This document shows positions 1-64,000 of a DNA stretch of 64,000 nucleotides, one piece after another. Each line of letters starts with the position of its first letter. Positions within the stretch are counted from its first letter, which is position 1. The notes under the pieces are model-generated. The model did not search any database and was not told the DNA's origin. It worked only from the letters and a program-made list of their open reading frames with translations. The translations under genes and the position numbers were made by a program. This DNA is from Tepidanaerobacteraceae bacterium (lineage in GTDB: Bacteria > Bacillota > Thermosediminibacteria > Thermosediminibacterales > Tepidanaerobacteraceae): assembly GCA_029982615.1 (NCBI GenBank), contig JARRBK010000005.1, positions 1-64,000 of the forward strand, read 5' to 3'.

Positions 1-1
1 C

Positions 2-538
2 GGTTCGGGCATCATCATGGACGGCAGGCTGTACCGGGGCGTCGGCGACAGCGCCGGCGAGATAGGCCATACCACCATAGATGTGGGAGGGCCTCAGTGT
101 GGATGCGGCAACTACGGCTGCCTGGAAGCCATGGCGTCGGAAAATGCCCTGGTGAAGACCATGGTCAAATCAATAAAGGAAGGAAGGGACTCCATGGTAT
201 TTGACCTGGTGGGCGGCAATCTGGAGGATGTCACGCCGGAGATCGTCTATGAAGCGGCAGCAAACGGAGATATACTGGCGAGCCGGATTCTTCGGCAGAT
301 TGCCAGGTATCTGGGTATAGCCGTTGCGAACGCCATAAACACCTTCAATCCCGAATTGATAGTCATAGGTGGAGGAATCACCCGGGCAAAGGCTTTTATT
401 GAGGAAACCATGATGGAAACAGTAAAATCTCGTGCACTGGAAAGTTGCTATCAGGATGCAAAAATATGTTTTTCCACAATGGGCGATGAAGCCACTTTGA
501 AAGGCGCCGCAGACATGGTGATGGCGGAGGTGCTGTGA
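2..538 (+). CDS. ROK family sugar kinase, C-terminal part (start outside window)
   Basis: The reading frame is open from the first bases, so the N-terminal ATP-binding region lies outside the window. The visible 178 residues carry the ROK signature: a GEIGH segment followed by the zinc-binding CGCGNYGCLE motif, then VIGGGIT near the middle of the C-terminal lobe. ROK kinases phosphorylate glucose, fructose, N-acetyl sugars or related hexoses in the cytoplasm; the substrate cannot be told from this part. The aldolase gene follows 58 bases downstream on the same strand, so it probably belongs to the sugar operon that continues to base 3540. Confidence 0.88.
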   Translation, partial: GSGIIMDGRLYRGVGDSAGEIGHTTIDVGGPQCGCGNYGCLEAMASENALVKTMVKSIKEGRDSMVFDLVGGNLEDVTPEIVYEAAANGDILASRILRQIARYLGIAVANAINTFNPELIVIGGGITRAKAFIEETMMETVKSRALESCYQDAKICFSTMGDEATLKGAADMVMAEVL

Positions 539-596
539 GTGGTACAGTTGCCCTGGCCATGGAAGGTTTGGGAGTAATATAAAGGAGGAAAAATAA

Positions 597-1457
597 ATGA
601 CCTTGGTGTCTTCTAAAGAAATGCTGATATCGGCGCAAAAGGGCCATTACGCCATAGCTGCCTTTAACATACATAATATGGAAACCTTAAAAGCCGTGGT
701 GGAAGCTGCTCGGGAGGAACGGGCCCCGGTGATTCTACAGGCAACCCCCGGCACCTGCAGACATGCTGGCGTGAATTTCCTTTATGCCATGGCAAAAACC
801 GCAGCGCTGGAAGCAGATATTCCCATAGCGCTGCACCTTGACCACGGGGATGATGTGGAACTTGCCTTCAAATGCATAGATGCAGGCTTTACGTCTGTGA
901 TGGTGGATGGCTCAAAGCTTCCCTTTGAGCAGAATGTGGAAATGGTCAGGAAAGTGGTCGATTATGCTCGCCCCAGGGGCGTGCAGGTCGAGGCCGAGCT
1001 GGGCAGGGTAGGCGGGGTGGAGGAAGAACTTTCAGTGAGCGAATATGAAGCTGCCATGACGGAACCGGGAAAGGCCGCGGAATACGTGGAAAGGACCGGC
1101 GTGGATTCCCTGGCCGTCGCCATAGGTACCGCCCACGGCATGTATTATAAAGGGGAGCCGAAGCTCGACTTTGAAAGGCTGGAGAAGATAAAAAATCTTG
1201 TGGCGGTTCCGCTGGTTCTCCACGGCTGCTCCGGCGTTCCTGACGACATGGTGAAAAAAGCCATAGCGCTGGGAATCTGTAAAATAAATATCGCGACGGA
1301 TATTAAGATTGCTTTCGCCGGCGCTTTATTAGACTATTTCAAAGATAATCCGAAGGAGGTGGACCCGAGAAAATACTTCAAACCGGCGCAAGAGGCGGTG
1401 AAAGATGTGGTAAAATCCAAGATCCGCCTGGCCGGATCCTGCGGCAGGCTGAGCTGA
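597..1457 (+). CDS. Class II fructose/tagatose-bisphosphate aldolase, GatY/KbaY type
   Basis: A 286-residue zinc-dependent class II aldolase that cleaves a ketose 1,6-bisphosphate to dihydroxyacetone phosphate and glyceraldehyde 3-phosphate. The HLDHGDD segment (residues 80-86) supplies the catalytic Asp82 and zinc His83; Glu134, His180 (GTAHG) and His209 (VLHGCSG) match the other metal and substrate positions, and NIATD (231-235) is the phosphate-binding stretch. The length fits the short GatY/KbaY subgroup. The start is an ATG preceded by AAAGGAGG. Its neighbours (ROK kinase, isomerase, PfkB kinase) suggest a complete hexose-phosphate breakdown route, possibly via tagatose bisphosphate; fructose bisphosphate is equally possible from sequence alone. 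Confidence 0.88.
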   Translation: MTLVSSKEMLISAQKGHYAIAAFNIHNMETLKAVVEAAREERAPVILQATPGTCRHAGVNFLYAMAKTAALEADIPIALHLDHGDDVELAFKCIDAGFTSVMVDGSKLPFEQNVEMVRKVVDYARPRGVQVEAELGRVGGVEEELSVSEYEAAMTEPGKAAEYVERTGVDSLAVAIGTAHGMYYKGEPKLDFERLEKIKNLVAVPLVLHGCSGVPDDMVKKAIALGICKINIATDIKIAFAGALLDYFKDNPKEVDPRKYFKPAQEAVKDVVKSKIRLAGSCGRLS

Positions 1458-1511
1458 GGTGCCGGCCCATATCAATCAATGATAAATTCAAATTCTTAAG
1501 GAGGACTCCAA

Positions 1512-2585
1512 TTGATAGACTTAAATGATGTAGAAAAAATCCGACAAATAGACACTATGAGTTCTTTAATCACCACCGAAAACTATGATGTTCAATTCGG
1601 TGAAAGCCTCGATCTGGGGAAAAATTTTGAATTGGAAACGACCGCCAGAAAATTTCATGAAATCGTAATCCTGGGTACCGGCGGAGGCTCGTCGGTAGCT
1701 GGAGGGCTCCTGAGGTCATACCTTTTTGACGAACTGGAAATTCCGGTTATCGTAAATCAGGGCTACAATGTGCCCGCTTTTGTAGACGGCGATTCTCTGA
1801 TATTTGTGGTTTCTCATTCGGGCAACACTGAAGAGACCCTGGCTGCTTACGAGCAGGCGATAAAAAAAGGAGCTTTCATGATAGCCATTACTTCGGGCGG
1901 GAAACTGGAAAAAATGTGCCGAAACGACGGAGTTCCGACTCTTATCGTGCCTTACGACATAGGCCATCCCCGCCGTGATATAGGATATATATTCATTCCT
2001 ATGCTGGTGATTTTATCAAAGCTTGGGATTATTCAGGATAAGACAGATGATATCAAAGGACTTATTGAGCTTTTTTCCGCCCTCAAAAAGAGGTATGGAG
2101 CCGAAACTCCGGTAGAGCAAAACCCGGCAAAACAGATCGCCATGGACTTGTACGGCTATATACCCCTGGTGTACGGTTCCCTGGACTGCTACGATTCGGT
2201 GGCCTGGAGGATAAAAAACCAGTTTGGGGAAAACAGCAAACTCATGGCCTTTTACAATGTTATCCCCTGCCTGCATCACGACGAAGCCGTGGGGTGGGAT
2301 ATGCCGCAGGAGCTAATAAAGAATTTTTACCTTCTGATGCTGAGGGACGACCTGCTGGATACCCCGAAAATAAAAAAGCGAAAGGATATAACCCTGGACA
2401 TACTCAAGGGCAGGATGGGGAAAGTGAAGGAAATCTATGCCGAAGGCGAAAACAGGCTTTGCCGTATGTTTTCTTTGGTATATCTGGGAGACTTTATCAC
2501 CCTTTACGCACCCATATACCGCGGAGTGGACCCCACGCCGGTGGATGTGATTAATCTGTTCAAGAAAAAAATGGCGGAATCGTAA
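1512..2585 (+). CDS. SIS-domain sugar isomerase, phosphoglucose/phosphomannose isomerase (PGI/PMI) type
   Basis: A 357-residue protein beginning with TTG, placed 7 bases after AAGGAGG. An N-terminal SIS domain has GTGGGSSVAGGLLRSYL (about residues 57-73) and SHSGNTEETL (about 98-107). The C-terminal half has FGENSK and LHHDEAVGWD, which align with the NENAK and NHNE-VGW segments that carry the catalytic Glu and His in bifunctional PGI/PMI enzymes. The usual QPRAALGY is replaced by HPRRDIGY, so the substrate may not be glucose or mannose 6-phosphate. The position between a bisphosphate aldolase and a PfkB kinase suggests it makes the ketose phosphate that those enzymes use. Confidence 0.72.
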   Translation: MIDLNDVEKIRQIDTMSSLITTENYDVQFGESLDLGKNFELETTARKFHEIVILGTGGGSSVAGGLLRSYLFDELEIPVIVNQGYNVPAFVDGDSLIFVVSHSGNTEETLAAYEQAIKKGAFMIAITSGGKLEKMCRNDGVPTLIVPYDIGHPRRDIGYIFIPMLVILSKLGIIQDKTDDIKGLIELFSALKKRYGAETPVEQNPAKQIAMDLYGYIPLVYGSLDCYDSVAWRIKNQFGENSKLMAFYNVIPCLHHDEAVGWDMPQELIKNFYLLMLRDDLLDTPKIKKRKDITLDILKGRMGKVKEIYAEGENRLCRMFSLVYLGDFITLYAPIYRGVDPTPVDVINLFKKKMAES

Positions 2586-2610
2586 TCTTATTTCGAAGCA
2601 GGCTGATATT

Positions 2611-3540
2611 ATGATACTTACCGTGACATTGAACACATCCATCGACAAGGCCTATATTGTCGAAAACTTCAAAATAGGCGATGTGGCCAGGGTAAAGGAG
2701 GCCGTATACACCGCCGGAGGCAAGGGGCTCAATGTCTCCAGAGTGGTAGCTGCTCTCGGAGAAGAAGTCATGGCTACCGGATTTATTGGTGGCTTTGCCG
2801 GTGGTTTTATAGAGCATGAACTTTCAAGAATGAACATACCCCATGAATTTGTGAGAATTGAAGGAGAGACCCGGTCCTGTGTGAACATTATAGATGAGGC
2901 TACCCATATCCAAACCGAACTTCTGGAGCCGGGCCCCCTTATTACACAAAAAGATGTTGATAGATTTATAAACTTATATAAAAACCTCCTACAGCAGGCC
3001 GATGTGATAACCATGTCAGGCAGCGCTCCCAGAGGTGTGGATATAAATATATATAAAACTCTGATAGAAATAGCAAAAAATTACGGAAAGAAGGTGATAC
3101 TGGACACCAGCGGAGAGTATTTAAAAGTGGGGATAGAAGCAGGCCCAGCGATGATAAAACCGAATAAAAAGGAAGCTGAACAGCTCCTTGATGTGATTAT
3201 CGAAAGTGCAGAAGATGCAGGGATTGCTGTCAGAAAACTGCAGAATATGGGTGTAGAGATGCCGGTGGTATCCCTTGGTTCAAAAGGAGCAGTAATGGCA
3301 TCAAGGAGTGAAATCCTGTACGCGCCGGCACCCAGAGTAAATGCTATAAATACAGTGAGCTGTGGGGATGCGATGATTGCGGCTTTTGCCGTGGCAATGA
3401 CAAGAAATTATGATGCTGGAGAGATGCTGAGGCTTGGCGTTGCCGTATCTGCAGCCAAGTCCATGACGACGGAGACCGGCGGATGCAGAAGAAGAGATGT
3501 CGAAATGATGTTAAATGAAGTTTCAGTCAAAAAAATATAA
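2611..3540 (+). CDS. PfkB-family sugar-phosphate kinase (1-phosphofructokinase / tagatose-6-phosphate kinase type)
   Basis: A 309-residue member of the FruK/LacC branch of ribokinase-like kinases. The N-terminal TLNTSIDKAY and GGKGLNVSRV (about residues 33-42) are typical of this branch, as are KPNKKE near residue 180 and the C-terminal catalytic region. The catalytic motif is usually GAGD or GSGD; here it reads SCGD, which keeps the Asp base but changes the anion-hole residues. It would phosphorylate a ketose monophosphate to the bisphosphate used by the aldolase upstream. Only 25 bases separate it from the isomerase gene, so it is probably co-transcribed. Confidence 0.8.
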   Translation: MILTVTLNTSIDKAYIVENFKIGDVARVKEAVYTAGGKGLNVSRVVAALGEEVMATGFIGGFAGGFIEHELSRMNIPHEFVRIEGETRSCVNIIDEATHIQTELLEPGPLITQKDVDRFINLYKNLLQQADVITMSGSAPRGVDINIYKTLIEIAKNYGKKVILDTSGEYLKVGIEAGPAMIKPNKKEAEQLLDVIIESAEDAGIAVRKLQNMGVEMPVVSLGSKGAVMASRSEILYAPAPRVNAINTVSCGDAMIAAFAVAMTRNYDAGEMLRLGVAVSAAKSMTTETGGCRRRDVEMMLNEVSVKKI

Positions 3541-3562
3541 ATGTTAAGGAGAGAGTAAAAGT

Positions 3563-4126
3563 ATGAAAAAATACCTATTATGAAATTTTAACGATCTGTT
3601 AACTTTCACAATCGTTTTAACGGGTTGTGGAAAGGCGCCATATACAAATTTGATGATACATTCATAACATCAGTTCGTGATACAATAGCGAGAGCTGCTG
3701 AAGGAAAAGAAAAGGTAGATATTGTAGACTATCAGAATTCTCAGCCTACGCAAAATGACAAGGCAGGCCTTTTCATAACCAAAAAAGTGAACGCGCTGAC
3801 CATAAACCCGCTTGATAGAACCGCGGCGGGAGTATTGATAGACAAAGCAAAAAAAGCGAACATTCCAATAGTATTTTTCAAGTGCGAACCGCTGCCGGAA
3901 GATATGCAGAAATGGGATAAAGTATATTACGTAGGTGCAAAAGCCGAAGAATCCGGAACAATACAGGGCCGGCTGGTTGTGGACTACTGGAAAGCATATC
4001 CGAAAGCCAACAAGAATAAAGATGGCATAATGCAGTATGTGATGCTTAAGGGTGAACCGGGGCACCAGGATGCAGCTGCGCACAAAGTACTCAGTTAAAG
4101 CCGTTGAAGTTGCAGGCATTAATTAG
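3563..4126 (+). pseudogene. Broken mglB-like galactose/glucose-binding lipoprotein gene
   Basis: Remnant of an ABC-type sugar-binding protein. A start after AAGGAGAGAG reads MKKYLL and then meets a TGA. The same frame goes on to a lipobox-like VLTGCGK at 3614-3634. The body then resumes in another frame with IYKFDDTF, so the usual linker after the lipobox Cys is missing. The body aligns with MglB (NPLDRTAAG, VYYVGAKAEESG, LKGEPGH). Near 4084 the frame breaks again, consistent with loss of 2 bases: the reading YSVKAVEVAGI continues in a third frame until TAG at 4124. About 190 C-terminal residues are absent, and so are the ABC ATPase and permease. It is therefore dead, with at least four lesions. 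Confidence 0.85.
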
Positions 4127-4180
4127 CTAAAAAATAGATAATTAATGTTTTTAGAATAAAAAGCGGATAGGAGAAAACAT

Positions 4181-4666
4181 ATGATAAGTGAAATATCAGA
4201 TTTATTTAGGAAGGATTTAATTTTTATAATAGATGAAAAAAACGCTGAAGATATATTTAAAAATATTGGAAAAGTACTATTTAACAAAGGATTAGTAAAT
4301 GAGGGTTTTATAGATGCAATAATAAAGAGAGAAAAAGAATTCCCAACAGGGCTTAATTTAAATGTACTTGACAATGATGAAATAATACCCAATGTTGCTA
4401 TTCCGCATACAGAAAGCGAGTATTGTAATAGCAAAAATATTGTTGTAGTCAAATTAAAAAATGAAGTATTATTTAAAAATATGATCAAACCGGAAGAAGA
4501 ATTAAAAGTTAAATTTATATTTATTATATTAAATGATATGAAAGGCAAACAAACAAATATATTATCCAATCTGATTGAATTTTTAATGAAAAAAGATAAT
4601 ATTATAAACTTAAATAAGCTTGAAGATACAAATGAAATCTATAATTATATCTTAAATAAAACATAA
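4181..4666 (+). CDS. gatA: PTS EIIA component, fructose/galactitol type
   Basis: A 161-residue PTS_EIIA_2 domain that passes phosphate from HPr to the EIIB partner. The segment VAIPHTES contains the active-site His, and FPTGLNL upstream matches the galactitol/fructose EIIA fold. The start is an ATG after AGGAG. The gene is strikingly AT-rich, as are gatB and gatC, unlike the preceding catabolic genes, which suggests separate acquisition. It begins 54 bases after the mglB remnant. Confidence 0.85.
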   Translation: MISEISDLFRKDLIFIIDEKNAEDIFKNIGKVLFNKGLVNEGFIDAIIKREKEFPTGLNLNVLDNDEIIPNVAIPHTESEYCNSKNIVVVKLKNEVLFKNMIKPEEELKVKFIFIILNDMKGKQTNILSNLIEFLMKKDNIINLNKLEDTNEIYNYILNKT

Positions 4667-4793
4667 AATTAAAATTTTCATCTGACAATCGATTTATGTT
4701 GAGATTTTATTTTTATGTTAATTAAAGTGCGGAAAATCCTTTGAAAATATATGCAATAACCTAAAATTAAATGAAAAAAAGGAGTGTAAACCT

Positions 4794-5096
4794 ATGATCA
4801 GGATTCTAGCAGCATGTGGTGCTGGCGTTAATTCAAGTCATCAAATTCAAGTTGCGATTGAGAATGAAATGAAAAAACGAGGCTATGATGTCAAAGTTGA
4901 TGCCGTTGTAATGAAAGATATTACGCCAGAAATGTTATCTAAGTATGATATATTCACTCCTATTTCAAAACCAAAACTAGGTTTCGAAATAAAGATTCCA
5001 GTAGTTGAAGCAGGGCCAATACTTTATAGGATTCCTGCTATGGCAGAACCAGTATATGATCAAATAGAAAATATAATAAAAAAGTCGAACAAGTAA
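4794..5096 (+). CDS. gatB: PTS EIIB component, galactitol type
   Basis: A 100-residue EIIB of the lactose/galactitol fold. The P-loop-like ACGAGVNSS at residues 7-15 holds the phosphorylated Cys8. ISKP and the length match GatB. It takes phosphate from the EIIA encoded upstream and phosphorylates the sugar carried by EIIC. An ATG start follows AAAAAAAGGAGTG. A 16-bp perfect hairpin begins at its stop codon. Confidence 0.87.
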   Translation: MIRILAACGAGVNSSHQIQVAIENEMKKRGYDVKVDAVVMKDITPEMLSKYDIFTPISKPKLGFEIKIPVVEAGPILYRIPAMAEPVYDQIENIIKKSNK

Positions 5097-5137
5097 ACCT
5101 TTATTCCGGGAAAGGAAAATTCCGGAATAAAGGTTTA
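5094..5137 (+). repeat. Intercistronic hairpin between gatB and gatC
   Basis: TAAACCTTTATTCCGG (5094-5109) and its exact complement (5122-5137) form a 16-bp stem with a 12-base loop. The left arm includes the gatB stop codon. There is no T run after it, so it is more likely an mRNA-stabilising or processing hairpin than a terminator, setting different levels of EIIAB and EIIC. Confidence 0.7.
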
Positions 5138-5233
5138 AGAGTTATTAAGTAATATTAAAATAATGAATTGGAGAATTGAAGAAAATTTAATAATCATTGA
5201 GAAACATAGAATAATTTCAAGGAGAGATTTTAT

Positions 5234-6649
5234 ATGCAAACATTAATACAAATTGCTAATACGATATTTAATCCAATAATTAAACTTGGTGGCCCGCCCG
5301 TAATGTTAATACTATTAACAATTTTGGCAACTGTAATGGGGGTAAAATTCTCAAAAGCTCTTGAAGGCGGTTTAAAATTAGCTATTGCATTAACTGGAAT
5401 GGGAGCAATGATTGATATACTGATAGGGACTTTTAACCCGGCTTTACAAGCTTTTGTAAAATTTACAGGAATTAATTTACCAATTATTGATGTTGGTTGG
5501 CCTCCACTGGCAACGATAACTTGGGGGTCACCATATACTCTATATTTTCTGTTAATTATAATAATTATCAATGTCCTAATGCTAATACTTAATAAAACAA
5601 CTACACTTGATGTTGATATATTTAATGTCTGGCATTTAGCTTTTATAGGATTGCTTGTTATGTATTATTCTCATAACAATTTATTGCTAGCCACTGTTCT
5701 AGTAATTATAGTTGGTATATTAAAAATTATTAATTCGGACTTAATGAAGCCTACATTTAATGATTTACTAGACATGCCTGAAACAAATCCAACTACAACA
5801 ACTCACTTAAACTTTATGCTTAATCCGATAATTATGGTGTTTGACAAATTAATTGATGTTATATTTCCATTTATAGATAAATTTGATTTTGATGCTGCTA
5901 CACTGAACAATAAAATTGGATTTTGGGGCAGTAAGTTTGCAATAGGCGCATATCTTGGCGTTTTTGTTGGATTATTTGGACATCAATCGATCAAAGCAAT
6001 ATTTACATTAGCTTTCACAGGTGCTGTAATTCTAGAGCTATTCTCAGTAATAGGAACATGGTTTATTTCTGCAGTTGAACCGTTGTCGCAAGGTATAACT
6101 AATCTAGTGAGTAGAAGATTTATAAGCAAGAGGTTATATATAGGAATTGATTGGCCATTTTTAGCTGCTAGGCCAGAAATGTGGGCTGCTGCTAATATAT
6201 TAGCACCAATTATGTTAGGTATGGCATTAATTTTACCAGGTAATAGAATCCTTCCTTTAGGAGGAATCATTGCAATAGGTTTGACCCCAGCTCTTTTAGT
6301 CGTTACACGCGGTAAGATAATAAGGATGACTATCATTGGTACAGTTGTGTTACCCTTGTTTTTATGGGTAGGTACACTTACAGCGCCTTTTGTAACTCAC
6401 ATGGCAAAAGTTGTAGGAGCTTTCCCAACTAATGTATCTAGTTCTTCATTAATAGGCGGTACGACAATAGAAGGTCCAATAGAAAAACTTATAGCTATTG
6501 TATGGGGAGAATTTGGAGGCAATATGAATATCACTAGTGGATTAGAAGCTCTTGTTGCAATAGTGATATATATTTTAGTGTTTATTTGGTATGCATACCA
6601 GATGAAAAAACGTAATGAGGAATATAAAAAAAATAATGAAACAGTTTAA
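5234..6649 (+). CDS. gatC: PTS EIIC component, galactitol type (GatC)
   Basis: A 471-residue polytopic membrane protein of the GatC/SgcC family: about 10-12 hydrophobic segments, beginning with a QIANTIFNPIIKLGGPPVM stretch and ending in a charged tail. It forms the sugar channel that works with GatA and GatB. It starts at ATG after AAGGAGAG. The true substrate could be galactitol or another polyol or hexose. Composition is very AT-rich throughout. No galactitol-phosphate dehydrogenase is encoded next to it. Confidence 0.87.
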   Translation: MQTLIQIANTIFNPIIKLGGPPVMLILLTILATVMGVKFSKALEGGLKLAIALTGMGAMIDILIGTFNPALQAFVKFTGINLPIIDVGWPPLATITWGSPYTLYFLLIIIIINVLMLILNKTTTLDVDIFNVWHLAFIGLLVMYYSHNNLLLATVLVIIVGILKIINSDLMKPTFNDLLDMPETNPTTTTHLNFMLNPIIMVFDKLIDVIFPFIDKFDFDAATLNNKIGFWGSKFAIGAYLGVFVGLFGHQSIKAIFTLAFTGAVILELFSVIGTWFISAVEPLSQGITNLVSRRFISKRLYIGIDWPFLAARPEMWAAANILAPIMLGMALILPGNRILPLGGIIAIGLTPALLVVTRGKIIRMTIIGTVVLPLFLWVGTLTAPFVTHMAKVVGAFPTNVSSSSLIGGTTIEGPIEKLIAIVWGEFGGNMNITSGLEALVAIVIYILVFIWYAYQMKKRNEEYKKNNETV

Positions 6650-6710
6650 GACTTATTTTTAGCTTAATATACTGATTGCAGAAAACAATACTTATTTTGA
6701 TGTATAAGAT

Positions 6711-6872
6711 ATGATTTTCAAACCTTTAATGGAAAGTTACGAGAAATATGTATTGGAAGAAGCAAAGAAAGTTTGCAACATAGTTCATGCAGAACTCGGT
6801 AACAAAGCAGGAGTTATTGGTGCAGCTTCAATGGCCTTGCATTATCTAAAGAATGATGTTTTCTGGATTTAA
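6711..6872 (+). pseudogene. 3' remnant of a ROK family kinase gene
   Basis: A 53-codon open frame reads like the very end of a ROK kinase: FKPLMESYEKYV, then AELGNKAGVIGAASMAL, which matches the conserved C-terminal LGN-AG-IGAA motif of that family. All catalytic parts are missing and the sequence upstream does not continue the match. It differs from the ROK gene at the start of the window. It lies just after the AT-rich PTS genes and may mark the edge of a rearrangement. Confidence 0.7.
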
Positions 6873-7108
6873 AAAATTAAAGAACTGTGGCGGCTGGGTG
6901 TTTAAATCAAAGTAATAGTGATTGGCCATAAAAGAAGTTGTATCACAAAACGTTATAGGATATAATAGGTATGGGGAGGCGCTTCCTTTTCTAGGGCAGT
7001 CAGCTGGGGGAGGCGGAGGTGCGACCCCAACCGGGCTAGAGGATATGGAGGCCGCCGGGTGCAATTTAAAGAATATTGAAAAGAAGGGGGATGCCGCAAG
7101 TGGGAAAT
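6873..7108 (+). other. Intergenic stretch before the AAA-ATPase gene, no gene supported
   Basis: It holds a run rich in G (CTGGGGGAGGCGGAGG around 7005-7020) unlike the AT-rich flank. A short frame beginning at 6922 has glycine-rich, family-less content and no ribosome-binding site. I see no promoter that I would defend. Confidence 0.4.
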
Positions 7109-8860
7109 ATGGATAGGAAAAAGGGGATACCCATAGGAATAGATGACTTTAGAGACATGATTGTGAGCAACGGGTATTTTGTAGACAAGTCTCTTTTCAT
7201 AAAAGAAATAATAGACGATATTTCTAAGGTCAAGCTTATTACTCGCCCCAGGCGGTTCGGGAAAACCCTCAACCTATCCATGCTGCGGTATTTTTTCGAA
7301 AAAACCGGGGAAGACAACAGCCGCCTTTTTAAAGATTTAAAAATCTGGCGGCAGGGGGACGCTTATACAAAAGAGCAGGGTCAATACCCGGTGGTGAACC
7401 TCACCTTCAAGGATGTGAAGGAAAAAAGCTTTCAGAATTGTTATGAGAATTTAAAGATACAGCTCATTGAAGAATATAAACGACATGATTATATATTAAA
7501 GTCTGACAAAATCAGGGAAATAGATAAAAAATTATTCTGGGATATCATTGATGCAAAAGCCAGTGACGTGTGGTATAAAAATAGTCTTAAATTGCTAACA
7601 AGGCTGCTGTATGAACATTACCAAAAAGAAGTCATAGTGCTTATTGACGAATACGACACACCCATCAACCACGGCTACATATGCGGCTACTACGACGACA
7701 TAATAGACTTCATGAGGAACTTCCTCGGCAGTGGCTTAAAAGGCAACCCCAACCTGAAAACAGCGGTAATCACCGGCATATACAGAGTTGCAAAAGAAAG
7801 CATATTCTCCGGCTTCAACAACTTAAAAGTGTGTTCTGTAATCAATAACCCCTTTGCCGATAAATTCGGATTTACCGAAGAAGAAGTGGAAGATATCCTT
7901 AACTACTATAATATGGATGCAAACATCGACGATGTAAAAGAATGGTACAACGGATACATATTCGGAGAAGGCACCGTAATCTATAATCCCTGGTCCATAT
8001 TAAACTATATTGACAATAAAAAACTACAACCCTACTGGGTGAACACCAGCAGCAACGACGTAATAATGGATGTATTGACCAGAACGGAGAGCGGCGTCAA
8101 AAAGAAGATACAGACTCTCATAGAAGGCGGAGAGATTAAAGACGAAGTCATAAATACCGACACCAATTTCAGAGATATACAGAAAAAGAAAATAATCGGC
8201 GAAGAAGTGCTCTGGAGCCTGCTTTTGGTGAGCGGGTATCTAAAGCCGGTCAACCTGCGCTACAGCGAATACGGAGACACGATATGCGACCTAAAAGTTC
8301 CAAACAAAGAAATACTGAAACTATACCGCGACATAATATCTAGCTGGTTTGAAACCGAAGAGGTCACTCCTGACAAAATAAAAGAGCTTCTGAAAGAACT
8401 GGTAGAAGGGGACATAGAAAAATTCAAAGAAGGATTTCAATACTTGGTGGAGAAGACTTTCAGCTACTTCGACGTAGGGGAAAACTCAGCGGAAAATTTT
8501 TATCACGCCTTTATTCTGGGGCTGCTTGTGAACATTGAAGGAAAATACAAAATGAAATCCAACCGCGAGTCCGGAGACGGCAGGCCCGATGTCATGATAA
8601 TCCCGGAAGACGGCACAAAAAAGGGAGTTGTTATGGAATTCAAGATTGTAAGAAGCGGTGATGAGCAGGCGCTTGAAGCAAAGGCGGATGAAGCTCTGGA
8701 ACAGATTAAGAAAATGAATTATACCGCCGAACTTGCGGCCTCTGGAATTAAAGAAGCAGTGGAACTTGCCGTGGTGTTTCATGGGAAAAAGGTATGGATA
8801 AAGTACGATGTGTGCCCGATTGTTTCAGTTAAGAAAAACGTTGAAAAAGCTTCTTTTTAA
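7109..8860 (+). CDS. AAA-ATPase-like / PD-(D/E)XK nuclease-like protein (DUF1703 type)
   Basis: About 583 residues. The N-terminal AAA-ATPase_like domain begins GIPIGIDDF and carries RPRRFGKTLNLSML (a Walker A-like segment unique to this family) and LIDEYDTPI (Walker B-like). The C-terminal domain has GDGRPDVMI and VVMEFKI, matching the D-(x)n-E-x-K signature of PD-(D/E)XK nucleases. The family is common and often multi-copy in Clostridia and Bacteroidetes; its role is not established, and defence or mobile-element links are only guesses. ATG at 7109 is preferred because the conserved family start lies there; in-frame starts also exist at 7091 and 7076. Confidence 0.82.
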   Translation: MDRKKGIPIGIDDFRDMIVSNGYFVDKSLFIKEIIDDISKVKLITRPRRFGKTLNLSMLRYFFEKTGEDNSRLFKDLKIWRQGDAYTKEQGQYPVVNLTFKDVKEKSFQNCYENLKIQLIEEYKRHDYILKSDKIREIDKKLFWDIIDAKASDVWYKNSLKLLTRLLYEHYQKEVIVLIDEYDTPINHGYICGYYDDIIDFMRNFLGSGLKGNPNLKTAVITGIYRVAKESIFSGFNNLKVCSVINNPFADKFGFTEEEVEDILNYYNMDANIDDVKEWYNGYIFGEGTVIYNPWSILNYIDNKKLQPYWVNTSSNDVIMDVLTRTESGVKKKIQTLIEGGEIKDEVINTDTNFRDIQKKKIIGEEVLWSLLLVSGYLKPVNLRYSEYGDTICDLKVPNKEILKLYRDIISSWFETEEVTPDKIKELLKELVEGDIEKFKEGFQYLVEKTFSYFDVGENSAENFYHAFILGLLVNIEGKYKMKSNRESGDGRPDVMIIPEDGTKKGVVMEFKIVRSGDEQALEAKADEALEQIKKMNYTAELAASGIKEAVELAVVFHGKKVWIKYDVCPIVSVKKNVEKASF

Positions 8861-8877
8861 TGATATATTTTAGATAG

Positions 8878-8997
8878 ATGTATGCTATTTTGGCAGAAGA
8901 AGAATGTGAAAAGTATGATGATGCTTTAAAAGAGGAAAGTGTGCCATTCACCACTGTACTAAAAGAGCTAGGATTAAATGAAAATGATATAGATTAA
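8878..8997 (+). CDS. Short ORF, possibly the tail of an antitoxin-like protein
   Basis: A 39-residue frame, acidic, ending VPFTTVLKELGLNEND. The pattern of an acidic helix followed by V-x-x-V-L-K-E-L-G-L resembles the C-terminus of Phd-type antitoxins, but no N-terminal DNA-binding part and no toxin gene are visible. There is no convincing ribosome-binding site. It may be a remnant. Confidence 0.25.
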   Translation: MYAILAEEECEKYDDALKEESVPFTTVLKELGLNENDID

Positions 8998-9088
8998 AAG
9001 TAGGAAATTTTCGTATAATATTTATAAGGGACAAGTGTATATATAATAACCGTAACAGAAGCTGATAACAGAGGGGATATTTATTGAA

Positions 9089-9715
9089 ATGTTTAAAGAT
9101 CGCGAGGATGCTGCCCGGCAGCTTGCAATGCTACTAAAAGAATACAGGAATGATGAGGATGTTGTTGTTTTCGCCATACCCAGGGGCGGGGTAGTGATTG
9201 GGCGGGTAATAGCCGATTACCTAAATGTTCCCCTGGATATCGTTGTTGCAAGGAAGATAGGAGCACCTTTCAATGAGGAACTGGCCATAGGAGCGGTGGG
9301 GCCTACAGGCACTCCTATTATAAATGAAATGGCTATCAGGAGGTTCCGCATTAATGAGGGATATATAGAGAAAAAAATACGCCAAAAAATGGATGAAATA
9401 AAAACAAGGCTTGAAAAATACAGGGGAAATGCACGCTACAGCACTCTTTGGGGGAAAAAAGCCATCTTGGTGGATGATGGTATTGCCACAGGTTACACGG
9501 TCAGGGCTGCAATAGCATTTTTAAGGGAACTTAAGGCTGATAAAATTATCCTGGCGTCGCCGGTTATAGCTCCTGATGCTGTAGAAGAAATAAAGCCTGA
9601 GGTAGATGAATTGGTTTTTCTTTCATCTGAGGACCCTTTTTATGCAGTGGGACAGTTTTATGAAGACTTTGGCCCGATAACGGATGAGAAGGTAATTTCC
9701 CTTCTAAACGGCTGA
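9089..9715 (+). CDS. Phosphoribosyltransferase-domain protein
   Basis: A 208-residue type I PRTase fold: IPRGGVVIG near residue 34, ARKIGAPFNEELAIGAVG (about 53-70), and the PRPP-binding motif ILVDDGIATGYT (about 129-140). This subfamily is often annotated as a predicted phosphoribosyltransferase of unknown substrate, sometimes fused to a dienelactone hydrolase, which is absent here. It starts at ATG after GAGGGG. No purine or pyrimidine gene is adjacent. Confidence 0.82.
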   Translation: MFKDREDAARQLAMLLKEYRNDEDVVVFAIPRGGVVIGRVIADYLNVPLDIVVARKIGAPFNEELAIGAVGPTGTPIINEMAIRRFRINEGYIEKKIRQKMDEIKTRLEKYRGNARYSTLWGKKAILVDDGIATGYTVRAAIAFLRELKADKIILASPVIAPDAVEEIKPEVDELVFLSSEDPFYAVGQFYEDFGPITDEKVISLLNG

Positions 9716-9781
9716 ACTTCTTTTATACCATTTATTTTGATAAAACTTATTAAAGTTTATTCTCTGATGGGGGTGATACGC

Positions 9782-10864
9782 ATGGATACATACGGTGTTA
9801 TAATGGCTGGGGGCGGAGGCACACGATTCTGGCCTCTCAGCAGGATTTCTACGCCAAAACAATTTTTAAACATTACCGGCGACGACAGCATGATAAATGA
9901 CACCATAAAAAGGATCAAGGATATTATTCCGCCGGAAAAAATATTGATAGTGACTAATAAAGCTCAAGAAAAAATGCTAAACCAGGTGGTTATTGATGAT
10001 ATCCCCGGAGAAAACGTAATTGTTGAACCGGTAGGCCGCAATACAGCCGCATGCATAGCCTATGCAGCCTTTGTCATCAAGAAGCGCTGTGGCGATGCGG
10101 TGATGGGTGTATTTCCATCAGATCATTATATAAAAAATGTGGCAGAGTTCCAGAATGTTTTGAGAGCCGCATGTACTATAGCCGTAAAAGATGAAAAAAT
10201 GGTCACCATGGGAATCACGCCGACTTTCCCTTCCACTGGTTACGGATATATAAAGTTTGACAGAGAAAAATCACTACCAGCAGGGGAAAAATCAGCTTTT
10301 GAGGTGCAGGAGTTTGTGGAAAAACCCGATGTGCCGAAAGCCAGGTCATACATGGACAGCGGAAATTACCTTTGGAACAGCGGTATGTTCGTGTGGAAAA
10401 CATCTGTAATCCTTTCAAATTTTGAACGTTTCCTGCCGAGACTTTACCATAAAATAGCAGAAATCGAGCCTTACATAGGCACTGAAAAAGAACGGGAAAT
10501 GATTGAAAAAATCTATCCAGCCCTACAGGACATTTCCATTGATTACGGGATTATGGAAAGGGCAGAAGACGTAGTGGTGATACCCGGCGATTTTGGGTGG
10601 AATGATTTGGGAAGCTGGGATTCCCTGGGAAGCGTATTTCCGCCTGATGAGAACGGCAATATTGCCAGAGGCGATTACGTGGATATTGAAACCAGAAATT
10701 CAATAATTTATTCCAATGGTCGCCTGGTAGCTGCAGTAGGCCTGGAGGACATGATCGTCGTTGAGACGAGCGATGCCCTGCTGGTATGCCCCAAGAAAAA
10801 AGCCCAGGACGTGAAAAAAGTGGTGGAGAAGTTGAAAAAAATGGGCAGAGAAGAACTGCTGTAA
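9782..10864 (+). CDS. manC: Mannose-1-phosphate guanylyltransferase
   Basis: A 360-residue nucleotidyltransferase that makes GDP-mannose from mannose 1-phosphate and GTP. The N-terminal MAGGGGTRFWPLSR is the signature pyrophosphorylase loop; FVEKPD (about residue 178) and WNSGMF are further sugar-phosphate motifs, and the C-terminus keeps part of the left-handed beta helix. The isomerase domain of the long bifunctional form is absent. ATG at 9782 is chosen because GGGGGTGA lies 7-8 bases before it; the frame also runs upstream to a TTG. GDP-mannose could feed cell-surface glycan synthesis with the CapA-like gene that follows. Confidence 0.87.
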   Translation: MDTYGVIMAGGGGTRFWPLSRISTPKQFLNITGDDSMINDTIKRIKDIIPPEKILIVTNKAQEKMLNQVVIDDIPGENVIVEPVGRNTAACIAYAAFVIKKRCGDAVMGVFPSDHYIKNVAEFQNVLRAACTIAVKDEKMVTMGITPTFPSTGYGYIKFDREKSLPAGEKSAFEVQEFVEKPDVPKARSYMDSGNYLWNSGMFVWKTSVILSNFERFLPRLYHKIAEIEPYIGTEKEREMIEKIYPALQDISIDYGIMERAEDVVVIPGDFGWNDLGSWDSLGSVFPPDENGNIARGDYVDIETRNSIIYSNGRLVAAVGLEDMIVVETSDALLVCPKKKAQDVKKVVEKLKKMGREELL

Positions 10865-10903
10865 TAGTTACGTATATAGCAAAGGACATTAAGGGGGATA
10901 ACT

Positions 10904-12034
10904 GTGGGTAAATCTTGGATAAAGGGAAGCATTGCCGCCGGAATGGCGGTAATTTTTATAGCCGTATTTTTGAATATTGTTTTCGATTTTGAGCAAAAAT
11001 TGGAAAACGATACGAAATCTGCAGTAGCGGTTACGGTTGACAGCGACAAGGGGACAGCGGCGTCAATTTCATCGTCCCCCTGTTGCCTGCCGGGGAACCC
11101 CACTGTTACCATAGCTGCGGTGGGGGATGTGATGATGCACGAGGGGCAGATTTGGTCCGGGTATGATGCCAGCACTGGGAAATACGATTATACACCATTC
11201 TTTCATGATGTAAAGCAGGAGATATCTACCGCTGACATAGCCATTGTCAATATGGAGACAACCCTAGGGGGAAGGGAATCGAAGTTCACAGGTTATCCCA
11301 GATTCAACAGCCCAGATGAGCTGGCGGATGCATTAAAGGATGCTGGATTCGACGTTATTGTTACTTCCAACAATCACTGCCTCGACCGGGGAGAAAAAGG
11401 CGCCTTAAGGACCAGGGATGTGCTGGAGCAAAAGGGGCTTTCGGCAGTGGGCACCTACCGGAGCACTGATGAAAGGGACAGGATTTTAATAAAAGAAATA
11501 AACGGCGTTAAAATAGCCTTTCTGGCTTATACCTATGGCACAAACGGCAACCCCGTGCCCAAAGATAAACCTTATCTGGTGAATTTGATAGATGAAGATA
11601 CTATTATAAAAGACTTGGCTAAAGCCCGGGAATCCGCGGATGCGGTGGTGGTGTACCTTCACTTCGGGCAGGAATATCAGAGGACTGCATCCGAGCGTCA
11701 GAAAGAATTGTCCAGGATGATACTGGAAAAGGGCGCCGATGTGGTGATGGGCAGCCATCCGCATGTGATTCAGCCCGGTGAATGGGTGAGTGTAGCGGAT
11801 GGAAAAGGCAGTACTGTTGAAAAATATGTAGCTTATTCTCTGGGCAATTTTATTTCAGCTCAGCGTTTCCCCCATACCGATGAAGGAATGATTTTAAAGA
11901 TAATAATTGAAAAAGACCTGCAAAGCGGTCGAATAATCATCAAAGACGTAAAGGAAATACCCACCTGGGTAGACAAGTTTAAAAAGCAGGGGAAAATGAG
12001 GTATGTGGTAAAGCTGGGCAAAAAAAACGTTTGA
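10904..12034 (+). CDS. CapA family protein (poly-gamma-glutamate/capsule type metallophosphatase fold)
   Basis: A 376-residue protein with one N-terminal membrane anchor (residues 10-27) followed by a linker and a CapA domain: AVGDVMMHEGQ, VNMETTLGG, TSNNHCLDRG, LHFGQEY and GSHPHVIQP are the conserved metal- and phosphate-site motifs. CapA proteins act outside the membrane in poly-gamma-glutamate or capsule handling; the other cap genes are not here, so the polymer is unknown. GTG start after AAGGGGGATAAC. Located 39 bases after manC and probably co-transcribed. Confidence 0.83.
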   Translation: MGKSWIKGSIAAGMAVIFIAVFLNIVFDFEQKLENDTKSAVAVTVDSDKGTAASISSSPCCLPGNPTVTIAAVGDVMMHEGQIWSGYDASTGKYDYTPFFHDVKQEISTADIAIVNMETTLGGRESKFTGYPRFNSPDELADALKDAGFDVIVTSNNHCLDRGEKGALRTRDVLEQKGLSAVGTYRSTDERDRILIKEINGVKIAFLAYTYGTNGNPVPKDKPYLVNLIDEDTIIKDLAKARESADAVVVYLHFGQEYQRTASERQKELSRMILEKGADVVMGSHPHVIQPGEWVSVADGKGSTVEKYVAYSLGNFISAQRFPHTDEGMILKIIIEKDLQSGRIIIKDVKEIPTWVDKFKKQGKMRYVVKLGKKNV

Positions 12035-12106
12035 GTCTTTAAATAATCCCGGCTATATGTTAAAATATATTAAATTAATTGTAAAGGATTGTTACATGGA
12101 GGAAGA

Positions 12107-13525
12107 ATGGACAGGAAATACTGGATATTAAGCGCTGTTTTGATGGGTACCGTCATGGGCCCGTTGGACACCAGCGTAGTGAATGTGGCTATGCCCACGC
12201 TATCTGAAGTGTTCAAATCGGGAATGACCACGGTGAGCTGGGTCTCCATGTCGTATCTGCTGGTGCTTAGCAGTCTGCTGCTTACTTACGGCAGATTGGG
12301 CGATATGCTGGGGTACAGAAGGCTTTTTTTATTGGGAATGATTGTCTTTACTGCCGCGTCTGTGCTGTGCGGGCTTTCTCCCACCATAGGGATTTTAATT
12401 ATGGCCAGGGCACTGCAGGCGGCTGGAGCCGGCCTTATGATGGCGGTGGCTCCAGCCATCATAACGAGAACCTTTCCGCCTGCTGAGCGGGGAAAAGCTC
12501 TGGGATACAATGCCATGGCAGTAGCAGTAGGCCTTTCAGTTGGGCCTTCTTTCGGCGGATTCTTGCTAAAAAGCTTCGGATGGCGGTCGATATTTTTTAT
12601 TAATGTACCCATAGGCGTAGCCGGATATATCTGGGCAAAGAGCATAATACCGGTCGAAAATGAATTCCATAAGGAGAGGTTTGATCCTCCGGGAGCTTTG
12701 TTGGGCTTTGTATTTCTCGCAAGTATTCTGCTGTATATAAGTAAAGGGCAGGAGATAGGTTGGACTTCAGGGGTAGGGTTTCTACTATTGATGATATCCA
12801 TTGTGTCCTTTATATCGTTTATCATCTGGGAAAAAAGAGCCGTAGAGCCCATGTTGGACCTTTCACTTTTTTCAAACCGCATGTTTTCGGCGGGAAACTT
12901 GAGCTGTCTGCTGAACTTCATAGCTCAATATATGATGGTGTTTTTAACTCCATTTTTCCTGGACCGAGCAGGATATTCCACAAACCAGATAGGATTGATA
13001 ATGACGGCTTTTCCCATTACTATGCTCATGGTGGCGCCCATTAGCGGTACTCTTTCGGATAAAATAGGTCCTCTTTTTTTGAGTACCGGCGGGGCATTGA
13101 TATGTTCCGTTGCACTTTATCTCATGAGCACTCTGAACCTTTCCTCCTCACGCTCTGAGGTGGTATGGAGGCTGGTGCTGTTCGGCCTTGGGAACGGCCT
13201 TTTTCAGACTCCCAACAACAGCTCGGTAATGGGCAGTGCTCCGAGGGAACGGCAAGGAATAGCCTCGGGAGTGCTCGCCACTATGAGGAACGTCGGCATG
13301 GTGCTGGGCATCGCTTTAGGCAGCGGGCTATTTTCAATGCGAAACGCCTATTACCTCGACATATTGCCGCAATCCGGTAAAGCCCTTCAGGATGCGGCAT
13401 ATATGAACGGCTTAAGGGATATGTTTGTGCTGACTGCGATGATAGATTTGTTATGCATGATAACTTCAATGGTGAGGGGCAAACAGGAAACCGGCCGGGA
13501 AATACTGCTGGAAGACAGGAAATAA
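12107..13525 (+). CDS. MFS transporter, DHA2 (EmrB/QacA) family, 14 TM
   Basis: About 472 residues with roughly 14 hydrophobic segments. The first, LMGTVMGPLDTSVVNVAMPTL, contains motif D1 (LDTSVVNVA) of drug:H+ antiporter-2 exporters, and YGRLGDMLGYRR is the MFS loop 2-3 motif. It should export a drug-like or hydrophobic compound using the proton gradient. ATG at 12107 is preferred because GGAGGAAGA is directly upstream. No regulator is adjacent; the gene converges on the threonine ammonia-lyase gene with 38 bases between the stops. Confidence 0.86.
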   Translation: MDRKYWILSAVLMGTVMGPLDTSVVNVAMPTLSEVFKSGMTTVSWVSMSYLLVLSSLLLTYGRLGDMLGYRRLFLLGMIVFTAASVLCGLSPTIGILIMARALQAAGAGLMMAVAPAIITRTFPPAERGKALGYNAMAVAVGLSVGPSFGGFLLKSFGWRSIFFINVPIGVAGYIWAKSIIPVENEFHKERFDPPGALLGFVFLASILLYISKGQEIGWTSGVGFLLLMISIVSFISFIIWEKRAVEPMLDLSLFSNRMFSAGNLSCLLNFIAQYMMVFLTPFFLDRAGYSTNQIGLIMTAFPITMLMVAPISGTLSDKIGPLFLSTGGALICSVALYLMSTLNLSSSRSEVVWRLVLFGLGNGLFQTPNNSSVMGSAPRERQGIASGVLATMRNVGMVLGIALGSGLFSMRNAYYLDILPQSGKALQDAAYMNGLRDMFVLTAMIDLLCMITSMVRGKQETGREILLEDRK

Positions 13526-13563
13526 AAGAGCTCCCATGAACCCTGTTTGCAAGGTCATTGATA

Positions 13564-14790
13564 TTACAGCAGTGTGAAATTATAATTTTCTTTGGCCAAA
13601 ACATTTTTTATTGCTTCCACGTGCTGTTCATCCACGGTTTCAAGTTCCAGTTCCACTTTTGCATAGCCAATGGCCACATCCTTCGTCGAACGGTTGTGGG
13701 TCACCGAAAGCACGTTGGCGCCGGTTTCGGCGATTATGTTTAAAAGCCGCCATAAAGTGCCGGGCCTGTCAGGGATAAGGGTGTCTATAAATATTTTTCG
13801 TCCGTCCTTTACAAGGCCCCTGTCAATTATCCGTGACAGCATGTTCACATCGATGTTGCCGCCGCTTATGACGGCGACAATTTTTTTGCCTTTGAATCCT
13901 TCCATGCGATTTAAAATGGCGGCCACGGGTACAGCTCCGGCTCCTTCGGCCACGACCTTGGCGCGTTCTAGAAGAAGAAGGATGGCGCCTGCGATTTCAT
14001 CTTCCTCTACGGTTATTATATCATCCACATACTTTTGAATTATGCCAAAGGTGAGCTCTCCCGGAGTCTTTACCGCTATGCCGTCGGCGATGGTGGGCAT
14101 GCCGTCTATGGTATTAATTCTGTGCTGTGCGATGGATTCGGCCATGGATGGCATATTTTTGGCCTGGACGCCTATGATTTTTATGCCGGGTTTCAGGCTT
14201 TTGGCTGAAATGGCTATGCCTGAAATGAGTCCTCCGCCGCCGATTGGCACTGCGATGGCATCCACATCCGGCAGGTCGTCCAGGATTTCCAACCCTATGG
14301 TTCCCTGGCCGGCTATGACGTACGGGTCATCGAAGGGATGCACGAAAGTGGCGCCGGTTTCTTTTTGTAGCCGCTTAGCTTCACCATAAGCTTCATCATA
14401 GACGCTGCCGTGCAAAACGACCGTGGCGCCATAGCTTTTTGTAGCGGATACCTTGGCCAGAGGAGCATGTTTTGGCATGACTATGGTGGATTTGATGCCG
14501 TAGGCGGTGGCAGCCATGGCAACACCTTGTGCATGATTTCCCGCAGAAGAGGCGATGACGCCGTGCTTTTTTTCCTCGTCGGTCAAATGAGCAATTTTGT
14601 TAAAGGCCCCCCTCAGCTTGAAAGAACCCGTCTTCTGCAGGTTTTCCATCTTGAGATAAACGGAGTTTCCGCTCATTTCACTCAGAGTGGAATTGTGTAC
14701 TATGCCGGTTTTATAAGCTACGTTTGTTAATATGCCTTTTGCTTCTTTGATATCTTCAAGAGACACATCTTGTTTCGGGGTAACTTTCAT
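13564..14790 (-). CDS. ilvA: Threonine ammonia-lyase with C-terminal ACT domain
   Basis: A 408-residue PLP enzyme converting threonine to 2-oxobutanoate and ammonia. Lys58 in GSFKLRGAF binds PLP; SSAGNHAQGVA and IGGGGLISG (about 187-195) are substrate and phosphate loops. An ACT domain occupies about residues 330-408. This short form is typical of the clostridial catabolic/biosynthetic TdcB-like group rather than the ~510-residue E. coli IlvA with two regulatory lobes. ATG start after GGAGATG. Divergent from the LevR-type regulator gene by 215 bases; no isoleucine genes are next to it. Confidence 0.9.
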   Translation of the reverse strand: MKVTPKQDVSLEDIKEAKGILTNVAYKTGIVHNSTLSEMSGNSVYLKMENLQKTGSFKLRGAFNKIAHLTDEEKKHGVIASSAGNHAQGVAMAATAYGIKSTIVMPKHAPLAKVSATKSYGATVVLHGSVYDEAYGEAKRLQKETGATFVHPFDDPYVIAGQGTIGLEILDDLPDVDAIAVPIGGGGLISGIAISAKSLKPGIKIIGVQAKNMPSMAESIAQHRINTIDGMPTIADGIAVKTPGELTFGIIQKYVDDIITVEEDEIAGAILLLLERAKVVAEGAGAVPVAAILNRMEGFKGKKIVAVISGGNIDVNMLSRIIDRGLVKDGRKIFIDTLIPDRPGTLWRLLNIIAETGANVLSVTHNRSTKDVAIGYAKVELELETVDEQHVEAIKNVLAKENYNFTLL

Positions 14791-15005
14791 AACTATTCAT
14801 CTCCTGCATTTATTTATGAGCAACAGCTTTAATTTCTATTAAAGACGAAAGCTGACCCGACAATTTTTTAAATATATTTCCACATCTGAACACAAAATCC
14901 TTTTAATAAACAAAAAAATAATTTATTACCATCAATATGCAGTTTGTAGATATAAAGATGCCCTGCTTTTTTAATAGTTAAGCAAAAATTGTTGATGGAG
15001 AGTTC

Positions 15006-17900
15006 ATGAAAAGATATAATAAAAAAGTAGGTGTTTATAATATGCGCATGAGCTCAAAGATGAATAAAAACGAGGCGAGACCCGGAAAAGATTTTGTACA
15101 GAAGGAACCGGGGAAATACCAAGATAAATCATTTATATCCAAGTATGAAGTGGCAGTAGGGGGGAGTACTTTGTACGATGAAATAGAAATCAACAAAGTA
15201 AACGATAAACCGCTGAAACGGAAGGATAAAGTGTACCGGAAACTCGTGGAGCTTACGGAATCACTGCATCCAGAAAAGATAAATAATCAGAGGATGGGTT
15301 TTGAAGCGAGCTTTATCGGGAGGCTAATCGGTGTTAGCCGAAACAACACCAGCAAGGAACTAAATCGCCTTGTGCGGGAAGGCTTGGCTGTAAAAATAGG
15401 CGGCAAACCGGTCCTTTACCTTGCTAAAAAGGTTGTTGAATCTAAGTGGGGATTGAAAATAGGAAGTTTAATAATCAAAGATTACGAAACTTTTAGAAAA
15501 ATAGTTGATAATTACATCGGTAAAAACCACAATATTGCCGATAAAGATACTTTTGCTGGAAATGTGATGCACAGATTTGAAAATAGATTGGTTACAGCCG
15601 GGCAGGAAGATAAACTCAATTTTTATAGCATAAATGATGGTTGCCTGATCGAAAAAAGCGTGCTGGACAGCGTAATAGGCGCCCGGGAAAGCCTCAGAGC
15701 CCAGGTGGAACAGGCAAAAGCTGCAGTGCTGTATCCGCCAAGCGGCCTTCACACGCTGATTGTAGGGCCCACCGGCGTGGGCAAGACCATCTTTGCCGAA
15801 GCCATGTACAGGTATGCTGTGGAGGTGAAAAGGCTGCCGCCGGGAGCACCCTTTATTGTGTTCAACTGCGCTGACTATGCTGAGAATCCTCAGCTTTTGA
15901 TGTCACAGCTCTTTGGACATGCTAAGGGTGCTTTTACCGGCGCCGACAGGGAGAAACGGGGACTGGTGGAAAATGCCGATGGCGGTATATTGTTTCTGGA
16001 TGAGGTTCACCGCCTGCCTCCGGAAGGGCAGGAGATGATGTTCCTTTTGATGGATAAAGGAATCTATCGCCGCCTAGGGGAATCGGAGAACACGAGAAAA
16101 GCTCGGGTGCTCATCATTGCAGCTACCACTGAAGACCCGGAGACCGCCATGCTCCGCACCTTTTTACGAAGAATTCCCGTGGTTATCACGCTTCCAGCGC
16201 TGAAGGAACGAACCCTTCAGGAGCGTATGACCCTCATATGCCAGTTTTTCCGGGAAGAATCGGCGAGGATAAAAGTTCCTGTAAAAGTTTCAAAAGAAGT
16301 GATAAAGGCCTTCATGCTCTATGATTGCCCGGGAAATATCGGCCAGCTCAAAAGCGACGTTCAGCTCATATGTGCCAGGGCTTTTCTGGATTATATGACA
16401 TTTAAAAAAGATATGGTGGAAGTGAAATTGTCTCAGCTTTCCCAGAGGGTGAGGGAAGGCTTCTTTAAGATAGGCGATAAAAGGGAGGAACTCATAAAAA
16501 GTTTTAATCTGAATGACAGCTCAGATGTAATATTTGACGGACAGAATACAGACTTTGATAATTTCCAAAAGATGCTCTTCTTGGATGAATACAAAACCGA
16601 TGAAGATTTTTATGAGATTATCCAAACGGCCTGGCGAAAATATGCGGAAGAAGGCCTTTCTGACAGACAAATTAGAGAAAAAGTTGATAATCAGATAAAA
16701 GATTATTTCGACAGCTTTTTTTCAAAGATAAAGCCTAAAGACCCGGATATAGACATAAAAATCCTGTCGAAAGTCGTAAGCCCTCGGGTTTTTGAAGCAG
16801 TAGAAGAAGCGCTAGAAGAGGTATGTGATGAGTTCGGAGACAATTTTAGCCGAAAAGCCATTTATGGAATTTCCCTTCACGTGGGGACTTTGATGGAAAG
16901 GATGCGGATGGGTACCGTAATATCTCACCCGGATAGAGAAAATATCGAATCAGAACACAAAAGAGAATATGAAATGGCAAAAAAATTAAAGAAAGGATTA
17001 GAAAAAAGGCTTCAAATAAATATTCCTGCTGACGAAGTTGCATATCTTACGATGTTTTTGTATGCTTTAAAGGCCGGGAAAAGCCAGGGGAATATAGGCG
17101 TACTGGTGATTGCCCACGGGAATGCAGCGGCCAGCACCATGGTCCAGGTGGCCAACACTCTGCTGGGCTGCGACCATGCTCGTGCGCTGGACATGCCCTT
17201 GGATGAAAAAGTTGAAGTGATATTAAATAAAGCCATAGAGGAAGTAAGGAAGATAGACAGGGGTAAGGGCGTCCTTATTCTGGTGGATATGGGTTCGCTG
17301 GTGACTTTTTCCCAGATTATTACCGAAAAAACCGGCATCCCCACCAGGATTGTGGAAATGGTCAGCACCCCTATGGTCATTGAAGCCACCCGCAAAGCTT
17401 TGATGCCGGATATGGATATCGATACCCTGGTGGAGGATGTAAAAAGCTTGAGCCCGTATATAGGAAAGAATCAGGGGCCGCAGCCCGCAGCTTTTATCAA
17501 TGAATATGGTGGCCGCTTTTTCCAGAGAATCCTGGTGGATATCCTCGGCAAGACTCTGACTTTTTTAAATCCCCAAAAGGCGTGCAGCGTTTTGAACGAT
17601 GTGCTGCAAAAGATTCTGGCTGATTTTGGAGAAAAACTCGACGATGACATAACCATAAAATTTTTATTTCACTGCTCGTGTATGGTGGAACGACTCATTA
17701 AAGGCGAGCCTTTGTTTTACAGCAACCTGGAGGAACTAAAAAAGGCGCGAAGCAATGTTTTTGCAGTATTGAGGAAACACTTTGAGCTGATAGAAGAAGT
17801 CTTCGGCATAAACATACCTGACGCGGAACTCGCTTATGTGGTGGAAATGTTTGATACACATTATGATACACTTTCGAAAAAATCTGATGCACTTATTTGA
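15006..17900 (+). CDS. LevR/MtlR-type sigma-54-dependent PTS-regulated transcriptional activator
   Basis: A 964-residue enhancer-binding protein. Order: a DNA-binding winged-helix region (about residues 75-145, [21 protein letters not shown]); AAA+ sigma-54 interaction domain with GPTGVGKT (about 252), GAFTGA (about 308), the loop that touches sigma-54, and [15 protein letters not shown]1 (about 590-690); an EIIA-Man-like domain with [10 protein letters not shown] (His near 703); PRD2 (about 850-960). PTS phosphorylation of the PRD and EIIA histidines would tune it to sugar supply. The PTS operon and a sigma-54 promoter lie directly downstream. An in-frame ATG at 15042 is an alternative start. 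Confidence 0.93.
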
Positions 17901-17922
17901 TACACATCTTGTAACGAATTTT

Positions 17923-17948
17923 GCGGTCCATTAAAGGACCGCTTTTTT
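17923..17948 (+). terminator. Rho-independent terminator after the LevR-type gene
   Basis: GCGGTCC (17923-17929), loop ATTAAA, GGACCGC (17936-17942), then six T. The 7-bp stem and T run directly after the stop codon make a standard terminator. Two TTGATACACA sites flank it. Confidence 0.88.
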
Positions 17949-18001
17949 GATACACACATAACGCCGCTCAAAGTTTTTATCGGATAATCTTTTAAATAAC
18001 T

Positions 18002-18039
18002 TCGAGGCTTGCCTCGATGACTGAAATCGAAGATTCGAT
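18002..18039 (+). repeat. Two adjacent short palindromes before the PTS promoter
   Basis: TCGAGGC-TT-GCCTCGA (18002-18017) and ATCGAA-GA-TTCGAT (18026-18039) sit side by side between activator sites and the sigma-54 promoter. Both share a TCGA core. They may be operator sites for a second regulator or small hairpins. Confidence 0.5.
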
Positions 18040-18076
18040 ATTTTATCAGTGTTGATACACATCAATTAAAAAAGCC

Positions 18077-18092
18077 TGGCATGAAGGTTGCT
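18077..18092 (+). promoter_or_regulatory. Sigma-54 (-24/-12) promoter of the mannose-family PTS operon
   Basis: TGGCATGAAGGTTGCT has GG at 18078-18079 and GC at 18090-18091 with exactly 10 bases between, matching the TGGCAC-N5-TTGCW consensus at all but one position. It lies 69 bases before the EIIA start codon and just downstream of a sigma-54 activator gene. Confidence 0.9.
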
Positions 18093-18160
18093 TAGTAATT
18101 TTAACAAAACTCATTAAATAATTTCCAGAAAGAATTTTTGCAGCAAGAGAGGATGGTTTC

Positions 18161-18607
18161 ATGATTGGAGTATTGATTGTAACCCATGGTGATTTTGGAA
18201 AGGAACTTTTAAAAAGCGCGGAACTAATCGTAGGAAAACAAAGTCACGTTATGACCCTCGGTCTTTTCCACGGTGACAGTGTTGAAAGCTTAAGAGAAAA
18301 CATTTCAAAAGCTATTGATGAACTAGATGAAGGCGATGGAGTGTTGGTATTTGTGGACTTATATGGCGGCAGCCCATTCAATGCCACTGCGATGAATATG
18401 GAAAAAACTATAACAAATTCAAGGTTTGAATGCATAACCGGAGTAAACTTGCCCATGGTTCTAGAGGCTTTATCAGTAAGGACATCTTATACGCTGGATA
18501 AATTGAAGAATCACTGCCTTGAAATAGGTAGAAAGGGTATTAAAGATTTATATCAGGAACTCAGCCAGATGGAAGAAAAAATAAAAAAAGCTGTTGATGG
18601 GAGGTAA
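18161..18607 (+). CDS. PTS EIIA component, mannose family
   Basis: A 148-residue EIIA-Man domain. His9 in LIVTHGDFG is the phosphorylation site; VFVDLYGGSPFN (about residues 64-75) is the second conserved stretch. Mannose-family PTS move mannose, fructose, sorbose, N-acetylgalactosamine or similar sugars. ATG start after AGAGAGGATGG. First gene of the operon driven by the -24/-12 promoter. Confidence 0.9.
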   Translation: MIGVLIVTHGDFGKELLKSAELIVGKQSHVMTLGLFHGDSVESLRENISKAIDELDEGDGVLVFVDLYGGSPFNATAMNMEKTITNSRFECITGVNLPMVLEALSVRTSYTLDKLKNHCLEIGRKGIKDLYQELSQMEEKIKKAVDGR

Positions 18608-18611
18608 TAAT

Positions 18612-19091
18612 TTGTTAAATATAGTTCTCACAAGAATAGACGACAGATTAATTCATGGGCAGGTAATGGCTGCATGGTCGAAATTTACAAAAGCAAACAG
18701 AATAATGATAATTGATGATCTGGTGGCAAATGATCCATTCATGGGAAAGATTTTAAAGATGGCCGCTCCCCCGGGGATGAAAGTTGATGTTTATAATGTA
18801 AAGCAGGCTACGGAAATTTTAAAAAATACACACAGTTCCGCCGATAGAGTTATTATTCTCGCAAAATACCCGAAGACAATATATGAGCTCATAGAAGCCG
18901 GAGTTGAAATTAAAGATTTGAATGTAGGAGGGATGGCTGCAGGCCCCGGAAGAAAGACGCTATATAAAAATATTTCTGCATCTGCCGAGGAAAAAGAGGT
19001 CTTTAAAGATATCATATCCAGAGGCACATATGTATATATAAAAATTATTCCAGATGATAAGGAGGTGGATATAAGGAAGTTTTTAGACTAA
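18612..19091 (+). CDS. PTS EIIB component, mannose/fructose/sorbose family
   Basis: About 159 residues. His15 in DDRLIHGQV is the phosphorylated histidine of this family. TTG at 18612 is chosen because GGGAGG sits 7 bases upstream and it gives the canonical MLNIVLTRID start; the frame also opens a few codons earlier. It overlaps nothing and is 4 bases from the EIIA stop. Confidence 0.9.
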   Translation: MLNIVLTRIDDRLIHGQVMAAWSKFTKANRIMIIDDLVANDPFMGKILKMAAPPGMKVDVYNVKQATEILKNTHSSADRVIILAKYPKTIYELIEAGVEIKDLNVGGMAAGPGRKTLYKNISASAEEKEVFKDIISRGTYVYIKIIPDDKEVDIRKFLD

Positions 19092-19143
19092 AACATTAAC
19101 ATGACAAAAGAATATTTCTTAAATTGACGGAGGTGAATTACCA

Positions 19144-19902
19144 ATGACTATCTTTCAGGCAATTCTTATCGGTTGTTATTTCTGGATGAAAAACAACTTC
19201 TACTGGTACGGATTGAATCATGCCTTCTTTTTCCTGCCATTGCCAGCGGCCTTATGGGTTGGCATAGTTTTGGGAAAAATTCCGGAAGCAATGGCAGTGG
19301 GAGCTTTATTGCAGCTAATGTATCTTGGAACAATTGCTCCAGGTGCGAATATCCCTCAGGATCCTGCACTGGCAACATTGATTTCAACAGTCATTGTCCT
19401 TCAAACGGGTGCACCTGTAGAAACGGCTGTTTCCATGGCAATTCCTCTGGGGTTACTTGGAACGATGGCATGGAATTTAAACAGAACTGTTAACGTAATA
19501 TGGGTTCACATGGCGGATAATTATGCAAAAAAAGGAGATACAAGAGGTATTTTTTTGTCAGGGCTTTTATATCCTACTCTGGCGCGAATACCAACTCATG
19601 TTATACCCGTAGCTCTTGCCGCATATTATGGTCCAACTTATATGAAAGCTGTAATAGATGCCCTTCCGGCCAGTGTTATGCATGGTCTTGAAGTAATCGG
19701 AGGCATGATGCCGGCCGTTGGGTTTGCTATTGTAGTCACCGTAATAGGACGCAAGTATTTATTGCCATACTTCCTGGCAGGCTTTTTCTTGGTTCAGTAT
19801 ACCCATATTTCTTCCATGCCTCTTTTGATTTTCGGCCTGATAATAGCCTATCTCCATCTGATGTTTACGGGTAAAAGCGAGGGGGGTGCTGTGAGTGTCT
19901 GA
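19144..19902 (+). CDS. PTS EIIC component, mannose/sorbose family
   Basis: A 252-residue membrane protein with about 7-8 hydrophobic segments (for example FFLPLPAALWVGIVLG, residues 27-42), matching the EII-Sor/ManY fold. It forms the sugar path with the EIID encoded by the next gene, which overlaps its end by 8 bases. ATG start after GGAGGTG. Confidence 0.88.
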   Translation: MTIFQAILIGCYFWMKNNFYWYGLNHAFFFLPLPAALWVGIVLGKIPEAMAVGALLQLMYLGTIAPGANIPQDPALATLISTVIVLQTGAPVETAVSMAIPLGLLGTMAWNLNRTVNVIWVHMADNYAKKGDTRGIFLSGLLYPTLARIPTHVIPVALAAYYGPTYMKAVIDALPASVMHGLEVIGGMMPAVGFAIVVTVIGRKYLLPYFLAGFFLVQYTHISSMPLLIFGLIIAYLHLMFTGKSEGGAVSV

Positions 19903-20719
19903 CAAGCCTGATAGAATTCTAACGAAACGAGATATAACTCTGTCATGGCTTCTCTGGATTTTAAGTTGTGAAGTTTCGAACTCGTTTGAAAGACTGCAAG
20001 CATTGTCTTTTTGTATATCTATGATTCCTATCTTAAAAAAATTGTATAAAACAAAGGAAGAATTTTGCAAGGCCCTTGCAAGGCATCTCCAATTCTTTAA
20101 TACTGAAGGCATTTGGGGTGGGATAGTACATGGAATTACCATAGCTATGGAAGAACAGCGAGCTTTAAATAAAAACATTCCTGATGAAGCCATTACAGGA
20201 ATAAAGACGGGCTTAATGGGGCCTTTTGCTGGAATTGGCGATACGATAAATTGGGCTACTATAACCCCGATAGTTGCTGCCTTCTTTGTGCCATTTGCAA
20301 AAGAAGGGAGCTGGATTGCAGGATTTGCACCTGTAGTTATTTTGGGAGTTGTAACACTTATTGAAGGATATTTTTTATGGCATGCAGGCTATAATGCTGG
20401 TACTACGTCAGCTGTACGCATATTGGAGGCTGGATGGATAAACCAGCTTATACTAGGAAGCAGCATTTTAGGTTTATTTATGATGGGCGGACTTTCGGCA
20501 AGTTTAGTAAAGGTAGCGACCCCTTTGAAATTAACTCTGGAACAGGGCAAGGTTTTTAGCATTCAGACAGACTTATTAGACAAGATAATTCCCGGAATTC
20601 TGCCATTGTTGACCATAACCTGTGTCTATTTATACATTGAAAAATTTCAGAACTATACGAAAGCTGTTTTATGGCTCTTGCTTATTGGTTTTACTCTAGG
20701 AGTTTTAGGGATTTTGTAA
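19895..20719 (+). CDS. PTS EIID component, mannose family
   Basis: A 274-residue EIID/ManZ protein. GIVHGITIAMEEQRA and GLMGPFAGIGDTINWA (about residues 110-125) are family hallmarks; the C-terminus is a set of membrane segments. GTG start inside the EIIC end, after GAGGGGGG, indicating translational coupling. Completes a full IIA-IIB-IIC-IID set. Confidence 0.9.
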   Translation: MSDKPDRILTKRDITLSWLLWILSCEVSNSFERLQALSFCISMIPILKKLYKTKEEFCKALARHLQFFNTEGIWGGIVHGITIAMEEQRALNKNIPDEAITGIKTGLMGPFAGIGDTINWATITPIVAAFFVPFAKEGSWIAGFAPVVILGVVTLIEGYFLWHAGYNAGTTSAVRILEAGWINQLILGSSILGLFMMGGLSASLVKVATPLKLTLEQGKVFSIQTDLLDKIIPGILPLLTITCVYLYIEKFQNYTKAVLWLLLIGFTLGVLGIL

Positions 20720-21038
20720 ATAATCAAGGATAATGAAAAAAATTTTTATCATTAATTGACAAATATCCGGTTATAAATAACGACCGAGATACTGGAAAAT
20801 TGATTCTAATCAGGTGTTTCGGTCGTTATGTACTTGCTCCCATTAATATATGGATAAAACTAAAAACCATGCAGGATATGAATCTTTAAATAAAGACGCA
20901 TATGGTAGAAAATGAGACAATCAAGATGAATAAGATAATAAATAATGAATTTTGTTTTTTTTTGTGAGGGTAAATGCATAAATTGGAGGAGGACAATAAA
21001 AATACGAAGCTTAATCGAAGGAGATTGGAGGCATTAAT
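20720..21038 (+). other. Intergenic region with an 11-bp inverted repeat
   Basis: ATAACGACCGA at 20777-20787 is repeated inverted as TCGGTCGTTAT at 20819-20829, with a 31-base loop. There is no clear T run, so it may be a weak terminator of the PTS operon, an attenuator, or a binding site. The rest of the region shows nothing I can name until AAGGAG ahead of the SDR gene. Confidence 0.5.
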
Positions 21039-21863
21039 ATGAAAAAATCATGGCTTGGTCTTGAAGAAAAAGTTGCCATTGTCACTGGTGGCGCTTCGGG
21101 AATAGGGAGGGCCATTTCTGAAGAAATGGCTGTGCAGGGGATGAATGTGGTCGTATCTGATGTAAAACCAGCAGGGATAGAAGTTGCAAATGGACTCTGC
21201 GGTGGGCCAGAAAAGCATTTGTTTGTTAAAACCGATGTGAAAGATTTTCAAAGCGCTGAGAATATGGTAAAAAAGACCATAGAGAAGTATGGCAAGGTGG
21301 ATGTGCTAGTTAACAACGCTGGAATATCTATACCACGGCTGCTGATAGACCCAAATGACCCAAAGGGGAGATTTGAGCTCAAGGAAAAAGAATTTGATTT
21401 GATGGTGGCCGTTAATCTGAAGGGAGCATTTTTGTGCGCTCAGGCGGCTGCCAGGGAAATGGTTAAAAGGAATTATGGAGTGATAATTAACATGAGTTCC
21501 GAAAGCGGTCTCGAAGGCTCTGAAGGCCAGAGCTGCTATGCAGCCACTAAGGCTGCACTGTATTCCCTCACCAGATCATGGGCCAAGGAGCTAGGAAAAT
21601 ATGGCATAAGGGTAGTAGGGCTGGCACCGGGGATCCTTGAAAAAACCGCCTTGAGAACTGAAGACTACGAGGAAGCACTGGCATATACCAGAGGTATAAC
21701 AGTGGAGCAACTTCGCGAGAGCTACGAGAAAATATCCATACCTTTGGGAAGAGTAGGAACCTTAAAAGAAGTTGCGAATATGGTCTGTTTTCTTGCTTCA
21801 GACAGGGCTAGCTACGTTCATGGTGTAACTTACAACATCTCTGGTGGAAAATCAAGAGGGTAA
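21039..21863 (+). CDS. SDR family oxidoreductase, sorbitol-6-phosphate 2-dehydrogenase-like
   Basis: A 274-residue classical short-chain dehydrogenase: TGGASGIG (residues 16-23) for NAD(P), NNAGIS near 89, and the catalytic SCYAATK. The opening WLGLEEKVAIVTGGASGIG and the LLIDPNDPKGRFEL insertion resemble SorD-type enzymes that convert sorbitol 6-phosphate or sorbose 1-phosphate. That fits the mannose/sorbose-type PTS upstream, although 319 bases separate them. ATG start after GAAGGAGATTGG. Confidence 0.75.
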   Translation: MKKSWLGLEEKVAIVTGGASGIGRAISEEMAVQGMNVVVSDVKPAGIEVANGLCGGPEKHLFVKTDVKDFQSAENMVKKTIEKYGKVDVLVNNAGISIPRLLIDPNDPKGRFELKEKEFDLMVAVNLKGAFLCAQAAAREMVKRNYGVIINMSSESGLEGSEGQSCYAATKAALYSLTRSWAKELGKYGIRVVGLAPGILEKTALRTEDYEEALAYTRGITVEQLRESYEKISIPLGRVGTLKEVANMVCFLASDRASYVHGVTYNISGGKSRG

Positions 21864-21868
21864 TATTT

Positions 21869-24800
21869 TTACATATCAAAAAGGCTGGCTTGCTTGTATT
21901 GTCTTGCCTGCTTTTGTGGAAAGGCATTCTCTATTATAAGTTGTTCTTCAGATATGTCGCCAATAAAAAGAGATGGAGTACGGGATGTCACAAGTATAAG
22001 TTCCTCCTGCGCTCTTGTCATGCCGACATAGAAAAGCCGTCTCTCCTCGTCTATATCATAACATCTGGATGAGCTACTTTTTAAAGGAATTATACCGTCG
22101 TTTGCTCCATATATAAAAACTGTGGGGAATTCAAGGCCCTTTGCAGCATGTATGGTCATTAACCAGACCGCATCCGGACAATATGCCTTGCTGCCGCTTC
22201 GCATAACATCACTTTCGCGGCCCAGTACAAGGTTTTGAATAAAGGAAGACATCTTGTCATACATAACAGCTGTATTTAAAAGCAGTTCCATGCATTTCAG
22301 CCCTGATGTACTGTTGTCGTTGATCCAGGAAGTTATAATTTTTTCCGGCTTTTCTTTATGGACGATAGGTTCATATTTTCTCAGCATTTCCGTGAAATGC
22401 TGGAGCTTTGCCGCTTCCTGTAACACAAGTTCTGTTTTTTCCATTAACCTTATAAGTTGCAATACACTTTTTTCGCCTGCAGCGTAGCTTTTCAGGACTT
22501 TTTGGTCCAGGTCTTCTGAATATATGTTTTCTGTTTTAAGGTATAACAATAGCGAAGCAACGTTGCTGGGGTTGAGCAAAAACCTGAAGAAGGCGATCGC
22601 TTTACGCACAGGCTTTTCTGAAAGGAATTCATCCCGGCCTGCGACCACATATTGTATGCCTTCTTTTGAAAGGCACTGCTCCAGGATTTCTGCCTGGCGG
22701 TTGGTGCGGTATAGCACGGCTATATCGGAGAAACCCCTTGTGTGCCTTGTCGCAGGCCTTTTTTTGCCAGGGCCTGAAAGTGCATGAGCATCAAGCATAT
22801 CGATGCCGCCGACCATGCGGTTTATTTCCTTTGCAATAAATACAGCCTCTGCAAATTCATCACTGGCTTTAATTAGGCGCACTTTTGAGCCGCTTTCCCT
22901 TTTAGCATACAGAGGGCAGGTTTCCCCTGCTGCGGTTTTCTTTGAGATAACCGATTTGGCGGAAGCGATTATCTCAGGCGTCGAACGGTAATTCTGGGTA
23001 AGCCGGACGTAACGGATGCCGGGGAAATCTTGCTTCAGCCTTTCAAAAAAACGAAAATCCGAACCTCTGAAACCGTAAATACACTGATCGGGGTCTCCTA
23101 TAAAGAAAACACTTTTGCTTTTTTTGCCCCATTCTTTTATCAGGTGGTATTGTATGTCGTTTATATCTTGGAATTCATCCACCAGCAGGTGTGAGAAGCA
23201 GTTTTCCTCGCCACTTTCCGGTATATCCAATGTATTATTGTCCTCAAATCGGCGAAGCACTTCGATAAGGATATCATCATAATCCATTAAACCATACCTT
23301 TTAAGCTGTGAGCAGTATGAATCGTATACATCAGCCGGAATATTTGATTTAGAATCTTTCGCCCCGGCTATACCGTTTTTAATAAGCGATATACCTCTTA
23401 AAACATCCCATGGAGAAATTCTCAATTTTAGGTTCTTTAATATCTCCTCGACTATTGAAACAGCAGTATACTCATCGATTATGGTTAAGTTAGTTGCATC
23501 CTTCCATTTAGATAGCAATTGAAGGCATATGGAATGGAAGGTACCTATGTTTACTGCACTTGCTTTCCACCCTTCCCCAAAATGCTCTTTCAGGCGCGTG
23601 CGCATTTCATTTGCAGCTTTATTTGTAAATGTGACGGCGGTTATGCATGAGGGATTTACGCCACATTTTTCAATAAGGTATGCGATGCGGCATATCAGTG
23701 TTTTTGTTTTCCCGGTTCCTGGGCCTGCAATTACCGCCATTGCAGGGCAGGAGGCGGACACGGCTTCCCACTGTTCCTGGTTCAAGCCATAGAGAATATC
23801 TGAGGGAGCGGTTTTAACAGCGTCCATGCTATCGCTGGGCGCACAGCAATCGACTAAGAATTGCGCCGATTCGGCTTTGTCTGTCGAAATCTTCTTATTT
23901 TCGATGCTGCCGGGTATGGCTCCTTTGGCGTTAGTGCATTTGTCGTTGATAAGACACAACTGGCCTGAAAGCATGTTTATTTCATTTTTGTCCATTATTT
24001 TTATTTTCCCATATTCGCCGTCGTAACCGGGCTTTATTTCTATCTCGCCGCATCTTAGCCTGCGGATTCCTTCAGCTATGTATGGGCCTGCCAAAAGTTC
24101 GATATCTTTTAACGGCGCCTTGCGGAGTATGTAAAATTCAGGCCCAAGATTGCGAATCATGTCTTCGTATTTTCTCTTTACCTTAACACTGGATGCAGAT
24201 GAACCTATGGATGAAGCTATTACCTCATGAAGAGGCACAAGGCTTTCGAAAGGCCTTGCAGTCGATGGTTTGAATCCTTCGGGCCTATCTGCCAGGCTTT
24301 CGACCCGGTGAAGCACCCCAACCGTTATTTTGCCGCCGCATACCGGGCATTTTCCTCCGGCGGCTATCGTGTCGGCAGGGCTCCAGCAGACGTTGCACTT
24401 TCTGTGCCCATCATAATGGTATTTGCCTTCTTCTGGGAAAAACTCGATAGTGCCGTGGAATTTGTCAGTACCCGAGCCTTTTAAAGCTCTCAAAATTCCT
24501 CTGTATGAAAGCTCTGCGTCAAAAACATTTGCCTCTCTGCCGAGATTCATCGGCGAATGTGCATCCGAGTTGGATACCAGCGTGAATCCGTCCAGTGCTG
24601 AAAGGCGCCAATTCATTGGGGGATTGGAAGAAAGCCCGGTTTCCAGGGCAGATATATAGCCGGTAAGGTCTTCAAAGCACTCTCTGATGTCGTCGAAGCC
24701 CGAATATGCGCCGTAAAGGGAAAAATGCGGCGTCCATATGTGAGCTGGGATGAATATGGCATCAGGGCATACCTCAAGAACCATTTCGAGCAAAACTCTG

Positions 24801-25219
24801 CTGTCGAGGCCCAGTATGGGCCTGCCATCGGAATGAAGATTTCCCACGGCTTCCAAGCGGCGAGACAAAGATTCGGCTTCTTCCAGGCTGGGAAGGATTA
24901 TGAGATTGTGAACTTTTCTTACCCGACCGTTCTTTTTGTATATGGAGCTGATCTCGCCGGAAACAATAAACTGAGGCGTGAGACTATCTTTCGCGACTTC
25001 ATCTTGTATGCGAAAATCATCTTTTAAAACATAAAGGCCTTCTCCCGAAGGGACAAGCTTATTTTTCAATTCCTCCCGCCAAGCAGGATGGGTGAAATCG
25101 CCCGTTCCGACAACGTCAATTCCCTTGCGCCTCGCCCACATTTCCAGCGTTTCAGGGTTACATTGCCCGCTGGTGGCTCTTGAATATTTTGAGTGTATAT
25201 GAAAATCGGCGATGAACAT
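21869..25219 (-). CDS. PHP-like phosphoesterase domain fused to a UvrD/PcrA-type SF1 helicase
   Basis: A 1116-residue fusion. Residues 1-400 are a PHP-like hydrolase: DFHIHSKYSR at 5-14 and GTGDFTHP near 38 are metal-site motifs, and a zinc-ribbon-like CNVC...CPVCGG lies near 270-295. Residues from about 480 on are a complete UvrD-type helicase: AGPGTGKTKTL (Walker A), DEFQDIND (Walker B), GDPDQCIYGFRGS, LTQNYRST and IHAAKGLEFPTVFI. Such fusions are known in some Clostridia; the joint function is probably DNA repair, with the PHP part perhaps acting on DNA ends. It is single in its transcript, with its stop 6 bases from the stop of the convergent SDR gene. Confidence 0.88.
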   Translation of the reverse strand: MFIADFHIHSKYSRATSGQCNPETLEMWARRKGIDVVGTGDFTHPAWREELKNKLVPSGEGLYVLKDDFRIQDEVAKDSLTPQFIVSGEISSIYKKNGRVRKVHNLIILPSLEEAESLSRRLEAVGNLHSDGRPILGLDSRVLLEMVLEVCPDAIFIPAHIWTPHFSLYGAYSGFDDIRECFEDLTGYISALETGLSSNPPMNWRLSALDGFTLVSNSDAHSPMNLGREANVFDAELSYRGILRALKGSGTDKFHGTIEFFPEEGKYHYDGHRKCNVCWSPADTIAAGGKCPVCGGKITVGVLHRVESLADRPEGFKPSTARPFESLVPLHEVIASSIGSSASSVKVKRKYEDMIRNLGPEFYILRKAPLKDIELLAGPYIAEGIRRLRCGEIEIKPGYDGEYGKIKIMDKNEINMLSGQLCLINDKCTNAKGAIPGSIENKKISTDKAESAQFLVDCCAPSDSMDAVKTAPSDILYGLNQEQWEAVSASCPAMAVIAGPGTGKTKTLICRIAYLIEKCGVNPSCITAVTFTNKAANEMRTRLKEHFGEGWKASAVNIGTFHSICLQLLSKWKDATNLTIIDEYTAVSIVEEILKNLKLRISPWDVLRGISLIKNGIAGAKDSKSNIPADVYDSYCSQLKRYGLMDYDDILIEVLRRFEDNNTLDIPESGEENCFSHLLVDEFQDINDIQYHLIKEWGKKSKSVFFIGDPDQCIYGFRGSDFRFFERLKQDFPGIRYVRLTQNYRSTPEIIASAKSVISKKTAAGETCPLYAKRESGSKVRLIKASDEFAEAVFIAKEINRMVGGIDMLDAHALSGPGKKRPATRHTRGFSDIAVLYRTNRQAEILEQCLSKEGIQYVVAGRDEFLSEKPVRKAIAFFRFLLNPSNVASLLLYLKTENIYSEDLDQKVLKSYAAGEKSVLQLIRLMEKTELVLQEAAKLQHFTEMLRKYEPIVHKEKPEKIITSWINDNSTSGLKCMELLLNTAVMYDKMSSFIQNLVLGRESDVMRSGSKAYCPDAVWLMTIHAAKGLEFPTVFIYGANDGIIPLKSSSSRCYDIDEERRLFYVGMTRAQEELILVTSRTPSLFIGDISEEQLIIENAFPQKQARQYKQASLFDM

Positions 25220-25263
25220 ACGCTGCCTTCACCTCTTAAAGCTTCGATATAATCAATTATAGC

Positions 25264-25315
25264 ATAAAAAAGCAAAAAAGACTTAAAGCCGATAATATTT
25301 TACGGCTTTAAGTCT
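25264..25315 (-). terminator. Terminator of amt (minus strand)
   Basis: AGACTTAAAGCCG (25279-25291) and CGGCTTTAAGTCT (25303-25315) form a perfect 13-bp stem; read on the minus strand it is followed by TTTTTTGCTTTTTTA. It ends the amt transcript 51 bases after its stop codon and separates amt from the helicase gene. Confidence 0.9.
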
Positions 25316-25365
25316 GGGAAAAATATATATGATTTATGGGGAGGAATCTAAATCAATTTATATAG

Positions 25366-26628
25366 CTATATAGCCTTGCTGGCACTGTGACTGGTGCCGT
25401 TCAAGACGAAGTCTGCATAGGCTTCAGTGCCGTGTTCGCTGCGATCAAGGCCCATCAATTCATCCTCTTTGCTGACTCTCAAGCCTACTGTAGCCTTCAG
25501 GGTTTTAAACAGAACGAAGGTTGTGGAAAGAGTCCACGCTGCTGTCGCCAACACTCCTGTAATCTGAACCAGCAACAGATGAGCCCCGCCGCCGTAAAAG
25601 AGTCCGCCTTCTGTGGCAAAAAATCCCACCAAGATGGTTCCTGCGGCTCCGCAAAGAGCATGGACACCCACTGCTCCCACCGGATCGTCGACCTTTAGCA
25701 CTTTATCGATGAATTCAATTCCAAATACCACAACAAATCCTGCTATGATTCCTATAGCTACGGCGCCCCACATGCTGACAGCGGCGGTTCCAGCTGTGAT
25801 AGCCACCAGGCCGCCGAGAGTCCCGTTTAGAGTCATGCTCACATCAGGATTTCCATTTTTAACCCAGGTTATTATCATGGCTGTAGTAGCGGCAGCTGCT
25901 GCAGCTAGATTTGTGGTCATCGCGATGCGCGCTATATCAGGAACTGCTGCCAGGGTGCTGCCAGGGTTGAATCCAAACCAGCCGAACCAAAGGATGAATA
26001 CTCCCAACGCTCCCAGGGTGATGCTGTGGCCCGGAATATTGTAAACTTCACCGTTTTTGCCGTATTTTCCTATTCTGGGGCCTAGTATGGCTGCGCCCAT
26101 CAAAGCTGACCATCCTCCTACCGAATGCACCACAGTAGATCCGGCAAAGTCAATAAAGCCGAGCTTTGAAAGCCATCCGCCACCCCAGGCCCAGTGCCCC
26201 ACTACAGGGTAAATGATGAGACTTACGACGACACTGTATATGACATAGGCTATAAATTTAGTCCTTCCTGCCATGGCTCCCGAAACGATAGTGGCAGCTG
26301 TGGCGGCAAAAACAGTCTGGAAGATGATGAAGGCTTCTATGGGAATCTTTAAGCCCAGATGTTCCATGCCGCCTACGCCCAAAAATCCCGATGTTCCAAT
26401 AAAACCGCCGAGATCTTTTCCGAACATAAAAGCAAAACCGAAGGCGAAGAAGACCAATGAACCTATAGCAAAATCCATGAGATTTTTCATAACAATGTTG
26501 CTCGCATTTTTAGCTCGGCTGAAACCGGCTTCCACCATGGCAAACCCAGCCTGCATGAAGAAAACCAGAAAAGCAGCTACGAGCACCCATACCGTATCCA
26601 GGACAGTACTTAAATCAGCAGAAGACAT
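25366..26628 (-). CDS. amt: Ammonium transporter Amt
   Basis: A 420-residue ammonium channel with about 11 membrane segments. The start VWVLVAAFLVFFMQAGFAMVEAG is typical, and the twin pore histidines appear in VVHSVGGW and VHALCGAAG. No GlnK gene follows, unlike most amt loci. ATG start after AGGAGGATGAC. A decayed AGCS symporter gene lies directly upstream on the same strand, so amt may once have been the second gene of an amino-nitrogen uptake transcript. Confidence 0.93.
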   Translation of the reverse strand: MSSADLSTVLDTVWVLVAAFLVFFMQAGFAMVEAGFSRAKNASNIVMKNLMDFAIGSLVFFAFGFAFMFGKDLGGFIGTSGFLGVGGMEHLGLKIPIEAFIIFQTVFAATAATIVSGAMAGRTKFIAYVIYSVVVSLIIYPVVGHWAWGGGWLSKLGFIDFAGSTVVHSVGGWSALMGAAILGPRIGKYGKNGEVYNIPGHSITLGALGVFILWFGWFGFNPGSTLAAVPDIARIAMTTNLAAAAAATTAMIITWVKNGNPDVSMTLNGTLGGLVAITAGTAAVSMWGAVAIGIIAGFVVVFGIEFIDKVLKVDDPVGAVGVHALCGAAGTILVGFFATEGGLFYGGGAHLLLVQITGVLATAAWTLSTTFVLFKTLKATVGLRVSKEDELMGLDRSEHGTEAYADFVLNGTSHSASKAI

Positions 26629-26678
26629 TTTGTCATCCTCCTTCTTTACTCTAAAATCCCTCTACGGATATGTCTTGC

Positions 26679-27405
26679 TTAGGAGTTCTCTATAGAAACT
26701 CCCTTCAAATTTGAAACTATTGTTGAATCACTGAAGTATTCTCGAGTCATTTTTACTACAACACCGCTTAGCAATATGAGGCCAACCAGGTTTGGCAAAG
26801 CCATCAAAGCATTAAATATATCAGAAATATTCCTCACTATTTCAAGTTGAGTTGCCGCACCCAATGGTATCAGGAAACAATACACCACGCGGTAGGGCAA
26901 TACAGATTTTGAACCGAATAGATATTCTACAGCGCGGTTTCCATAATAAGACCAACTGATAATCGTCGACAGCGCAAAGAATATAATACCGATTGCCACG
27001 ATGTACTCGCCAAAGCCGGATAGCCCTATGCTAAAGGCCTTGGCTGTCAGGTTAGCCCCTGTTAGTGCTTTGCCATTGGCGTCAACGGCTGAAAAAGCCC
27101 CGGAAAATGCGTCATGAAAAACCGTATGAAAGGTATGAGGAATTGCGCCTATATTCGTAAAAATTATAATCAATTCTGACAATGTTTACTGTGCCTATGG
27201 TTGCAGATAATGCAGCACTTGAAGCCTGAAAATGGGTGACCTTTCCTTCGTCATTGGGATTGTCAAATTTTCCTGAGATGAGCTTCCAGGCATAGGTGAA
27301 TTTTCGAATTTGAATGGCGCGAGTCAAGATAGTAATGTAAAAGGGCCACATGCGAAAGAGTCGATACTGTTGATTAAATCTTTCAACTACAATCGCCCTC
27401 CTCAT
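26679..27405 (-). pseudogene. Decayed alanine/glycine:cation symporter (AGCS) gene
   Basis: Fragments of one AGCS gene in two frames. The first part reads IQIRKFTYAWKLISGKFD and ALSATIGT, the conserved N-terminal region. It then jumps to NIGAIPHTFHTVFHDAF from the middle of the family, losing roughly 170 residues. A second gap of about 70 residues drops the NEAGLGSAPIAHAAA region before the C-terminal YIVAIGIIFFALST and NALMALPNLVGL. There is also an N-terminal frame break: MKDLINSIDSF in one frame, WPFYITILTRAIQIRKF in another. With two internal deletions plus frameshifts it cannot make a transporter. Confidence 0.88.
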
Positions 27406-27515
27406 TTTTTAGAATAATTTTTTGTTGCGAGTTTATTTCCCTCCTTTCTAGAAGAATAGTTTTTTGTTTCATCTTGGGTTTTTATCAGAAATTTTACAAA
27501 ATATACAAAGTCCAT
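27402..27515 (-). CDS. Small ORF (37 residues) ahead of the AGCS remnant
   Basis: A 37-residue frame starting MDFVYFVKFLIKTQDE, hydrophobic at the front and lysine-rich at the end. It has an excellent ribosome-binding site, CGGAGGTG, ending 6 bases before its ATG, and its stop touches the AGCS remnant. I do not recognise the protein. A small accessory peptide for the symporter, or a leader peptide, are both possible. Confidence 0.45.
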   Translation of the reverse strand: MDFVYFVKFLIKTQDETKNYSSRKEGNKLATKNYSKK

Positions 27516-27728
27516 AACAAACACCTCCGATGTGTTAAGTATCCACATATTATTGTAAGGTTTACCAAATTATTTTTGTATTGATATAAAGAATATACCT
27601 TTTGGCGCTAGATGTCAAGGGAATGTCAGAAATAAATTTTCAAACCTTACAATATTACAAAAAAGCTTACATATCTCAGAAATTTACATCGAATTATTAG
27701 AATGATATAATTAAAGTCGGTGTTGCAT
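27516..27728 (+). promoter_or_regulatory. Divergent control region with a good promoter for lpdD-ubiX
   Basis: On the plus strand TTTACA (27683-27688), 17 bases, TATAAT (27706-27711) forms a strong sigma-A promoter 17 bases before the lpdD start, so the leader is very short. On the minus strand the region carries the small ORF's ribosome-binding site (27522-27529); no minus promoter stands out. Confidence 0.65.
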
Positions 27729-28124
27729 ATGATTGAAACGTTTTTTGAAAGATATGGCGAAGGAAGATATTGTTTGGAGTCGGTTGTTACTAGGAGTGAA
27801 GGCGGAATAAATGTGTATGTAGGTGGCGGCGAAAGGCCTCACATCGGCACAGTAGTATTGAGTCAGCCGCGGCCGAGTTTGAAATGTGATGTCAGTATAA
27901 GCTGCACCACTTCTGTGATCAATATCCCTGGACACATGGATGATGCCGTTGCGGTCCCCATGGCGGAAGAAATATGCAAAGCAATGAATCAGGTTGTTGT
28001 CGTTACATGCGGGATACATATTGACAATGCTACAAATAAGGAAATTGATAAGATTATAAGAAATGGGCGGGAGTTGACGAAGATTATAATAATCAGGCTT
28101 TCAAATAAGGAGGGATTGATTTGA
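27729..28124 (+). CDS. lpdD: LpdD-like protein, probable prenylated-flavin chaperone
   Basis: About 131 residues. GRYCLESVVTR, NVYVGGGERPHIG (about residues 31-43) and VPGH/IPGHMDDAVAVPMAE are the conserved stretches of the small LpdD-like family found next to UbiX. LpdD-type proteins are thought to help deliver prenylated FMN to a UbiD-type decarboxylase. The next gene, ubiX, overlaps by 4 bases, which supports the link. No UbiD gene is present in the window. ATG at 27729 is preferred; a TTG three codons upstream is possible. Confidence 0.68.
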   Translation: MIETFFERYGEGRYCLESVVTRSEGGINVYVGGGERPHIGTVVLSQPRPSLKCDVSISCTTSVINIPGHMDDAVAVPMAEEICKAMNQVVVVTCGIHIDNATNKEIDKIIRNGRELTKIIIIRLSNKEGLI

Positions 28125-28693
28125 GATTGGTAGTAGCCATTACAGGTGCATCGGGGGCAATTTTTGGCATCAGAATACTGGAAGCCCTCAGGGAAAAAAA
28201 TGTCGAAACGCACCTCATTGTAAGCAAATGGGGTGCGTTCACCATCGAACAAGAGACAGGATATAAGATGTCAGAAGTGGAAAAAATGGCAAGTTTTTTC
28301 TATAACCCAGATGATCTTTCGGCTAAAGTTGCCAGCGGTTCCTTTAAAACCGATGGAATGATAGTGGTACCCTGCAGCATGAAGACACTGGCAGGAATTG
28401 CCATGGGGTTTGCGGACGATCTCACAACAAGAGCGGCAGATGTTACCATTAAGGAGAAAAGGACGCTGCTTCTTATGGTCAGAGAGACGCCGCTTTCGCC
28501 GATACACCTGGAGAATATGTTAAAGTTGTCCCGAATAGGGGTGATAATAATGCCTCCGTTGCCGGCTTTTTATACTAGGCCCGCAACGGTGGATGACATG
28601 GTAAATCAAACAGCCGCGAGAGCGCTGGAATACTTTGGCGTGGAAACGGAATATATGAAGCGATGGGAAGGCAAGGAAAGTCTGCAAAATTAA
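28121..28693 (+). CDS. ubiX: UbiX-family flavin prenyltransferase
   Basis: A 190-residue flavoprotein that attaches a dimethylallyl group to FMN, making the cofactor of UbiD-type decarboxylases. VAITGASGAIFGIRIL at residues 4-19, VVPCSMKTLAGIA near 87 and MVRETPLSPIHLENML (about 124-139) are canonical. TTG start after AAGGAGGG. Overlaps lpdD by 4 bases. Confidence 0.92.
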   Translation: MRLVVAITGASGAIFGIRILEALREKNVETHLIVSKWGAFTIEQETGYKMSEVEKMASFFYNPDDLSAKVASGSFKTDGMIVVPCSMKTLAGIAMGFADDLTTRAADVTIKEKRTLLLMVRETPLSPIHLENMLKLSRIGVIIMPPLPAFYTRPATVDDMVNQTAARALEYFGVETEYMKRWEGKESLQN

Positions 28694-28723
28694 ATTTTAT
28701 TAAAACATCAGAGGTGTTGCTTT

Positions 28724-29482
28724 ATGATACTGGATATGTTCAGCCTAAAAGGAAAAGTTGCCGTGGTAACCGGCGCCAGGACCGGGCTGGGTCAGGGAAT
28801 GGCGGTTGGATTGGCGGAAGCGGGGGCGGATATGGTCATAATCAACCATTCGCCCATGCCCGAGACAGAAAAGATGATAAATGACCTGGGAAGAAAGTGC
28901 CTGCCTATCGAAGCAGAGCTTTCCGATATCAGTGTAATACCTGAAATAATTGGAAAAACATTAAAAGAGTTTGGGCGTATCGACATTCTGGTCAATAATG
29001 CAGGCATCATCCGAAGGGCACCTTCCCTGGAATTTTCCGAAAAAGACTGGGATGAAGTTATGGACCTCAATCTTAAATCGGTATTTTTCCTGAGTCAGGC
29101 AGCGGCAAAAGAGATGGTAAAACAGGGAGGCGGGAAGATCATAAATATTGCCTCCATGCTCTCCTTTCAGGGCGGGATACTGGTGCCGTCCTATGCTGCC
29201 AGCAAAGGCGGTGTGGCATCCTTGACAAAAACCATGGCCAATGAGTGGGCAAAATACAATATAAATGTGAACGCTATTGCTCCGGGATATATGGTGACCA
29301 ATAACACCGAGGCCATACGCAAGAATGAAGAAAGATATAAATCTATAAGCGAAAGAATACCGGCAGGGCGATGGGGGCTTCCTGAAGATTTGAAAGGAGC
29401 GGTGGTATTCCTGGCATCGAGCGCTTCGGATTATGTAACCGGGCATATTCTTTGTGTGGATGGCGGCTGGCTGGCAAGGTAA
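28724..29482 (+). CDS. kduD: SDR oxidoreductase, 2-deoxy-D-gluconate 3-dehydrogenase / KduD type
   Basis: A 252-residue SDR: TGARTGLGQG (residues 17-26), NNAGIIRRAP near 90, and SYAASKGG with the catalytic Tyr and Lys. NNAGIIRR, GYMVTNNTEA and the C-terminal DGGWLAR are typical of KduD, which interconverts 5-keto-4-deoxyuronate-derived keto acids in pectin and uronate breakdown. Other uronate genes are not present. ATG start after AGAGGTG, 30 bases after ubiX. Confidence 0.78.
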   Translation: MILDMFSLKGKVAVVTGARTGLGQGMAVGLAEAGADMVIINHSPMPETEKMINDLGRKCLPIEAELSDISVIPEIIGKTLKEFGRIDILVNNAGIIRRAPSLEFSEKDWDEVMDLNLKSVFFLSQAAAKEMVKQGGGKIINIASMLSFQGGILVPSYAASKGGVASLTKTMANEWAKYNINVNAIAPGYMVTNNTEAIRKNEERYKSISERIPAGRWGLPEDLKGAVVFLASSASDYVTGHILCVDGGWLAR

Positions 29483-29515
29483 TAAATAAAAAGGTGATAA
29501 TAAAATAGTAATATT

Positions 29516-29563
29516 ATCCCCCTTTTGCTTAATATTTTTATTATTAGGTTTTTTAAGGGGGAT
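29516..29563 (+). promoter_or_regulatory. Hairpin that can mask the cwlD ribosome-binding site
   Basis: ATCCCCCTT (29516-29524) is complementary to AAGGGGGAT (29555-29563), and the second arm is the Shine-Dalgarno sequence of cwlD. The loop is 30 bases and AT-rich. If formed it would limit translation from read-through transcripts. Confidence 0.5.
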
Positions 29564-29568
29564 TTGTC

Positions 29569-30315
29569 ATGAAAAAGCTTTTTGCGCAAAACAGAGAGGT
29601 TTTTTTAAGCCGAATTCATATCATACTCATTCTGCTAGCCGTCATCTTAATAGATAATATGTTGAGCGGGAAAAATCCTACTGTTCATGTTTTCAGATAC
29701 TGGCTCCCATTATCTGGAAGAACCATTGTTATAGACGCAGGCCATGGAGGCATTGACGGGGGTACCTACCACAAGGACGGCACCCTGGAAAAAAATATCA
29801 ATCTCCAGGTAGCCCTCAAAATCAAAAATTTAATGGAAAAGCGGGGAGCCAACGTCATAATGACTAGAACTCAGGATGTTTCTCTTGACAGTCTAAACAA
29901 CAAAAGCGACTACAGGCACAAGCGGGATTTAATTGCAAGGTCCGATATAATAAATAAGGCGCGGCCTGATATATTTATCAGCGTGCACGTAAATGCCGAA
30001 AGAAGCTCAACTAGCACGCGAGGCCCCATGGTTATTTACTATAGGGAGAGTGAAAAAAGCCGAAGATTGGCGGAATTTGTCCAGAAAAGGCTGGAGGAAG
30101 CCTATATAGCTGCTGGCCAGAAAATCAGGGCAAGAAAGCCGCTGTCAAATTCAACTCTGTTTTTGTTGTGCAATACCGATGTTCCAGGGGTTATAGTAGA
30201 ACTAGGATTCATCACAAATCCGGCAGATAAGAGTCTAATGGTAAAGGAAGAGTTCCAACAAAAATTGAGCCAGCACATTCTTTTTGCTGTGGAAGATTAT
30301 TTTAAAAAAAGTTGA
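29569..30315 (+). CDS. cwlD: N-acetylmuramoyl-L-alanine amidase CwlD (germination/cortex type)
   Basis: A 248-residue amidase_3 enzyme with one N-terminal membrane anchor (about residues 13-28). VIDAGHGGIDGGT (about 53-65) holds a zinc His, FISVHVNAE another, and VIVELGFITNPAD the catalytic Glu. CwlD helps make muramic-delta-lactam in spore cortex, so its presence suggests a spore former by descent. ATG start with AAGGGGGAT. Confidence 0.85.
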   Translation: MKKLFAQNREVFLSRIHIILILLAVILIDNMLSGKNPTVHVFRYWLPLSGRTIVIDAGHGGIDGGTYHKDGTLEKNINLQVALKIKNLMEKRGANVIMTRTQDVSLDSLNNKSDYRHKRDLIARSDIINKARPDIFISVHVNAERSSTSTRGPMVIYYRESEKSRRLAEFVQKRLEEAYIAAGQKIRARKPLSNSTLFLLCNTDVPGVIVELGFITNPADKSLMVKEEFQQKLSQHILFAVEDYFKKS

Positions 30316-30406
30316 TTTGGGCTGTCCAAACTGTTATACTAAGTTTGTGTTGTCATAATATAAGTAGAATTTGATTCAGTAATTTTAGCAGCGGGTGAAA
30401 AAATTG

Positions 30407-30931
30407 ATGGAAAAAGATTTAAAAAATGAAATTGTGGAATGGATTAAAGCCATTGCTTTTGCACTCGTACTGGCGCTGTTCATAAGGGGTTATATAGTCG
30501 AACCCATGATGGTCCCTACAGGTTCGATGATCCCCACCATTGAAATCGGTGATAGAATTTTGGTGAATAAATTTATATACAGGTTCGAGCCTTTAAAGCG
30601 CGGTGATATAGTGGTGTTTAAATATCCAGATGACCCCAGCCAAATCTTTGTGAAGCGATTGATCGGCGTCGGCGGAGATGTAATCGAAATAAGGGATGGT
30701 GTTTTATACAGGAACAATGTTGCTGTGAAGGAACCTTATATCAAGGAGCCAATGGTGGGCAACTTTGGCCCCTATAGAGTTCCTGAAGGATGTTACTTTA
30801 TGATGGGTGACAACCGGAACAATTCTAAGGATAGCCGTTTTTGGGTAAATAAATTTGTTCCCAGAAAATTAATTGTGGGAAAAGCCATTTACAGGATCTG
30901 GCCTCTCAACAGAATAGGCCCATTAAAATAG
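30407..30931 (+). CDS. lepB: Signal peptidase I
   Basis: A 174-residue type I signal peptidase. One N-terminal membrane segment (about residues 12-28), Ser40 in MVPTGSMIPT as nucleophile, and Lys83 in VKRLIG as general base; GDNRNNSKDSR is the conserved box E. It cleaves secretory signal peptides on the outer face of the membrane. ATG at 30407 is preferred, with GGGTGA upstream; a GTG at 30395 is also in frame. Confidence 0.93.
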   Translation: MEKDLKNEIVEWIKAIAFALVLALFIRGYIVEPMMVPTGSMIPTIEIGDRILVNKFIYRFEPLKRGDIVVFKYPDDPSQIFVKRLIGVGGDVIEIRDGVLYRNNVAVKEPYIKEPMVGNFGPYRVPEGCYFMMGDNRNNSKDSRFWVNKFVPRKLIVGKAIYRIWPLNRIGPLK

Positions 30932-30954
30932 ATTGCCAAAATCCTAATCAACCC

Positions 30955-30983
30955 TTGAAATTTTCGGGAATTTATATTATAAT
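30955..30983 (+). promoter_or_regulatory. Sigma-A promoter of the tRNA pair
   Basis: TTGAAA (30955-30960), 17 bases, TATAAT (30978-30983), 24 bases before the first tRNA. Confidence 0.75.
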
Positions 30984-31007
30984 TATTTTGCGTCACGGGA
31001 AAACCGA

Positions 31008-31083
31008 GGGCGTGTGGCTCAGCTGGGAGAGCATCTGGTTCGCAATCAGAGGGTCAGGGGTTCGAATCCCCTCACGTCCACCA
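31008..31083 (+). tRNA. tRNA-Ala (anticodon CGC)
   Basis: A complete 76-base cloverleaf including an encoded CCA. The anticodon loop TTCGCAA puts CGC at 31041-31043. The acceptor stem GGGCGTG/CACGTCC contains the G3-U70 wobble pair that defines alanine tRNAs. D stem GCTC/GAGC and T arm with GGTTCGAATCC are regular. Confidence 0.93.
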
Positions 31084-31088
31084 TATGT

Positions 31089-31163
31089 GGGCACGTAGCT
31101 CAGTGGGAGAGCGCTTGACTCACATTCAAGAGGTCGCAGGTTCGAAACCTGCCGCGCCCACCA
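31089..31163 (+). tRNA. tRNA-Val (anticodon CAC)
   Basis: A 75-base cloverleaf with encoded CCA; the loop CTCACAT places CAC at 31121-31123. D and T arms are regular. The acceptor stem is GGGCACG against CGCGCCC, leaving an A-C mismatch at the fifth pair (31093 with 31155), where G-C is expected. The 3' part from 31118 is repeated at 31731. Confidence 0.9.
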
Positions 31164-31177
31164 ATATGAAATCAAGG

Positions 31178-31209
31178 CACAGAGCCGATTTGAAGGTTCT
31201 GTGTTTTTT
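31178..31209 (+). terminator. Terminator after the tRNA pair
   Basis: CACAGAGCC (31178-31186), an 8-base loop, GGTTCTGTG (31195-31203) with one G-U pair, then six T. Confidence 0.88.
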
Positions 31210-31411
31210 GTTTATGTTTGCAATTTATATGGGATTGCAAACATTCTGTTCTATAATGCCTATCGGCACTGGAAAATCTTTGACCTAGTATTTTTGTAAA
31301 AGCTGATTCGCTTTTTCGACTATGTTGAGATACAAAGAAGAACTTTTGGTAAAATTTTTTTATAAGAACTAACTCATAAAGCTCTTTTTAATACTCAAAT
31401 AAAAAAGGCCA

Positions 31412-31699
31412 TTATGGCCTATCTTGGATGCCTAGATGCCCTTTTAGCGCCGATTGAAGTATTTGAGAAAAGTTTACTCCGTTTTTTTCAGCTAAAGCCT
31501 TCAGCCATTGAGGCATAGTTACAGTTGTTTTAACTGTTGAAGATTCAATAGCATTACGATATAAAGGCATATAAATTTCAACTAGTAACAGAATTTCGTT
31601 TGAATCTAATTTTAAATTATTGATAGGTGAAGGAGAAGGGATATCAATGCCATCCTCTTCCATACCGAACAGGTGAAGCGCTAAAATATGCCGACTAGA
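31412..31699 (-). pseudogene. Truncated HicB-type antitoxin gene
   Basis: The frame reads ILALHLFGMEEDGIDIPSP, then LVEIYMPLYRNAIE, then TVTMPQWLKALAEKNGVNFSQILQ, which is the C-terminal two thirds of a HicB antitoxin including its ribbon-helix-helix DNA-binding end. The N-terminal HicB fold (YPAIFE...) is missing; the match fades near 31700, close to the right repeat. No hicA toxin is nearby. An internal ATG at 31663 leaves an 83-residue frame that could still be translated. Confidence 0.75.
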
Positions 31700-31885
31700 C
31701 CAAAAAACCCTATTCAGTAAGTAAAATATAACTTACATTCAAGAGGTCGCAGGTTCGAAACCTGCCGCGCCCACCATATTGAAATTTAATAATATCAATA
31801 TATATGTAGAGACTTTTTATATGTTATAATATTTTCTGTAAAAGGCAAAAAATGAGCAATTGTATCGAATAGTTGTTTTTCTTTA

Positions 31886-31901
31886 TGGCATGCATTTTGC
31901 T
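31886..31901 (+). promoter_or_regulatory. Sigma-54 (-24/-12) promoter of the proline racemase gene
   Basis: TGGCATGCATTTTGCT has GG at 31887-31888 and GC at 31899-31900 with 10 bases between, as in the sigma-54 consensus. It lies 58 bases before the start codon. No activator gene is adjacent. Confidence 0.82.
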
Positions 31902-31959
31902 TTAAAAGTATTACAGAAGCCGATATATGGTTAGCGGTAAATCTTAAGGAGGTTTTGGC

Positions 31960-32967
31960 ATGTTGAGATTTGAAAGAATGATTACTGCTGTGGATACTCA
32001 TACAGGAGGAGAGCCGACGCGCACCATAATAGGCGGATTGCCACGCATACCGGGTAAAACAGTTAGCGAAAAGATGGTTTACATGCGGGACCATATGGAT
32101 TGGATCCGAACCATGCTCATGTATGAACCGCGGGGCCATAGTGTTATGTCAGGGGCAATAATAACGGAGCCGAGCGATCCCAGGGCAGATATAGGAGTTA
32201 TTTATATTGAGACAGGTGGATACCTGCCAATGTGTGGCCATGACACCATAGGCTTTTGTACTGCCCTTATTGAGATGGGGATGATTTCAGCGTCGGAACC
32301 TATAACCACCATCACTCTGGAAACACCAGCGGGCCTTGTTACAGTAAAAGCAGCTGTTGAAAATGGGGTTGTACGGACAGTCACGTTTAGGAATATTCCT
32401 TCTTTCATGTATATGGCGGATGTCGAAATAAAAGTGCCGGAGTTGGGCAAAATTACCTTAGATATCGCGTATGGGGGAAATTTTTATGCAATAGTAGACG
32501 CTGAAAAAGTTGGAGTGACGATTGCACCCGAAAATGCAAGGGAAATTATACGGCTGGGTAGATTAATTAAGGACGCAGTAAACAGTCAGTATACTATTCA
32601 GCATCCAGAAAGGCCTTACATACATGGTTTAACACATGTTGAATTTTCTGGCCCTCCTGCTCATGAGAAGGCACACGCGAAAAACACGGTACTAATCACC
32701 CATGATGCTCTGGATCGCTCACCCTGTGGAACTGGCACATCTGCAAAACTTGCTGCTCTGTATGCGAAGGGGCAAATTTCACTCAACCAGGAATTTGTAC
32801 ATGAAAGCATTGTGGGGAGTCTATTTATAGCAAAAGTTGTTGAAGAATGTGAGGTAGCCGGTTTTAAGGCGGTGATACCAGAAATTACTGGGAGTGCTTA
32901 TATAACCGGCATTCACCAGTTTGTAGTCGACCCTGACGACCCTTTGAAGATGGGTTTTCTGCTGTGA
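31960..32967 (+). CDS. Proline racemase / 4-hydroxyproline epimerase family protein
   Basis: A 335-residue member of the proline racemase family. Both catalytic cysteines are present: Cys92 in PMCGHDTIG and Cys256 in SPCGTGTSA. This separates it from trans-3-hydroxyproline dehydratases, in which one Cys is replaced. It interconverts L- and D-proline or epimerises hydroxyproline; D-proline is the substrate of the selenoenzyme proline reductase in Stickland fermenters. No prd genes are nearby. ATG start after AAGGAGG. A sigma-54 promoter lies upstream. Confidence 0.88.
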   Translation: MLRFERMITAVDTHTGGEPTRTIIGGLPRIPGKTVSEKMVYMRDHMDWIRTMLMYEPRGHSVMSGAIITEPSDPRADIGVIYIETGGYLPMCGHDTIGFCTALIEMGMISASEPITTITLETPAGLVTVKAAVENGVVRTVTFRNIPSFMYMADVEIKVPELGKITLDIAYGGNFYAIVDAEKVGVTIAPENAREIIRLGRLIKDAVNSQYTIQHPERPYIHGLTHVEFSGPPAHEKAHAKNTVLITHDALDRSPCGTGTSAKLAALYAKGQISLNQEFVHESIVGSLFIAKVVEECEVAGFKAVIPEITGSAYITGIHQFVVDPDDPLKMGFLL

Positions 32968-33014
32968 TTGAATAGTTACCGCACTAGCGGGCGTATTTTC
33001 AATAGGCGCTGCTC
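32968..33014 (+). other. Short spacer, weak hairpin only
   Basis: CCGC-ACTA-GCGG at about 32979-32990 could be a weak terminator after the racemase gene; nothing else seen. Confidence 0.3.
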
Positions 33015-33242
33015 TCACCTTCCCATTTTTTTATTTTTTTTAATGCAGTAAATTATAAAGCCCTTGCAGTTCGCCAATGGTGGAACGGGTTTTGATTCCA
33101 TGAATAAAAGCAGGACCGCAAGGGCTATGCTATTTATTTGAGTCAGTCGGGCTTTATGATGGCTAAAATTTTTTACATCCCTTTTAGCTTTTTCAATCTT
33201 TTCTCTGACAACTTTGTCTTCAAAGAAATATTTTTTAATCAT
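33015..33242 (-). CDS. Small hypothetical protein downstream of a Fur box
   Basis: A 75-residue frame starting MIKKYFFEDKVVREKIEKAKRD, charged at first, then a hydrophobic stretch ALAVLLLFM. I do not recognise it. AGAGGT lies 8 bases before the ATG, and a perfect Fur-type box lies 52 bases upstream. Its 3' half runs through an inverted repeat, AGCCCTTGC (33058-33066) with GCAAGGGCT (33118-33126), so the C-terminal half may not be genuine coding sequence. Confidence 0.4.
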   Translation of the reverse strand: MIKKYFFEDKVVREKIEKAKRDVKNFSHHKARLTQINSIALAVLLLFMESKPVPPLANCKGFIIYCIKKNKKMGR

Positions 33243-33293
33243 AATATTTACCTCTGATGAGAATTGTTTTCATATTGTGCCTTTATTATAACA

Positions 33294-33308
33294 TGATAAT
33301 CATTATCA
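33294..33308 (-). promoter_or_regulatory. Fur box
   Basis: TGATAATCATTATCA is a perfect 7-1-7 palindrome identical to the Fur consensus of Firmicutes. TATAAT occurs just beside it on the minus strand (about 33286-33291), so the box would cover the promoter of the minus-strand small ORF. The flanking genes are all on the minus strand or end before it. Confidence 0.85.
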
Positions 33309-33392
33309 ATCAGGAGTAATTATTGATTTTAATAAAAAATTAACATTTGATGAAAACTGTATAAGCTCATGTGGAGGTAATGGAGTAAAAAG

Positions 33393-33680
33393 CTATTGAT
33401 TTTCTTTTTCCAGGCTATAAATGAAAGCCAGGATTTCAGCGGCAGCCTTGTAAAGCTCCGGTGGGATTTCCTGCCCTACGTCAAGCCTTACCAACACATC
33501 GGCCAGCACCGGGTCCCGGCAAATTGGTATATTATGTTCCTTTGCCATTTCCAGTAATTTATGGGCAATTTTACCTTCAGCTGCAGCTATTACTCGGGGA
33601 GCGGTATCTTTTTCCGGCTCATATTTTAGGGCTGCCGCTTTTTTTATCTTTGAGGTTAAATCAATTTTCTTGGTATCCAT
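33393..33680 (-). CDS. FlhB C-terminal domain-like protein (YlqH type)
   Basis: A 95-residue protein that matches only the cytoplasmic C-terminal domain of FlhB/EscU: AAALKYEPEKDTAPRVIAAAEG, then IPICRDPVLADVLVRLDVGQEIPPELYKAAAEIL. The autocleavage NPTH motif and membrane part of FlhB are absent. Such stand-alone FlhX/YlqH proteins are common in Firmicutes and sometimes help flagellar export. It lies 25 bases after the larger gene and is probably co-transcribed. Confidence 0.82.
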   Translation of the reverse strand: MDTKKIDLTSKIKKAAALKYEPEKDTAPRVIAAAEGKIAHKLLEMAKEHNIPICRDPVLADVLVRLDVGQEIPPELYKAAAEILAFIYSLEKENQ

Positions 33681-33705
33681 ATAAACCGCATCCTAACATT
33701 GTTAA

Positions 33706-34560
33706 TCAAACCCGCAGATTTATGCCCGGTAAAAAACCTGAGGTTTCAAGGTCCTTTAAGAAAAAATCACGCTTTGAAATTTTGCCCATCTTTATTTTCA
33801 ATGATTTTAACAGGCTGTCGGCTCCATCGCCAAGACGGGCTATAGCCTTTCTGGCGGCCTCCATGCCGTCTTTGTTCTCAAATGTGAGCGAGGCTGTGGT
33901 GGAACTTTGGTTTTGATAGATTTCTGCCAAGACCAGCCCGAAATCTTGTGTATCGACTATAAAGCTTAAATGTAAAAAGGTTTTATGACTTGCGGTTTTG
34001 GAGTGGCTTGATAATTTGAAATAAACTGTTTTATATTCCTGGAGAGGTAGAGCAAAATAATATATGTTATATGGCCCAGATTCTTTATATATCAGGTTTA
34101 AAGCCTTGAGGGCGAGGTGGGTTAAAACGCCGGAGGTATCGCGAACGGCTCCGGTTTGTTCATTATTGTTTACAATGCCGGAAAGCAAATCGGAGACTAT
34201 AGCAACTCTTTCTTCGGTGGCAGGAAGGTTTAATTTTGAAAGGAGTTTGAGCGCTGCCCTGATTTCGGCAGGAAAAAGCTGTTTTGAAAGCACAGGCTGA
34301 CCTTCTTGAGTGCCTTTTTGCACTGAATCGGTGTTCAGCACCTTTAATATCAACCGTGAGGGATTAGATTCAATGACCTTGAGCTTCAAAAGTTTTCCTG
34401 GGGCAAAGCTCAGATCCGACTGTGCAAATATTTCCAGGCCGTTTAAATCTATAATATAACCGCCGTCTACTTTTTGCAGCACTTTGGCGGCTAAAACTTC
34501 GCCCTGGAGCAGATTGTTTTCAAAAAGAACTCGGTATGGTAAATTTACCTGCATATCCAT
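33706..34560 (-). CDS. Hypothetical protein, YlqG/FliK C-terminal-like
   Basis: A 284-residue soluble protein. The first 75 residues (VLFENNLLQGEVLAAKVLQKVDGGYIIDLNG) look like a small beta-barrel; the C-terminal part (YNIYYFALPLQEYKTVYFKL to LTFENKDGMEAARKAIARLGD) resembles the hook-length control fold seen in FliK-like and YlqG proteins. The ylqG-ylqH order in Bacillus is the same as here, which supports the call. No flagellar genes adjoin. Confidence 0.6.
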   Translation of the reverse strand: MDMQVNLPYRVLFENNLLQGEVLAAKVLQKVDGGYIIDLNGLEIFAQSDLSFAPGKLLKLKVIESNPSRLILKVLNTDSVQKGTQEGQPVLSKQLFPAEIRAALKLLSKLNLPATEERVAIVSDLLSGIVNNNEQTGAVRDTSGVLTHLALKALNLIYKESGPYNIYYFALPLQEYKTVYFKLSSHSKTASHKTFLHLSFIVDTQDFGLVLAEIYQNQSSTTASLTFENKDGMEAARKAIARLGDGADSLLKSLKIKMGKISKRDFFLKDLETSGFLPGINLRV

Positions 34561-34775
34561 TCACCTTGCAAGTTACATTGTGGGACATTCTTCCGGCTCC
34601 CTCGGATCCATACCCAGAGGCACAGGTTGTCCCCCAACTTATTATACCAGATACAAACAACCTGCAAAAGACTATGCTCGCCTGACTGAAAATTAGACAC
34701 CATTTTTGGTTAATATTTATTAGTGATTTTCCTTAAAAATATAATAAAAATAACTGAAAAATAACTGAGGCAGTA

Positions 34776-34804
34776 TTGTATAATTATACAAAATATAGTA
34801 TAAT
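34776..34804 (+). promoter_or_regulatory. Promoter and palindrome ahead of carA
   Basis: TTGTAT (34776-34781), 17 bases, TATAAT (34799-34804) form the promoter. TTGTATAATTATACAA (34776-34791) is a perfect 16-bp palindrome over the -35 box, and GTATAATTATA occurs again over the -10 box (34798-34808). A repressor could bind this tandem site. Confidence 0.6.
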
Positions 34805-34834
34805 TATAAATAATACGTTTCGGGAGGTTTTATT

Positions 34835-35926
34835 TTGGACGGACGGCTTGTTCTTGAGGACGGAAGCGTATTTGAAGGAAAAATTTTTGGCGATGTAGAT
34901 TGTGCAAGAGCCGTAACCGGGGAAGTGGTTTTTAATACAGGGATGACTGGGTACCAGGAAATACTTACTGATCCTTCTTATGCAGGTCAGATGGTGGTGC
35001 TCACATACCCTTTAATAGGCAATTACGGAATATCTAAGTTTTTTTCCGAATCAAACAAAATATGGGCAAAGGCGTTGATCGTGAGAGAAAGTTATTTTAC
35101 TGATAGAAAAAATTTTTCATTATTAGATGATTTTTTAAAGAAGCACAAAGTGGTCGGAATATCGGAGATAGATACCCGGCGGCTTACAAAGCGCATAAGG
35201 TCTTATGGGACCATGAATGGGTACATTCAGGCGGAAGGCATGCGCGGTGCCTCGACGGAAGAACCGTGGGATAAGACAAAAGAGAAGGTCAGCCTGGTAC
35301 AGCAAGTTACAACTGAGCACACGTACAGGCTGCCGGGCAAAGGCCCAAGAGTAGTGGTCATGGATTTTGGCGTGAAGAAAGATATATTGAAAAGGCTGAA
35401 TTATTTGGGCGCCGATGTGATGGTAGTTCCGGCTTATTCTGATGCGAAATATATTTACTCCCTCCGGCCGGACGGTATTTTGCTGTCAAATGGGCCGGGG
35501 GACCCGCAAGACGTGCCGGAAATAGTGGCAACGGTAAAAAAACTACTGGGCAGGGTGCCGATTTTCGGGATATGCCTTGGCCATCAACTTCTGGCTCTTG
35601 CTCTGGGCGCAGAAACATATAAGCTTAAATTTGGCCACCGGGGAGCCAATCATCCGGTAATAGACGTTGAAACGGGCAGGACCATAATGACCTCGCAAAA
35701 TCATGGGTATGCTGTGCGGGAGAAGGATTTAAGGCGTTTAGGTCTGGTGGTCACACACAAGAACTTGAACGATGGCACTGTAGAAGGGTTAAGGCACAGG
35801 TACCTGCCGGCCTTTTCTGTGCAGTTTCATCCTGAAGCTTCGCCTGGACCGATGGACAGCACTCATCTTTTTGAAGAGTTTTTTGAAATGATGTTCAAGA
35901 GAAAAGCTGAAGAACAGGCTATATAA
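34835..35926 (+). CDS. carA: Carbamoyl-phosphate synthase small subunit (glutaminase)
   Basis: A 363-residue CarA. The N-terminal CPSase domain has GEVVFNTGMTGYQEILTDPSY; the glutamine amidotransferase domain has Cys247 in GICLGHQLL and the His-Glu pair in FHPEASPGP. It releases ammonia from glutamine for CarB. TTG start after GGGAGG. The partner carB is not next to it; the next gene is a purine permease. So it is an orphan small subunit unless carB lies elsewhere. Confidence 0.93.
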   Translation: MDGRLVLEDGSVFEGKIFGDVDCARAVTGEVVFNTGMTGYQEILTDPSYAGQMVVLTYPLIGNYGISKFFSESNKIWAKALIVRESYFTDRKNFSLLDDFLKKHKVVGISEIDTRRLTKRIRSYGTMNGYIQAEGMRGASTEEPWDKTKEKVSLVQQVTTEHTYRLPGKGPRVVVMDFGVKKDILKRLNYLGADVMVVPAYSDAKYIYSLRPDGILLSNGPGDPQDVPEIVATVKKLLGRVPIFGICLGHQLLALALGAETYKLKFGHRGANHPVIDVETGRTIMTSQNHGYAVREKDLRRLGLVVTHKNLNDGTVEGLRHRYLPAFSVQFHPEASPGPMDSTHLFEEFFEMMFKRKAEEQAI

Positions 35927-35990
35927 TATCCATGCCGAAAATGCAAAACAACTAATAATAAAATTTTAAACATCATCAGGCTTTAATATA

Positions 35991-36031
35991 ATGCGAACGA
36001 TGAGAGCAAGACTCTTAAAATCGTTCGCATT
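35991..36031 (+). terminator. Terminator-like hairpin after carA
   Basis: TGCGAACGAT (35992-36001) pairs with ATCGTTCGCA (36019-36028), and GAGAG with CTCTT inside it. It is followed by TTTATATT rather than a clean T run. Confidence 0.65.
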
Positions 36032-36036
36032 TATAT

Positions 36037-36065
36037 TGACAGGTATTTTTTAATCTGGTAATATA
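36037..36065 (+). promoter_or_regulatory. Promoter of the NCS2 permease leader
   Basis: TTGACA begins at 36037, and TAATAT follows after 17 bases, giving a standard sigma-A promoter at the head of the riboswitch-like leader. Confidence 0.7.
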
Positions 36066-36094
36066 ATTTCGTGAGATTTCTATATATTTTTAAA

Positions 36095-36200
36095 CGTGTT
36101 TAATTCTGGGTATACGGCCCGGAAGTTTCTGCCAAGTGGCCGTAAAACACCAAAGGCTAGAGGAGGTGCTAAGGTGCCGGGTGGGGGTTTTTTTATTTCT
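36095..36200 (+). ncRNA. Purine-riboswitch-like leader
   Basis: The block from 36104 contains CTGGG-TATACGG-CCCGG (P2 with the conserved L2 bases), then AAGTTTCTGCC (J2/3; consensus GTTTCTACC), then CCGTAAA (L3) and GGCTA, whose C matches the guanine-selecting position. P3 and P1 are not regular: the P3 arms GCC-AA-GTG and CAC-CAAA-GGC pair only with an internal loop. A CCGGGTGGGGGTTTTTTT tract near 36177-36194 can pair with the P2 strand CCCGG and end in T, which would be an OFF terminator. It precedes a guanine/hypoxanthine-type permease. Confidence 0.68.
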
Positions 36201-36238
36201 TTTTGCAGCATTAAAAAATAAAAAAGGGGGTTTTTCAG

Positions 36239-37561
36239 TTGAAGGAGGAGGTCTATAGTTCCAATTTTCTTGAAAGATATTTTAATTTGTCGGAGAATGG
36301 TACCAACATCAGGACCGAGGTTCTCGCAGGAATTACCACTTTTGTTACCATGGCCTACATACTGCTCGTAAACCCGCTGGTGCTTAAAGATGCTCATCTG
36401 GATCAAGGGGCCGTATTCATGGCCACCGCACTGGCATCGGCATTATCCACGCTTTTTATGGGACTTTATGCCAATTATCCCTTTGCGCTGGCTCCGGGGA
36501 TGGGACTCAATGCCTTTTTTGCTTATGTAATGGTCGGCAAAATGGGCCTTGCGTGGCAAACAGCGCTGGGGGCGGTGTTTCTTTCAGGCATTATAGCTGT
36601 AATAGTGACGCTGACGGGGCTTCGGGAATTATTGATTAAAGCCATACCACTGCCGATGAAGCATGCGGTAGGCGCTGGTATAGGTTTGTTTATTGCATTC
36701 ATCGGTTTTAAAAATGCCGGGATAGTTGTGAGCAATCCTTCCACGTTTGTCGATCTGGGGAACTTTACTGATCCCAAAACTCTGCTGGCTACCATTGGCC
36801 TAATAATTATGGCAGTGCTGGTGGCTCGGGGGGTAAAAGGCGGAATTCTCCTAGGAATTATAATTACTACCATAATAGGAATCCCCATGGGCGTCACAAA
36901 ATTACCGTCGGCAATAATTTCAGCCCCGCCCAGCATGGCGCCGGGCCTTTTCAAGTTGGATATTATGGGTGCCCTAAAATTATCCATGTACCCCGTTATA
37001 TTTTCGCTGTTTTTTGCAGACCTTTTTGATACTATAGGCACTTTTGTGGGGGTTGCCAGCCGCACCGGCATGATCGATGAAAATGGCAACCTCAAGAGGG
37101 GAAACAAGGCCCTTTTCGCCGATTCTCTTGGCACAGTCATCGGTTCCCTGCTCGGCACCAGCAACACCACCACTTATGTGGAAAGCGCAGCAGGGGTGAG
37201 CGTGGGCGGCAGGACAGGCCTTACTTCGGTGGTGGTTTCGCTGCTGTTCATCGCCAGCATTATCTTTTCGCCCATTGCCCTGGCAGTCCCGGGGGAAGCT
37301 ACGGCTCCGGCTCTCATTATAGTAGGCATTTTCATGGCCAGCAGTTTGAATGAAATAAGATTCAATGATTTCTATGAAGCTTTTCCGGCGTTTTTAACCG
37401 CAATCCTCATGCCACTTACATTCAGCATCTCCCTGGGGCTTTCGGTGGGTTTTATAGCATATGCCGCATTGATGCTGCTGACCGGGAGAGGCAGCAAGGT
37501 CCACTGGATTATGTACGTGCTGGCAGTAACTTTTGCACTGTACTTTGCGTTTATTAGATAG
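36239..37561 (+). CDS. NCS2 family purine permease (guanine/hypoxanthine, AzgA/PbuG type)
   Basis: A 440-residue transporter with about 13-14 membrane segments. RTEVLAGITTFVTMAYILLVNP (about residues 25-46) and ALAPGMGLNAFFAY are hallmarks of the AzgA-like branch, which takes up guanine, hypoxanthine or adenine with protons. FFADLFDTIGTFVG carries the conserved charged residues. TTG start with GGGGG upstream. The purine-riboswitch-like leader suggests repression by guanine. Confidence 0.9.
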   Translation: MKEEVYSSNFLERYFNLSENGTNIRTEVLAGITTFVTMAYILLVNPLVLKDAHLDQGAVFMATALASALSTLFMGLYANYPFALAPGMGLNAFFAYVMVGKMGLAWQTALGAVFLSGIIAVIVTLTGLRELLIKAIPLPMKHAVGAGIGLFIAFIGFKNAGIVVSNPSTFVDLGNFTDPKTLLATIGLIIMAVLVARGVKGGILLGIIITTIIGIPMGVTKLPSAIISAPPSMAPGLFKLDIMGALKLSMYPVIFSLFFADLFDTIGTFVGVASRTGMIDENGNLKRGNKALFADSLGTVIGSLLGTSNTTTYVESAAGVSVGGRTGLTSVVVSLLFIASIIFSPIALAVPGEATAPALIIVGIFMASSLNEIRFNDFYEAFPAFLTAILMPLTFSISLGLSVGFIAYAALMLLTGRGSKVHWIMYVLAVTFALYFAFIR

Positions 37562-37642
37562 ATCAGAAATGCTAAAAAATGAAATTTTATGAAAGCCGCA
37601 GAAATGCGGCTTGATTTTTTTTTTTTGCAGCGGGCAGAAAAT

Positions 37643-39859
37643 CTATATTTGCGGCTTTGGAGTGCTGTCTTCTTTGCGGGAGGCTATGATTTCATCAATG
37701 CAGAGCAGGATCAAAGGCATCCCGATGGGTATCATGGATATGGCGGCGGCCACCACTCCGGAGTCGTTGAAGATGAAGGCAGCGGCAGTTCCTATGATGC
37801 CAGCTACGAAGCCGAAGTAAAGATGCCTGTGGCGGCGGAAAATTTGTTTGAGAATTCCCACCGGCCACCTGAAAAGCATTGCGAGGACCGCCATTATGGC
37901 GATGAGCACAAAAGTCCAGTTGCTGTACCTTATGAGTTTATAATTCATAAGAAGTTTTCTCTTAAAAATCAGAAAAAGGGCGGCGATGCTTTCTTGCCTT
38001 ATTAAAGCGCCGGTTTGGCCGATATGGGATTGGGCTTCCTGCGGACGCATGCTGTCGTAGATAAAAAGGCAAATCAGCAGGAGTGCCAGGGTTGCGCCGA
38101 TTTTTGCTATATCTGCAGCAGATATTTTTTCCTTGAACAAAAGCACAGAGGAAGCGCTGAACCCCACAAATGCCGCCATTGCTCCTCCCACATTGGTGCC
38201 CAGGGCCGGATGGGCGAGGGTGAAAAGCACGGCGGCATAAAAAGCCAGTATGAAAAATTTTGCGCTTTTTTCATTGGGAAAAAATCTGTCCACTGCTGCA
38301 GCAGCGCCGATTATGGCTGACCCTAGCAAGAGCCCCATATACTCGTTGCCGATGCCGTAAAACCTCGCGCCTCCAATGGGGTCGTAACCGAATATGGACA
38401 CTTTCATAAGTGGATTGCCCAGCCAAGTATCCACAATGATGAGCAGTGCGGAACCAATGAGGCACACCGTAAATATGCTCAGATTATCTTTTAACAAGTA
38501 TGATAGCATAGCGACGGATAATGCAGCTAGCATCAGAATTCCGAAAATTAGCTTCGGAGAGTTCCAGGGCGAAAGAAGCGGCAAAATCAAGAAAAGCCCC
38601 GGCACTATCATAATCGCCACCAGCAGGCGGCTGATATATATAAGGTATTTCCTGGCAAACAAAATAAATGTCACAGCCAGGATGAGGCTTACCACTATAA
38701 TGCCAATAAATGTTTTCATTACAGCGGGCCTGGTTTTATAGTTAAAAACCGTAATGGCATTCAATCTGTTAATATATGCCAGAGAATCGGATATATTTTT
38801 GTAGATGAATTCATGGCCGGTCATGGATGGGTCCCGTGGAATGCCAAAATAGTATATCACTTGAGCCGCAAGGTCCGTGTTTGTTATTATGCCGTCCCGT
38901 TTGGTGGTGGGGGAAGTCAATATGCTCCCGCTTACGCCATCGCCATATGCTATTACCGGCGTGAGCTTTCTACCCGCTGCCGCGTCGGAATACGAAGGAA
39001 ACGGCGTTACCAGCATGAAAAGCGTATTGCGGTCTACGGCCGCCAGAATTTTTCCGAGAAAATCATCGGCCCTTTCAAAGATTTCTTGTTTGGCTCTGGA
39101 GTACATGGCGTCCGAAAGGCCGGAATATTTGTTTAAACGGTAAGAATCGCCTGTCTGTATTACTATAAAATCTGCTTTGTCCTTTACCTCCAGAAAAGTC
39201 CTGTACAGCGCAGCATAATCGGTCCTTATTCCGAAGGGGCTCATGTAATCTTTCATGAGTAATCCGGCGTCCACCTGGCCGAAATCGGTGATGCCGTCGC
39301 TGTTCATGGTTATCAGCGCCGCATTAGCGCTAATTTCATCCATGCTTCTGTTTTCATTGCCGATGACAGCAGTTTTAAGGCCGTGTTCATTCAATAAAGT
39401 ACCCACAAGCCCTATCCTGACAGGGTGGTTCAACTTCTGGTTGTTTTGAAGGATGTTGATGATGTCGATGTTGGCTATATTGACTTTATCCATTTTTCTT
39501 CCAGTGTTTCTTAAATATATTTCGTTCACCGGGTCATCGAAAAAGGTATCGCTGTACCCACCCGAATAGCTTCCCCAGGAGGAGCTTACGGCGTAACTGG
39601 CGGCGCCTATTGTGGCATAAGCGTTGGCATCGGTGTAAGAACCTCCCGAATTGGTGTTCATTAACCCGAGGGCTCCATTTTTCAATAAAAATTTGAAATT
39701 TTTTCCACCGAATTCCGCCATGTCGTCATAGTTTATGTTATCCATTATAAACATAACGACTTTTTTTTGTGGGGCAGCAGATGCAGAAGATAGTGCAGTA
39801 TTTAAAGGTGAAAGGGTGATAATAATAAGAAATAACAAAATGCGTATGAGCATATTCAT
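37643..39859 (-). CDS. Alkaline-phosphatase-like domain fused to a multi-pass membrane domain, function unknown
   Basis: A 738-residue protein. A signal peptide (residues 1-28, ending ASAAP) leads to an extracytoplasmic region of about 350 residues resembling the AlkP/sulfatase fold: VVMFIMDNINYDDM, then IANIDIINIL, FIVIQTGDSYRL and ITNTDLAAQVIYYFGIP. The nucleophile that should follow the first metal-binding Asp is not obvious. From about residue 385 there are some ten membrane segments with GARFYGIGNEYMGLLLGSA and AHPALGTNVGG. Similar proteins occur in Firmicutes without a known role; a cell-envelope lipid or glycan step is likely. Confidence 0.7.
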   Translation of the reverse strand: MNMLIRILLFLIIITLSPLNTALSSASAAPQKKVVMFIMDNINYDDMAEFGGKNFKFLLKNGALGLMNTNSGGSYTDANAYATIGAASYAVSSSWGSYSGGYSDTFFDDPVNEIYLRNTGRKMDKVNIANIDIINILQNNQKLNHPVRIGLVGTLLNEHGLKTAVIGNENRSMDEISANAALITMNSDGITDFGQVDAGLLMKDYMSPFGIRTDYAALYRTFLEVKDKADFIVIQTGDSYRLNKYSGLSDAMYSRAKQEIFERADDFLGKILAAVDRNTLFMLVTPFPSYSDAAAGRKLTPVIAYGDGVSGSILTSPTTKRDGIITNTDLAAQVIYYFGIPRDPSMTGHEFIYKNISDSLAYINRLNAITVFNYKTRPAVMKTFIGIIVVSLILAVTFILFARKYLIYISRLLVAIMIVPGLFLILPLLSPWNSPKLIFGILMLAALSVAMLSYLLKDNLSIFTVCLIGSALLIIVDTWLGNPLMKVSIFGYDPIGGARFYGIGNEYMGLLLGSAIIGAAAAVDRFFPNEKSAKFFILAFYAAVLFTLAHPALGTNVGGAMAAFVGFSASSVLLFKEKISAADIAKIGATLALLLICLFIYDSMRPQEAQSHIGQTGALIRQESIAALFLIFKRKLLMNYKLIRYSNWTFVLIAIMAVLAMLFRWPVGILKQIFRRHRHLYFGFVAGIIGTAAAFIFNDSGVVAAAISMIPIGMPLILLCIDEIIASRKEDSTPKPQI

Positions 39860-39945
39860 TTTTTCATCACATGCCTAAAAAATCGTTTGATGCCATTATA
39901 CCAGCTTAATCGGATGATTGCAACGGAAAAAGACAAGGGTATAAG

Positions 39946-39973
39946 TTTACATTAACAATTTTTCTGGTAAAAT
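39946..39973 (+). promoter_or_regulatory. Promoter of the SteA-SteB operon
   Basis: TTTACA (39946-39951), 16 bases, TAAAAT (39968-39973), leaving a leader of only about 15 bases before the SteA start. Confidence 0.55.
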
Positions 39974-39994
39974 AGATGTAGGTGTGTGGTTAAA

Positions 39995-41116
39995 ATGTAT
40001 ATAAAAGGTATAGCAAAAATAGATTCTAAAACCAAAAAATTGATTAAAAGGTTAAATCCCGGGGATATAGCTGTAATAGACCACGAAGACATAGATGAAT
40101 TGGCAGCAACGGGTCTTGTTTCGGCAAAAGTCAGGGCTGTGGTAAATGCCGCAAAGTCCATCACCGGAAGATATCCCACGCCCGGGCCTGCTATCCTTGT
40201 GCGGGCCGGTATTCCGATAGTGGACAATGTTGGGAAGAAGGTGATGAGCCTCAGGGAAGGCTGCGAAATTTCCATAACCGGCGACGGCAGCATCTTCTGT
40301 GACGGCGGACTTGTTGCCCAGGGCGAAATGCTTACTATGCACGGAATTGACAGGATTATGAAGCTGGCCAGGGTGAACATGGAGAATTCTTTGGATAAAT
40401 TTATTGATAACACTTTGGAATATGCAAAAAAGGAAAAATACCTCATAATGGGCGGAGTGGAAATACCGCAAATCAAAACAGCCATAAAAGGAAAGCATGT
40501 TTTGATAGTGGTGCGGGGAAGCAATTATAAAGAGGATTTGGCCGCCATCAGGACATATATTGCCGAAGTAAAGCCGGTGCTGGTGGGTGTAGACGGTGGA
40601 GCGGATGCTATAATGGAATTCGGATACAGGCCGGATATTATAATAGGAGATATGGACAGCGTTTCCGATGAGGCTCTCAAAGTGTGCCGGGAGATTGTGG
40701 TTCACGCATATCCCGACGGCAGGGCTCCGGGTTTAAAGCGAATCGAAGAGCTCGGGCTTTCTGCACATGTGTTTAAAGCTCCGGGAACCAGTGAAGATAT
40801 AGCAATGCTCCTGGCTTATGAAAAGGGAGCTGATTTGTTGGTGGCAGTGGGTACCCATTCCAGCATGTTGGATTTTTTGGAAAAGGGCAGGAATGGCATG
40901 GCGAGCACTTTTCTTGTGAGATTGAAAGTGGGGTCAAAACTTGTGGATGCAAAGGGAGCGAGCAAGCTTTACAACCAAAAAATGAGGCCTTTTTATGTGG
41001 TGGGGCTGCTCACTGCCGCAATGATTCCCGTAATGGTTATATCATTGACTTCTCCGCTAATGCAAAACTTCTTAAAGCTTCTGGAGCTCAGGATTCGCAT
41101 GCTAATAGGTTATTAA
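39995..41116 (+). CDS. steA: SteA-like protein (putative cytokinetic ring protein)
   Basis: About 373 residues. An N-terminal domain (GDIAVIDHEDID, residues 21-32) is followed by a thiamin-pyrophosphokinase-like fold, VGVDGGADAIMEFGYRPDIIIGDMDSVSD (in parts, about 195-225), and one or two C-terminal membrane segments (YVVGLLTAAMIPVMVIS). This is the SteA family, linked to cell division and envelope integrity in Actinobacteria and widespread in Firmicutes. The SteB-like gene follows within 13 bases. A GTG at 39986 is an alternative start. Confidence 0.82.
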   Translation: MYIKGIAKIDSKTKKLIKRLNPGDIAVIDHEDIDELAATGLVSAKVRAVVNAAKSITGRYPTPGPAILVRAGIPIVDNVGKKVMSLREGCEISITGDGSIFCDGGLVAQGEMLTMHGIDRIMKLARVNMENSLDKFIDNTLEYAKKEKYLIMGGVEIPQIKTAIKGKHVLIVVRGSNYKEDLAAIRTYIAEVKPVLVGVDGGADAIMEFGYRPDIIIGDMDSVSDEALKVCREIVVHAYPDGRAPGLKRIEELGLSAHVFKAPGTSEDIAMLLAYEKGADLLVAVGTHSSMLDFLEKGRNGMASTFLVRLKVGSKLVDAKGASKLYNQKMRPFYVVGLLTAAMIPVMVISLTSPLMQNFLKLLELRIRMLIGY

Positions 41117-41129
41117 AGGGGATATCGCG

Positions 41130-42008
41130 ATGCTTATCAATATTAAATATCTCGTAATTACCGTCATCTCCATATTTTTGGCCATGGGCATTGGAATATT
41201 TATGGGGGCCCAGCTGGATTCCCAGAGCATAGTCGTAAAGCAGCAGGAAACCCTTATTTCCAAAATAGAGCAGCAATTTGATGAGCTCAGCAAGACCAAT
41301 GCTGCCATGCAAAATGAAATAAAGAACCTTATGGACAAAAATACGATGAATGAAACGTATATAAAAAATATTTTCCCTGATTATATTAACGGTAAGCTGG
41401 CAGGGGAGGTTATAGCCGTAATAAAGACCACGCAAGATTATGATTTTGCCGGTGTGGAGCAGGTGCTGGAGATGGCGGGAGCCCATATTCCGGCAGTGAT
41501 AACCGTGACAGACAAGCTCGTTGAAGCAGGGGATGAAGAGTTGAATAGCCTGATGAACTATTTTGGCGCAAAAAGAAACCAAGACGTTGGGAACCTGACA
41601 GCCCAGAAGATTATTGAAGCCCTTACCCAGGGCAAAATCCAAGACCTGGAACGTTTGAAACAGGACGGATATATTGAGGTTTCAGGAAATTTTGATGCTG
41701 CACCGGGCTATGTGGTAATTTGTGGCGGAAGCAAGAAAAAAACCGTAAAAAGCGAGGTGCTGGATGTACCTCTTATAAAAAGTCTCAAGGCTTCAGGATT
41801 GACAGTGGTGGGGGTTGAGACTGGCAGTGCGGTGAACTCCTATATGGATATCTATAAGAAACAGAAGATATCCACAGTGGACAATGTTGACACTGTCATA
41901 GGGCAGACGTCGCTGGTGCTTGTCCTGTCTGGTAAACCTGGCAATTATGGCGTGAAAAGTTCCGCCAGAAGTCTCATGCCGGAGCTGGGCGGGGAGGGAG
42001 AAAAGTGA
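41130..42008 (+). CDS. steB: SteB/MctB-like membrane-anchored protein (copper transporter family name)
   Basis: A 292-residue protein with one N-terminal membrane segment (residues 7-27, VITVISIFLAMGIGIFMGA), a coiled-coil stretch (about 35-75) and a soluble outer domain (PGYVVICGG, VVGVETGS). It belongs to the DUF3186/MctB family, often labelled copper transporter although partnered with SteA in division. It overlaps the following glycosyltransferase gene by 4 bases. Confidence 0.78.
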   Translation: MLINIKYLVITVISIFLAMGIGIFMGAQLDSQSIVVKQQETLISKIEQQFDELSKTNAAMQNEIKNLMDKNTMNETYIKNIFPDYINGKLAGEVIAVIKTTQDYDFAGVEQVLEMAGAHIPAVITVTDKLVEAGDEELNSLMNYFGAKRNQDVGNLTAQKIIEALTQGKIQDLERLKQDGYIEVSGNFDAAPGYVVICGGSKKKTVKSEVLDVPLIKSLKASGLTVVGVETGSAVNSYMDIYKKQKISTVDNVDTVIGQTSLVLVLSGKPGNYGVKSSARSLMPELGGEGEK

Positions 42009-42709
42009 AAATATCGGTGCTGATACCGGCATTCAATGAAGAAAGCAATATCGAAAGCACTTTGAAAGGGCTTAAGGATTTTGAAAAAGATTTCTGTGTA
42101 AAATGGAAATTGGATATGGAATTAGTAGTGATAGATGACGGCTCTGTGGACAGAACCTCTGAAAAAGCGGCAACATGCGGAGCTAGGGTTATAAAGCTAG
42201 ATAATAATCTGGGCAAGGGCGGCGCTCTGCGGCAGGGGATGAAAAGCGCCACCGGTGACATCGTTGTGTTTCTTGATGCTGATTTGAGGGAAACTTCGCG
42301 AGAAGTGTACAAATTGATAGAGCCTATACTGAACCATAAGGCAGATGTGACCATAGCGAAGTTCAAGCCTGTGCAGGGCAGGAAAGGATTTGGACTGGTG
42401 AAAGCCCTGGCGCGCTGCGGCATAAAGTTTTTTACAGGCAAAAGTGTTTCCACCGGGCTTTCAGGCCAGCGGGCCTTTCGCCGAGAGGTGCTGGAGGCCA
42501 TCGGAAGCATCCCCGACGGCTACGGGCTGGAAGTGGGAATGCTGATTGATATATTGAAAAAGGGCTTTTGCGTGATGGAAGTGGATGTAGACATGCGGCA
42601 TGACGTGACGGGAAGAGATCTGAAGGGTTTCCTACACCGAGGAAAGCAGTTTGCGGATATATTGAAAGTGCTTATTTCAAAACTTGGGAGGCGGAAGGCC
42701 GTTGCTTAA
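42005..42709 (+). CDS. Family 2 glycosyltransferase
   Basis: A 234-residue GT2: VLIPAFNEESNIESTL (residues 5-20), VVIDDGSVDRTSE and FLDADLRE (the DxD metal site) are all present. Size and motifs are like dolichol-phosphate mannosyltransferase or glucosyl-3-phosphoglycerate synthase types. No membrane segment. It sits inside the SteAB operon with a lipid-phosphate-sugar transferase-like gene after it, suggesting synthesis of an envelope glycan or glycolipid. Confidence 0.85.
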   Translation: MKISVLIPAFNEESNIESTLKGLKDFEKDFCVKWKLDMELVVIDDGSVDRTSEKAATCGARVIKLDNNLGKGGALRQGMKSATGDIVVFLDADLRETSREVYKLIEPILNHKADVTIAKFKPVQGRKGFGLVKALARCGIKFFTGKSVSTGLSGQRAFRREVLEAIGSIPDGYGLEVGMLIDILKKGFCVMEVDVDMRHDVTGRDLKGFLHRGKQFADILKVLISKLGRRKAVA

Positions 42710-43547
42710 AACAAGCTTCGCTGTGTTTGTTTTTATTTTTTCGGTGCTGGCCGGATATTATTCGACCCCTCTTTTTATCGATGTTTTTGCGAAAGGCCAG
42801 GCTGTTGCGAAAAACTTCAGAGGCCAGGATGTTCCCCAGGGAATAGGCATTATGTTTGCCTTTTATACTCTGCTGTGGTATGCTGTATTTTTGCCGGTGA
42901 CAAACCTCCATTCAATGCATGAAACATCTTTTGAAATGCTCATAGTTATGACGGCATTCTTTGTGGTGGGTTTCACAGGTTTTATAGACGACATGTTGGG
43001 GTCAAGGGATACCCTGGGTTTTTCGGGGCATTTCGGCGCCCTTTTGTCGGGCAGGCTTACCACCGGCGCATTGAAAGCATTAGCTGGGCTGCTGGCAGCT
43101 TTTACAGCAAGCTATTTTTTATCGTACGGTGCGAGCGAAATAATATTGAACACCCTTATCATAGCCCTTTTTACAAATCTGCTGAACCTGCTGGATCTTA
43201 GGCCGGGAAGAGCCATAAAGTTTTACATAATAATAATGGCATTTTATGCCATCAGTGCAGCGGTATCCGGAGACCTGGCCATATTCTTTATTTTTCTGCC
43301 TCTCATAGGAAGCGTTATAGGATACTTCCCCTTCGATTTAAAGGCCCGCTGCATGATGGGGGATGCCGGTTCCAATGTGCTCGGCGTGTCGGCCGGGATT
43401 CTGACGGCGCTGCATTTTGATTTGCCTGAAAAAATTGCCGTACTTTTAATTTTAATTGCAATACACATTTTTGCTGAAAAATATTCGCTCAGCGATATAA
43501 TTGCCCGCAACAGGGTTTTAAGATTCATAGATGAACTTGGAAGATAG
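42702..43547 (+). CDS. MraY/WecA-like (glycosyltransferase 4 family) membrane protein
   Basis: About 281 residues with some nine membrane segments. GFTGFIDDMLGSRDTLGFSGHFGALL (in two parts) resembles the MraY FxDDxxG motif; NLLNLLDLRPGRA and MGDAGSNVLG match the second and third catalytic regions. So it is likely a polyprenyl-phosphate sugar-phosphate transferase or a relative; it is shorter than MraY. TTG at 42702 is chosen for the GGGAGGCGG just upstream; it overlaps the GT2 gene by 8 bases. Confidence 0.75.
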   Translation: MLKTSFAVFVFIFSVLAGYYSTPLFIDVFAKGQAVAKNFRGQDVPQGIGIMFAFYTLLWYAVFLPVTNLHSMHETSFEMLIVMTAFFVVGFTGFIDDMLGSRDTLGFSGHFGALLSGRLTTGALKALAGLLAAFTASYFLSYGASEIILNTLIIALFTNLLNLLDLRPGRAIKFYIIIMAFYAISAAVSGDLAIFFIFLPLIGSVIGYFPFDLKARCMMGDAGSNVLGVSAGILTALHFDLPEKIAVLLILIAIHIFAEKYSLSDIIARNRVLRFIDELGR

Positions 43548-43552
43548 GCTGT

Positions 43553-44731
43553 TTGTGGAGCGTGTTTTTGTTGATAAGTTTAAAAAAAGCCAGAGTAAAG
43601 CAGATTGTTGGAAAATACAATAACTGTACGGAAATAATAGTGGCTACCCCGGATGGAGAGTCAAAGGCGGTAAATTATGACTTTCTAGCAGGAGAGGTCA
43701 AAGAAGGCGACGAGGTAGTAATAAACACCACAGCGGTCGACTTGAAACTCGGCAGCGGCGGAGTGCACTTTGTGGTTTCGATAAGCGGCAGGGAAAGCGA
43801 AACCTTGGGGTCGCAGGGGAAGGGCCATATCATGAAGCTGCGGTATACTCCCCTTCAATTCAGCGTCCTTTGCGCTGAGGAACAGCAGAGCCCGTACCAC
43901 GAGATTTTCGACAGTTTTAAAAGCTTAAATTCCATGCCGGTAATAATAGGTGAACTCCACAGCATGCTGCTGCCCGCCGTATTCAACGTAAAGCGGCGAA
44001 ACCCCAAATTGAGGATATCTTATATAATGACCGATGGCGGAGCGCTGCCTCTGGATTTTAGCAGGAGCGTTTCATACCTGAAACAGAGCGGACTCATAGA
44101 AGGAACGATAACATACGGCCAGGCCTTCGGCGGAGATCTGGAAACCGTCAACATCTACACCGCTCTTATAGCGGCCCGCGAGATACAAAAATCCGATATC
44201 GCCGTAGTGACCATGGGCCCGGGCATCACCGGCACCGGCACGCGCTTCGGTTTTTCCGGCATCGAACAGGGCCCGATTATAGATGCAGTAAACACGCTGG
44301 GAGGATGCCCGGTGTTCATCCCCAGGATAAGCTTTGCCGAAAAAAGAAGCCGCCACTTTGGCCTGAGCCATCACAGCATAACCGTGCTGGCCAGGATATC
44401 CAAAACACGCGCCTGTGTGGTGGTACCGCATATGGATGAAAGCAAATTTGAATATGTGATGTCTCAGATTAAGCAAAACAAAATCGAAAGGCAGCATACG
44501 GTTGCTGTAGTAGGAGAAATAAAAGCCGTTATGGAAAACATTACTTTTTATGATAATAACAGGTTAGGGGACATACCTCCTTTTCCGGGGCGGGAAACCT
44601 CGGAAGGCGGAGGAATATCCCCGATAAAAATGACCACAATGGGAAGGGACATTAAAGAAGACCCGGAATTTTTCCTGACAGCCGGAGCTGCCGGGTATTA
44701 TGCAGCCGGCCTTTTTGAAGATCGGCGGTGA
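43553..44731 (+). CDS. DUF3866 family protein
   Basis: A 392-residue cytoplasmic protein. AVVTMGPGITGTGTRFGFSGIEQG (in two parts) and HFGLSHHSITVL are the strongest conserved stretches, and MKLRYTPLQF another. DUF3866 proteins have no known activity and are often found beside SteA/SteB genes, as here, so a role in that envelope/division system is a reasonable inference. The TTG start 5 bases after the previous stop lacks a clear ribosome-binding site; a GTG at 43562 is an alternative. Confidence 0.75.
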   Translation: MWSVFLLISLKKARVKQIVGKYNNCTEIIVATPDGESKAVNYDFLAGEVKEGDEVVINTTAVDLKLGSGGVHFVVSISGRESETLGSQGKGHIMKLRYTPLQFSVLCAEEQQSPYHEIFDSFKSLNSMPVIIGELHSMLLPAVFNVKRRNPKLRISYIMTDGGALPLDFSRSVSYLKQSGLIEGTITYGQAFGGDLETVNIYTALIAAREIQKSDIAVVTMGPGITGTGTRFGFSGIEQGPIIDAVNTLGGCPVFIPRISFAEKRSRHFGLSHHSITVLARISKTRACVVVPHMDESKFEYVMSQIKQNKIERQHTVAVVGEIKAVMENITFYDNNRLGDIPPFPGRETSEGGGISPIKMTTMGRDIKEDPEFFLTAGAAGYYAAGLFEDRR

Positions 44732-44766
44732 GCAAGACTAAAATTAACTTGCCGAAGCGGTGCTGA

Positions 44767-45561
44767 ATGTTTATAATAATGACATATGGAAAAAGCAGCG
44801 GGTGGATGGGGCCAGTGAGACTTTCAAAGCATAATGATGTTTTTCAGGCGGCCGACGGGCGCGTTAAACTGATTTCAACCTGTATTTTTGTGGCTTTGGT
44901 CACAATGATATACTCGTGGTACAACCTTGTTGCAGTTTTATTTATATATACAATAGAGCTTCTGGCAATGAATTTTCCCATCTATAGACATCTGAAGCGG
45001 TTGATGATTCCGGTATTTCTGGTGGGGATCATGAGTGCCCTGATGGGTCTTGCAGCCATGAGTTCCGGACGGGGCATGGAAAAGGGCATAATTATATTTT
45101 TAAGGGCTTCATGCGCTGTTTATGCAATAAATGCAGCTGTATCTTCAATGACTTTGCCGGAAGTGTTGTATTCCATGAAGGTCCTGCGGGTGCCCGATAT
45201 ACTGGTAAACCTTGTGGGGTTTACGATGCGCTATGCAGACGTACTTTCTAAGGAAACGGCCAGAATGATGACGGCCAGGAAGTCAAAGGGATACTCGCCG
45301 GGAAAAAATTTGTGGCATTTTGCCACAATGAAAGTGATAGGCCAGACAATCGGAGTATTGTTTCTGCGCTCCTATGAAAGGAGCGAAAGGATATATTTTT
45401 CCATGTTGTCCAGGGGATATACCGGCGGAACAATGCCTCTGCGTGAAACAAGCAGGATAAGAACAGCAGATTTGGTTACAGGTATCTTGATAGTGCTTGC
45501 TCCCGCGGTTTTCAAGGTGGCGGAAATGGGGGGTATATCATGGATTACGCTGTTGAAATAG
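44767..45561 (+). CDS. cbiQ: ECF transporter T component (CbiQ/EcfT type)
   Basis: A 264-residue membrane protein with about five membrane segments. The two Ala/Ser-Arg-Gly coupling motifs appear as TARKSKGY and SMLSRGY near residues 172 and 217. It joins the ATPase below to a substrate-binding subunit; CbiM encoded at 46559 is the likely partner, so cobalt or nickel is the probable cargo. Overlaps the ATPase gene by 22 bases. Confidence 0.85.
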   Translation: MFIIMTYGKSSGWMGPVRLSKHNDVFQAADGRVKLISTCIFVALVTMIYSWYNLVAVLFIYTIELLAMNFPIYRHLKRLMIPVFLVGIMSALMGLAAMSSGRGMEKGIIIFLRASCAVYAINAAVSSMTLPEVLYSMKVLRVPDILVNLVGFTMRYADVLSKETARMMTARKSKGYSPGKNLWHFATMKVIGQTIGVLFLRSYERSERIYFSMLSRGYTGGTMPLRETSRIRTADLVTGILIVLAPAVFKVAEMGGISWITLLK

Positions 45562-46364
45562 ATGACCTCTTTTTTCATCATAAAGACGGCACTCAGGCTC
45601 TGAAAGGCATCAATCTTCGCATAATGAGAGGCCGCAGGACAGTCATCTTGGGCCCCAATGGAGCGGGCAAATCCACTCTGCTGCTTCATCTGAACGGGAT
45701 ATACCTTCCTCAGAGGGGCAGGGTGAAAGTTCTTGGCATAGAAGTAAATCATAAAAACGAGAAAAAATTGCGCAAAATTGCGGGTTTGGTTTTTCAGGAC
45801 CCCGATGACCAGGTATTCTGCCCTACCGTGTGGGAGGATGTGGCATTCGGGCCTTTAAATTACAACCTGCCGGAAGAAGAAGTAAGAAAAAGGGTGGACG
45901 AGGCGTTGAGAGCCGTGCGCCTTGAAGGGCTGGAGCAAAAAACGCCCTTTCATTTGAGCTACGGGCAGAAAAAGAGAGTGGCCATAGCGGGAGTGCTGGC
46001 TTTAAAGCCGGAGATATTTATACTGGATGAACCCCATGCCTTTTTGGATCCCTCCGGCAAGGCAGAGCTGCTGAAGATACTGAATTCTTTAAACGATCAG
46101 GGCAGCTCAATAATAGTGGCAACCCACGATGTGAATTTTGCCTATGAATGGGCCGAAGATGTGGTTATAATGAAAAACGGCATTGTTCTGGCTCAGGGAG
46201 GGCCGGATATATTAGCCGATGAGAAAGTAATAATAGAAGCGGAATTGGAATATCCTTTACTGGTGAGATTATTTAAAAAACTGCCGGAAGCGGAATGCGA
46301 TAAAATCCCTGGTTCTGTGGACGAAGCCGCGGAATTCCTGAGACAAAAAATGTCGACCAATTAA
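45540..46364 (+). CDS. cbiO: ECF/CbiO-type ABC ATPase
   Basis: A 274-residue ATPase: GPNGAGKST (Walker A, about residues 37-45), FQDPDDQVF (Q loop), LSYGQKKRVAIAG (signature) and IFILDEPHAFLDP (Walker B). It drives the cobalt/nickel transporter together with the T component and CbiM. The gene ends just before a new promoter and structured leader, so CbiM is made from a separate transcript. Confidence 0.88.
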   Translation: MDYAVEIDDLFFHHKDGTQALKGINLRIMRGRRTVILGPNGAGKSTLLLHLNGIYLPQRGRVKVLGIEVNHKNEKKLRKIAGLVFQDPDDQVFCPTVWEDVAFGPLNYNLPEEEVRKRVDEALRAVRLEGLEQKTPFHLSYGQKKRVAIAGVLALKPEIFILDEPHAFLDPSGKAELLKILNSLNDQGSSIIVATHDVNFAYEWAEDVVIMKNGIVLAQGGPDILADEKVIIEAELEYPLLVRLFKKLPEAECDKIPGSVDEAAEFLRQKMSTN

Positions 46365-46379
46365 ATTATATTAAATTTA

Positions 46380-46408
46380 TTGACAAATGATTAACGATGT
46401 CATATACT
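46380..46408 (+). promoter_or_regulatory. Promoter of the cbiM operon
   Basis: TTGACA (46380-46385), 17 bases, TATACT (46403-46408). Confidence 0.8.
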
Positions 46409-46456
46409 ATTTACAGCGAAGAAAGTAAAATTGTAAATTGATTTCATACGCATAAG

Positions 46457-46520
46457 GGTATCAAGAAGATACCGGATAAGGCCATGAAGGTCTGGCGCAA
46501 ATCGCCTGTACTTTCATGGC
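46457..46520 (+). ncRNA. Structured leader element A (matches the leader of hydCBA)
   Basis: Hairpin GGTATC-AAGAA-GATACC (46457-46473), then a second stem AAGGCCATGAA (46478-46488) with TTCATGGCCTT (46513-46523) enclosing GGTCTGGCG...CGCC...ACT. The same architecture and much of the sequence recur at 52067-52130. In this copy the long stem is extended to 11 bp and followed by TTGCTTT, so it could also stop transcription. The GAAGGTCYGGC and ACTTTC bases kept in the inner loop point to ligand binding; the molybdenum/tungsten cofactor RNA family is one candidate. Confidence 0.7.
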
Positions 46521-46558
46521 CTTTTGCTTTGAAAAAATTATATGAAAGGGTGAATTTT

Positions 46559-47242
46559 ATGCACATTCCCGACGGTTTTTTGGATGCTAAAACGATTGTA
46601 ACCACTGCAGTTATAAGTGCGTACGCAATTAAAAAAAATGTGGAAAAAACCAGAAAAATACTCGGGGACAGAGATATCCCGGTGATGGGCGTGATGGCGG
46701 CTTTCATCTTTGCCGCTCAGATGGTGAACTTTCCTGTCATGGCCGGGACCTCGGGCCACCTCCTGGGGGCGGCACTGGCTACAACGCTGCTGGGGCCTTA
46801 CAGCGCTGGGCTTATCATGGCCACTGTCCTGATAGTTCAGAGCATATTTTTTCAGGATGGAGGGCTTCTGGCTCTTGGAGCCAATATTTTAAACATGGCC
46901 GTGGTGGCTCCCATGGTATCATATTTTGTATTCGCAGCGATAAAGAGAAGTTTTCATTTTTCCGGGGCAGATTCAATAGCAAGCTTTGCGGCAGCGTGGT
47001 TTTCGGTCGTAACGGCCTCTGTGTTTGCAAGCCTTGAACTGGCATTATCCGGCACTGCTGCCCTTAAGATGGTGTTGGTTCCCATGGTGGCGGTACATGC
47101 CCTCATAGGCGTGGGGGAAGGGCTGATAACCACGGCGGCGGTGGCTTATATCGGCAGGGTGCTGAATCTGAAGGCTGATGCCGGCATGAAATACATTGCA
47201 GCTAATGCCGGAAGCATGGATGAAGGAGGTAGCTCAAATTGA
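46559..47242 (+). CDS. cbiM: CbiM family cobalt/nickel ECF substrate-binding component
   Basis: A 227-residue membrane protein. The exact N-terminus MHIPDGFLD, whose His2 binds the metal, shows that translation begins at ATG 46559, after AAAGGGTG. About six membrane segments follow, with AAQMVNFPVMAGTSGHLLG a family hallmark. It binds Co2+ or Ni2+; both are needed in this organism's C1 pathway (corrinoid enzymes, CO dehydrogenase). Confidence 0.92.
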   Translation: MHIPDGFLDAKTIVTTAVISAYAIKKNVEKTRKILGDRDIPVMGVMAAFIFAAQMVNFPVMAGTSGHLLGAALATTLLGPYSAGLIMATVLIVQSIFFQDGGLLALGANILNMAVVAPMVSYFVFAAIKRSFHFSGADSIASFAAAWFSVVTASVFASLELALSGTAALKMVLVPMVAVHALIGVGEGLITTAAVAYIGRVLNLKADAGMKYIAANAGSMDEGGSSN

Positions 47243-47523
47243 AAAAATGGAGGATTGTCCTGCTCACATCGATACTGGTGGCACTGATTCTTTCACCTTT
47301 TGCCTCGACTCACCCCGATGGCCTGGAGAGAGTGGCGGAGAACCTTTCCTTTGCCGAGAAAGGCGGCAGTGCGGCAGCATGGTTTTCGCCCATGCCCGAC
47401 TATACGGTCCCGGGAATTTCCAATGAAAGGATTTCCACCGCATTGGCAGGAGTCACGGGAACCATCATTACCTTTGCAGTGGTTTTTGGTGCGGCAAAAT
47501 CGTTAAAACGCCGCTTGCCGTGA
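47239..47523 (+). CDS. PDGLE-domain protein, small CbiN-like component
   Basis: A 94-residue protein with two membrane segments (about residues 5-20 and 68-84) around an outer loop containing HPDGLERVAE. PDGLE proteins replace CbiN in many cobalt/nickel ECF systems. It overlaps cbiM by 4 bases and follows it, as usual. Confidence 0.88.
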   Translation: MKKWRIVLLTSILVALILSPFASTHPDGLERVAENLSFAEKGGSAAAWFSPMPDYTVPGISNERISTALAGVTGTIITFAVVFGAAKSLKRRLP

Positions 47524-47547
47524 ATAGATTGTGGACAGGAGGAATCA

Positions 47548-48081
47548 ATGATGCATCAGAACCAGACCGACTGGAAAAAAGCAGTGGAATTTCACGGGCA
47601 TGAGTGCCCGGGCCTTGCGATTGGCGTCAGGGCGGTGGAAGCTGCAAAAACAAAAATGGGCATTACTTTTTCTAAGGATGAGGAAATTGTATGCGTTACA
47701 GAAAACGATGCATGCGGTGTGGATGCAATCCAGGTGCTGACGGGGTGCAGCCTGGGAAAAGGTAATCTTATATACCGGGACACCGGCAAACAGGCATTCA
47801 CCTTTTTCAAGCGGAAGACAGGTGAAGGATTAAGAATAGTATTAAAACCCTTTCGCAGAGAAATGGACAGAAAGCAGCGCCAGGAGTTTATTTTGAATGC
47901 CAGCCTGGAAGAAATTTTTGATTTCAAAGCGCCTCATTTCAGCCTGCCGGAAAAAGCAAAGATATTTTCCAGCATAATATGCGAAATTTGCGGCGAAGCA
48001 GTTCCTGAACACAAGGCAAGGATTCAGGATGGAAAAAAGGTTTGCCTTGATTGTTTCAAGGAATACAGCAGGGGCTGGTAA
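47548..48081 (+). CDS. FmdE/FwdE family protein with C-terminal zinc finger
   Basis: A 177-residue protein: EFHGHECPGLAIGVRA (about residues 13-28), TENDACGVDAIQVLTGC and GNLIYRDTGKQAF are the FmdE core, and CEICGEAVPEHKA...VCLDCF is a C-terminal zinc-binding motif. FmdE was named from formylmethanofuran dehydrogenase loci, but bacterial copies are common near molybdenum/tungsten or metal transport genes and their role is not settled. Its metal-uptake neighbours fit this. Confidence 0.85.
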   Translation: MMHQNQTDWKKAVEFHGHECPGLAIGVRAVEAAKTKMGITFSKDEEIVCVTENDACGVDAIQVLTGCSLGKGNLIYRDTGKQAFTFFKRKTGEGLRIVLKPFRREMDRKQRQEFILNASLEEIFDFKAPHFSLPEKAKIFSSIICEICGEAVPEHKARIQDGKKVCLDCFKEYSRGW

Positions 48082-48082
48082 G

Positions 48083-48904
48083 ATGGATGTTTTATATTAT
48101 GATGATTTATGGAGGCCGAAGAAAAGCGGACAGAATACCAGCCGCGAGTTCTGGGACGGCAGGGCCGATCACTTTTGCACAAATGCCTACCGCAAAAGCG
48201 CAGTGGAGCGCGTAGGCAAACTCATAGCGATGCTGACTGAAAAGGGGATGCTCACAAAGAACAGCTCTGTGCTCGATATAGGCTGCGGGCCCGGCGCATA
48301 TGCTGTGGAAATAGCAAAGCGCGCAAAAGAAGTCGTGGGCATTGACATATCCCCCCGGATGCTAGACCATGCTGAAAACGTCAGAAAAAATGAAAAATTG
48401 GAAAATCTAAAACTTTTAAAGCTCGATTGGGAGCAGGTTTTGCTGGAAGAATTAAAATGGGAGATGCGCTTTGATCTTGTTTTCGCATCTATGTGTCCCG
48501 CTATAAACAGCAAAAATTCGCTGGAGAAAATGATTCGCGCCAGCAGAGGCTATTGTTTCATGAGCACTTTTGCCAGAAGGGAAGAAAGTATCCGGGACAG
48601 GCTGGCGGAAGAACTGATACCCAACTGGGACTTAAAAAGCCAGGGGAAAGGCGTCTACTGCTGTTTTAATATTTTGTGGCTCATGGGATATTATCCCGAA
48701 ATCACTTATGTGGATTCTTGCTGGGAAAATAAATTCAGTTTCCGGGAAGCTGTTGAATATTATTGTGCTGCTTTGCCCATACCGGGCGGCCCTTCGAAAG
48801 CTCAAAGAGAATTTATTGAAAGTTACTTAAAAACTCTGGACGAAGATGGGTTAATAACAGAGAAAGTTAAAATGAAATTTGCGTGGATATACTGGAAAGT
48901 ATAA
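48083..48904 (+). CDS. Class I SAM-dependent methyltransferase
   Basis: About 273 residues. SVLDIGCGPGAYAVEIAKRA (about residues 62-81) is the SAM-binding motif I, with VVGIDISPRMLDHA after it. The C-terminal half has no recognised specificity motif. ATG at 48083 lies one base after the fmdE stop, so translation is probably coupled. Methyltransferases of this type recur between FmdE and FecBCD-type genes in Clostridia; a metallophore or cofactor substrate is conceivable, but unproven. Confidence 0.78.
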   Translation: MDVLYYDDLWRPKKSGQNTSREFWDGRADHFCTNAYRKSAVERVGKLIAMLTEKGMLTKNSSVLDIGCGPGAYAVEIAKRAKEVVGIDISPRMLDHAENVRKNEKLENLKLLKLDWEQVLLEELKWEMRFDLVFASMCPAINSKNSLEKMIRASRGYCFMSTFARREESIRDRLAEELIPNWDLKSQGKGVYCCFNILWLMGYYPEITYVDSCWENKFSFREAVEYYCAALPIPGGPSKAQREFIESYLKTLDEDGLITEKVKMKFAWIYWKV

Positions 48905-48952
48905 GTGCTTGATTCAGTGAATTATATAAAAAAGCGAAGGAATTGAGGAACG

Positions 48953-50038
48953 GTGAAACAGGAAGTGTCCGCCATCACAAATTCACATCAAACAGGATTA
49001 TATCAACAGTATACGGGCAGGAAGAAATTTGTTATTTTACTTCTGGCATTACTGACGGCGGCTCTGTCGGTAATTGCTATTAATGCCGGTTCTATGAACG
49101 TAAGTCCATACCAGGTTTTCATGACGCTCTTTGGCCAGAGGAGCGGTATTTCCGATGTGGTTATCTGGAATATTCGTTTGCCAAGGGTTCTGGCGGGCAT
49201 TATAGCAGGGGCGGGCCTTTCGGTGGCCGGCTGCGTGATGCAGAACAACCTGAGAAATCCTCTGGCGTCTCCCTCAACTCTGGGCATATCCAACGCCGCC
49301 GCTTTTGGAGCGAATATTGCGATTATTGTATTTGGAGCGGGAAGCGTTCAAAGTTCCAGTGCCGATGCGGTAATTATAAACAACCCTTACGCTGTAACAG
49401 CTTCGGCTTTTGTGTGGGCTATGGTGGGCACGCTGGTTATTTTGCTTCTGGCCAGGCTACGCGGCTTTTCGCCGGAGGCGATGGTCCTGGCGGGGGTTGC
49501 GATTGGCTCGCTTTTTTCTGCAGGTACCATACTCATTCAGTATTTTGCCCAGGATGTGCAGGTGGCGGCGGTGGTATTCTGGACATTCGGCGATTTGGGA
49601 AGAGCCTCTTGGAAGGAAGTCGCCATAATGGCATCCCTGGTGATTCTTTCCATTGCCTACTTCATGCTCAAAAGATGGGACTACAACGCTCTCGACACCG
49701 GCGAGGAAACCGCCAGGGGCCTTGGAGTAAATGTAGAAAAAGTGCGGCTTGAGGGGATGTTTGTTGCTTCCCTGATAACTGCTGTTACCGTGTCTTTCCT
49801 TGGAATTATCGGATTCATAGGGTTGGTCGGGCCGCAAATAATCAGGAGGATAATAGGTGCAGATCATCGATTTTTAATCCCGGGATCGGCGCTGATGGGG
49901 GCGCTACTGCTCCTTTCCTCCGACACCCTGGCCAGGACAGTTATAGCGCCGGTAGTGCTGCCTGTAGGGGCCATCACTTCTTTTCTGGGAGCGCCGCTGT
50001 TTTTGTATCTGCTGGCAAGGGGGTATCAAAAGCGATGA
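48953..50038 (+). CDS. FecCD-family ABC transporter permease
   Basis: A 361-residue permease with about 9-10 membrane segments. IRLPRVLAGIIAGAGLSVAGCVMQ (in parts, about 66-90) and GFIGLVGPQIIRRIIGADHR are FecCD hallmarks. The family moves siderophores, heme, cobalamin, or molybdate/tungstate (MolB branch). GTG start after AATTGAGGAACG. Overlaps the ATPase gene by 4 bases. Confidence 0.9.
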   Translation: MKQEVSAITNSHQTGLYQQYTGRKKFVILLLALLTAALSVIAINAGSMNVSPYQVFMTLFGQRSGISDVVIWNIRLPRVLAGIIAGAGLSVAGCVMQNNLRNPLASPSTLGISNAAAFGANIAIIVFGAGSVQSSSADAVIINNPYAVTASAFVWAMVGTLVILLLARLRGFSPEAMVLAGVAIGSLFSAGTILIQYFAQDVQVAAVVFWTFGDLGRASWKEVAIMASLVILSIAYFMLKRWDYNALDTGEETARGLGVNVEKVRLEGMFVASLITAVTVSFLGIIGFIGLVGPQIIRRIIGADHRFLIPGSALMGALLLLSSDTLARTVIAPVVLPVGAITSFLGAPLFLYLLARGYQKR

Positions 50039-50787
50039 TTTTATCGGTGAACGGATTGAAATTCAAATATCCAGGCCGCCGGGTGCTTCAGGATATTGAT
50101 TTTTCCGTAGAAAAAGGGGATTGCCTTGCGATACTGGGCACCAACGGGGTCGGCAAATCCACCCTTTTAAAATGCATCAACCGAATCTTAAAACCGCAAT
50201 CCGGGGCGGTATACATTCAGGAAGATGAGATATTTAAGCTCAGCCGCAATGAACTGGCGCAGAAAGTGGGTTATGTGGCGCAGAAACACGAAAGCGCAAG
50301 ACTTACTGTATTCGATGCGGTGCTGCTCGGCAGGAAGCCATATATTAAATGGGATGCCAGCCCGAAAGACATGGAAGTAACCCGCAGGGTCTTGAAATTG
50401 ATGGAGCTGGAGGATTATTCCCTCAGGTACTTGGATGAATTGAGCGGAGGAGAGCTGCAAAAGGTGGTAATAGCCAGGGCTCTGGCTCAGGAGCCGAATA
50501 TTCTCCTGCTCGATGAGCCCACCAGCAACCTTGATTTGAAAAATCAGGTTGAAGTCATCGCTATCATAAAGAAAGTGGTGAAAGAGCAGCAGATTGCCGC
50601 CATCGTAACCATGCACGACATAAATCTTGCCATCCGTTTTGCGGACAAATTCATCTTTCTTAAGAATGGCACAATATTTGAAGCCGGCGGCGTAGAAATA
50701 ATTACTCCTGAAAACATCGAGAAAGTATATTCCGTCCCGGTGGCAGTTGAAAAATTCAACAACATACCCGTGGTCTTACCGCTCTAA
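50035..50787 (+). CDS. FecE-type ABC ATPase
   Basis: A 250-residue ATPase: GTNGVGKST (about residues 36-44), LSGGELQKVVIARALAQ and LLLDEPTSNLD. It powers the FecCD-type permease. The 4-base overlap ATGA shows translational coupling. Confidence 0.9.
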   Translation: MILSVNGLKFKYPGRRVLQDIDFSVEKGDCLAILGTNGVGKSTLLKCINRILKPQSGAVYIQEDEIFKLSRNELAQKVGYVAQKHESARLTVFDAVLLGRKPYIKWDASPKDMEVTRRVLKLMELEDYSLRYLDELSGGELQKVVIARALAQEPNILLLDEPTSNLDLKNQVEVIAIIKKVVKEQQIAAIVTMHDINLAIRFADKFIFLKNGTIFEAGGVEIITPENIEKVYSVPVAVEKFNNIPVVLPL

Positions 50788-50867
50788 ATTTCGGTTTCGA
50801 TGTTCGAGGAAGCCGGAAATTCGGCATATGCCTTATAACAATTTGAATTATGGGAGGTCGTGGAATT

Positions 50868-51977
50868 ATGCGAAAGAAAAATTTCTTTTTATTACTTGCA
50901 GTGCTGCTCATATCTGCCTTTTTATTGAGCGGCTGCGGCTCCGGCAATGTACAGAAGCAGCAGAATGCTTCAGAAAAGATTACTGTTACCGATATGGTGG
51001 GAAGAAAAGTTTCTGTAACATTGTCCGTAGAACGGGTAGTAGCTATTGGGCCGGGTGCCCTGAGGCTTTACTGTTATGTAAACGGTGCGAGCAAAGTAGC
51101 GGGAGTGGAACAGCTTGAAAAGGATAATCCCATAGGCAGGCCGTATATCCTGGCGAATCCTTCGCTGGCAGATTTGCCTGTCATCGGCCCAGGCGGCCCC
51201 AACAACGCCCCCGATCCGGAGAAAATACTGACTGTGAAGCCTGACGTTATTTTCAGCATGTATACTTCAGATAAGGCTTCTGTGGATGCTCTGCAGGAAA
51301 AAACCGGCATACCGGTAGTGGCCCTCAGTTATGGAAAAGTGTCCACCTTTGATCCGGATGTTTATGCTTCTTTGAAACTGATAGGCAAAATAATGGGGCA
51401 GGATGAAAGGGCAGAAGAATTAGTAGCCTATATGGAAAAATGCAGGCAAGACCTCAATGGCCGTACCAAAGATATTCCAGAAAATGAAAAGCCCTCTGTT
51501 TATATAGGGGCCCTGGGCGCAAGAGGGATGCACGGAATCGAAAGCACCCAAGGGAAGTATTCTCTGTTCGAAGCCATACACGCCAGGAATGTGGTGGATG
51601 AGACCGGCAAAACGGGCTCCATCATGATAGATAAGGAGAAATTGATTCAATGGGACCCCGACATAATTTTTATCGACAGAGGTGGATATGCAATGGTGCA
51701 GCAGGATTATCAAAAAAATCCGGAATTTTACAGAGCTTTGTCTGCTGTCAAAAAGGGTAAACTGTATGCACAGCTGCCTTATAATTATTACCACACCAAT
51801 ATCGATACTGCTATGGCTGACGCATATTATCTGGGAAAAGTGATATATCCGGAGCAGTTTAAGGATGTGGCCACGGAGGAGAAAGCCGATGAGATATACC
51901 AAACCCTTCTGGGAAAACCGCTCTACGCCCAAATGGCAAAGGATTTTGGAGGGTTTGGCAAGCTGACACTGCCGTGA
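50868..51977 (+). CDS. FecB/BtuF-type substrate-binding lipoprotein
   Basis: A 369-residue lipoprotein: signal peptide with lipobox LLSGCGS (Cys near residue 23), then a class III binding fold (VTDMVGRKVSV, PDPEKILTVKPDVIF). Cargo is not known. Together with the FmdE neighbour, a molybdate/tungstate (MolA-like) or corrinoid cargo is more likely than a siderophore; this is inference. ATG chosen because GGGAGGTCG precedes it. Confidence 0.85.
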   Translation: MRKKNFFLLLAVLLISAFLLSGCGSGNVQKQQNASEKITVTDMVGRKVSVTLSVERVVAIGPGALRLYCYVNGASKVAGVEQLEKDNPIGRPYILANPSLADLPVIGPGGPNNAPDPEKILTVKPDVIFSMYTSDKASVDALQEKTGIPVVALSYGKVSTFDPDVYASLKLIGKIMGQDERAEELVAYMEKCRQDLNGRTKDIPENEKPSVYIGALGARGMHGIESTQGKYSLFEAIHARNVVDETGKTGSIMIDKEKLIQWDPDIIFIDRGGYAMVQQDYQKNPEFYRALSAVKKGKLYAQLPYNYYHTNIDTAMADAYYLGKVIYPEQFKDVATEEKADEIYQTLLGKPLYAQMAKDFGGFGKLTLP

Positions 51978-52008
51978 ATTCAAAATAGAGATGATATTTC
52001 ACATATCA

Positions 52009-52037
52009 TTGACAAAAGTTTCACATTCTGATATAAT
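52009..52037 (+). promoter_or_regulatory. Promoter of the hydCBA operon
   Basis: TTGACA (52009-52014), 17 bases, TATAAT (52032-52037): a full consensus promoter. Confidence 0.87.
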
Positions 52038-52066
52038 ATCCACAAATGAAATATTGATGAATAGAC

Positions 52067-52130
52067 GGTATCATGAAGATACCCATAGGGCCATGAAGGT
52101 CCGGCAGCGGATAGCTCGAACTTTCATGGC
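52067..52130 (+). ncRNA. Structured leader element B (matches the leader of cbiM)
   Basis: GGTATC-ATGAA-GATACC (52067-52083), then GCCATGAA (52090-52097) pairing with TTCATGGC (52123-52130). The inner loop begins GGTCCGGC and ends AACT. It shares with element A the whole first hairpin apart from one loop base, the second stem, GAAGGTCYGGC and ACTTTCATGGC, while the variable inner part differs; the two are both 64 nt. It starts about 25 bases after the predicted transcription start. Confidence 0.72.
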
Positions 52131-52191
52131 ATATTATTAGGCACTTTTGCGCAATAGTGGAGGAGAGCAAATTAATTTTTTTTGATAGAGA

Positions 52192-52209
52192 TTGTGAAAA
52201 AGATAACAA
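52192..52209 (+). promoter_or_regulatory. Rex-like operator before hydCBA
   Basis: TTGTGAAAAAGATAACAA has the TTGTGA-N6-TAACAA form of clostridial Rex operators. Almost the same 18 bases precede cooF (57014). Rex senses NADH/NAD+, fitting control of an NAD-linked hydrogenase. It lies 48 bases before the hydC start. Confidence 0.72.
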
Positions 52210-52256
52210 TCACAATTTCTGAGTTTATAAATCTTCCATCAAAGGGGGTTTTAAGT

Positions 52257-52760
52257 TTGACGGAAAACATTTCATGCAGGAATTTTGAAAAAGTAAATGA
52301 TATTCTCGAAAAGTATGATTACAGACCGTCGAATCTTATAAGCATACTCCAGGAAGTGCAGGAGATTTATCGTTACCTGCCGGAAGAAATCCTTACTTAT
52401 ATCTCCACTGCCATGGGAATCGCACCTGCCAGAGTGTTTGGGGTGGCTACTTTTTATGAAAATTTTTCACTGGAACCAAAAGGGAAAAATGTAATAAAGG
52501 TTTGCAACGGCACTGCGTGCCACGTAAGAAAGTCGGATAAAATACTGTCGACCGTCAGGGAAACGCTGAATTTGAAAAATGGTGCAAAGACCACGGATGA
52601 TATGCTTTTCACCCTGGAGACCGTTTCGTGCCTGGGAGCGTGCGGCCTGGCTCCTGTGGTGGTAGTAAACGACAGGGTGTACGGCAATATGACGCCGGAA
52701 AAGGTTGTACAGTTGATAAATGAAATCATGGAGGGAAGCCGCAATGATCAGGACAGTTGA
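52257..52760 (+). CDS. hydC: [FeFe]-hydrogenase HydC subunit (NuoE-like, [2Fe-2S])
   Basis: About 167 residues. A thioredoxin-like [2Fe-2S] domain with CNGTACHVRKS and CLGACGLAP supplying the four Cys. It passes electrons between the NAD-binding subunit and the hydrogenase. TTG at 52257 is chosen for the GGGGG upstream and because the conserved helical part starts there; the frame is open further 5'. Overlaps hydB by 17 bases. Confidence 0.9.
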   Translation: MTENISCRNFEKVNDILEKYDYRPSNLISILQEVQEIYRYLPEEILTYISTAMGIAPARVFGVATFYENFSLEPKGKNVIKVCNGTACHVRKSDKILSTVRETLNLKNGAKTTDDMLFTLETVSCLGACGLAPVVVVNDRVYGNMTPEKVVQLINEIMEGSRNDQDS

Positions 52761-54621
52761 CGAACTGGAAAAAAACTTTCAGGAATTGAGCAAAATGGCG
52801 CGAGGGTACCGCATGCGAATTCTTGTGTGCGGAGGAACCGGATGTATCGCCAACGGCTCGCTTGAGATTTACAAAAAGTTTAAGGAGGTGCTGAGACAGA
52901 AAGGGCTTTATACCGACCTTGAGCTGATTCAGGAAGGAAGGGAAGGGACCGGCGTGGCTGCCAGCGGATGCCATGGTTTTTGTGAGATGGGGCCTCTGGT
53001 GAGGATTGAGCCGAACGGCTTTTTATACGTTAAGGTAAAAGCCGAGGATGTGGAAGATATCGTAGAGAGCACTGTCATAAAAAATGAACCTGTTATGCGG
53101 CTTTTGTTTTGCGATCCAGCGGAGAAGAAACACTTTTTAAGAGAAGAGGAAATTCCCTTCTATCGCCGCCAGACCCGCCTTGTGCTTAAAAACTGCGGCA
53201 AAATAGATCCCGAAGACATAAGGGATTATATCGCGTGCGGCGGATATAGAGCACTGGCGAAGGTTTTGACGGAAATGACGCCGGAACAGGTGTGCGATGA
53301 GATTTTAAAATCGAAGCTCAGAGGCCGCGGCGGAGCTGGATTTCCGACGGGAAAGAAATGGCAGCAGGTGTTTTCGCAGGATTCCGATGTGAAATACGTG
53401 GTGTGCAACGGGGATGAGGGAGACCCGGGAGCCTTTATGGACCGCAGCGTTATGGAAGGGGATCCGCACCGAATCCTTGAAGGTATGATGATAGCAGGAT
53501 ACGCTACCGGCGCAAGAGAGGGTTATATATATGTGAGGGCCGAATATCCTCTGGCGGTAAAAAGGCTGCAAACAGCAATAAATCAGGCAAGAGAGTGGGG
53601 TTTGCTGGGGAAAAATATTCTGTCGAGCAATTTTGACTTTGACATTCACATAAATCGCGGGGCAGGGGCTTTCGTATGCGGAGAAGGTTCGGCTCTTACT
53701 CAGTCTATTGAAGGTTTTAGAGGGATGCCCCGGCCAAGGCCGCCTCGTACTGTTGAAAAGGGGCTTTTTGGAAAACCCACGGTCCTGAACAACGTGGAAA
53801 CTTTTGCAAATGTGCCTTCGATAATATTAAACGGCGCTGAATGGTTCAGCTCCATAGGAACTCCGGAGAGCCCCGGGACGAAAATATTTGCACTGACGGG
53901 CAACATCAACAACACGGGCCTGATTGAGGTGCCTATGGGCATTACTCTGCGCCAAATCCTTTTCGAAGTGGGAGGGGGCATAAAAAGCGGCAAGAAATTC
54001 AAAGCCGTTCAGATTGGAGGGCCTTCAGGCGGCTGTTTGACCGAAGAGCACCTGGATCTTTCCATGGATTTTGATTCTTTGGAGAAAGCCGGTGCCATGA
54101 TAGGTTCAGGCGGCTTGGTGGTTATGGACGAAGATGCCTGCATGGTGGAAGTGGCCAGGTTTTTCATGGATTTTACCCAGAGAGAATCATGTGGCAAATG
54201 TGTGCCGTGCAGGGAAGGGACGAAAAGAATGCTGGAGATTCTGGAAAAAATAGTATCCGGAAATGGAACTGTTGAAGACCTGGAACTTTTGAATGAGCTG
54301 GCTGAAGTGGTTAAAACCGGTTCACTTTGCGGTCTCGGGAAAACCGCACCAAACCCTGTTTTGACGACGATGAAGTATTTCAAAGAAGAATACATGGCGC
54401 ATGTAATCGATAAGCGATGCCCGTCGAAAGTGTGCAGAGGCCTTGCGCGTCCCGTCATAAATCGTGAAAAATGTCGCGGCTGCGGGAAATGCAAGAGGAT
54501 ATGCCCCGCATCGGCCATTGAAGGGGAAGCGAAAAAACCCCATGAGATTGACCAAAACCGCTGCCTGCGCTGCCTTGCGTGTATCGATGCATGCCCCTTT
54601 GACGCCATAAGGGAGGAATGA
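52744..54621 (+). CDS. hydB: [FeFe]-hydrogenase HydB subunit (NuoF-like flavoprotein with ferredoxin tail)
   Basis: About 625 residues: N-terminal [2Fe-2S] thioredoxin-like domain (CGGTGCIANGS, CHGFCEMGP); FMN/NADH domain (LRGRGGAGFPTGKKW, NGDEGDPGAFMDR, GAGAFVCGEGSAL); SLBB domain; NuoF [4Fe-4S] (ESCGKCVPCREG); and two C-terminal [4Fe-4S] motifs (CRGCGKCKRICP, CLRCLACIDACP). This layout is that of electron-bifurcating HydABC, which couples NADH and reduced ferredoxin oxidation to H2 release. ATG at 52744 follows GGAGGG. Confidence 0.93.
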   Translation: MIRTVDELEKNFQELSKMARGYRMRILVCGGTGCIANGSLEIYKKFKEVLRQKGLYTDLELIQEGREGTGVAASGCHGFCEMGPLVRIEPNGFLYVKVKAEDVEDIVESTVIKNEPVMRLLFCDPAEKKHFLREEEIPFYRRQTRLVLKNCGKIDPEDIRDYIACGGYRALAKVLTEMTPEQVCDEILKSKLRGRGGAGFPTGKKWQQVFSQDSDVKYVVCNGDEGDPGAFMDRSVMEGDPHRILEGMMIAGYATGAREGYIYVRAEYPLAVKRLQTAINQAREWGLLGKNILSSNFDFDIHINRGAGAFVCGEGSALTQSIEGFRGMPRPRPPRTVEKGLFGKPTVLNNVETFANVPSIILNGAEWFSSIGTPESPGTKIFALTGNINNTGLIEVPMGITLRQILFEVGGGIKSGKKFKAVQIGGPSGGCLTEEHLDLSMDFDSLEKAGAMIGSGGLVVMDEDACMVEVARFFMDFTQRESCGKCVPCREGTKRMLEILEKIVSGNGTVEDLELLNELAEVVKTGSLCGLGKTAPNPVLTTMKYFKEEYMAHVIDKRCPSKVCRGLARPVINREKCRGCGKCKRICPASAIEGEAKKPHEIDQNRCLRCLACIDACPFDAIREE

Positions 54622-54624
54622 GCT

Positions 54625-56592
54625 GTGGAAAAGACTATAAAAATAAACGGAAGAGAAATATCATTTACTAATGAAAGAAATCTTCTTGAAGTAATAAGAA
54701 AGGCAGGGATTGAACTTCCCACCTTTTGCTATCATTCGGAGCTTTCCGTTTACGGCGCATGCAGGATGTGCCTGGTGGAAGATGAGCGCGGCAGGATCAT
54801 GGCAGCATGCTCAACCCCGCCGCGGCCGGGGATGTCCATAAAAACCCACACGGAAAGGCTTGTCCGCCAGCGAAGGGTAACGCTTGAACTTTTGCTGGCA
54901 AATCATGACAGAGAATGCACGTCATGTGTAAAGAGCGGAAGTTGCCGTCTGCAGGAACTGGCGAGAATTCTGGGGATAAAAAATATCCGCTTCGGTCAGA
55001 AGAAAGGCAGGCTGCCCATAGACGACTCCAGCCCTGCCATAGTGAGAGACCCAAACAAGTGCATTTTATGCGGGGATTGTGTAAGGATGTGCGAAGAAAT
55101 CCAGGGCATAGGCGTAATCGGATTTGCTTACAGGGGCAGTGAGGCCAGAGTTACGCCGCCTTTTAACAAAAATATTTCTGAAGTAAATTGTGTAGATTGT
55201 GGCCAGTGTGCGGCTGTTTGCCCCACAGGGGCTATCACGGTTGCATCGCACATGGAAAAAGTATGGAATGCGCTTTATGACCCGGCAAAAACGGTGGTGG
55301 CCCAGATAGCTCCTGCAGTAAGGGTTTCTTTGGGAGAAGAATTCGGATTAAAACCCGGTGCTGTGACTTCTGGCAAAATCATCGGGGCGCTGAAAAAAAT
55401 GGGGTTTGACATGGTTTTCGATACATGCTTTGCAGCCGACCTTACGGCAGTAGAAGAATCCCATGAATTTTTGGAGCGGCTGTCGGGCAAAAAAAGACTG
55501 CCTCAATTTACATCATGCTGCCCGGCGTGGGTGAAATATGTGGAGCTCAATTATCCGGATTTTAAAGATAATCTTTCCAGCTGCAGGTCTCCGCAGCAGA
55601 TGTTCGGCTCGGTAATGAAGGGCATTTATGCAAAAAAGCTTGGCATCGACCCGGAAGAAATTTTTGTGGTGTCAATAATGCCCTGCACCGCCAAAAAAGC
55701 TGAAGCGCAAAGAGAAGAATTTTCCAAAGGCGGCATTCCGGATGTGGATGCAGTGCTCACAACTCAGGAAATGGCCAGGATGGTAAGGGAAGCCGGAATA
55801 ATTTTTGATGAAGTGGAAGAGATGCCTTTCGACATGCCGATGGGTTTTGCTACTGGCGGAGGACTAATTTTCGGCGGCGGTGAAGGTGTGGCGACGGCTG
55901 TAATAAGGACACTCGGCCGGGAACCGGTTTTTAGAACTCATGGAGAGGGCGGGCAGATAAAGACTGCCGAAATAGAATACGATGGCAAAATAATTAAAAC
56001 CGCTGCCGTTTCAGGCCTTAACAATGCGAAAAAGCTTCTCGAAGCCATAAGGGCTGGAAAAGAATACTATGACCTTGTGGAGGTTATGGCGTGTTCTGGC
56101 GGCTGTGTAGGCGGCGGTGGCCAGCCTCAGCCGAACACCAGTGACGCAAGAGAAAGCCGGAAAAAAGGGCTTTTGGGATCGGAAAAGCTCATGCAGCTTA
56201 AATCGCCGGCAGAAAATCCGATAATAAAGGATTTATACCGCGACCATCTGTATAGCCCGGGCAGCGAAAAGGCGCATGAAATGCTTCACACCACCTATAG
56301 AAACCGCAAGAGAATCGATGGGGAAATATGTTTTTCGGAAGACATTAAAAAAGCCGGAAAGGTTAGCGTTAAGGTATGCGTGGGGACGTGCTGCTATCTT
56401 TCAGGCGCGTATGAACTTTTTTCTGCTTTAAAAGAAATTGCTAATGAGGAAAAGTTTAAAGACAGGATAGAATTATCGGCGACTTTCTGCCTTGAAAATT
56501 GCGCAAAAAGCCCATGCGTTATGGTAGATGACACAATAATAGGCAAGGCTACAGTGGAAAAAGTGATTGATGAAGTTATAAAAAGGTTTTAG
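54625..56592 (+). CDS. hydA: [FeFe]-hydrogenase catalytic subunit HydA
   Basis: A 655-residue hydrogenase. Order: N-terminal [2Fe-2S] (CYHSELSVYGACRMC), the His-Cys3 cluster motif, two [4Fe-4S] (CILCGDCVRMC, CVDCGQCAAVCP), and the H-cluster domain with TSCCPAW (L1), MPCTAKKAE (L2) and MACSGGCVGGGGQP (L3). A C-terminal thioredoxin-like [2Fe-2S] domain (CVGTCCYLSG, CLENCAKSP) adds another relay. All cluster ligands look intact. GTG start after GGAGG, 3 bases after hydB. Maturases HydEFG are not in the window. Confidence 0.94.
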   Translation: MEKTIKINGREISFTNERNLLEVIRKAGIELPTFCYHSELSVYGACRMCLVEDERGRIMAACSTPPRPGMSIKTHTERLVRQRRVTLELLLANHDRECTSCVKSGSCRLQELARILGIKNIRFGQKKGRLPIDDSSPAIVRDPNKCILCGDCVRMCEEIQGIGVIGFAYRGSEARVTPPFNKNISEVNCVDCGQCAAVCPTGAITVASHMEKVWNALYDPAKTVVAQIAPAVRVSLGEEFGLKPGAVTSGKIIGALKKMGFDMVFDTCFAADLTAVEESHEFLERLSGKKRLPQFTSCCPAWVKYVELNYPDFKDNLSSCRSPQQMFGSVMKGIYAKKLGIDPEEIFVVSIMPCTAKKAEAQREEFSKGGIPDVDAVLTTQEMARMVREAGIIFDEVEEMPFDMPMGFATGGGLIFGGGEGVATAVIRTLGREPVFRTHGEGGQIKTAEIEYDGKIIKTAAVSGLNNAKKLLEAIRAGKEYYDLVEVMACSGGCVGGGGQPQPNTSDARESRKKGLLGSEKLMQLKSPAENPIIKDLYRDHLYSPGSEKAHEMLHTTYRNRKRIDGEICFSEDIKKAGKVSVKVCVGTCCYLSGAYELFSALKEIANEEKFKDRIELSATFCLENCAKSPCVMVDDTIIGKATVEKVIDEVIKRF

Positions 56593-56609
56593 CTGGACAG
56601 AACTGATTC

Positions 56610-56632
56610 ACCCGGTTTTACCGGGTTTTTTT
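56610..56632 (+). terminator. Terminator of hydCBA
   Basis: ACCCGGT (56610-56616), loop TTT, ACCGGGT (56620-56626), then a T run. Confidence 0.9.
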
Positions 56633-56678
56633 ATGTAAAACCTATAAGAATTTAAATAACAAAAATTAAAAATAATGG

Positions 56679-56737
56679 TGGAAATTTTTTAATAAATGCG
56701 ATATAATATATTCATAAGATGTATATACATGTATATA
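56679..56737 (+). promoter_or_regulatory. Upstream promoter and GTATATAC operator before the CODH operon
   Basis: TGGAAA (56679-56684), 17 bases, TATAAT (56702-56707), then GATGTATATACATGTATATA (56718-56737), which contains the palindrome ATGTATATACAT. The same hexamers, spacing and GATGTATATAC motif occur before the DUF166 gene at 62271. A regulator that binds GTATATAC is implied. Confidence 0.62.
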
Positions 56738-56746
56738 AAAAATAAA

Positions 56747-56802
56747 AGGAGGGAAAAAATGTGAGGTTGAAAGATACACGCTCAAATGCTGTTTGTGGTT
56801 AA
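56747..56802 (+). other. Strong ribosome-binding site with a 13-codon mini-ORF
   Basis: AAAGGAGGG (56747-56755) is followed by AATGTGAGG: an ATG that runs straight into TGA, overlapping a GTG (56761) that opens a 13-codon frame (MRLKDTRSNAVCG). It may be a leader peptide in the CODH transcript, or the ruined start of a lost gene. Nothing else codes between here and cooF. Confidence 0.4.
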
Positions 56803-56974
56803 ATACGGGTGTAAAAACGGCAAAAAAGTTAAATTGTTAACAACAGATATTTAAAATTAAAATCTTAACGAATGAATTTAGGGGAAAAATACCGAGGAAA
56901 TACTAAAGACAAACAAGAATTAATAAAAAAGCAGCATTATGTGAATATGTACAATGCCCATGCTGGTATACTTA

Positions 56975-57003
56975 TTGACAAAATAATATCAGAGTAGTAT
57001 TAT
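56975..57003 (+). promoter_or_regulatory. Promoter of cooFSC
   Basis: TTGACA (56975-56980), 17 bases, TATTAT (56998-57003). Confidence 0.78.
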
Positions 57004-57013
57004 AGGATTGAGA

Positions 57014-57031
57014 TTGTGAAAAGAATAACAA
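57014..57031 (+). promoter_or_regulatory. Rex-like operator before cooF
   Basis: TTGTGAAAAGAATAACAA, again TTGTGA-N6-TAACAA, lies about 10 bases after the -10 box, in a position where a bound repressor would block initiation. Confidence 0.75.
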
Positions 57032-57062
57032 TACAATAAATAAAATTGAAGAAGGGGTATTT

Positions 57063-57479
57063 ATGGTAAATATTTCTTTTGACAGAAATTTATGCCTTGG
57101 GTGCAAAACCTGTGAGCTGGCGTGTGCGGCGGCCCATTCAAAAACAAAGAGTCTGGTGGATGCCGTAAAGGAGAAGAAAATCTCCCGAATAAGGATAAAA
57201 AAAGTGAGTGGGAAAATCAAAATAGAACAGTGCAAGTTGTGTAAGAATCCCAAATGTATCCCCAGCTGTCCCACCCATTCCCTTACAAAAGATGAAAATG
57301 GCACGATAAAAGTAAATTTGTTCACATGCACGGGATGCGGTCTGTGCGAGGAGGCATGCCCGTTCGGAGCAATAGTCCTAGGGCCCTTCCCCACATTGTG
57401 CGACAGATGTGCCGAGGCAGACGAACCCCTTTGTGCAAAATCATGCCCCACTAAAGCCTTGAAGGTAAAGGCTGTATAA
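57063..57479 (+). CDS. cooF: CooF-like 4Fe-4S ferredoxin-type electron carrier
   Basis: A 138-residue iron-sulfur protein with four Cys clusters (CLGCKTCELAC, CKLCKNPKCIPSCP, CTGCGLCEEACP, CDRCAEADEPLCAKSCP), the HycB/CooF layout. It takes electrons from CO dehydrogenase. ATG after GAAGGGG. 22 bases before cooS. Confidence 0.88.
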   Translation: MVNISFDRNLCLGCKTCELACAAAHSKTKSLVDAVKEKKISRIRIKKVSGKIKIEQCKLCKNPKCIPSCPTHSLTKDENGTIKVNLFTCTGCGLCEEACPFGAIVLGPFPTLCDRCAEADEPLCAKSCPTKALKVKAV

Positions 57480-57501
57480 TGTATCATAAGGAGTGATAAA
57501 C

Positions 57502-59394
57502 ATGCCTGATAAAATATCTTGTTCTGGATGTGAACCAACCACAAATTTTCTATTAAAAAAAGCAAAAGACAACGGAGTTGAAACGGTTTGGGACAGAGCT
57601 GTTGCCATGCAGCCCCAGTGCGGTTTTGGAGAGATGGGAGTTTGCTGTACAAACTGTTCAATGGGCCCATGCCGCATAGTTAAAATATCCCCGGACGGTC
57701 CCAAAAAAGGAATATGTGGGGCTACCGAAGACACCATGGCTGCAAGAAACCTCGCAAGGGCTGTGGCAGCAGGTTCTGCTGCTCACTCCGATCACGGAAG
57801 GGATATTGCAGAGGCGCTGCACTATGCCGCAGAGCAAAAAAAGCCGATAAAAGATGAAAAAAAGTTGAAGGCTATCGCAGAAGAATGGGGAATTCAAGCC
57901 GAAGGCTGCAAAATTGAAGAAGTGGCTTCGAAAGTTGCGGAAAAAGCTTTGGATGAATTTGGAAAGCCTTTTGGGCACCTTCTGTTTGTGGAAAGAGCCC
58001 CTCAGAAGCGAAAAGAAAAATGGGAGAATATGGGTGTTGTGCCCAGGGCTATCGATAGAGATATAGTGGAAGTGCTTCATTCAACCCATATAGGGTGCGA
58101 TGCGGATTACAGGAACATTATGAGGAGCGCAGTCAGGGCGGCGCTGAGCGACGGCTGGGGAGGCTCGATGATAGGTACCGAGCTTTCGGATGTATTGTTT
58201 GGGACTCCGGAGCCTCATGAGGTGGAGGCAAATTTAGGTGTCTTGAAAAAAGACTGTGTGAACATCGTTGTGCACGGCCATGAGCCCACCCTGTCCGAGG
58301 CCCTGGTGGTGGCTGTGAATGAGCCTGAGCTGATGGAAATGGCAAAACAGCAGGGTGCTCAGGGAATAAACCTGGTGGGCATGTGCTGTACCGGAAATGA
58401 GGTGGCAATGAGACATGGAATACCGATGGCAGGCAATTTTTTCCAACAAGAACTTGCGGTGGTAACGGGTGCAGTGGAAGCGATGGTGGTGGATGTGCAG
58501 TGTATCATGCCGTCGCTGTCTCAAGTGGCAAGATGCTATCATACAAAATTGATTACCACCTCCAGCAAAGCCAAGATACCCGGCGCTGTTCATATGGAGT
58601 TCGACGAAAAGAAATCTTTAGAGTGTGCCAAAAAAATAGTAATAGAAGCCATTATGAATTTCAAGAACAGAAGGGGCGATGTATTTATACCTGAGGAAAA
58701 ATCTAGAGGCACAATAGGTTACAGCGTAGAGGCCATTATACGGGCGCTCGACGGCATTACCAATACTTTTGCCCATCCGTCAGGCACTGTAAAGCCTTTA
58801 ATTGACGCCATAAAGTCGGGTGTGCTGCGGGGAGCGGCGGCTATAGTCGGGTGCAACAACCATCGGGTACCTCACGACAAATCTCATGTAGAATTGGCAA
58901 AAGAACTCATAAAAAACGATGTGCTTGTGGTCACCACAGGCTGCGGCGCTCATGCATGCATTAAAGCCGGTCTCATGAGCGAAGACGCTGTCAAGCTGTG
59001 CGGGAAAGGGCTTGCCACCTGCTGCGAACTTTTGAAAGTGCCGCCGGTGCTCCATATGGGTTCTTGCGTAGACATAAGCAGGATTCTTCAGCTTCTTTCC
59101 ATAATGTCGAAATATATGAATGTGGATATAAGTGACCTCCCGGTAGCTGCGGCAGCTCCCGAGTGGATGTCGGAAAAGGCGCTGTCTATCGGCACTTATG
59201 CTGTGGCTTCCGGAGTATATGTGGTGCTGGGAGTTGCGCCGCAAATCACCGGTTCCGAAAACCTCACAAAGTATCTGACTTCCGACATGGAAGATATCTA
59301 CGGAGGAAAGTTTGACATAGAGCCAGATCCGGTGCAGGCTGCCAGAAAGATTTTGAATCATATAGAGACAAAGAGAAAACAGCTGGATATATAA
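57502..59394 (+). CDS. cooS: Anaerobic carbon-monoxide dehydrogenase catalytic subunit CooS
   Basis: About 630 residues, a full-length Ni-Fe CO dehydrogenase that oxidises CO to CO2. N-terminal Cys set for clusters D and B (CSGCEPTT, CGFGEMGVCCTNCSMGPCR); C-cluster residues appear in STHIGCDADYRN, VDVQCIMPSL, GCNNHR, TTGCGAHAC and LHMGSCVDISR. ATG at 57502 with AAGGAGTG. Unaccompanied by acsB, so it is the monofunctional kind coupled to CooF. Confidence 0.95.
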   Translation: MPDKISCSGCEPTTNFLLKKAKDNGVETVWDRAVAMQPQCGFGEMGVCCTNCSMGPCRIVKISPDGPKKGICGATEDTMAARNLARAVAAGSAAHSDHGRDIAEALHYAAEQKKPIKDEKKLKAIAEEWGIQAEGCKIEEVASKVAEKALDEFGKPFGHLLFVERAPQKRKEKWENMGVVPRAIDRDIVEVLHSTHIGCDADYRNIMRSAVRAALSDGWGGSMIGTELSDVLFGTPEPHEVEANLGVLKKDCVNIVVHGHEPTLSEALVVAVNEPELMEMAKQQGAQGINLVGMCCTGNEVAMRHGIPMAGNFFQQELAVVTGAVEAMVVDVQCIMPSLSQVARCYHTKLITTSSKAKIPGAVHMEFDEKKSLECAKKIVIEAIMNFKNRRGDVFIPEEKSRGTIGYSVEAIIRALDGITNTFAHPSGTVKPLIDAIKSGVLRGAAAIVGCNNHRVPHDKSHVELAKELIKNDVLVVTTGCGAHACIKAGLMSEDAVKLCGKGLATCCELLKVPPVLHMGSCVDISRILQLLSIMSKYMNVDISDLPVAAAAPEWMSEKALSIGTYAVASGVYVVLGVAPQITGSENLTKYLTSDMEDIYGGKFDIEPDPVQAARKILNHIETKRKQLDI

Positions 59395-59412
59395 TTTTAA
59401 GGATGTGATTCC

Positions 59413-60198
59413 ATGAAGATTGCTATAACGGGCAAGGGCGGCACGGGTAAGACGACACTGGCAGGGGTACTGGCGCGCACGTATGCAGACGATGGATATA
59501 AAGTGCTGGCTGTGGACGCGGACCCTGATTCCAATTTAGCTTCTGCGCTAGGATTCCCTGAGGAGATAGCGGAAAAAATCGTGCCCCTTTCTGAAATGAA
59601 AGACCTGATTGCCCAAAGGACTGAAGCTGTACCGGGAGTAATCGGCCAGATGTTCAAGTTAAATCCCAGAGTTGACGATATTCCGGAAAAATACTGCATT
59701 ACTTGCAAAAATGTGAAACTTCTGGTAATGGGTACGGTGAAAGAAGGCGGCAGCGGATGCATATGCCCGGAACATGCATTTTTGAAAGCCCTTATGAGTC
59801 ACCTCATACTCATGTCAAATGAGGTGTTGATACTGGACATGGAAGCAGGCATAGAACACCTGGGTAGGGCCACTGCCCAATCTGTAGATGCTTTTGTGGT
59901 GGTGGTGGAGCCGGGGAAAAGGAGCATCCAGACGCTGAGGGCTGTAAAGAAGCTGGCCCGGGACATCGGCATCGATAACATATTTGCAGTGGGGAATAAA
60001 ATAAAAAAACCAGAAGATGAAAAATTCATTTTGGATTCATGCAAAGATGTGCCTGTGATCGGATTCATGTCATACGATGAGGATGTCGTTTTTGCCGATA
60101 GGATGGGAGTTTCGCCTTATGAGCAGAGCAGTAAAAAGGTAATGGAGATTAGAAAGATTAAAAAAGAGCTGGAATACAGATTAAGGACATGTGAGTGA
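59413..60198 (+). CDS. cooC: CooC-type P-loop ATPase for CODH nickel insertion
   Basis: A 261-residue MinD/SIMIBI ATPase: GKGGTGKTTLAG (residues 7-18), DADPDSNLAS, and a metal-binding CIC (GSGCICPEHAFL). It loads nickel into CooS using ATP. ATG after AAGGATG; 18 bases after cooS. Confidence 0.92.
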   Translation: MKIAITGKGGTGKTTLAGVLARTYADDGYKVLAVDADPDSNLASALGFPEEIAEKIVPLSEMKDLIAQRTEAVPGVIGQMFKLNPRVDDIPEKYCITCKNVKLLVMGTVKEGGSGCICPEHAFLKALMSHLILMSNEVLILDMEAGIEHLGRATAQSVDAFVVVVEPGKRSIQTLRAVKKLARDIGIDNIFAVGNKIKKPEDEKFILDSCKDVPVIGFMSYDEDVVFADRMGVSPYEQSSKKVMEIRKIKKELEYRLRTCE

Positions 60199-60452
60199 GC
60201 AAGGAGGTTGGGCAATCTCCGGCGGGAAAGCGAATATCAAATTTGGTTTTGGTTATAAAAACTCAGAAAAGGTGGCAGGTGACACGCCTGTCACCTGCCA
60301 CCGTGAATATTTTTACATAACAAAATCTTGATTCGTGTGTAAAAATTAGGTCCGCTGCCGGAGGTGCAGGGCCATCTCTGGCAGGAAAGTGACTTTTTAC
60401 ACCTGAATCAATCTTTTCAAAAAAACTATAATGAGATGAGGAGGAGAATCCA
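60199..60452 (+). repeat. Spacer with a 14-bp perfect palindrome and two diverged repeats
   Basis: GGTGGCAGGTGACA (60271-60284), CGCC, and the exact complement (60289-60302) form a REP-like hairpin with no T run. GCAATCTCCGGCGGGAAAG (60212-60230) and GCCATCTCTGGCAGGAAAG (60371-60389) are copies of one another differing at four bases in that stretch, flanking the palindrome. The spacer ends with GAGGAGGAG before fhs. Confidence 0.6.
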
Positions 60453-62132
60453 ATGAATTTCAAAAGCGATATTGAAATCGCTCAGGAGGCAAAGCCGCAG
60501 CACATCCGCGATATTGCCGAAAAATTGGGCCTCGGTGAAGACGATATCGAGTACTACGGCAAGTACAAGGCAAAGGTTGACTACAACATATTGAGAAAAC
60601 TGGAGCACAAAGAAGATGCAAAACTTATTCTGACCACCGCCATTAACCCCACACCAGCAGGCGAGGGAAAAACAACTACAACTGTGGGTCTGGGAGACGC
60701 CCTCAATAAGCTGGGAAAAAAGGTTGCTATAGCCCTGAGGGAGCCCTCGCTGGGGCCGGTGTTCGGAATAAAGGGCGGAGCCGCCGGCGGAGGATATGCT
60801 CAGGTAATTCCCATGGAAGACATAAATTTGCATTTTACGGGCGATTTTCACGCCATCGGCGCAGCCAACAATCTTTTGGCGGCGATGATTGACAACCACA
60901 TATATCAAGGTAATGCTTTGGGCATTGACCCCCGGCGCATTACGTGGAGAAGATGTGTCGACATGAACGACCGGCAGCTAAGGTTTATTGTTGACGGCTT
61001 GGGCGGCAGGACAAACGGAATTCCACGGGAAGACGGATATGACATTACTGTTGCATCAGAGGTTATGGCCGTGTTTTGCCTGGCAAAGGACCTGGAGGAT
61101 TTAAAGAATAGACTGGCCAGAATAATAATAGGGTATACTTATGACGGAAGGCCGGTTACTGCGGGAGAATTGAAAGCCCAGGGGGCCATGGCAGCCCTGC
61201 TCAAAGATGCATTAAAGCCCAATTTGGTCCAGACACTGGAAGGCACTCCAGCCTTTGTGCACGGCGGCCCGTTTGCTAATATTGCCCACGGTTGCAACAG
61301 CATAATGGCTACGAAAATGGCTTTGAAACTGGCGGATTATGTAGTAACAGAAGCAGGATTTGGTGCTGACCTGGGCGCGGAAAAATTCCTGGATATCAAG
61401 TGCAGGGTTGCAGGGATAAAGCCGGACGCGGTGGTAATAGTGGCCACGGTCAGAGCCCTCAAGTATAACGGAGGAGTGGCAAAAGAAGATTTGAACAAGG
61501 AAAATCTTGATGCACTAAAGAAAGGTATTCCCAATCTGTTGAAGCACGTGGAGAACATCACCGTAAAATTCGGCCTGCCGGCCGTGGTCGCCATCAACCG
61601 CTTCCCGGCGGACAGCGAAGCGGAGTTAAAACTAATCGAAGAAGAATGCTCCCGCTATGGCGTGAAGTCAGTGCTGTCGGAAGTATGGGCAAAAGGTGGC
61701 AATGGCGGTATTGAACTTGCAAAAGAAGTAATCAGACTGATCGAAAAGGGTGAAAACAACTATAAACCTGTATACCGTCTCGAACTGGGGATCGCTGAAA
61801 AAATAGGAACTATTGCCCGGGAAATATACGGAGCGGATGGAGTAGAATTTTCACCGGCAGCAATCAAAGAAATCGAGAACCTGGAGAAACTCGGGTTTAA
61901 AAACCTGCCGGTGTGCATAGCCAAGACGCAGTATTCCCTCTCGGACGATCCACGGAAACTGGGAAGGCCTGTGGGCTTTAAAATAAGTGTGAGAAATGTA
62001 AAAGTCTCTGCAGGTGCGGGCTTCGTGGTGGCGCTTACGGGAGAAATAATGACAATGCCTGGGCTTCCGAAAAAGCCTGCTGCTGAAAATATTGATGTTG
62101 ATGCGGACGGACGCATAACCGGGCTTTTTTAA
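60453..62132 (+). CDS. fhs: Formate--tetrahydrofolate ligase
   Basis: A 559-residue ligase making 10-formyl-THF from formate, THF and ATP, the second step of the methyl branch. [13 protein letters not shown] (about residues 67-79) is the ATP loop, and [22 protein letters not shown] (in parts) the folate site. Length is canonical. ATG after GAGGAGGAG. Confidence 0.96.
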
Positions 62133-62140
62133 AATGCATA

Positions 62141-62175
62141 GGAAAGCAATAATATACCTTAATTTAGGGCTTTCC
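62141..62175 (+). terminator. Weak inverted repeat after fhs
   Basis: GGAAAGC (62141-62147) pairs with GCTTTCC (62169-62175), flanked by matching GCAT and ATGC. The T content after it is low, so it may be only a weak terminator. Confidence 0.35.
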
Positions 62176-62270
62176 GTAATGCATTTCAAAAAAACCGACC
62201 GCTGACTAATCGCTAATACTTATATTAATGAAGGCTTTTTTAAATATCCTACATTTTTTTAAAATTCTGG

Positions 62271-62333
62271 TGGAAATTTGTACTGAAATAAGTTATAATA
62301 TTTACAAAAGAGGACGATGTATATACTGGTATA
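62271..62333 (+). promoter_or_regulatory. Promoter and GTATATAC motif before the DUF166-fchA-folD operon
   Basis: TGGAAA (62271-62276), 17 bases, TATAAT (62294-62299), then GATGTATATACTGGTATA (62316-62333). The match to the region before cooFSC is in both hexamers, the spacing and the first 11 bases of the motif. Confidence 0.62.
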
Positions 62334-62349
62334 GCAGGGTGAAGATGAC

Positions 62350-63177
62350 ATGGCAGGTGGATTGAAGATATTAATAGCGAGGAGCGAGGACACTCCCGCT
62401 GTACCCGGCCCGTTTCACAAAAAATACAGCGGTGAATTTGCCGAAAGAAGATTTATCCCACACATCACCGATTATAAAGATGGCAAGTACGTATGTTCCC
62501 ATCGATGCCTGGAATTTCGAAAAAAATACAGTCTGGATTTTTCTTCCGAGCTGGCAGGGATTATGGAATTTCCAGCTGTGCTGCCGGAATTAATAGATGA
62601 CCCTGAGGCATATATAAAAACCGAGCTTCCCTCCCATGACATTCTTGTAATTGTAGGGGTGCATCCCGATATCTTTCTGGAAATTTTGAAAAGGGCTCCC
62701 GGCGCCGGATGCCGGGCCCTAATCGCTCCTAGGGAAGACCCTTCGTGGATAGATAATTCTTTTTTAAATAAGATAAAAACTGTTTGTGAACAGCTTGGGT
62801 TGGAGTATGCTTTTCCGAGGCCCTTTTGTTCGCTGTCAAAAGGCAGATTTGAGCTGATAAATAAGTTTATCGAGCATTTCAGGATTGGAATGCCAGAGTA
62901 TGAATTAATTTTGGATGAGCAAGACAGAGTGATGGATGTCAATGTAATAAGGTCATCACCCTGTGGAGCCACATATTTTGTGGCCTCAGGGCTTTTGGGA
63001 TTGACAAAAGAAGAAATTCCAGAAAGGGCCAATAATCTCTGGGCTTCATACCCCTGCATTTCCAGCGGGGGTATGGATCCGGAGTTAAATGACCTCATTA
63101 TGCATGTGGCAGGCCATATAAATTTCAATGCTGCCAGAATGGCAGTAAAAAAATGGGGAGGGACGCATGAATGCTGA
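62350..63177 (+). CDS. DUF166 family protein
   Basis: A 275-residue protein. IRSSPCGATYFVA (about residues 198-210), NLWASYPCISSGGMDPEL and MHVAGHINFNAA match DUF166, a family seen mainly in methanogens and acetogenic Clostridia, with Cys and His that could bind metal or a one-carbon unit. Its function is unknown; some describe it as thymidylate-synthase-like. Overlaps fchA by 7 bases. Confidence 0.8.
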   Translation: MAGGLKILIARSEDTPAVPGPFHKKYSGEFAERRFIPHITDYKDGKYVCSHRCLEFRKKYSLDFSSELAGIMEFPAVLPELIDDPEAYIKTELPSHDILVIVGVHPDIFLEILKRAPGAGCRALIAPREDPSWIDNSFLNKIKTVCEQLGLEYAFPRPFCSLSKGRFELINKFIEHFRIGMPEYELILDEQDRVMDVNVIRSSPCGATYFVASGLLGLTKEEIPERANNLWASYPCISSGGMDPELNDLIMHVAGHINFNAARMAVKKWGGTHEC

Positions 63178-63800
63178 TTGAAAAAAGCTGCAGAGAGTTT
63201 GTTGAGGTGCTGGCTTCGAAGGAGCCGGTGCCAGGAGGCGGTGGGGCCGCCGCCCTTGTGGGAGCCATTGGCATAGCCCTGGGCAACATGGTGGGCAATC
63301 TCACCGTGGGCAAAGAAAAGTATAAAGACGTGGAAGAGGAAGTCAAAAGCATTATGGAGGAGGCCAAAGCCCTTCAAGAAAGGCTGCTTTCTCTGGTGGA
63401 CAGAGATGCTGAGGTCTTCAAGGACGTGGCCGAGGTGTACAAAATGCCGAAAGGCACCGAAGGCGAAAAAAAAGCCAGAGAAGAAGCCATGCAGGCGGCG
63501 CTGAAGAAGGCGTGCACCGTGCCGCTTGATATTATGAAGAACGCTGTCGAGGCTATAAAACTCCAGAGAAGGCTGGCTGACATAGGTTCGAAGCTTGCCA
63601 TTAGCGATGTAGGGGTGGGTGTACATTGCTTGAAAGCTGCCCTTTTAAGCGGTAAGCTCAATGTGGATATCAATCTAAGTGGCATCAAGGATGAAGAATT
63701 TGTGAAAAACTGCCTCCAGGAAATGGATTTTCTCATAAAACAAAGCATGGAAGCGGTCGACGAGACAATAGGCATAGTGGAACAAAGGCTTAAGAGCTAA
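63171..63800 (+). CDS. fchA: Cyclodeaminase/cyclohydrolase family, methenyl-THF cyclohydrolase type
   Basis: A 209-residue helical protein: PGGGGAAALVGAIGIALGNMVGNLT (in two parts, about residues 22-46) is the folate-binding signature. Next to fhs and folD it most likely hydrates or dehydrates methenyl-/formyl-THF. ATG start inside the DUF166 end. Confidence 0.9.
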   Translation: MLIEKSCREFVEVLASKEPVPGGGGAAALVGAIGIALGNMVGNLTVGKEKYKDVEEEVKSIMEEAKALQERLLSLVDRDAEVFKDVAEVYKMPKGTEGEKKAREEAMQAALKKACTVPLDIMKNAVEAIKLQRRLADIGSKLAISDVGVGVHCLKAALLSGKLNVDINLSGIKDEEFVKNCLQEMDFLIKQSMEAVDETIGIVEQRLKS

Positions 63801-63882
63801 AGTTTGCTTCAGGTTTATTCAGGGAAGCATATTTGGTTTTATACAGCGAATTCAATTAATTTTTTTTAAAGGAGGCTGGAAA

Positions 63883-64000
63883 ATGGGAACAATATTGAGC
63901 GGTAAGGAAGTGGCCGAAGCTTTAAAACACAAGTTGAAGTCAGAGGTAGATGAGCTTCGAAAAAAAGGGGTTGTCCCTACTCTGTCCATCATTATAGTAG
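63883..64000 (+). CDS. folD: Bifunctional FolD, N-terminal part (runs off window)
   Basis: The last 39 codons (ILSGKEVAEALKHKLKSEV, PTLSIIIV) match the start of methylene-THF dehydrogenase/cyclohydrolase. ATG after AAAGGAGGCTGG. The NADP-binding and catalytic parts are outside the window. Confidence 0.9.
   Translation, partial: MGTILSGKEVAEALKHKLKSEVDELRKKGVVPTLSIIIV

Follow-up and report, generated by a model that had tools for sequence, protein, structure and literature searches.

The decamer TTGATACACA, repeated upstream of a mannose-family PTS operon in the window (the whole 64,000-nucleotide stretch analysed, from a Tepidanaerobacteraceae bacterium), is very probably an upstream site of the adjacent LevR-type sigma-54 activator. 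The initial annotation had read it this way, and conservation in relatives, a blind search across genomes and covariation with the recognition helix of the regulator all point in the same direction. The sites are conserved, are restricted to LevR/mannose-PTS loci, fall into two spacing classes relative to the promoter, and vary in step with the regulator. Judging from the sequences, we hold with considerable confidence the overall explanation that the decamers would be bound by the LevR-type activator, that the distal copies would act as a looping enhancer, and that the copy nearest the promoter, site F, would serve for docking.

All elements named in the initial annotation (four exact decamers, a shorter copy, and a -24/-12 promoter) were found in the sequence (Table 1). 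The exact copies (A, D, E and F, starting at 17851, 17897, 17947 and 18052) share a single orientation and occur on the + strand only. Two degenerate copies lie beside them: site B, ATGATACACT, which is the "shorter copy" of that annotation, and site C, CTGATGCACT, which adds to its list. Sites A, B and C fall within the regulator ORF and D straddles its stop codon, in agreement with the reported position of some sites inside the 3' end of the regulator gene. The spacing of C and D is 13 bp vs. 12 bp for A and B. Counted from the predicted start, site F spans -51 to -42, and 15 bases separate it from the T of TGG.

Table 1. Features of the decamer array and its surroundings in the window; site numbering is counted from a predicted start at ~18103.
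Feature	Position	Strand	Remarks
Site A, TTGATACACA	17851..17860	+	-252 to -243; in frame in the regulator gene, codons F-D-T-H
Site B, ATGATACACT	17863..17872	+	starts at -240; 12 bp after A
Site C, degenerate CTGATGCACT	17884..17893	+	starts at -219
Site D, TTGATACACA	17897..17906	+	-206 to -197; across the regulator stop codon
Site E, TTGATACACA	17947..17956	+	-156 to -147
Site F, promoter-near TTGATACACA	18052..18061	+	starts at -51; preceded by the inverted half-site TATCA
Sigma-54 promoter (-24/-12), TGGCATGAAGGTTGCT	18077..18092	+	fits the consensus TGGYAYNNNNNTTGCW exactly
LevR-type sigma-54 activator gene	15006..17900	+	ORF; winged helix, AAA+ with GAFTGA, PRD1, EIIA-Man, C-terminal PRD
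Recognition-helix segment (approximate)	15326..15373	+	AlphaFold model
Terminator-like hairpin of the regulator gene	17922..17948	+	RNA fold -15.6 kcal/mol, z -5.25; T run merges into site E
Inverted repeat TCGAGGCTTGCCTCGA in the E-F linker	18002..18017	.	in the window; also in L009, with one base changed, and in part in L008
Mannose-family PTS genes: IIA 18161, IIB ~18594, IIC 19144, IID 19895	18161..20719	+	Pfam
Short-chain dehydrogenase, possibly the last operon gene	21039..21863	+	Pfam

The promoter matches TGGCAY-N5-TTGCW, and the genome encodes rpoN (G000:C24). The regulator has the LevR-type layout, with a GAFTGA-bearing AAA+ domain (Sigma54_activat, PF00158, E 2.8e-41) followed C-terminally by PRD (PF00874, two stretches) and EIIA-Man (PF03610) domains, and its C-terminal region matches LicT PRD structures. 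Candidate His residues can be seen in the sequence of the PRD and EIIA regions. An AlphaFold model of residues 61–165 (mean pLDDT 87) predicted an N-terminal winged-helix DNA-binding domain, with a helix-turn-helix plus a beta wing and a recognition helix that begins at RNNTSKELN. In the PDB, the modelled domain is matched best by winged-helix proteins, in support of this assignment, though with no E value below 0.001. Downstream, a 319-base gap with a strong hairpin separates the PTS genes from the short-chain dehydrogenase, which makes co-transcription of the latter uncertain. This hairpin (20765–20835; -25.2 kcal/mol, z -4.6) is without a T run. Rfam gave no RNA element over 14800–22000.

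The cluster of decamers is more than chance would give, since every other 10-mer in the window reached at most two copies per 212 bases, and two was also the ceiling in 60 first-order Markov simulations of 64 kb. The initial annotation had raised the concern that the decamer might be common genome-wide. Just six copies were found in the 1.82 Mb draft (68.5% complete), four of them in the array; the remaining two fall within the coding sequence of unrelated genes, away from any sigma-54 promoter. We rejected a generic repeat on account of this rarity, the clustering, and the lack of sigma-54 promoters at the copies outside the array.

Close orthologues of the regulator at loci L008 and L009 (76–77% protein identity) are accompanied by the whole array, in which the offsets from A to E are fixed and the linker to the promoter varies in length. 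Across three relatives, 26/26 columns of the sites are invariant vs. 84/150 in the rest of the linker. Codons at the coding sites (DTH...DT) were identical in 26/30 comparisons vs. 1028/1746 elsewhere in the gene (P 0.001, with pairs that are not independent), and thus show fewer silent changes than the remainder of the regulator gene. Site A is kept in L008, L009 and L086 and appears as TCGATACACA in L010, the latter two being more distant orthologues; the A-B pair with its 12-bp spacing is common to all four. Equivalents of site C occur at the same offset of 33 (CTGACACACT in L008, CCGACGCACA in L009). The gap between site F and TGG is 15 bases in the window, 13 in L008, 16 in L009 and 13 in L010, where the F-like site reads TTGATACGCA; L086 has ATGATACACT at a gap of 15. 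In L008, the first gene behind the promoter encodes an iron alcohol dehydrogenase, with the PTS genes after it, so the array goes with the regulator and promoter rather than with the first gene. In six relatives, decamers outside the arrays are single and away from sigma-54 promoters. The sites therefore behave as a UAS array: they are repeated upstream, conserved with regulator and promoter, and rare elsewhere. We rejected the idea that the distal block keeps strict helical phase with the promoter, as the distances from site A to TGG in the three close relatives (226, 247 and 265 bases) differ by 21, 18 and 39.

A blind pattern without any gene information (decamer, 3–6 bases, -24/-12 promoter) was searched in ~85,000 species genomes. 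It matched 44 stretches vs. ~4 expected by chance, as estimated from pattern information, and 40 of the 44 were LevR/mannose-PTS loci. Both neighbours are visible in the fetched DNA at 34 of these 40 and one neighbour at the others. The loci come from Selenomonadaceae, other Negativicutes, Clostridium, Clostridioides and Lactobacillaceae, and many of the species share ancestry, so the counts are not independent events. The 41st match (L147, oriented position ~479–509) places TTGATACACA five bases upstream of a sigma-54 promoter in Clostridium polyendosporum, and the gene that follows encodes a secreted GH32 enzyme. Because this genome also holds a PTS-type locus (L132), the GH32 gene may be a LevR target located apart from the PTS operon. 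The remaining three matches (Chloroflexota, Prevotella and Acinetobacter) look like chance.

Although gaps of 3–6 bases were allowed, the 40 loci used only gaps of 4 (33 loci) and 5 (7 loci). A second scan of 399 genomes, with gaps of 0–30 allowed, returned nine loci, six of them with a gap of 4; the other gaps (13, 15 and 16) belong to the window and to the two relatives closest to it. A reversed-pattern control yielded 0 vs. 9 in each of two 399-genome scans. The two spacing classes, 4–5 and 13–16 bases, are about one helical turn apart. Recurrence of the decamer, promoter-near copy included, at such loci in Selenomonadaceae, Clostridium, Clostridioides and Lactobacillaceae gives no support to the notion that F is peculiar to this locus or that the site sequence is limited to a narrow subgroup. 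We agree with the initial annotation that the promoter-near copy calls for a separate explanation, and it proves to be conserved in this activator family across dozens of species.

As an alternative to the predicted LevR binding, we considered whether the decamers might bind another regulator or be unrelated repeats beside the LevR gene; the inverted half-site that accompanies F and the second conserved inverted repeat in the linker would suit another binder. This is very improbable, given that the blind genome-wide search yielded LevR/mannose-PTS loci almost exclusively and that the site varies with the protein. Specifically, we compared helices and sites at the blind-search loci and at loci retrieved with nothing but the DNA-binding domain, and placed 32 regulators on a tree. 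One residue of the LevR recognition helix varies together with position 5 of the site, and Lys occurs with T in 21/21 tree rows. Regulators with ...SKELN have TTGATACACA, and those with ...SRELN near the clade of the window have TTG(A/G)CACACA. The T-to-C change accompanies Lys-to-Arg, and the Arg/C state arose at least two times in the tree. Two genomes hold paralogues with different site variants, each matching its own regulator (in G020, L086 is T-type and L087 C-type; in G010, L010 is T-type and L094 C-type), which also argues against another binder. The covariation supports predicted binding by linking the decamer with the DNA-binding domain of LevR, and on this ground the adjacent regulator is very probably the binder. 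A strict code of Lys with T and Arg with C is weakened by L205 and L207, whose Arg regulators, outside the clade of the window, keep T. LevR-type regulators with the helix SSDLN (L185, L195, L201 and L222) have TTAATACACA near their promoters, a hint of a wider helix-to-site code.

In the mechanism that we propose, the distal block (the A-B pair, the C-D pair and E; -252 to -147) would form a compact enhancer, bound by the activator as dimers or higher oligomers. From there, the activator would meet sigma-54 RNA polymerase by looping over an E to F linker of variable length (105–143 bp). PTS phosphorylation of the EIIA and PRD domains of the regulator would couple activation to sugar supply. 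Site F, at its constrained distance from the -24 box, would be a docking site that holds the AAA+ assembly beside the polymerase; provided that the sites bind LevR, we lean towards this role. In relatives with 4–5-bp spacing, activation may depend mainly or solely on the promoter-near site. We infer binding, looping and the direction of the effect of F from the patterns described above.

Most loci carry further, more distant decamer copies besides the promoter-near one. The promoter-adjacent pair constitutes the sole sites found at L110 and L106, and no clear promoter-near copy was found at L101, L103–L105 and L108, so F is not essential everywhere. This distribution favours an activating or docking role over that of a pure governor, that is, a site occupied solely at high levels of active regulator, which would hinder looping or polymerase binding and cap expression of the PTS operon. 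We regard a governor as possible, if distinctly less probable than docking. A role in limiting transcription would suit a site at about -46 equally well, and the nearest NtrC governor site of Escherichia coli glnAp2 is presumably about as close to the promoter as F. At glnAp2, the promoter-near NtrC sites 3 and 4 have been suggested to restrict transcription when NtrC-P is high (PMC3870243), and synthetic sigma-54 enhancers were quenched by loop-bound proteins with ~10.5-bp periodicity, although tandem promoter-near sites in such enhancers lean towards upregulation (PMC4740811). Like the window, glnAp2 has activator sites both distant from and near a sigma-54 promoter, whereas NtrC has a different type of DNA-binding domain and its governor sites are of low affinity. 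Site F is an exact, not a weakened, copy, which argues against low affinity, and a governor without an enhancer, as at L110 and L106, would make no sense.

Another role would be for F to let LevR hold the promoter shut until the PTS switches it on, irrespective of regulator concentration. In its favour, the sites with gaps of 4–5 bases (-40 to -31) border on the footprint expected for the polymerase, but F shares orientation and sequence with the activating sites and some loci have no other site found, and we think this explanation improbable. Returning to activation, it is conceivable, though we are rather doubtful, that LevR-type activators commonly act from the promoter-abutting site (-40 to -31 or one turn out) without long-range looping. 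If true, the AAA+ ring would be delivered at short range and the distal enhancer block would be an addition, not a core element.

In textbooks, sigma-54 activators bind enhancers remote from the promoter. A widespread family with promoter-abutting sites at two discrete helical positions would offer a natural test of the need for looping and of how activator and polymerase dock. The decamer, together with the covariation of one residue with one base, could also allow prediction of LevR-type regulons in many Bacillota of gut and environmental origin, with genes distant from the PTS locus, such as the GH32 gene of C. polyendosporum, among their members.

LevR-type activators with multiple UAS sites are already known. 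Bacillus subtilis LevR uses a UAS at -125 of the lev operon (PMC10864463); like the regulator in the window, it combines an N-terminal DNA-binding domain with AAA+, PRD and EIIA-Man domains, a sigma-54 promoter and a mannose-family PTS target. In the position of its sites, the window differs in having a five-site block plus a promoter-near site. The LevR-like CelR of Bacillus thuringiensis and Clostridium acetobutylicum has three UAS, and mutation of UAS2 and UAS3 reduced activity (PMC10864463). Its target is a cellobiose rather than a mannose-family PTS. The portion of Nie et al. 2019 (PMC6615313) drawn on here describes Clostridiales sigma-54 regulons, those of LevR and other PRD activators included, with multiple UAS per operon, a regulator gene adjoining its target, and most sites 100–250 bp from the promoter. 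That portion credits the PRD-activator motifs to Nie et al. 2016 and does not mention the promoter-abutting class seen at window-type loci. In the literature consulted, sites stand 80–150 or 100–250 bp away from the promoter. Neither the two-class promoter-abutting position nor the covariation of helix and base turned up in the literature searched, which excluded the motifs of Nie et al. 2016, and a literature text search for the exact decamer gave 19 papers, with no title among them on bacterial sigma-54 control.

Some minor features were also noted. The inverted repeat TCGAGGCTTGCCTCGA in the linker could be a bend or a second regulator site. Elsewhere in the genome, a region in the frame of its second LevR-type gene (G000:C30:16596-16754) gave a weak match to a sigma-54 DNA-binding domain, just over the cut-off. 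The window holds a second full-consensus sigma-54 promoter, TGGCATGCATTTTGCT (31886–31901, +), ~58 bases before an ORF (31960–32967) that we named by eye from its sequence as proline racemase-like, an arrangement that recalls the regulation of proline catabolism by sigma-54 predicted for clostridia.
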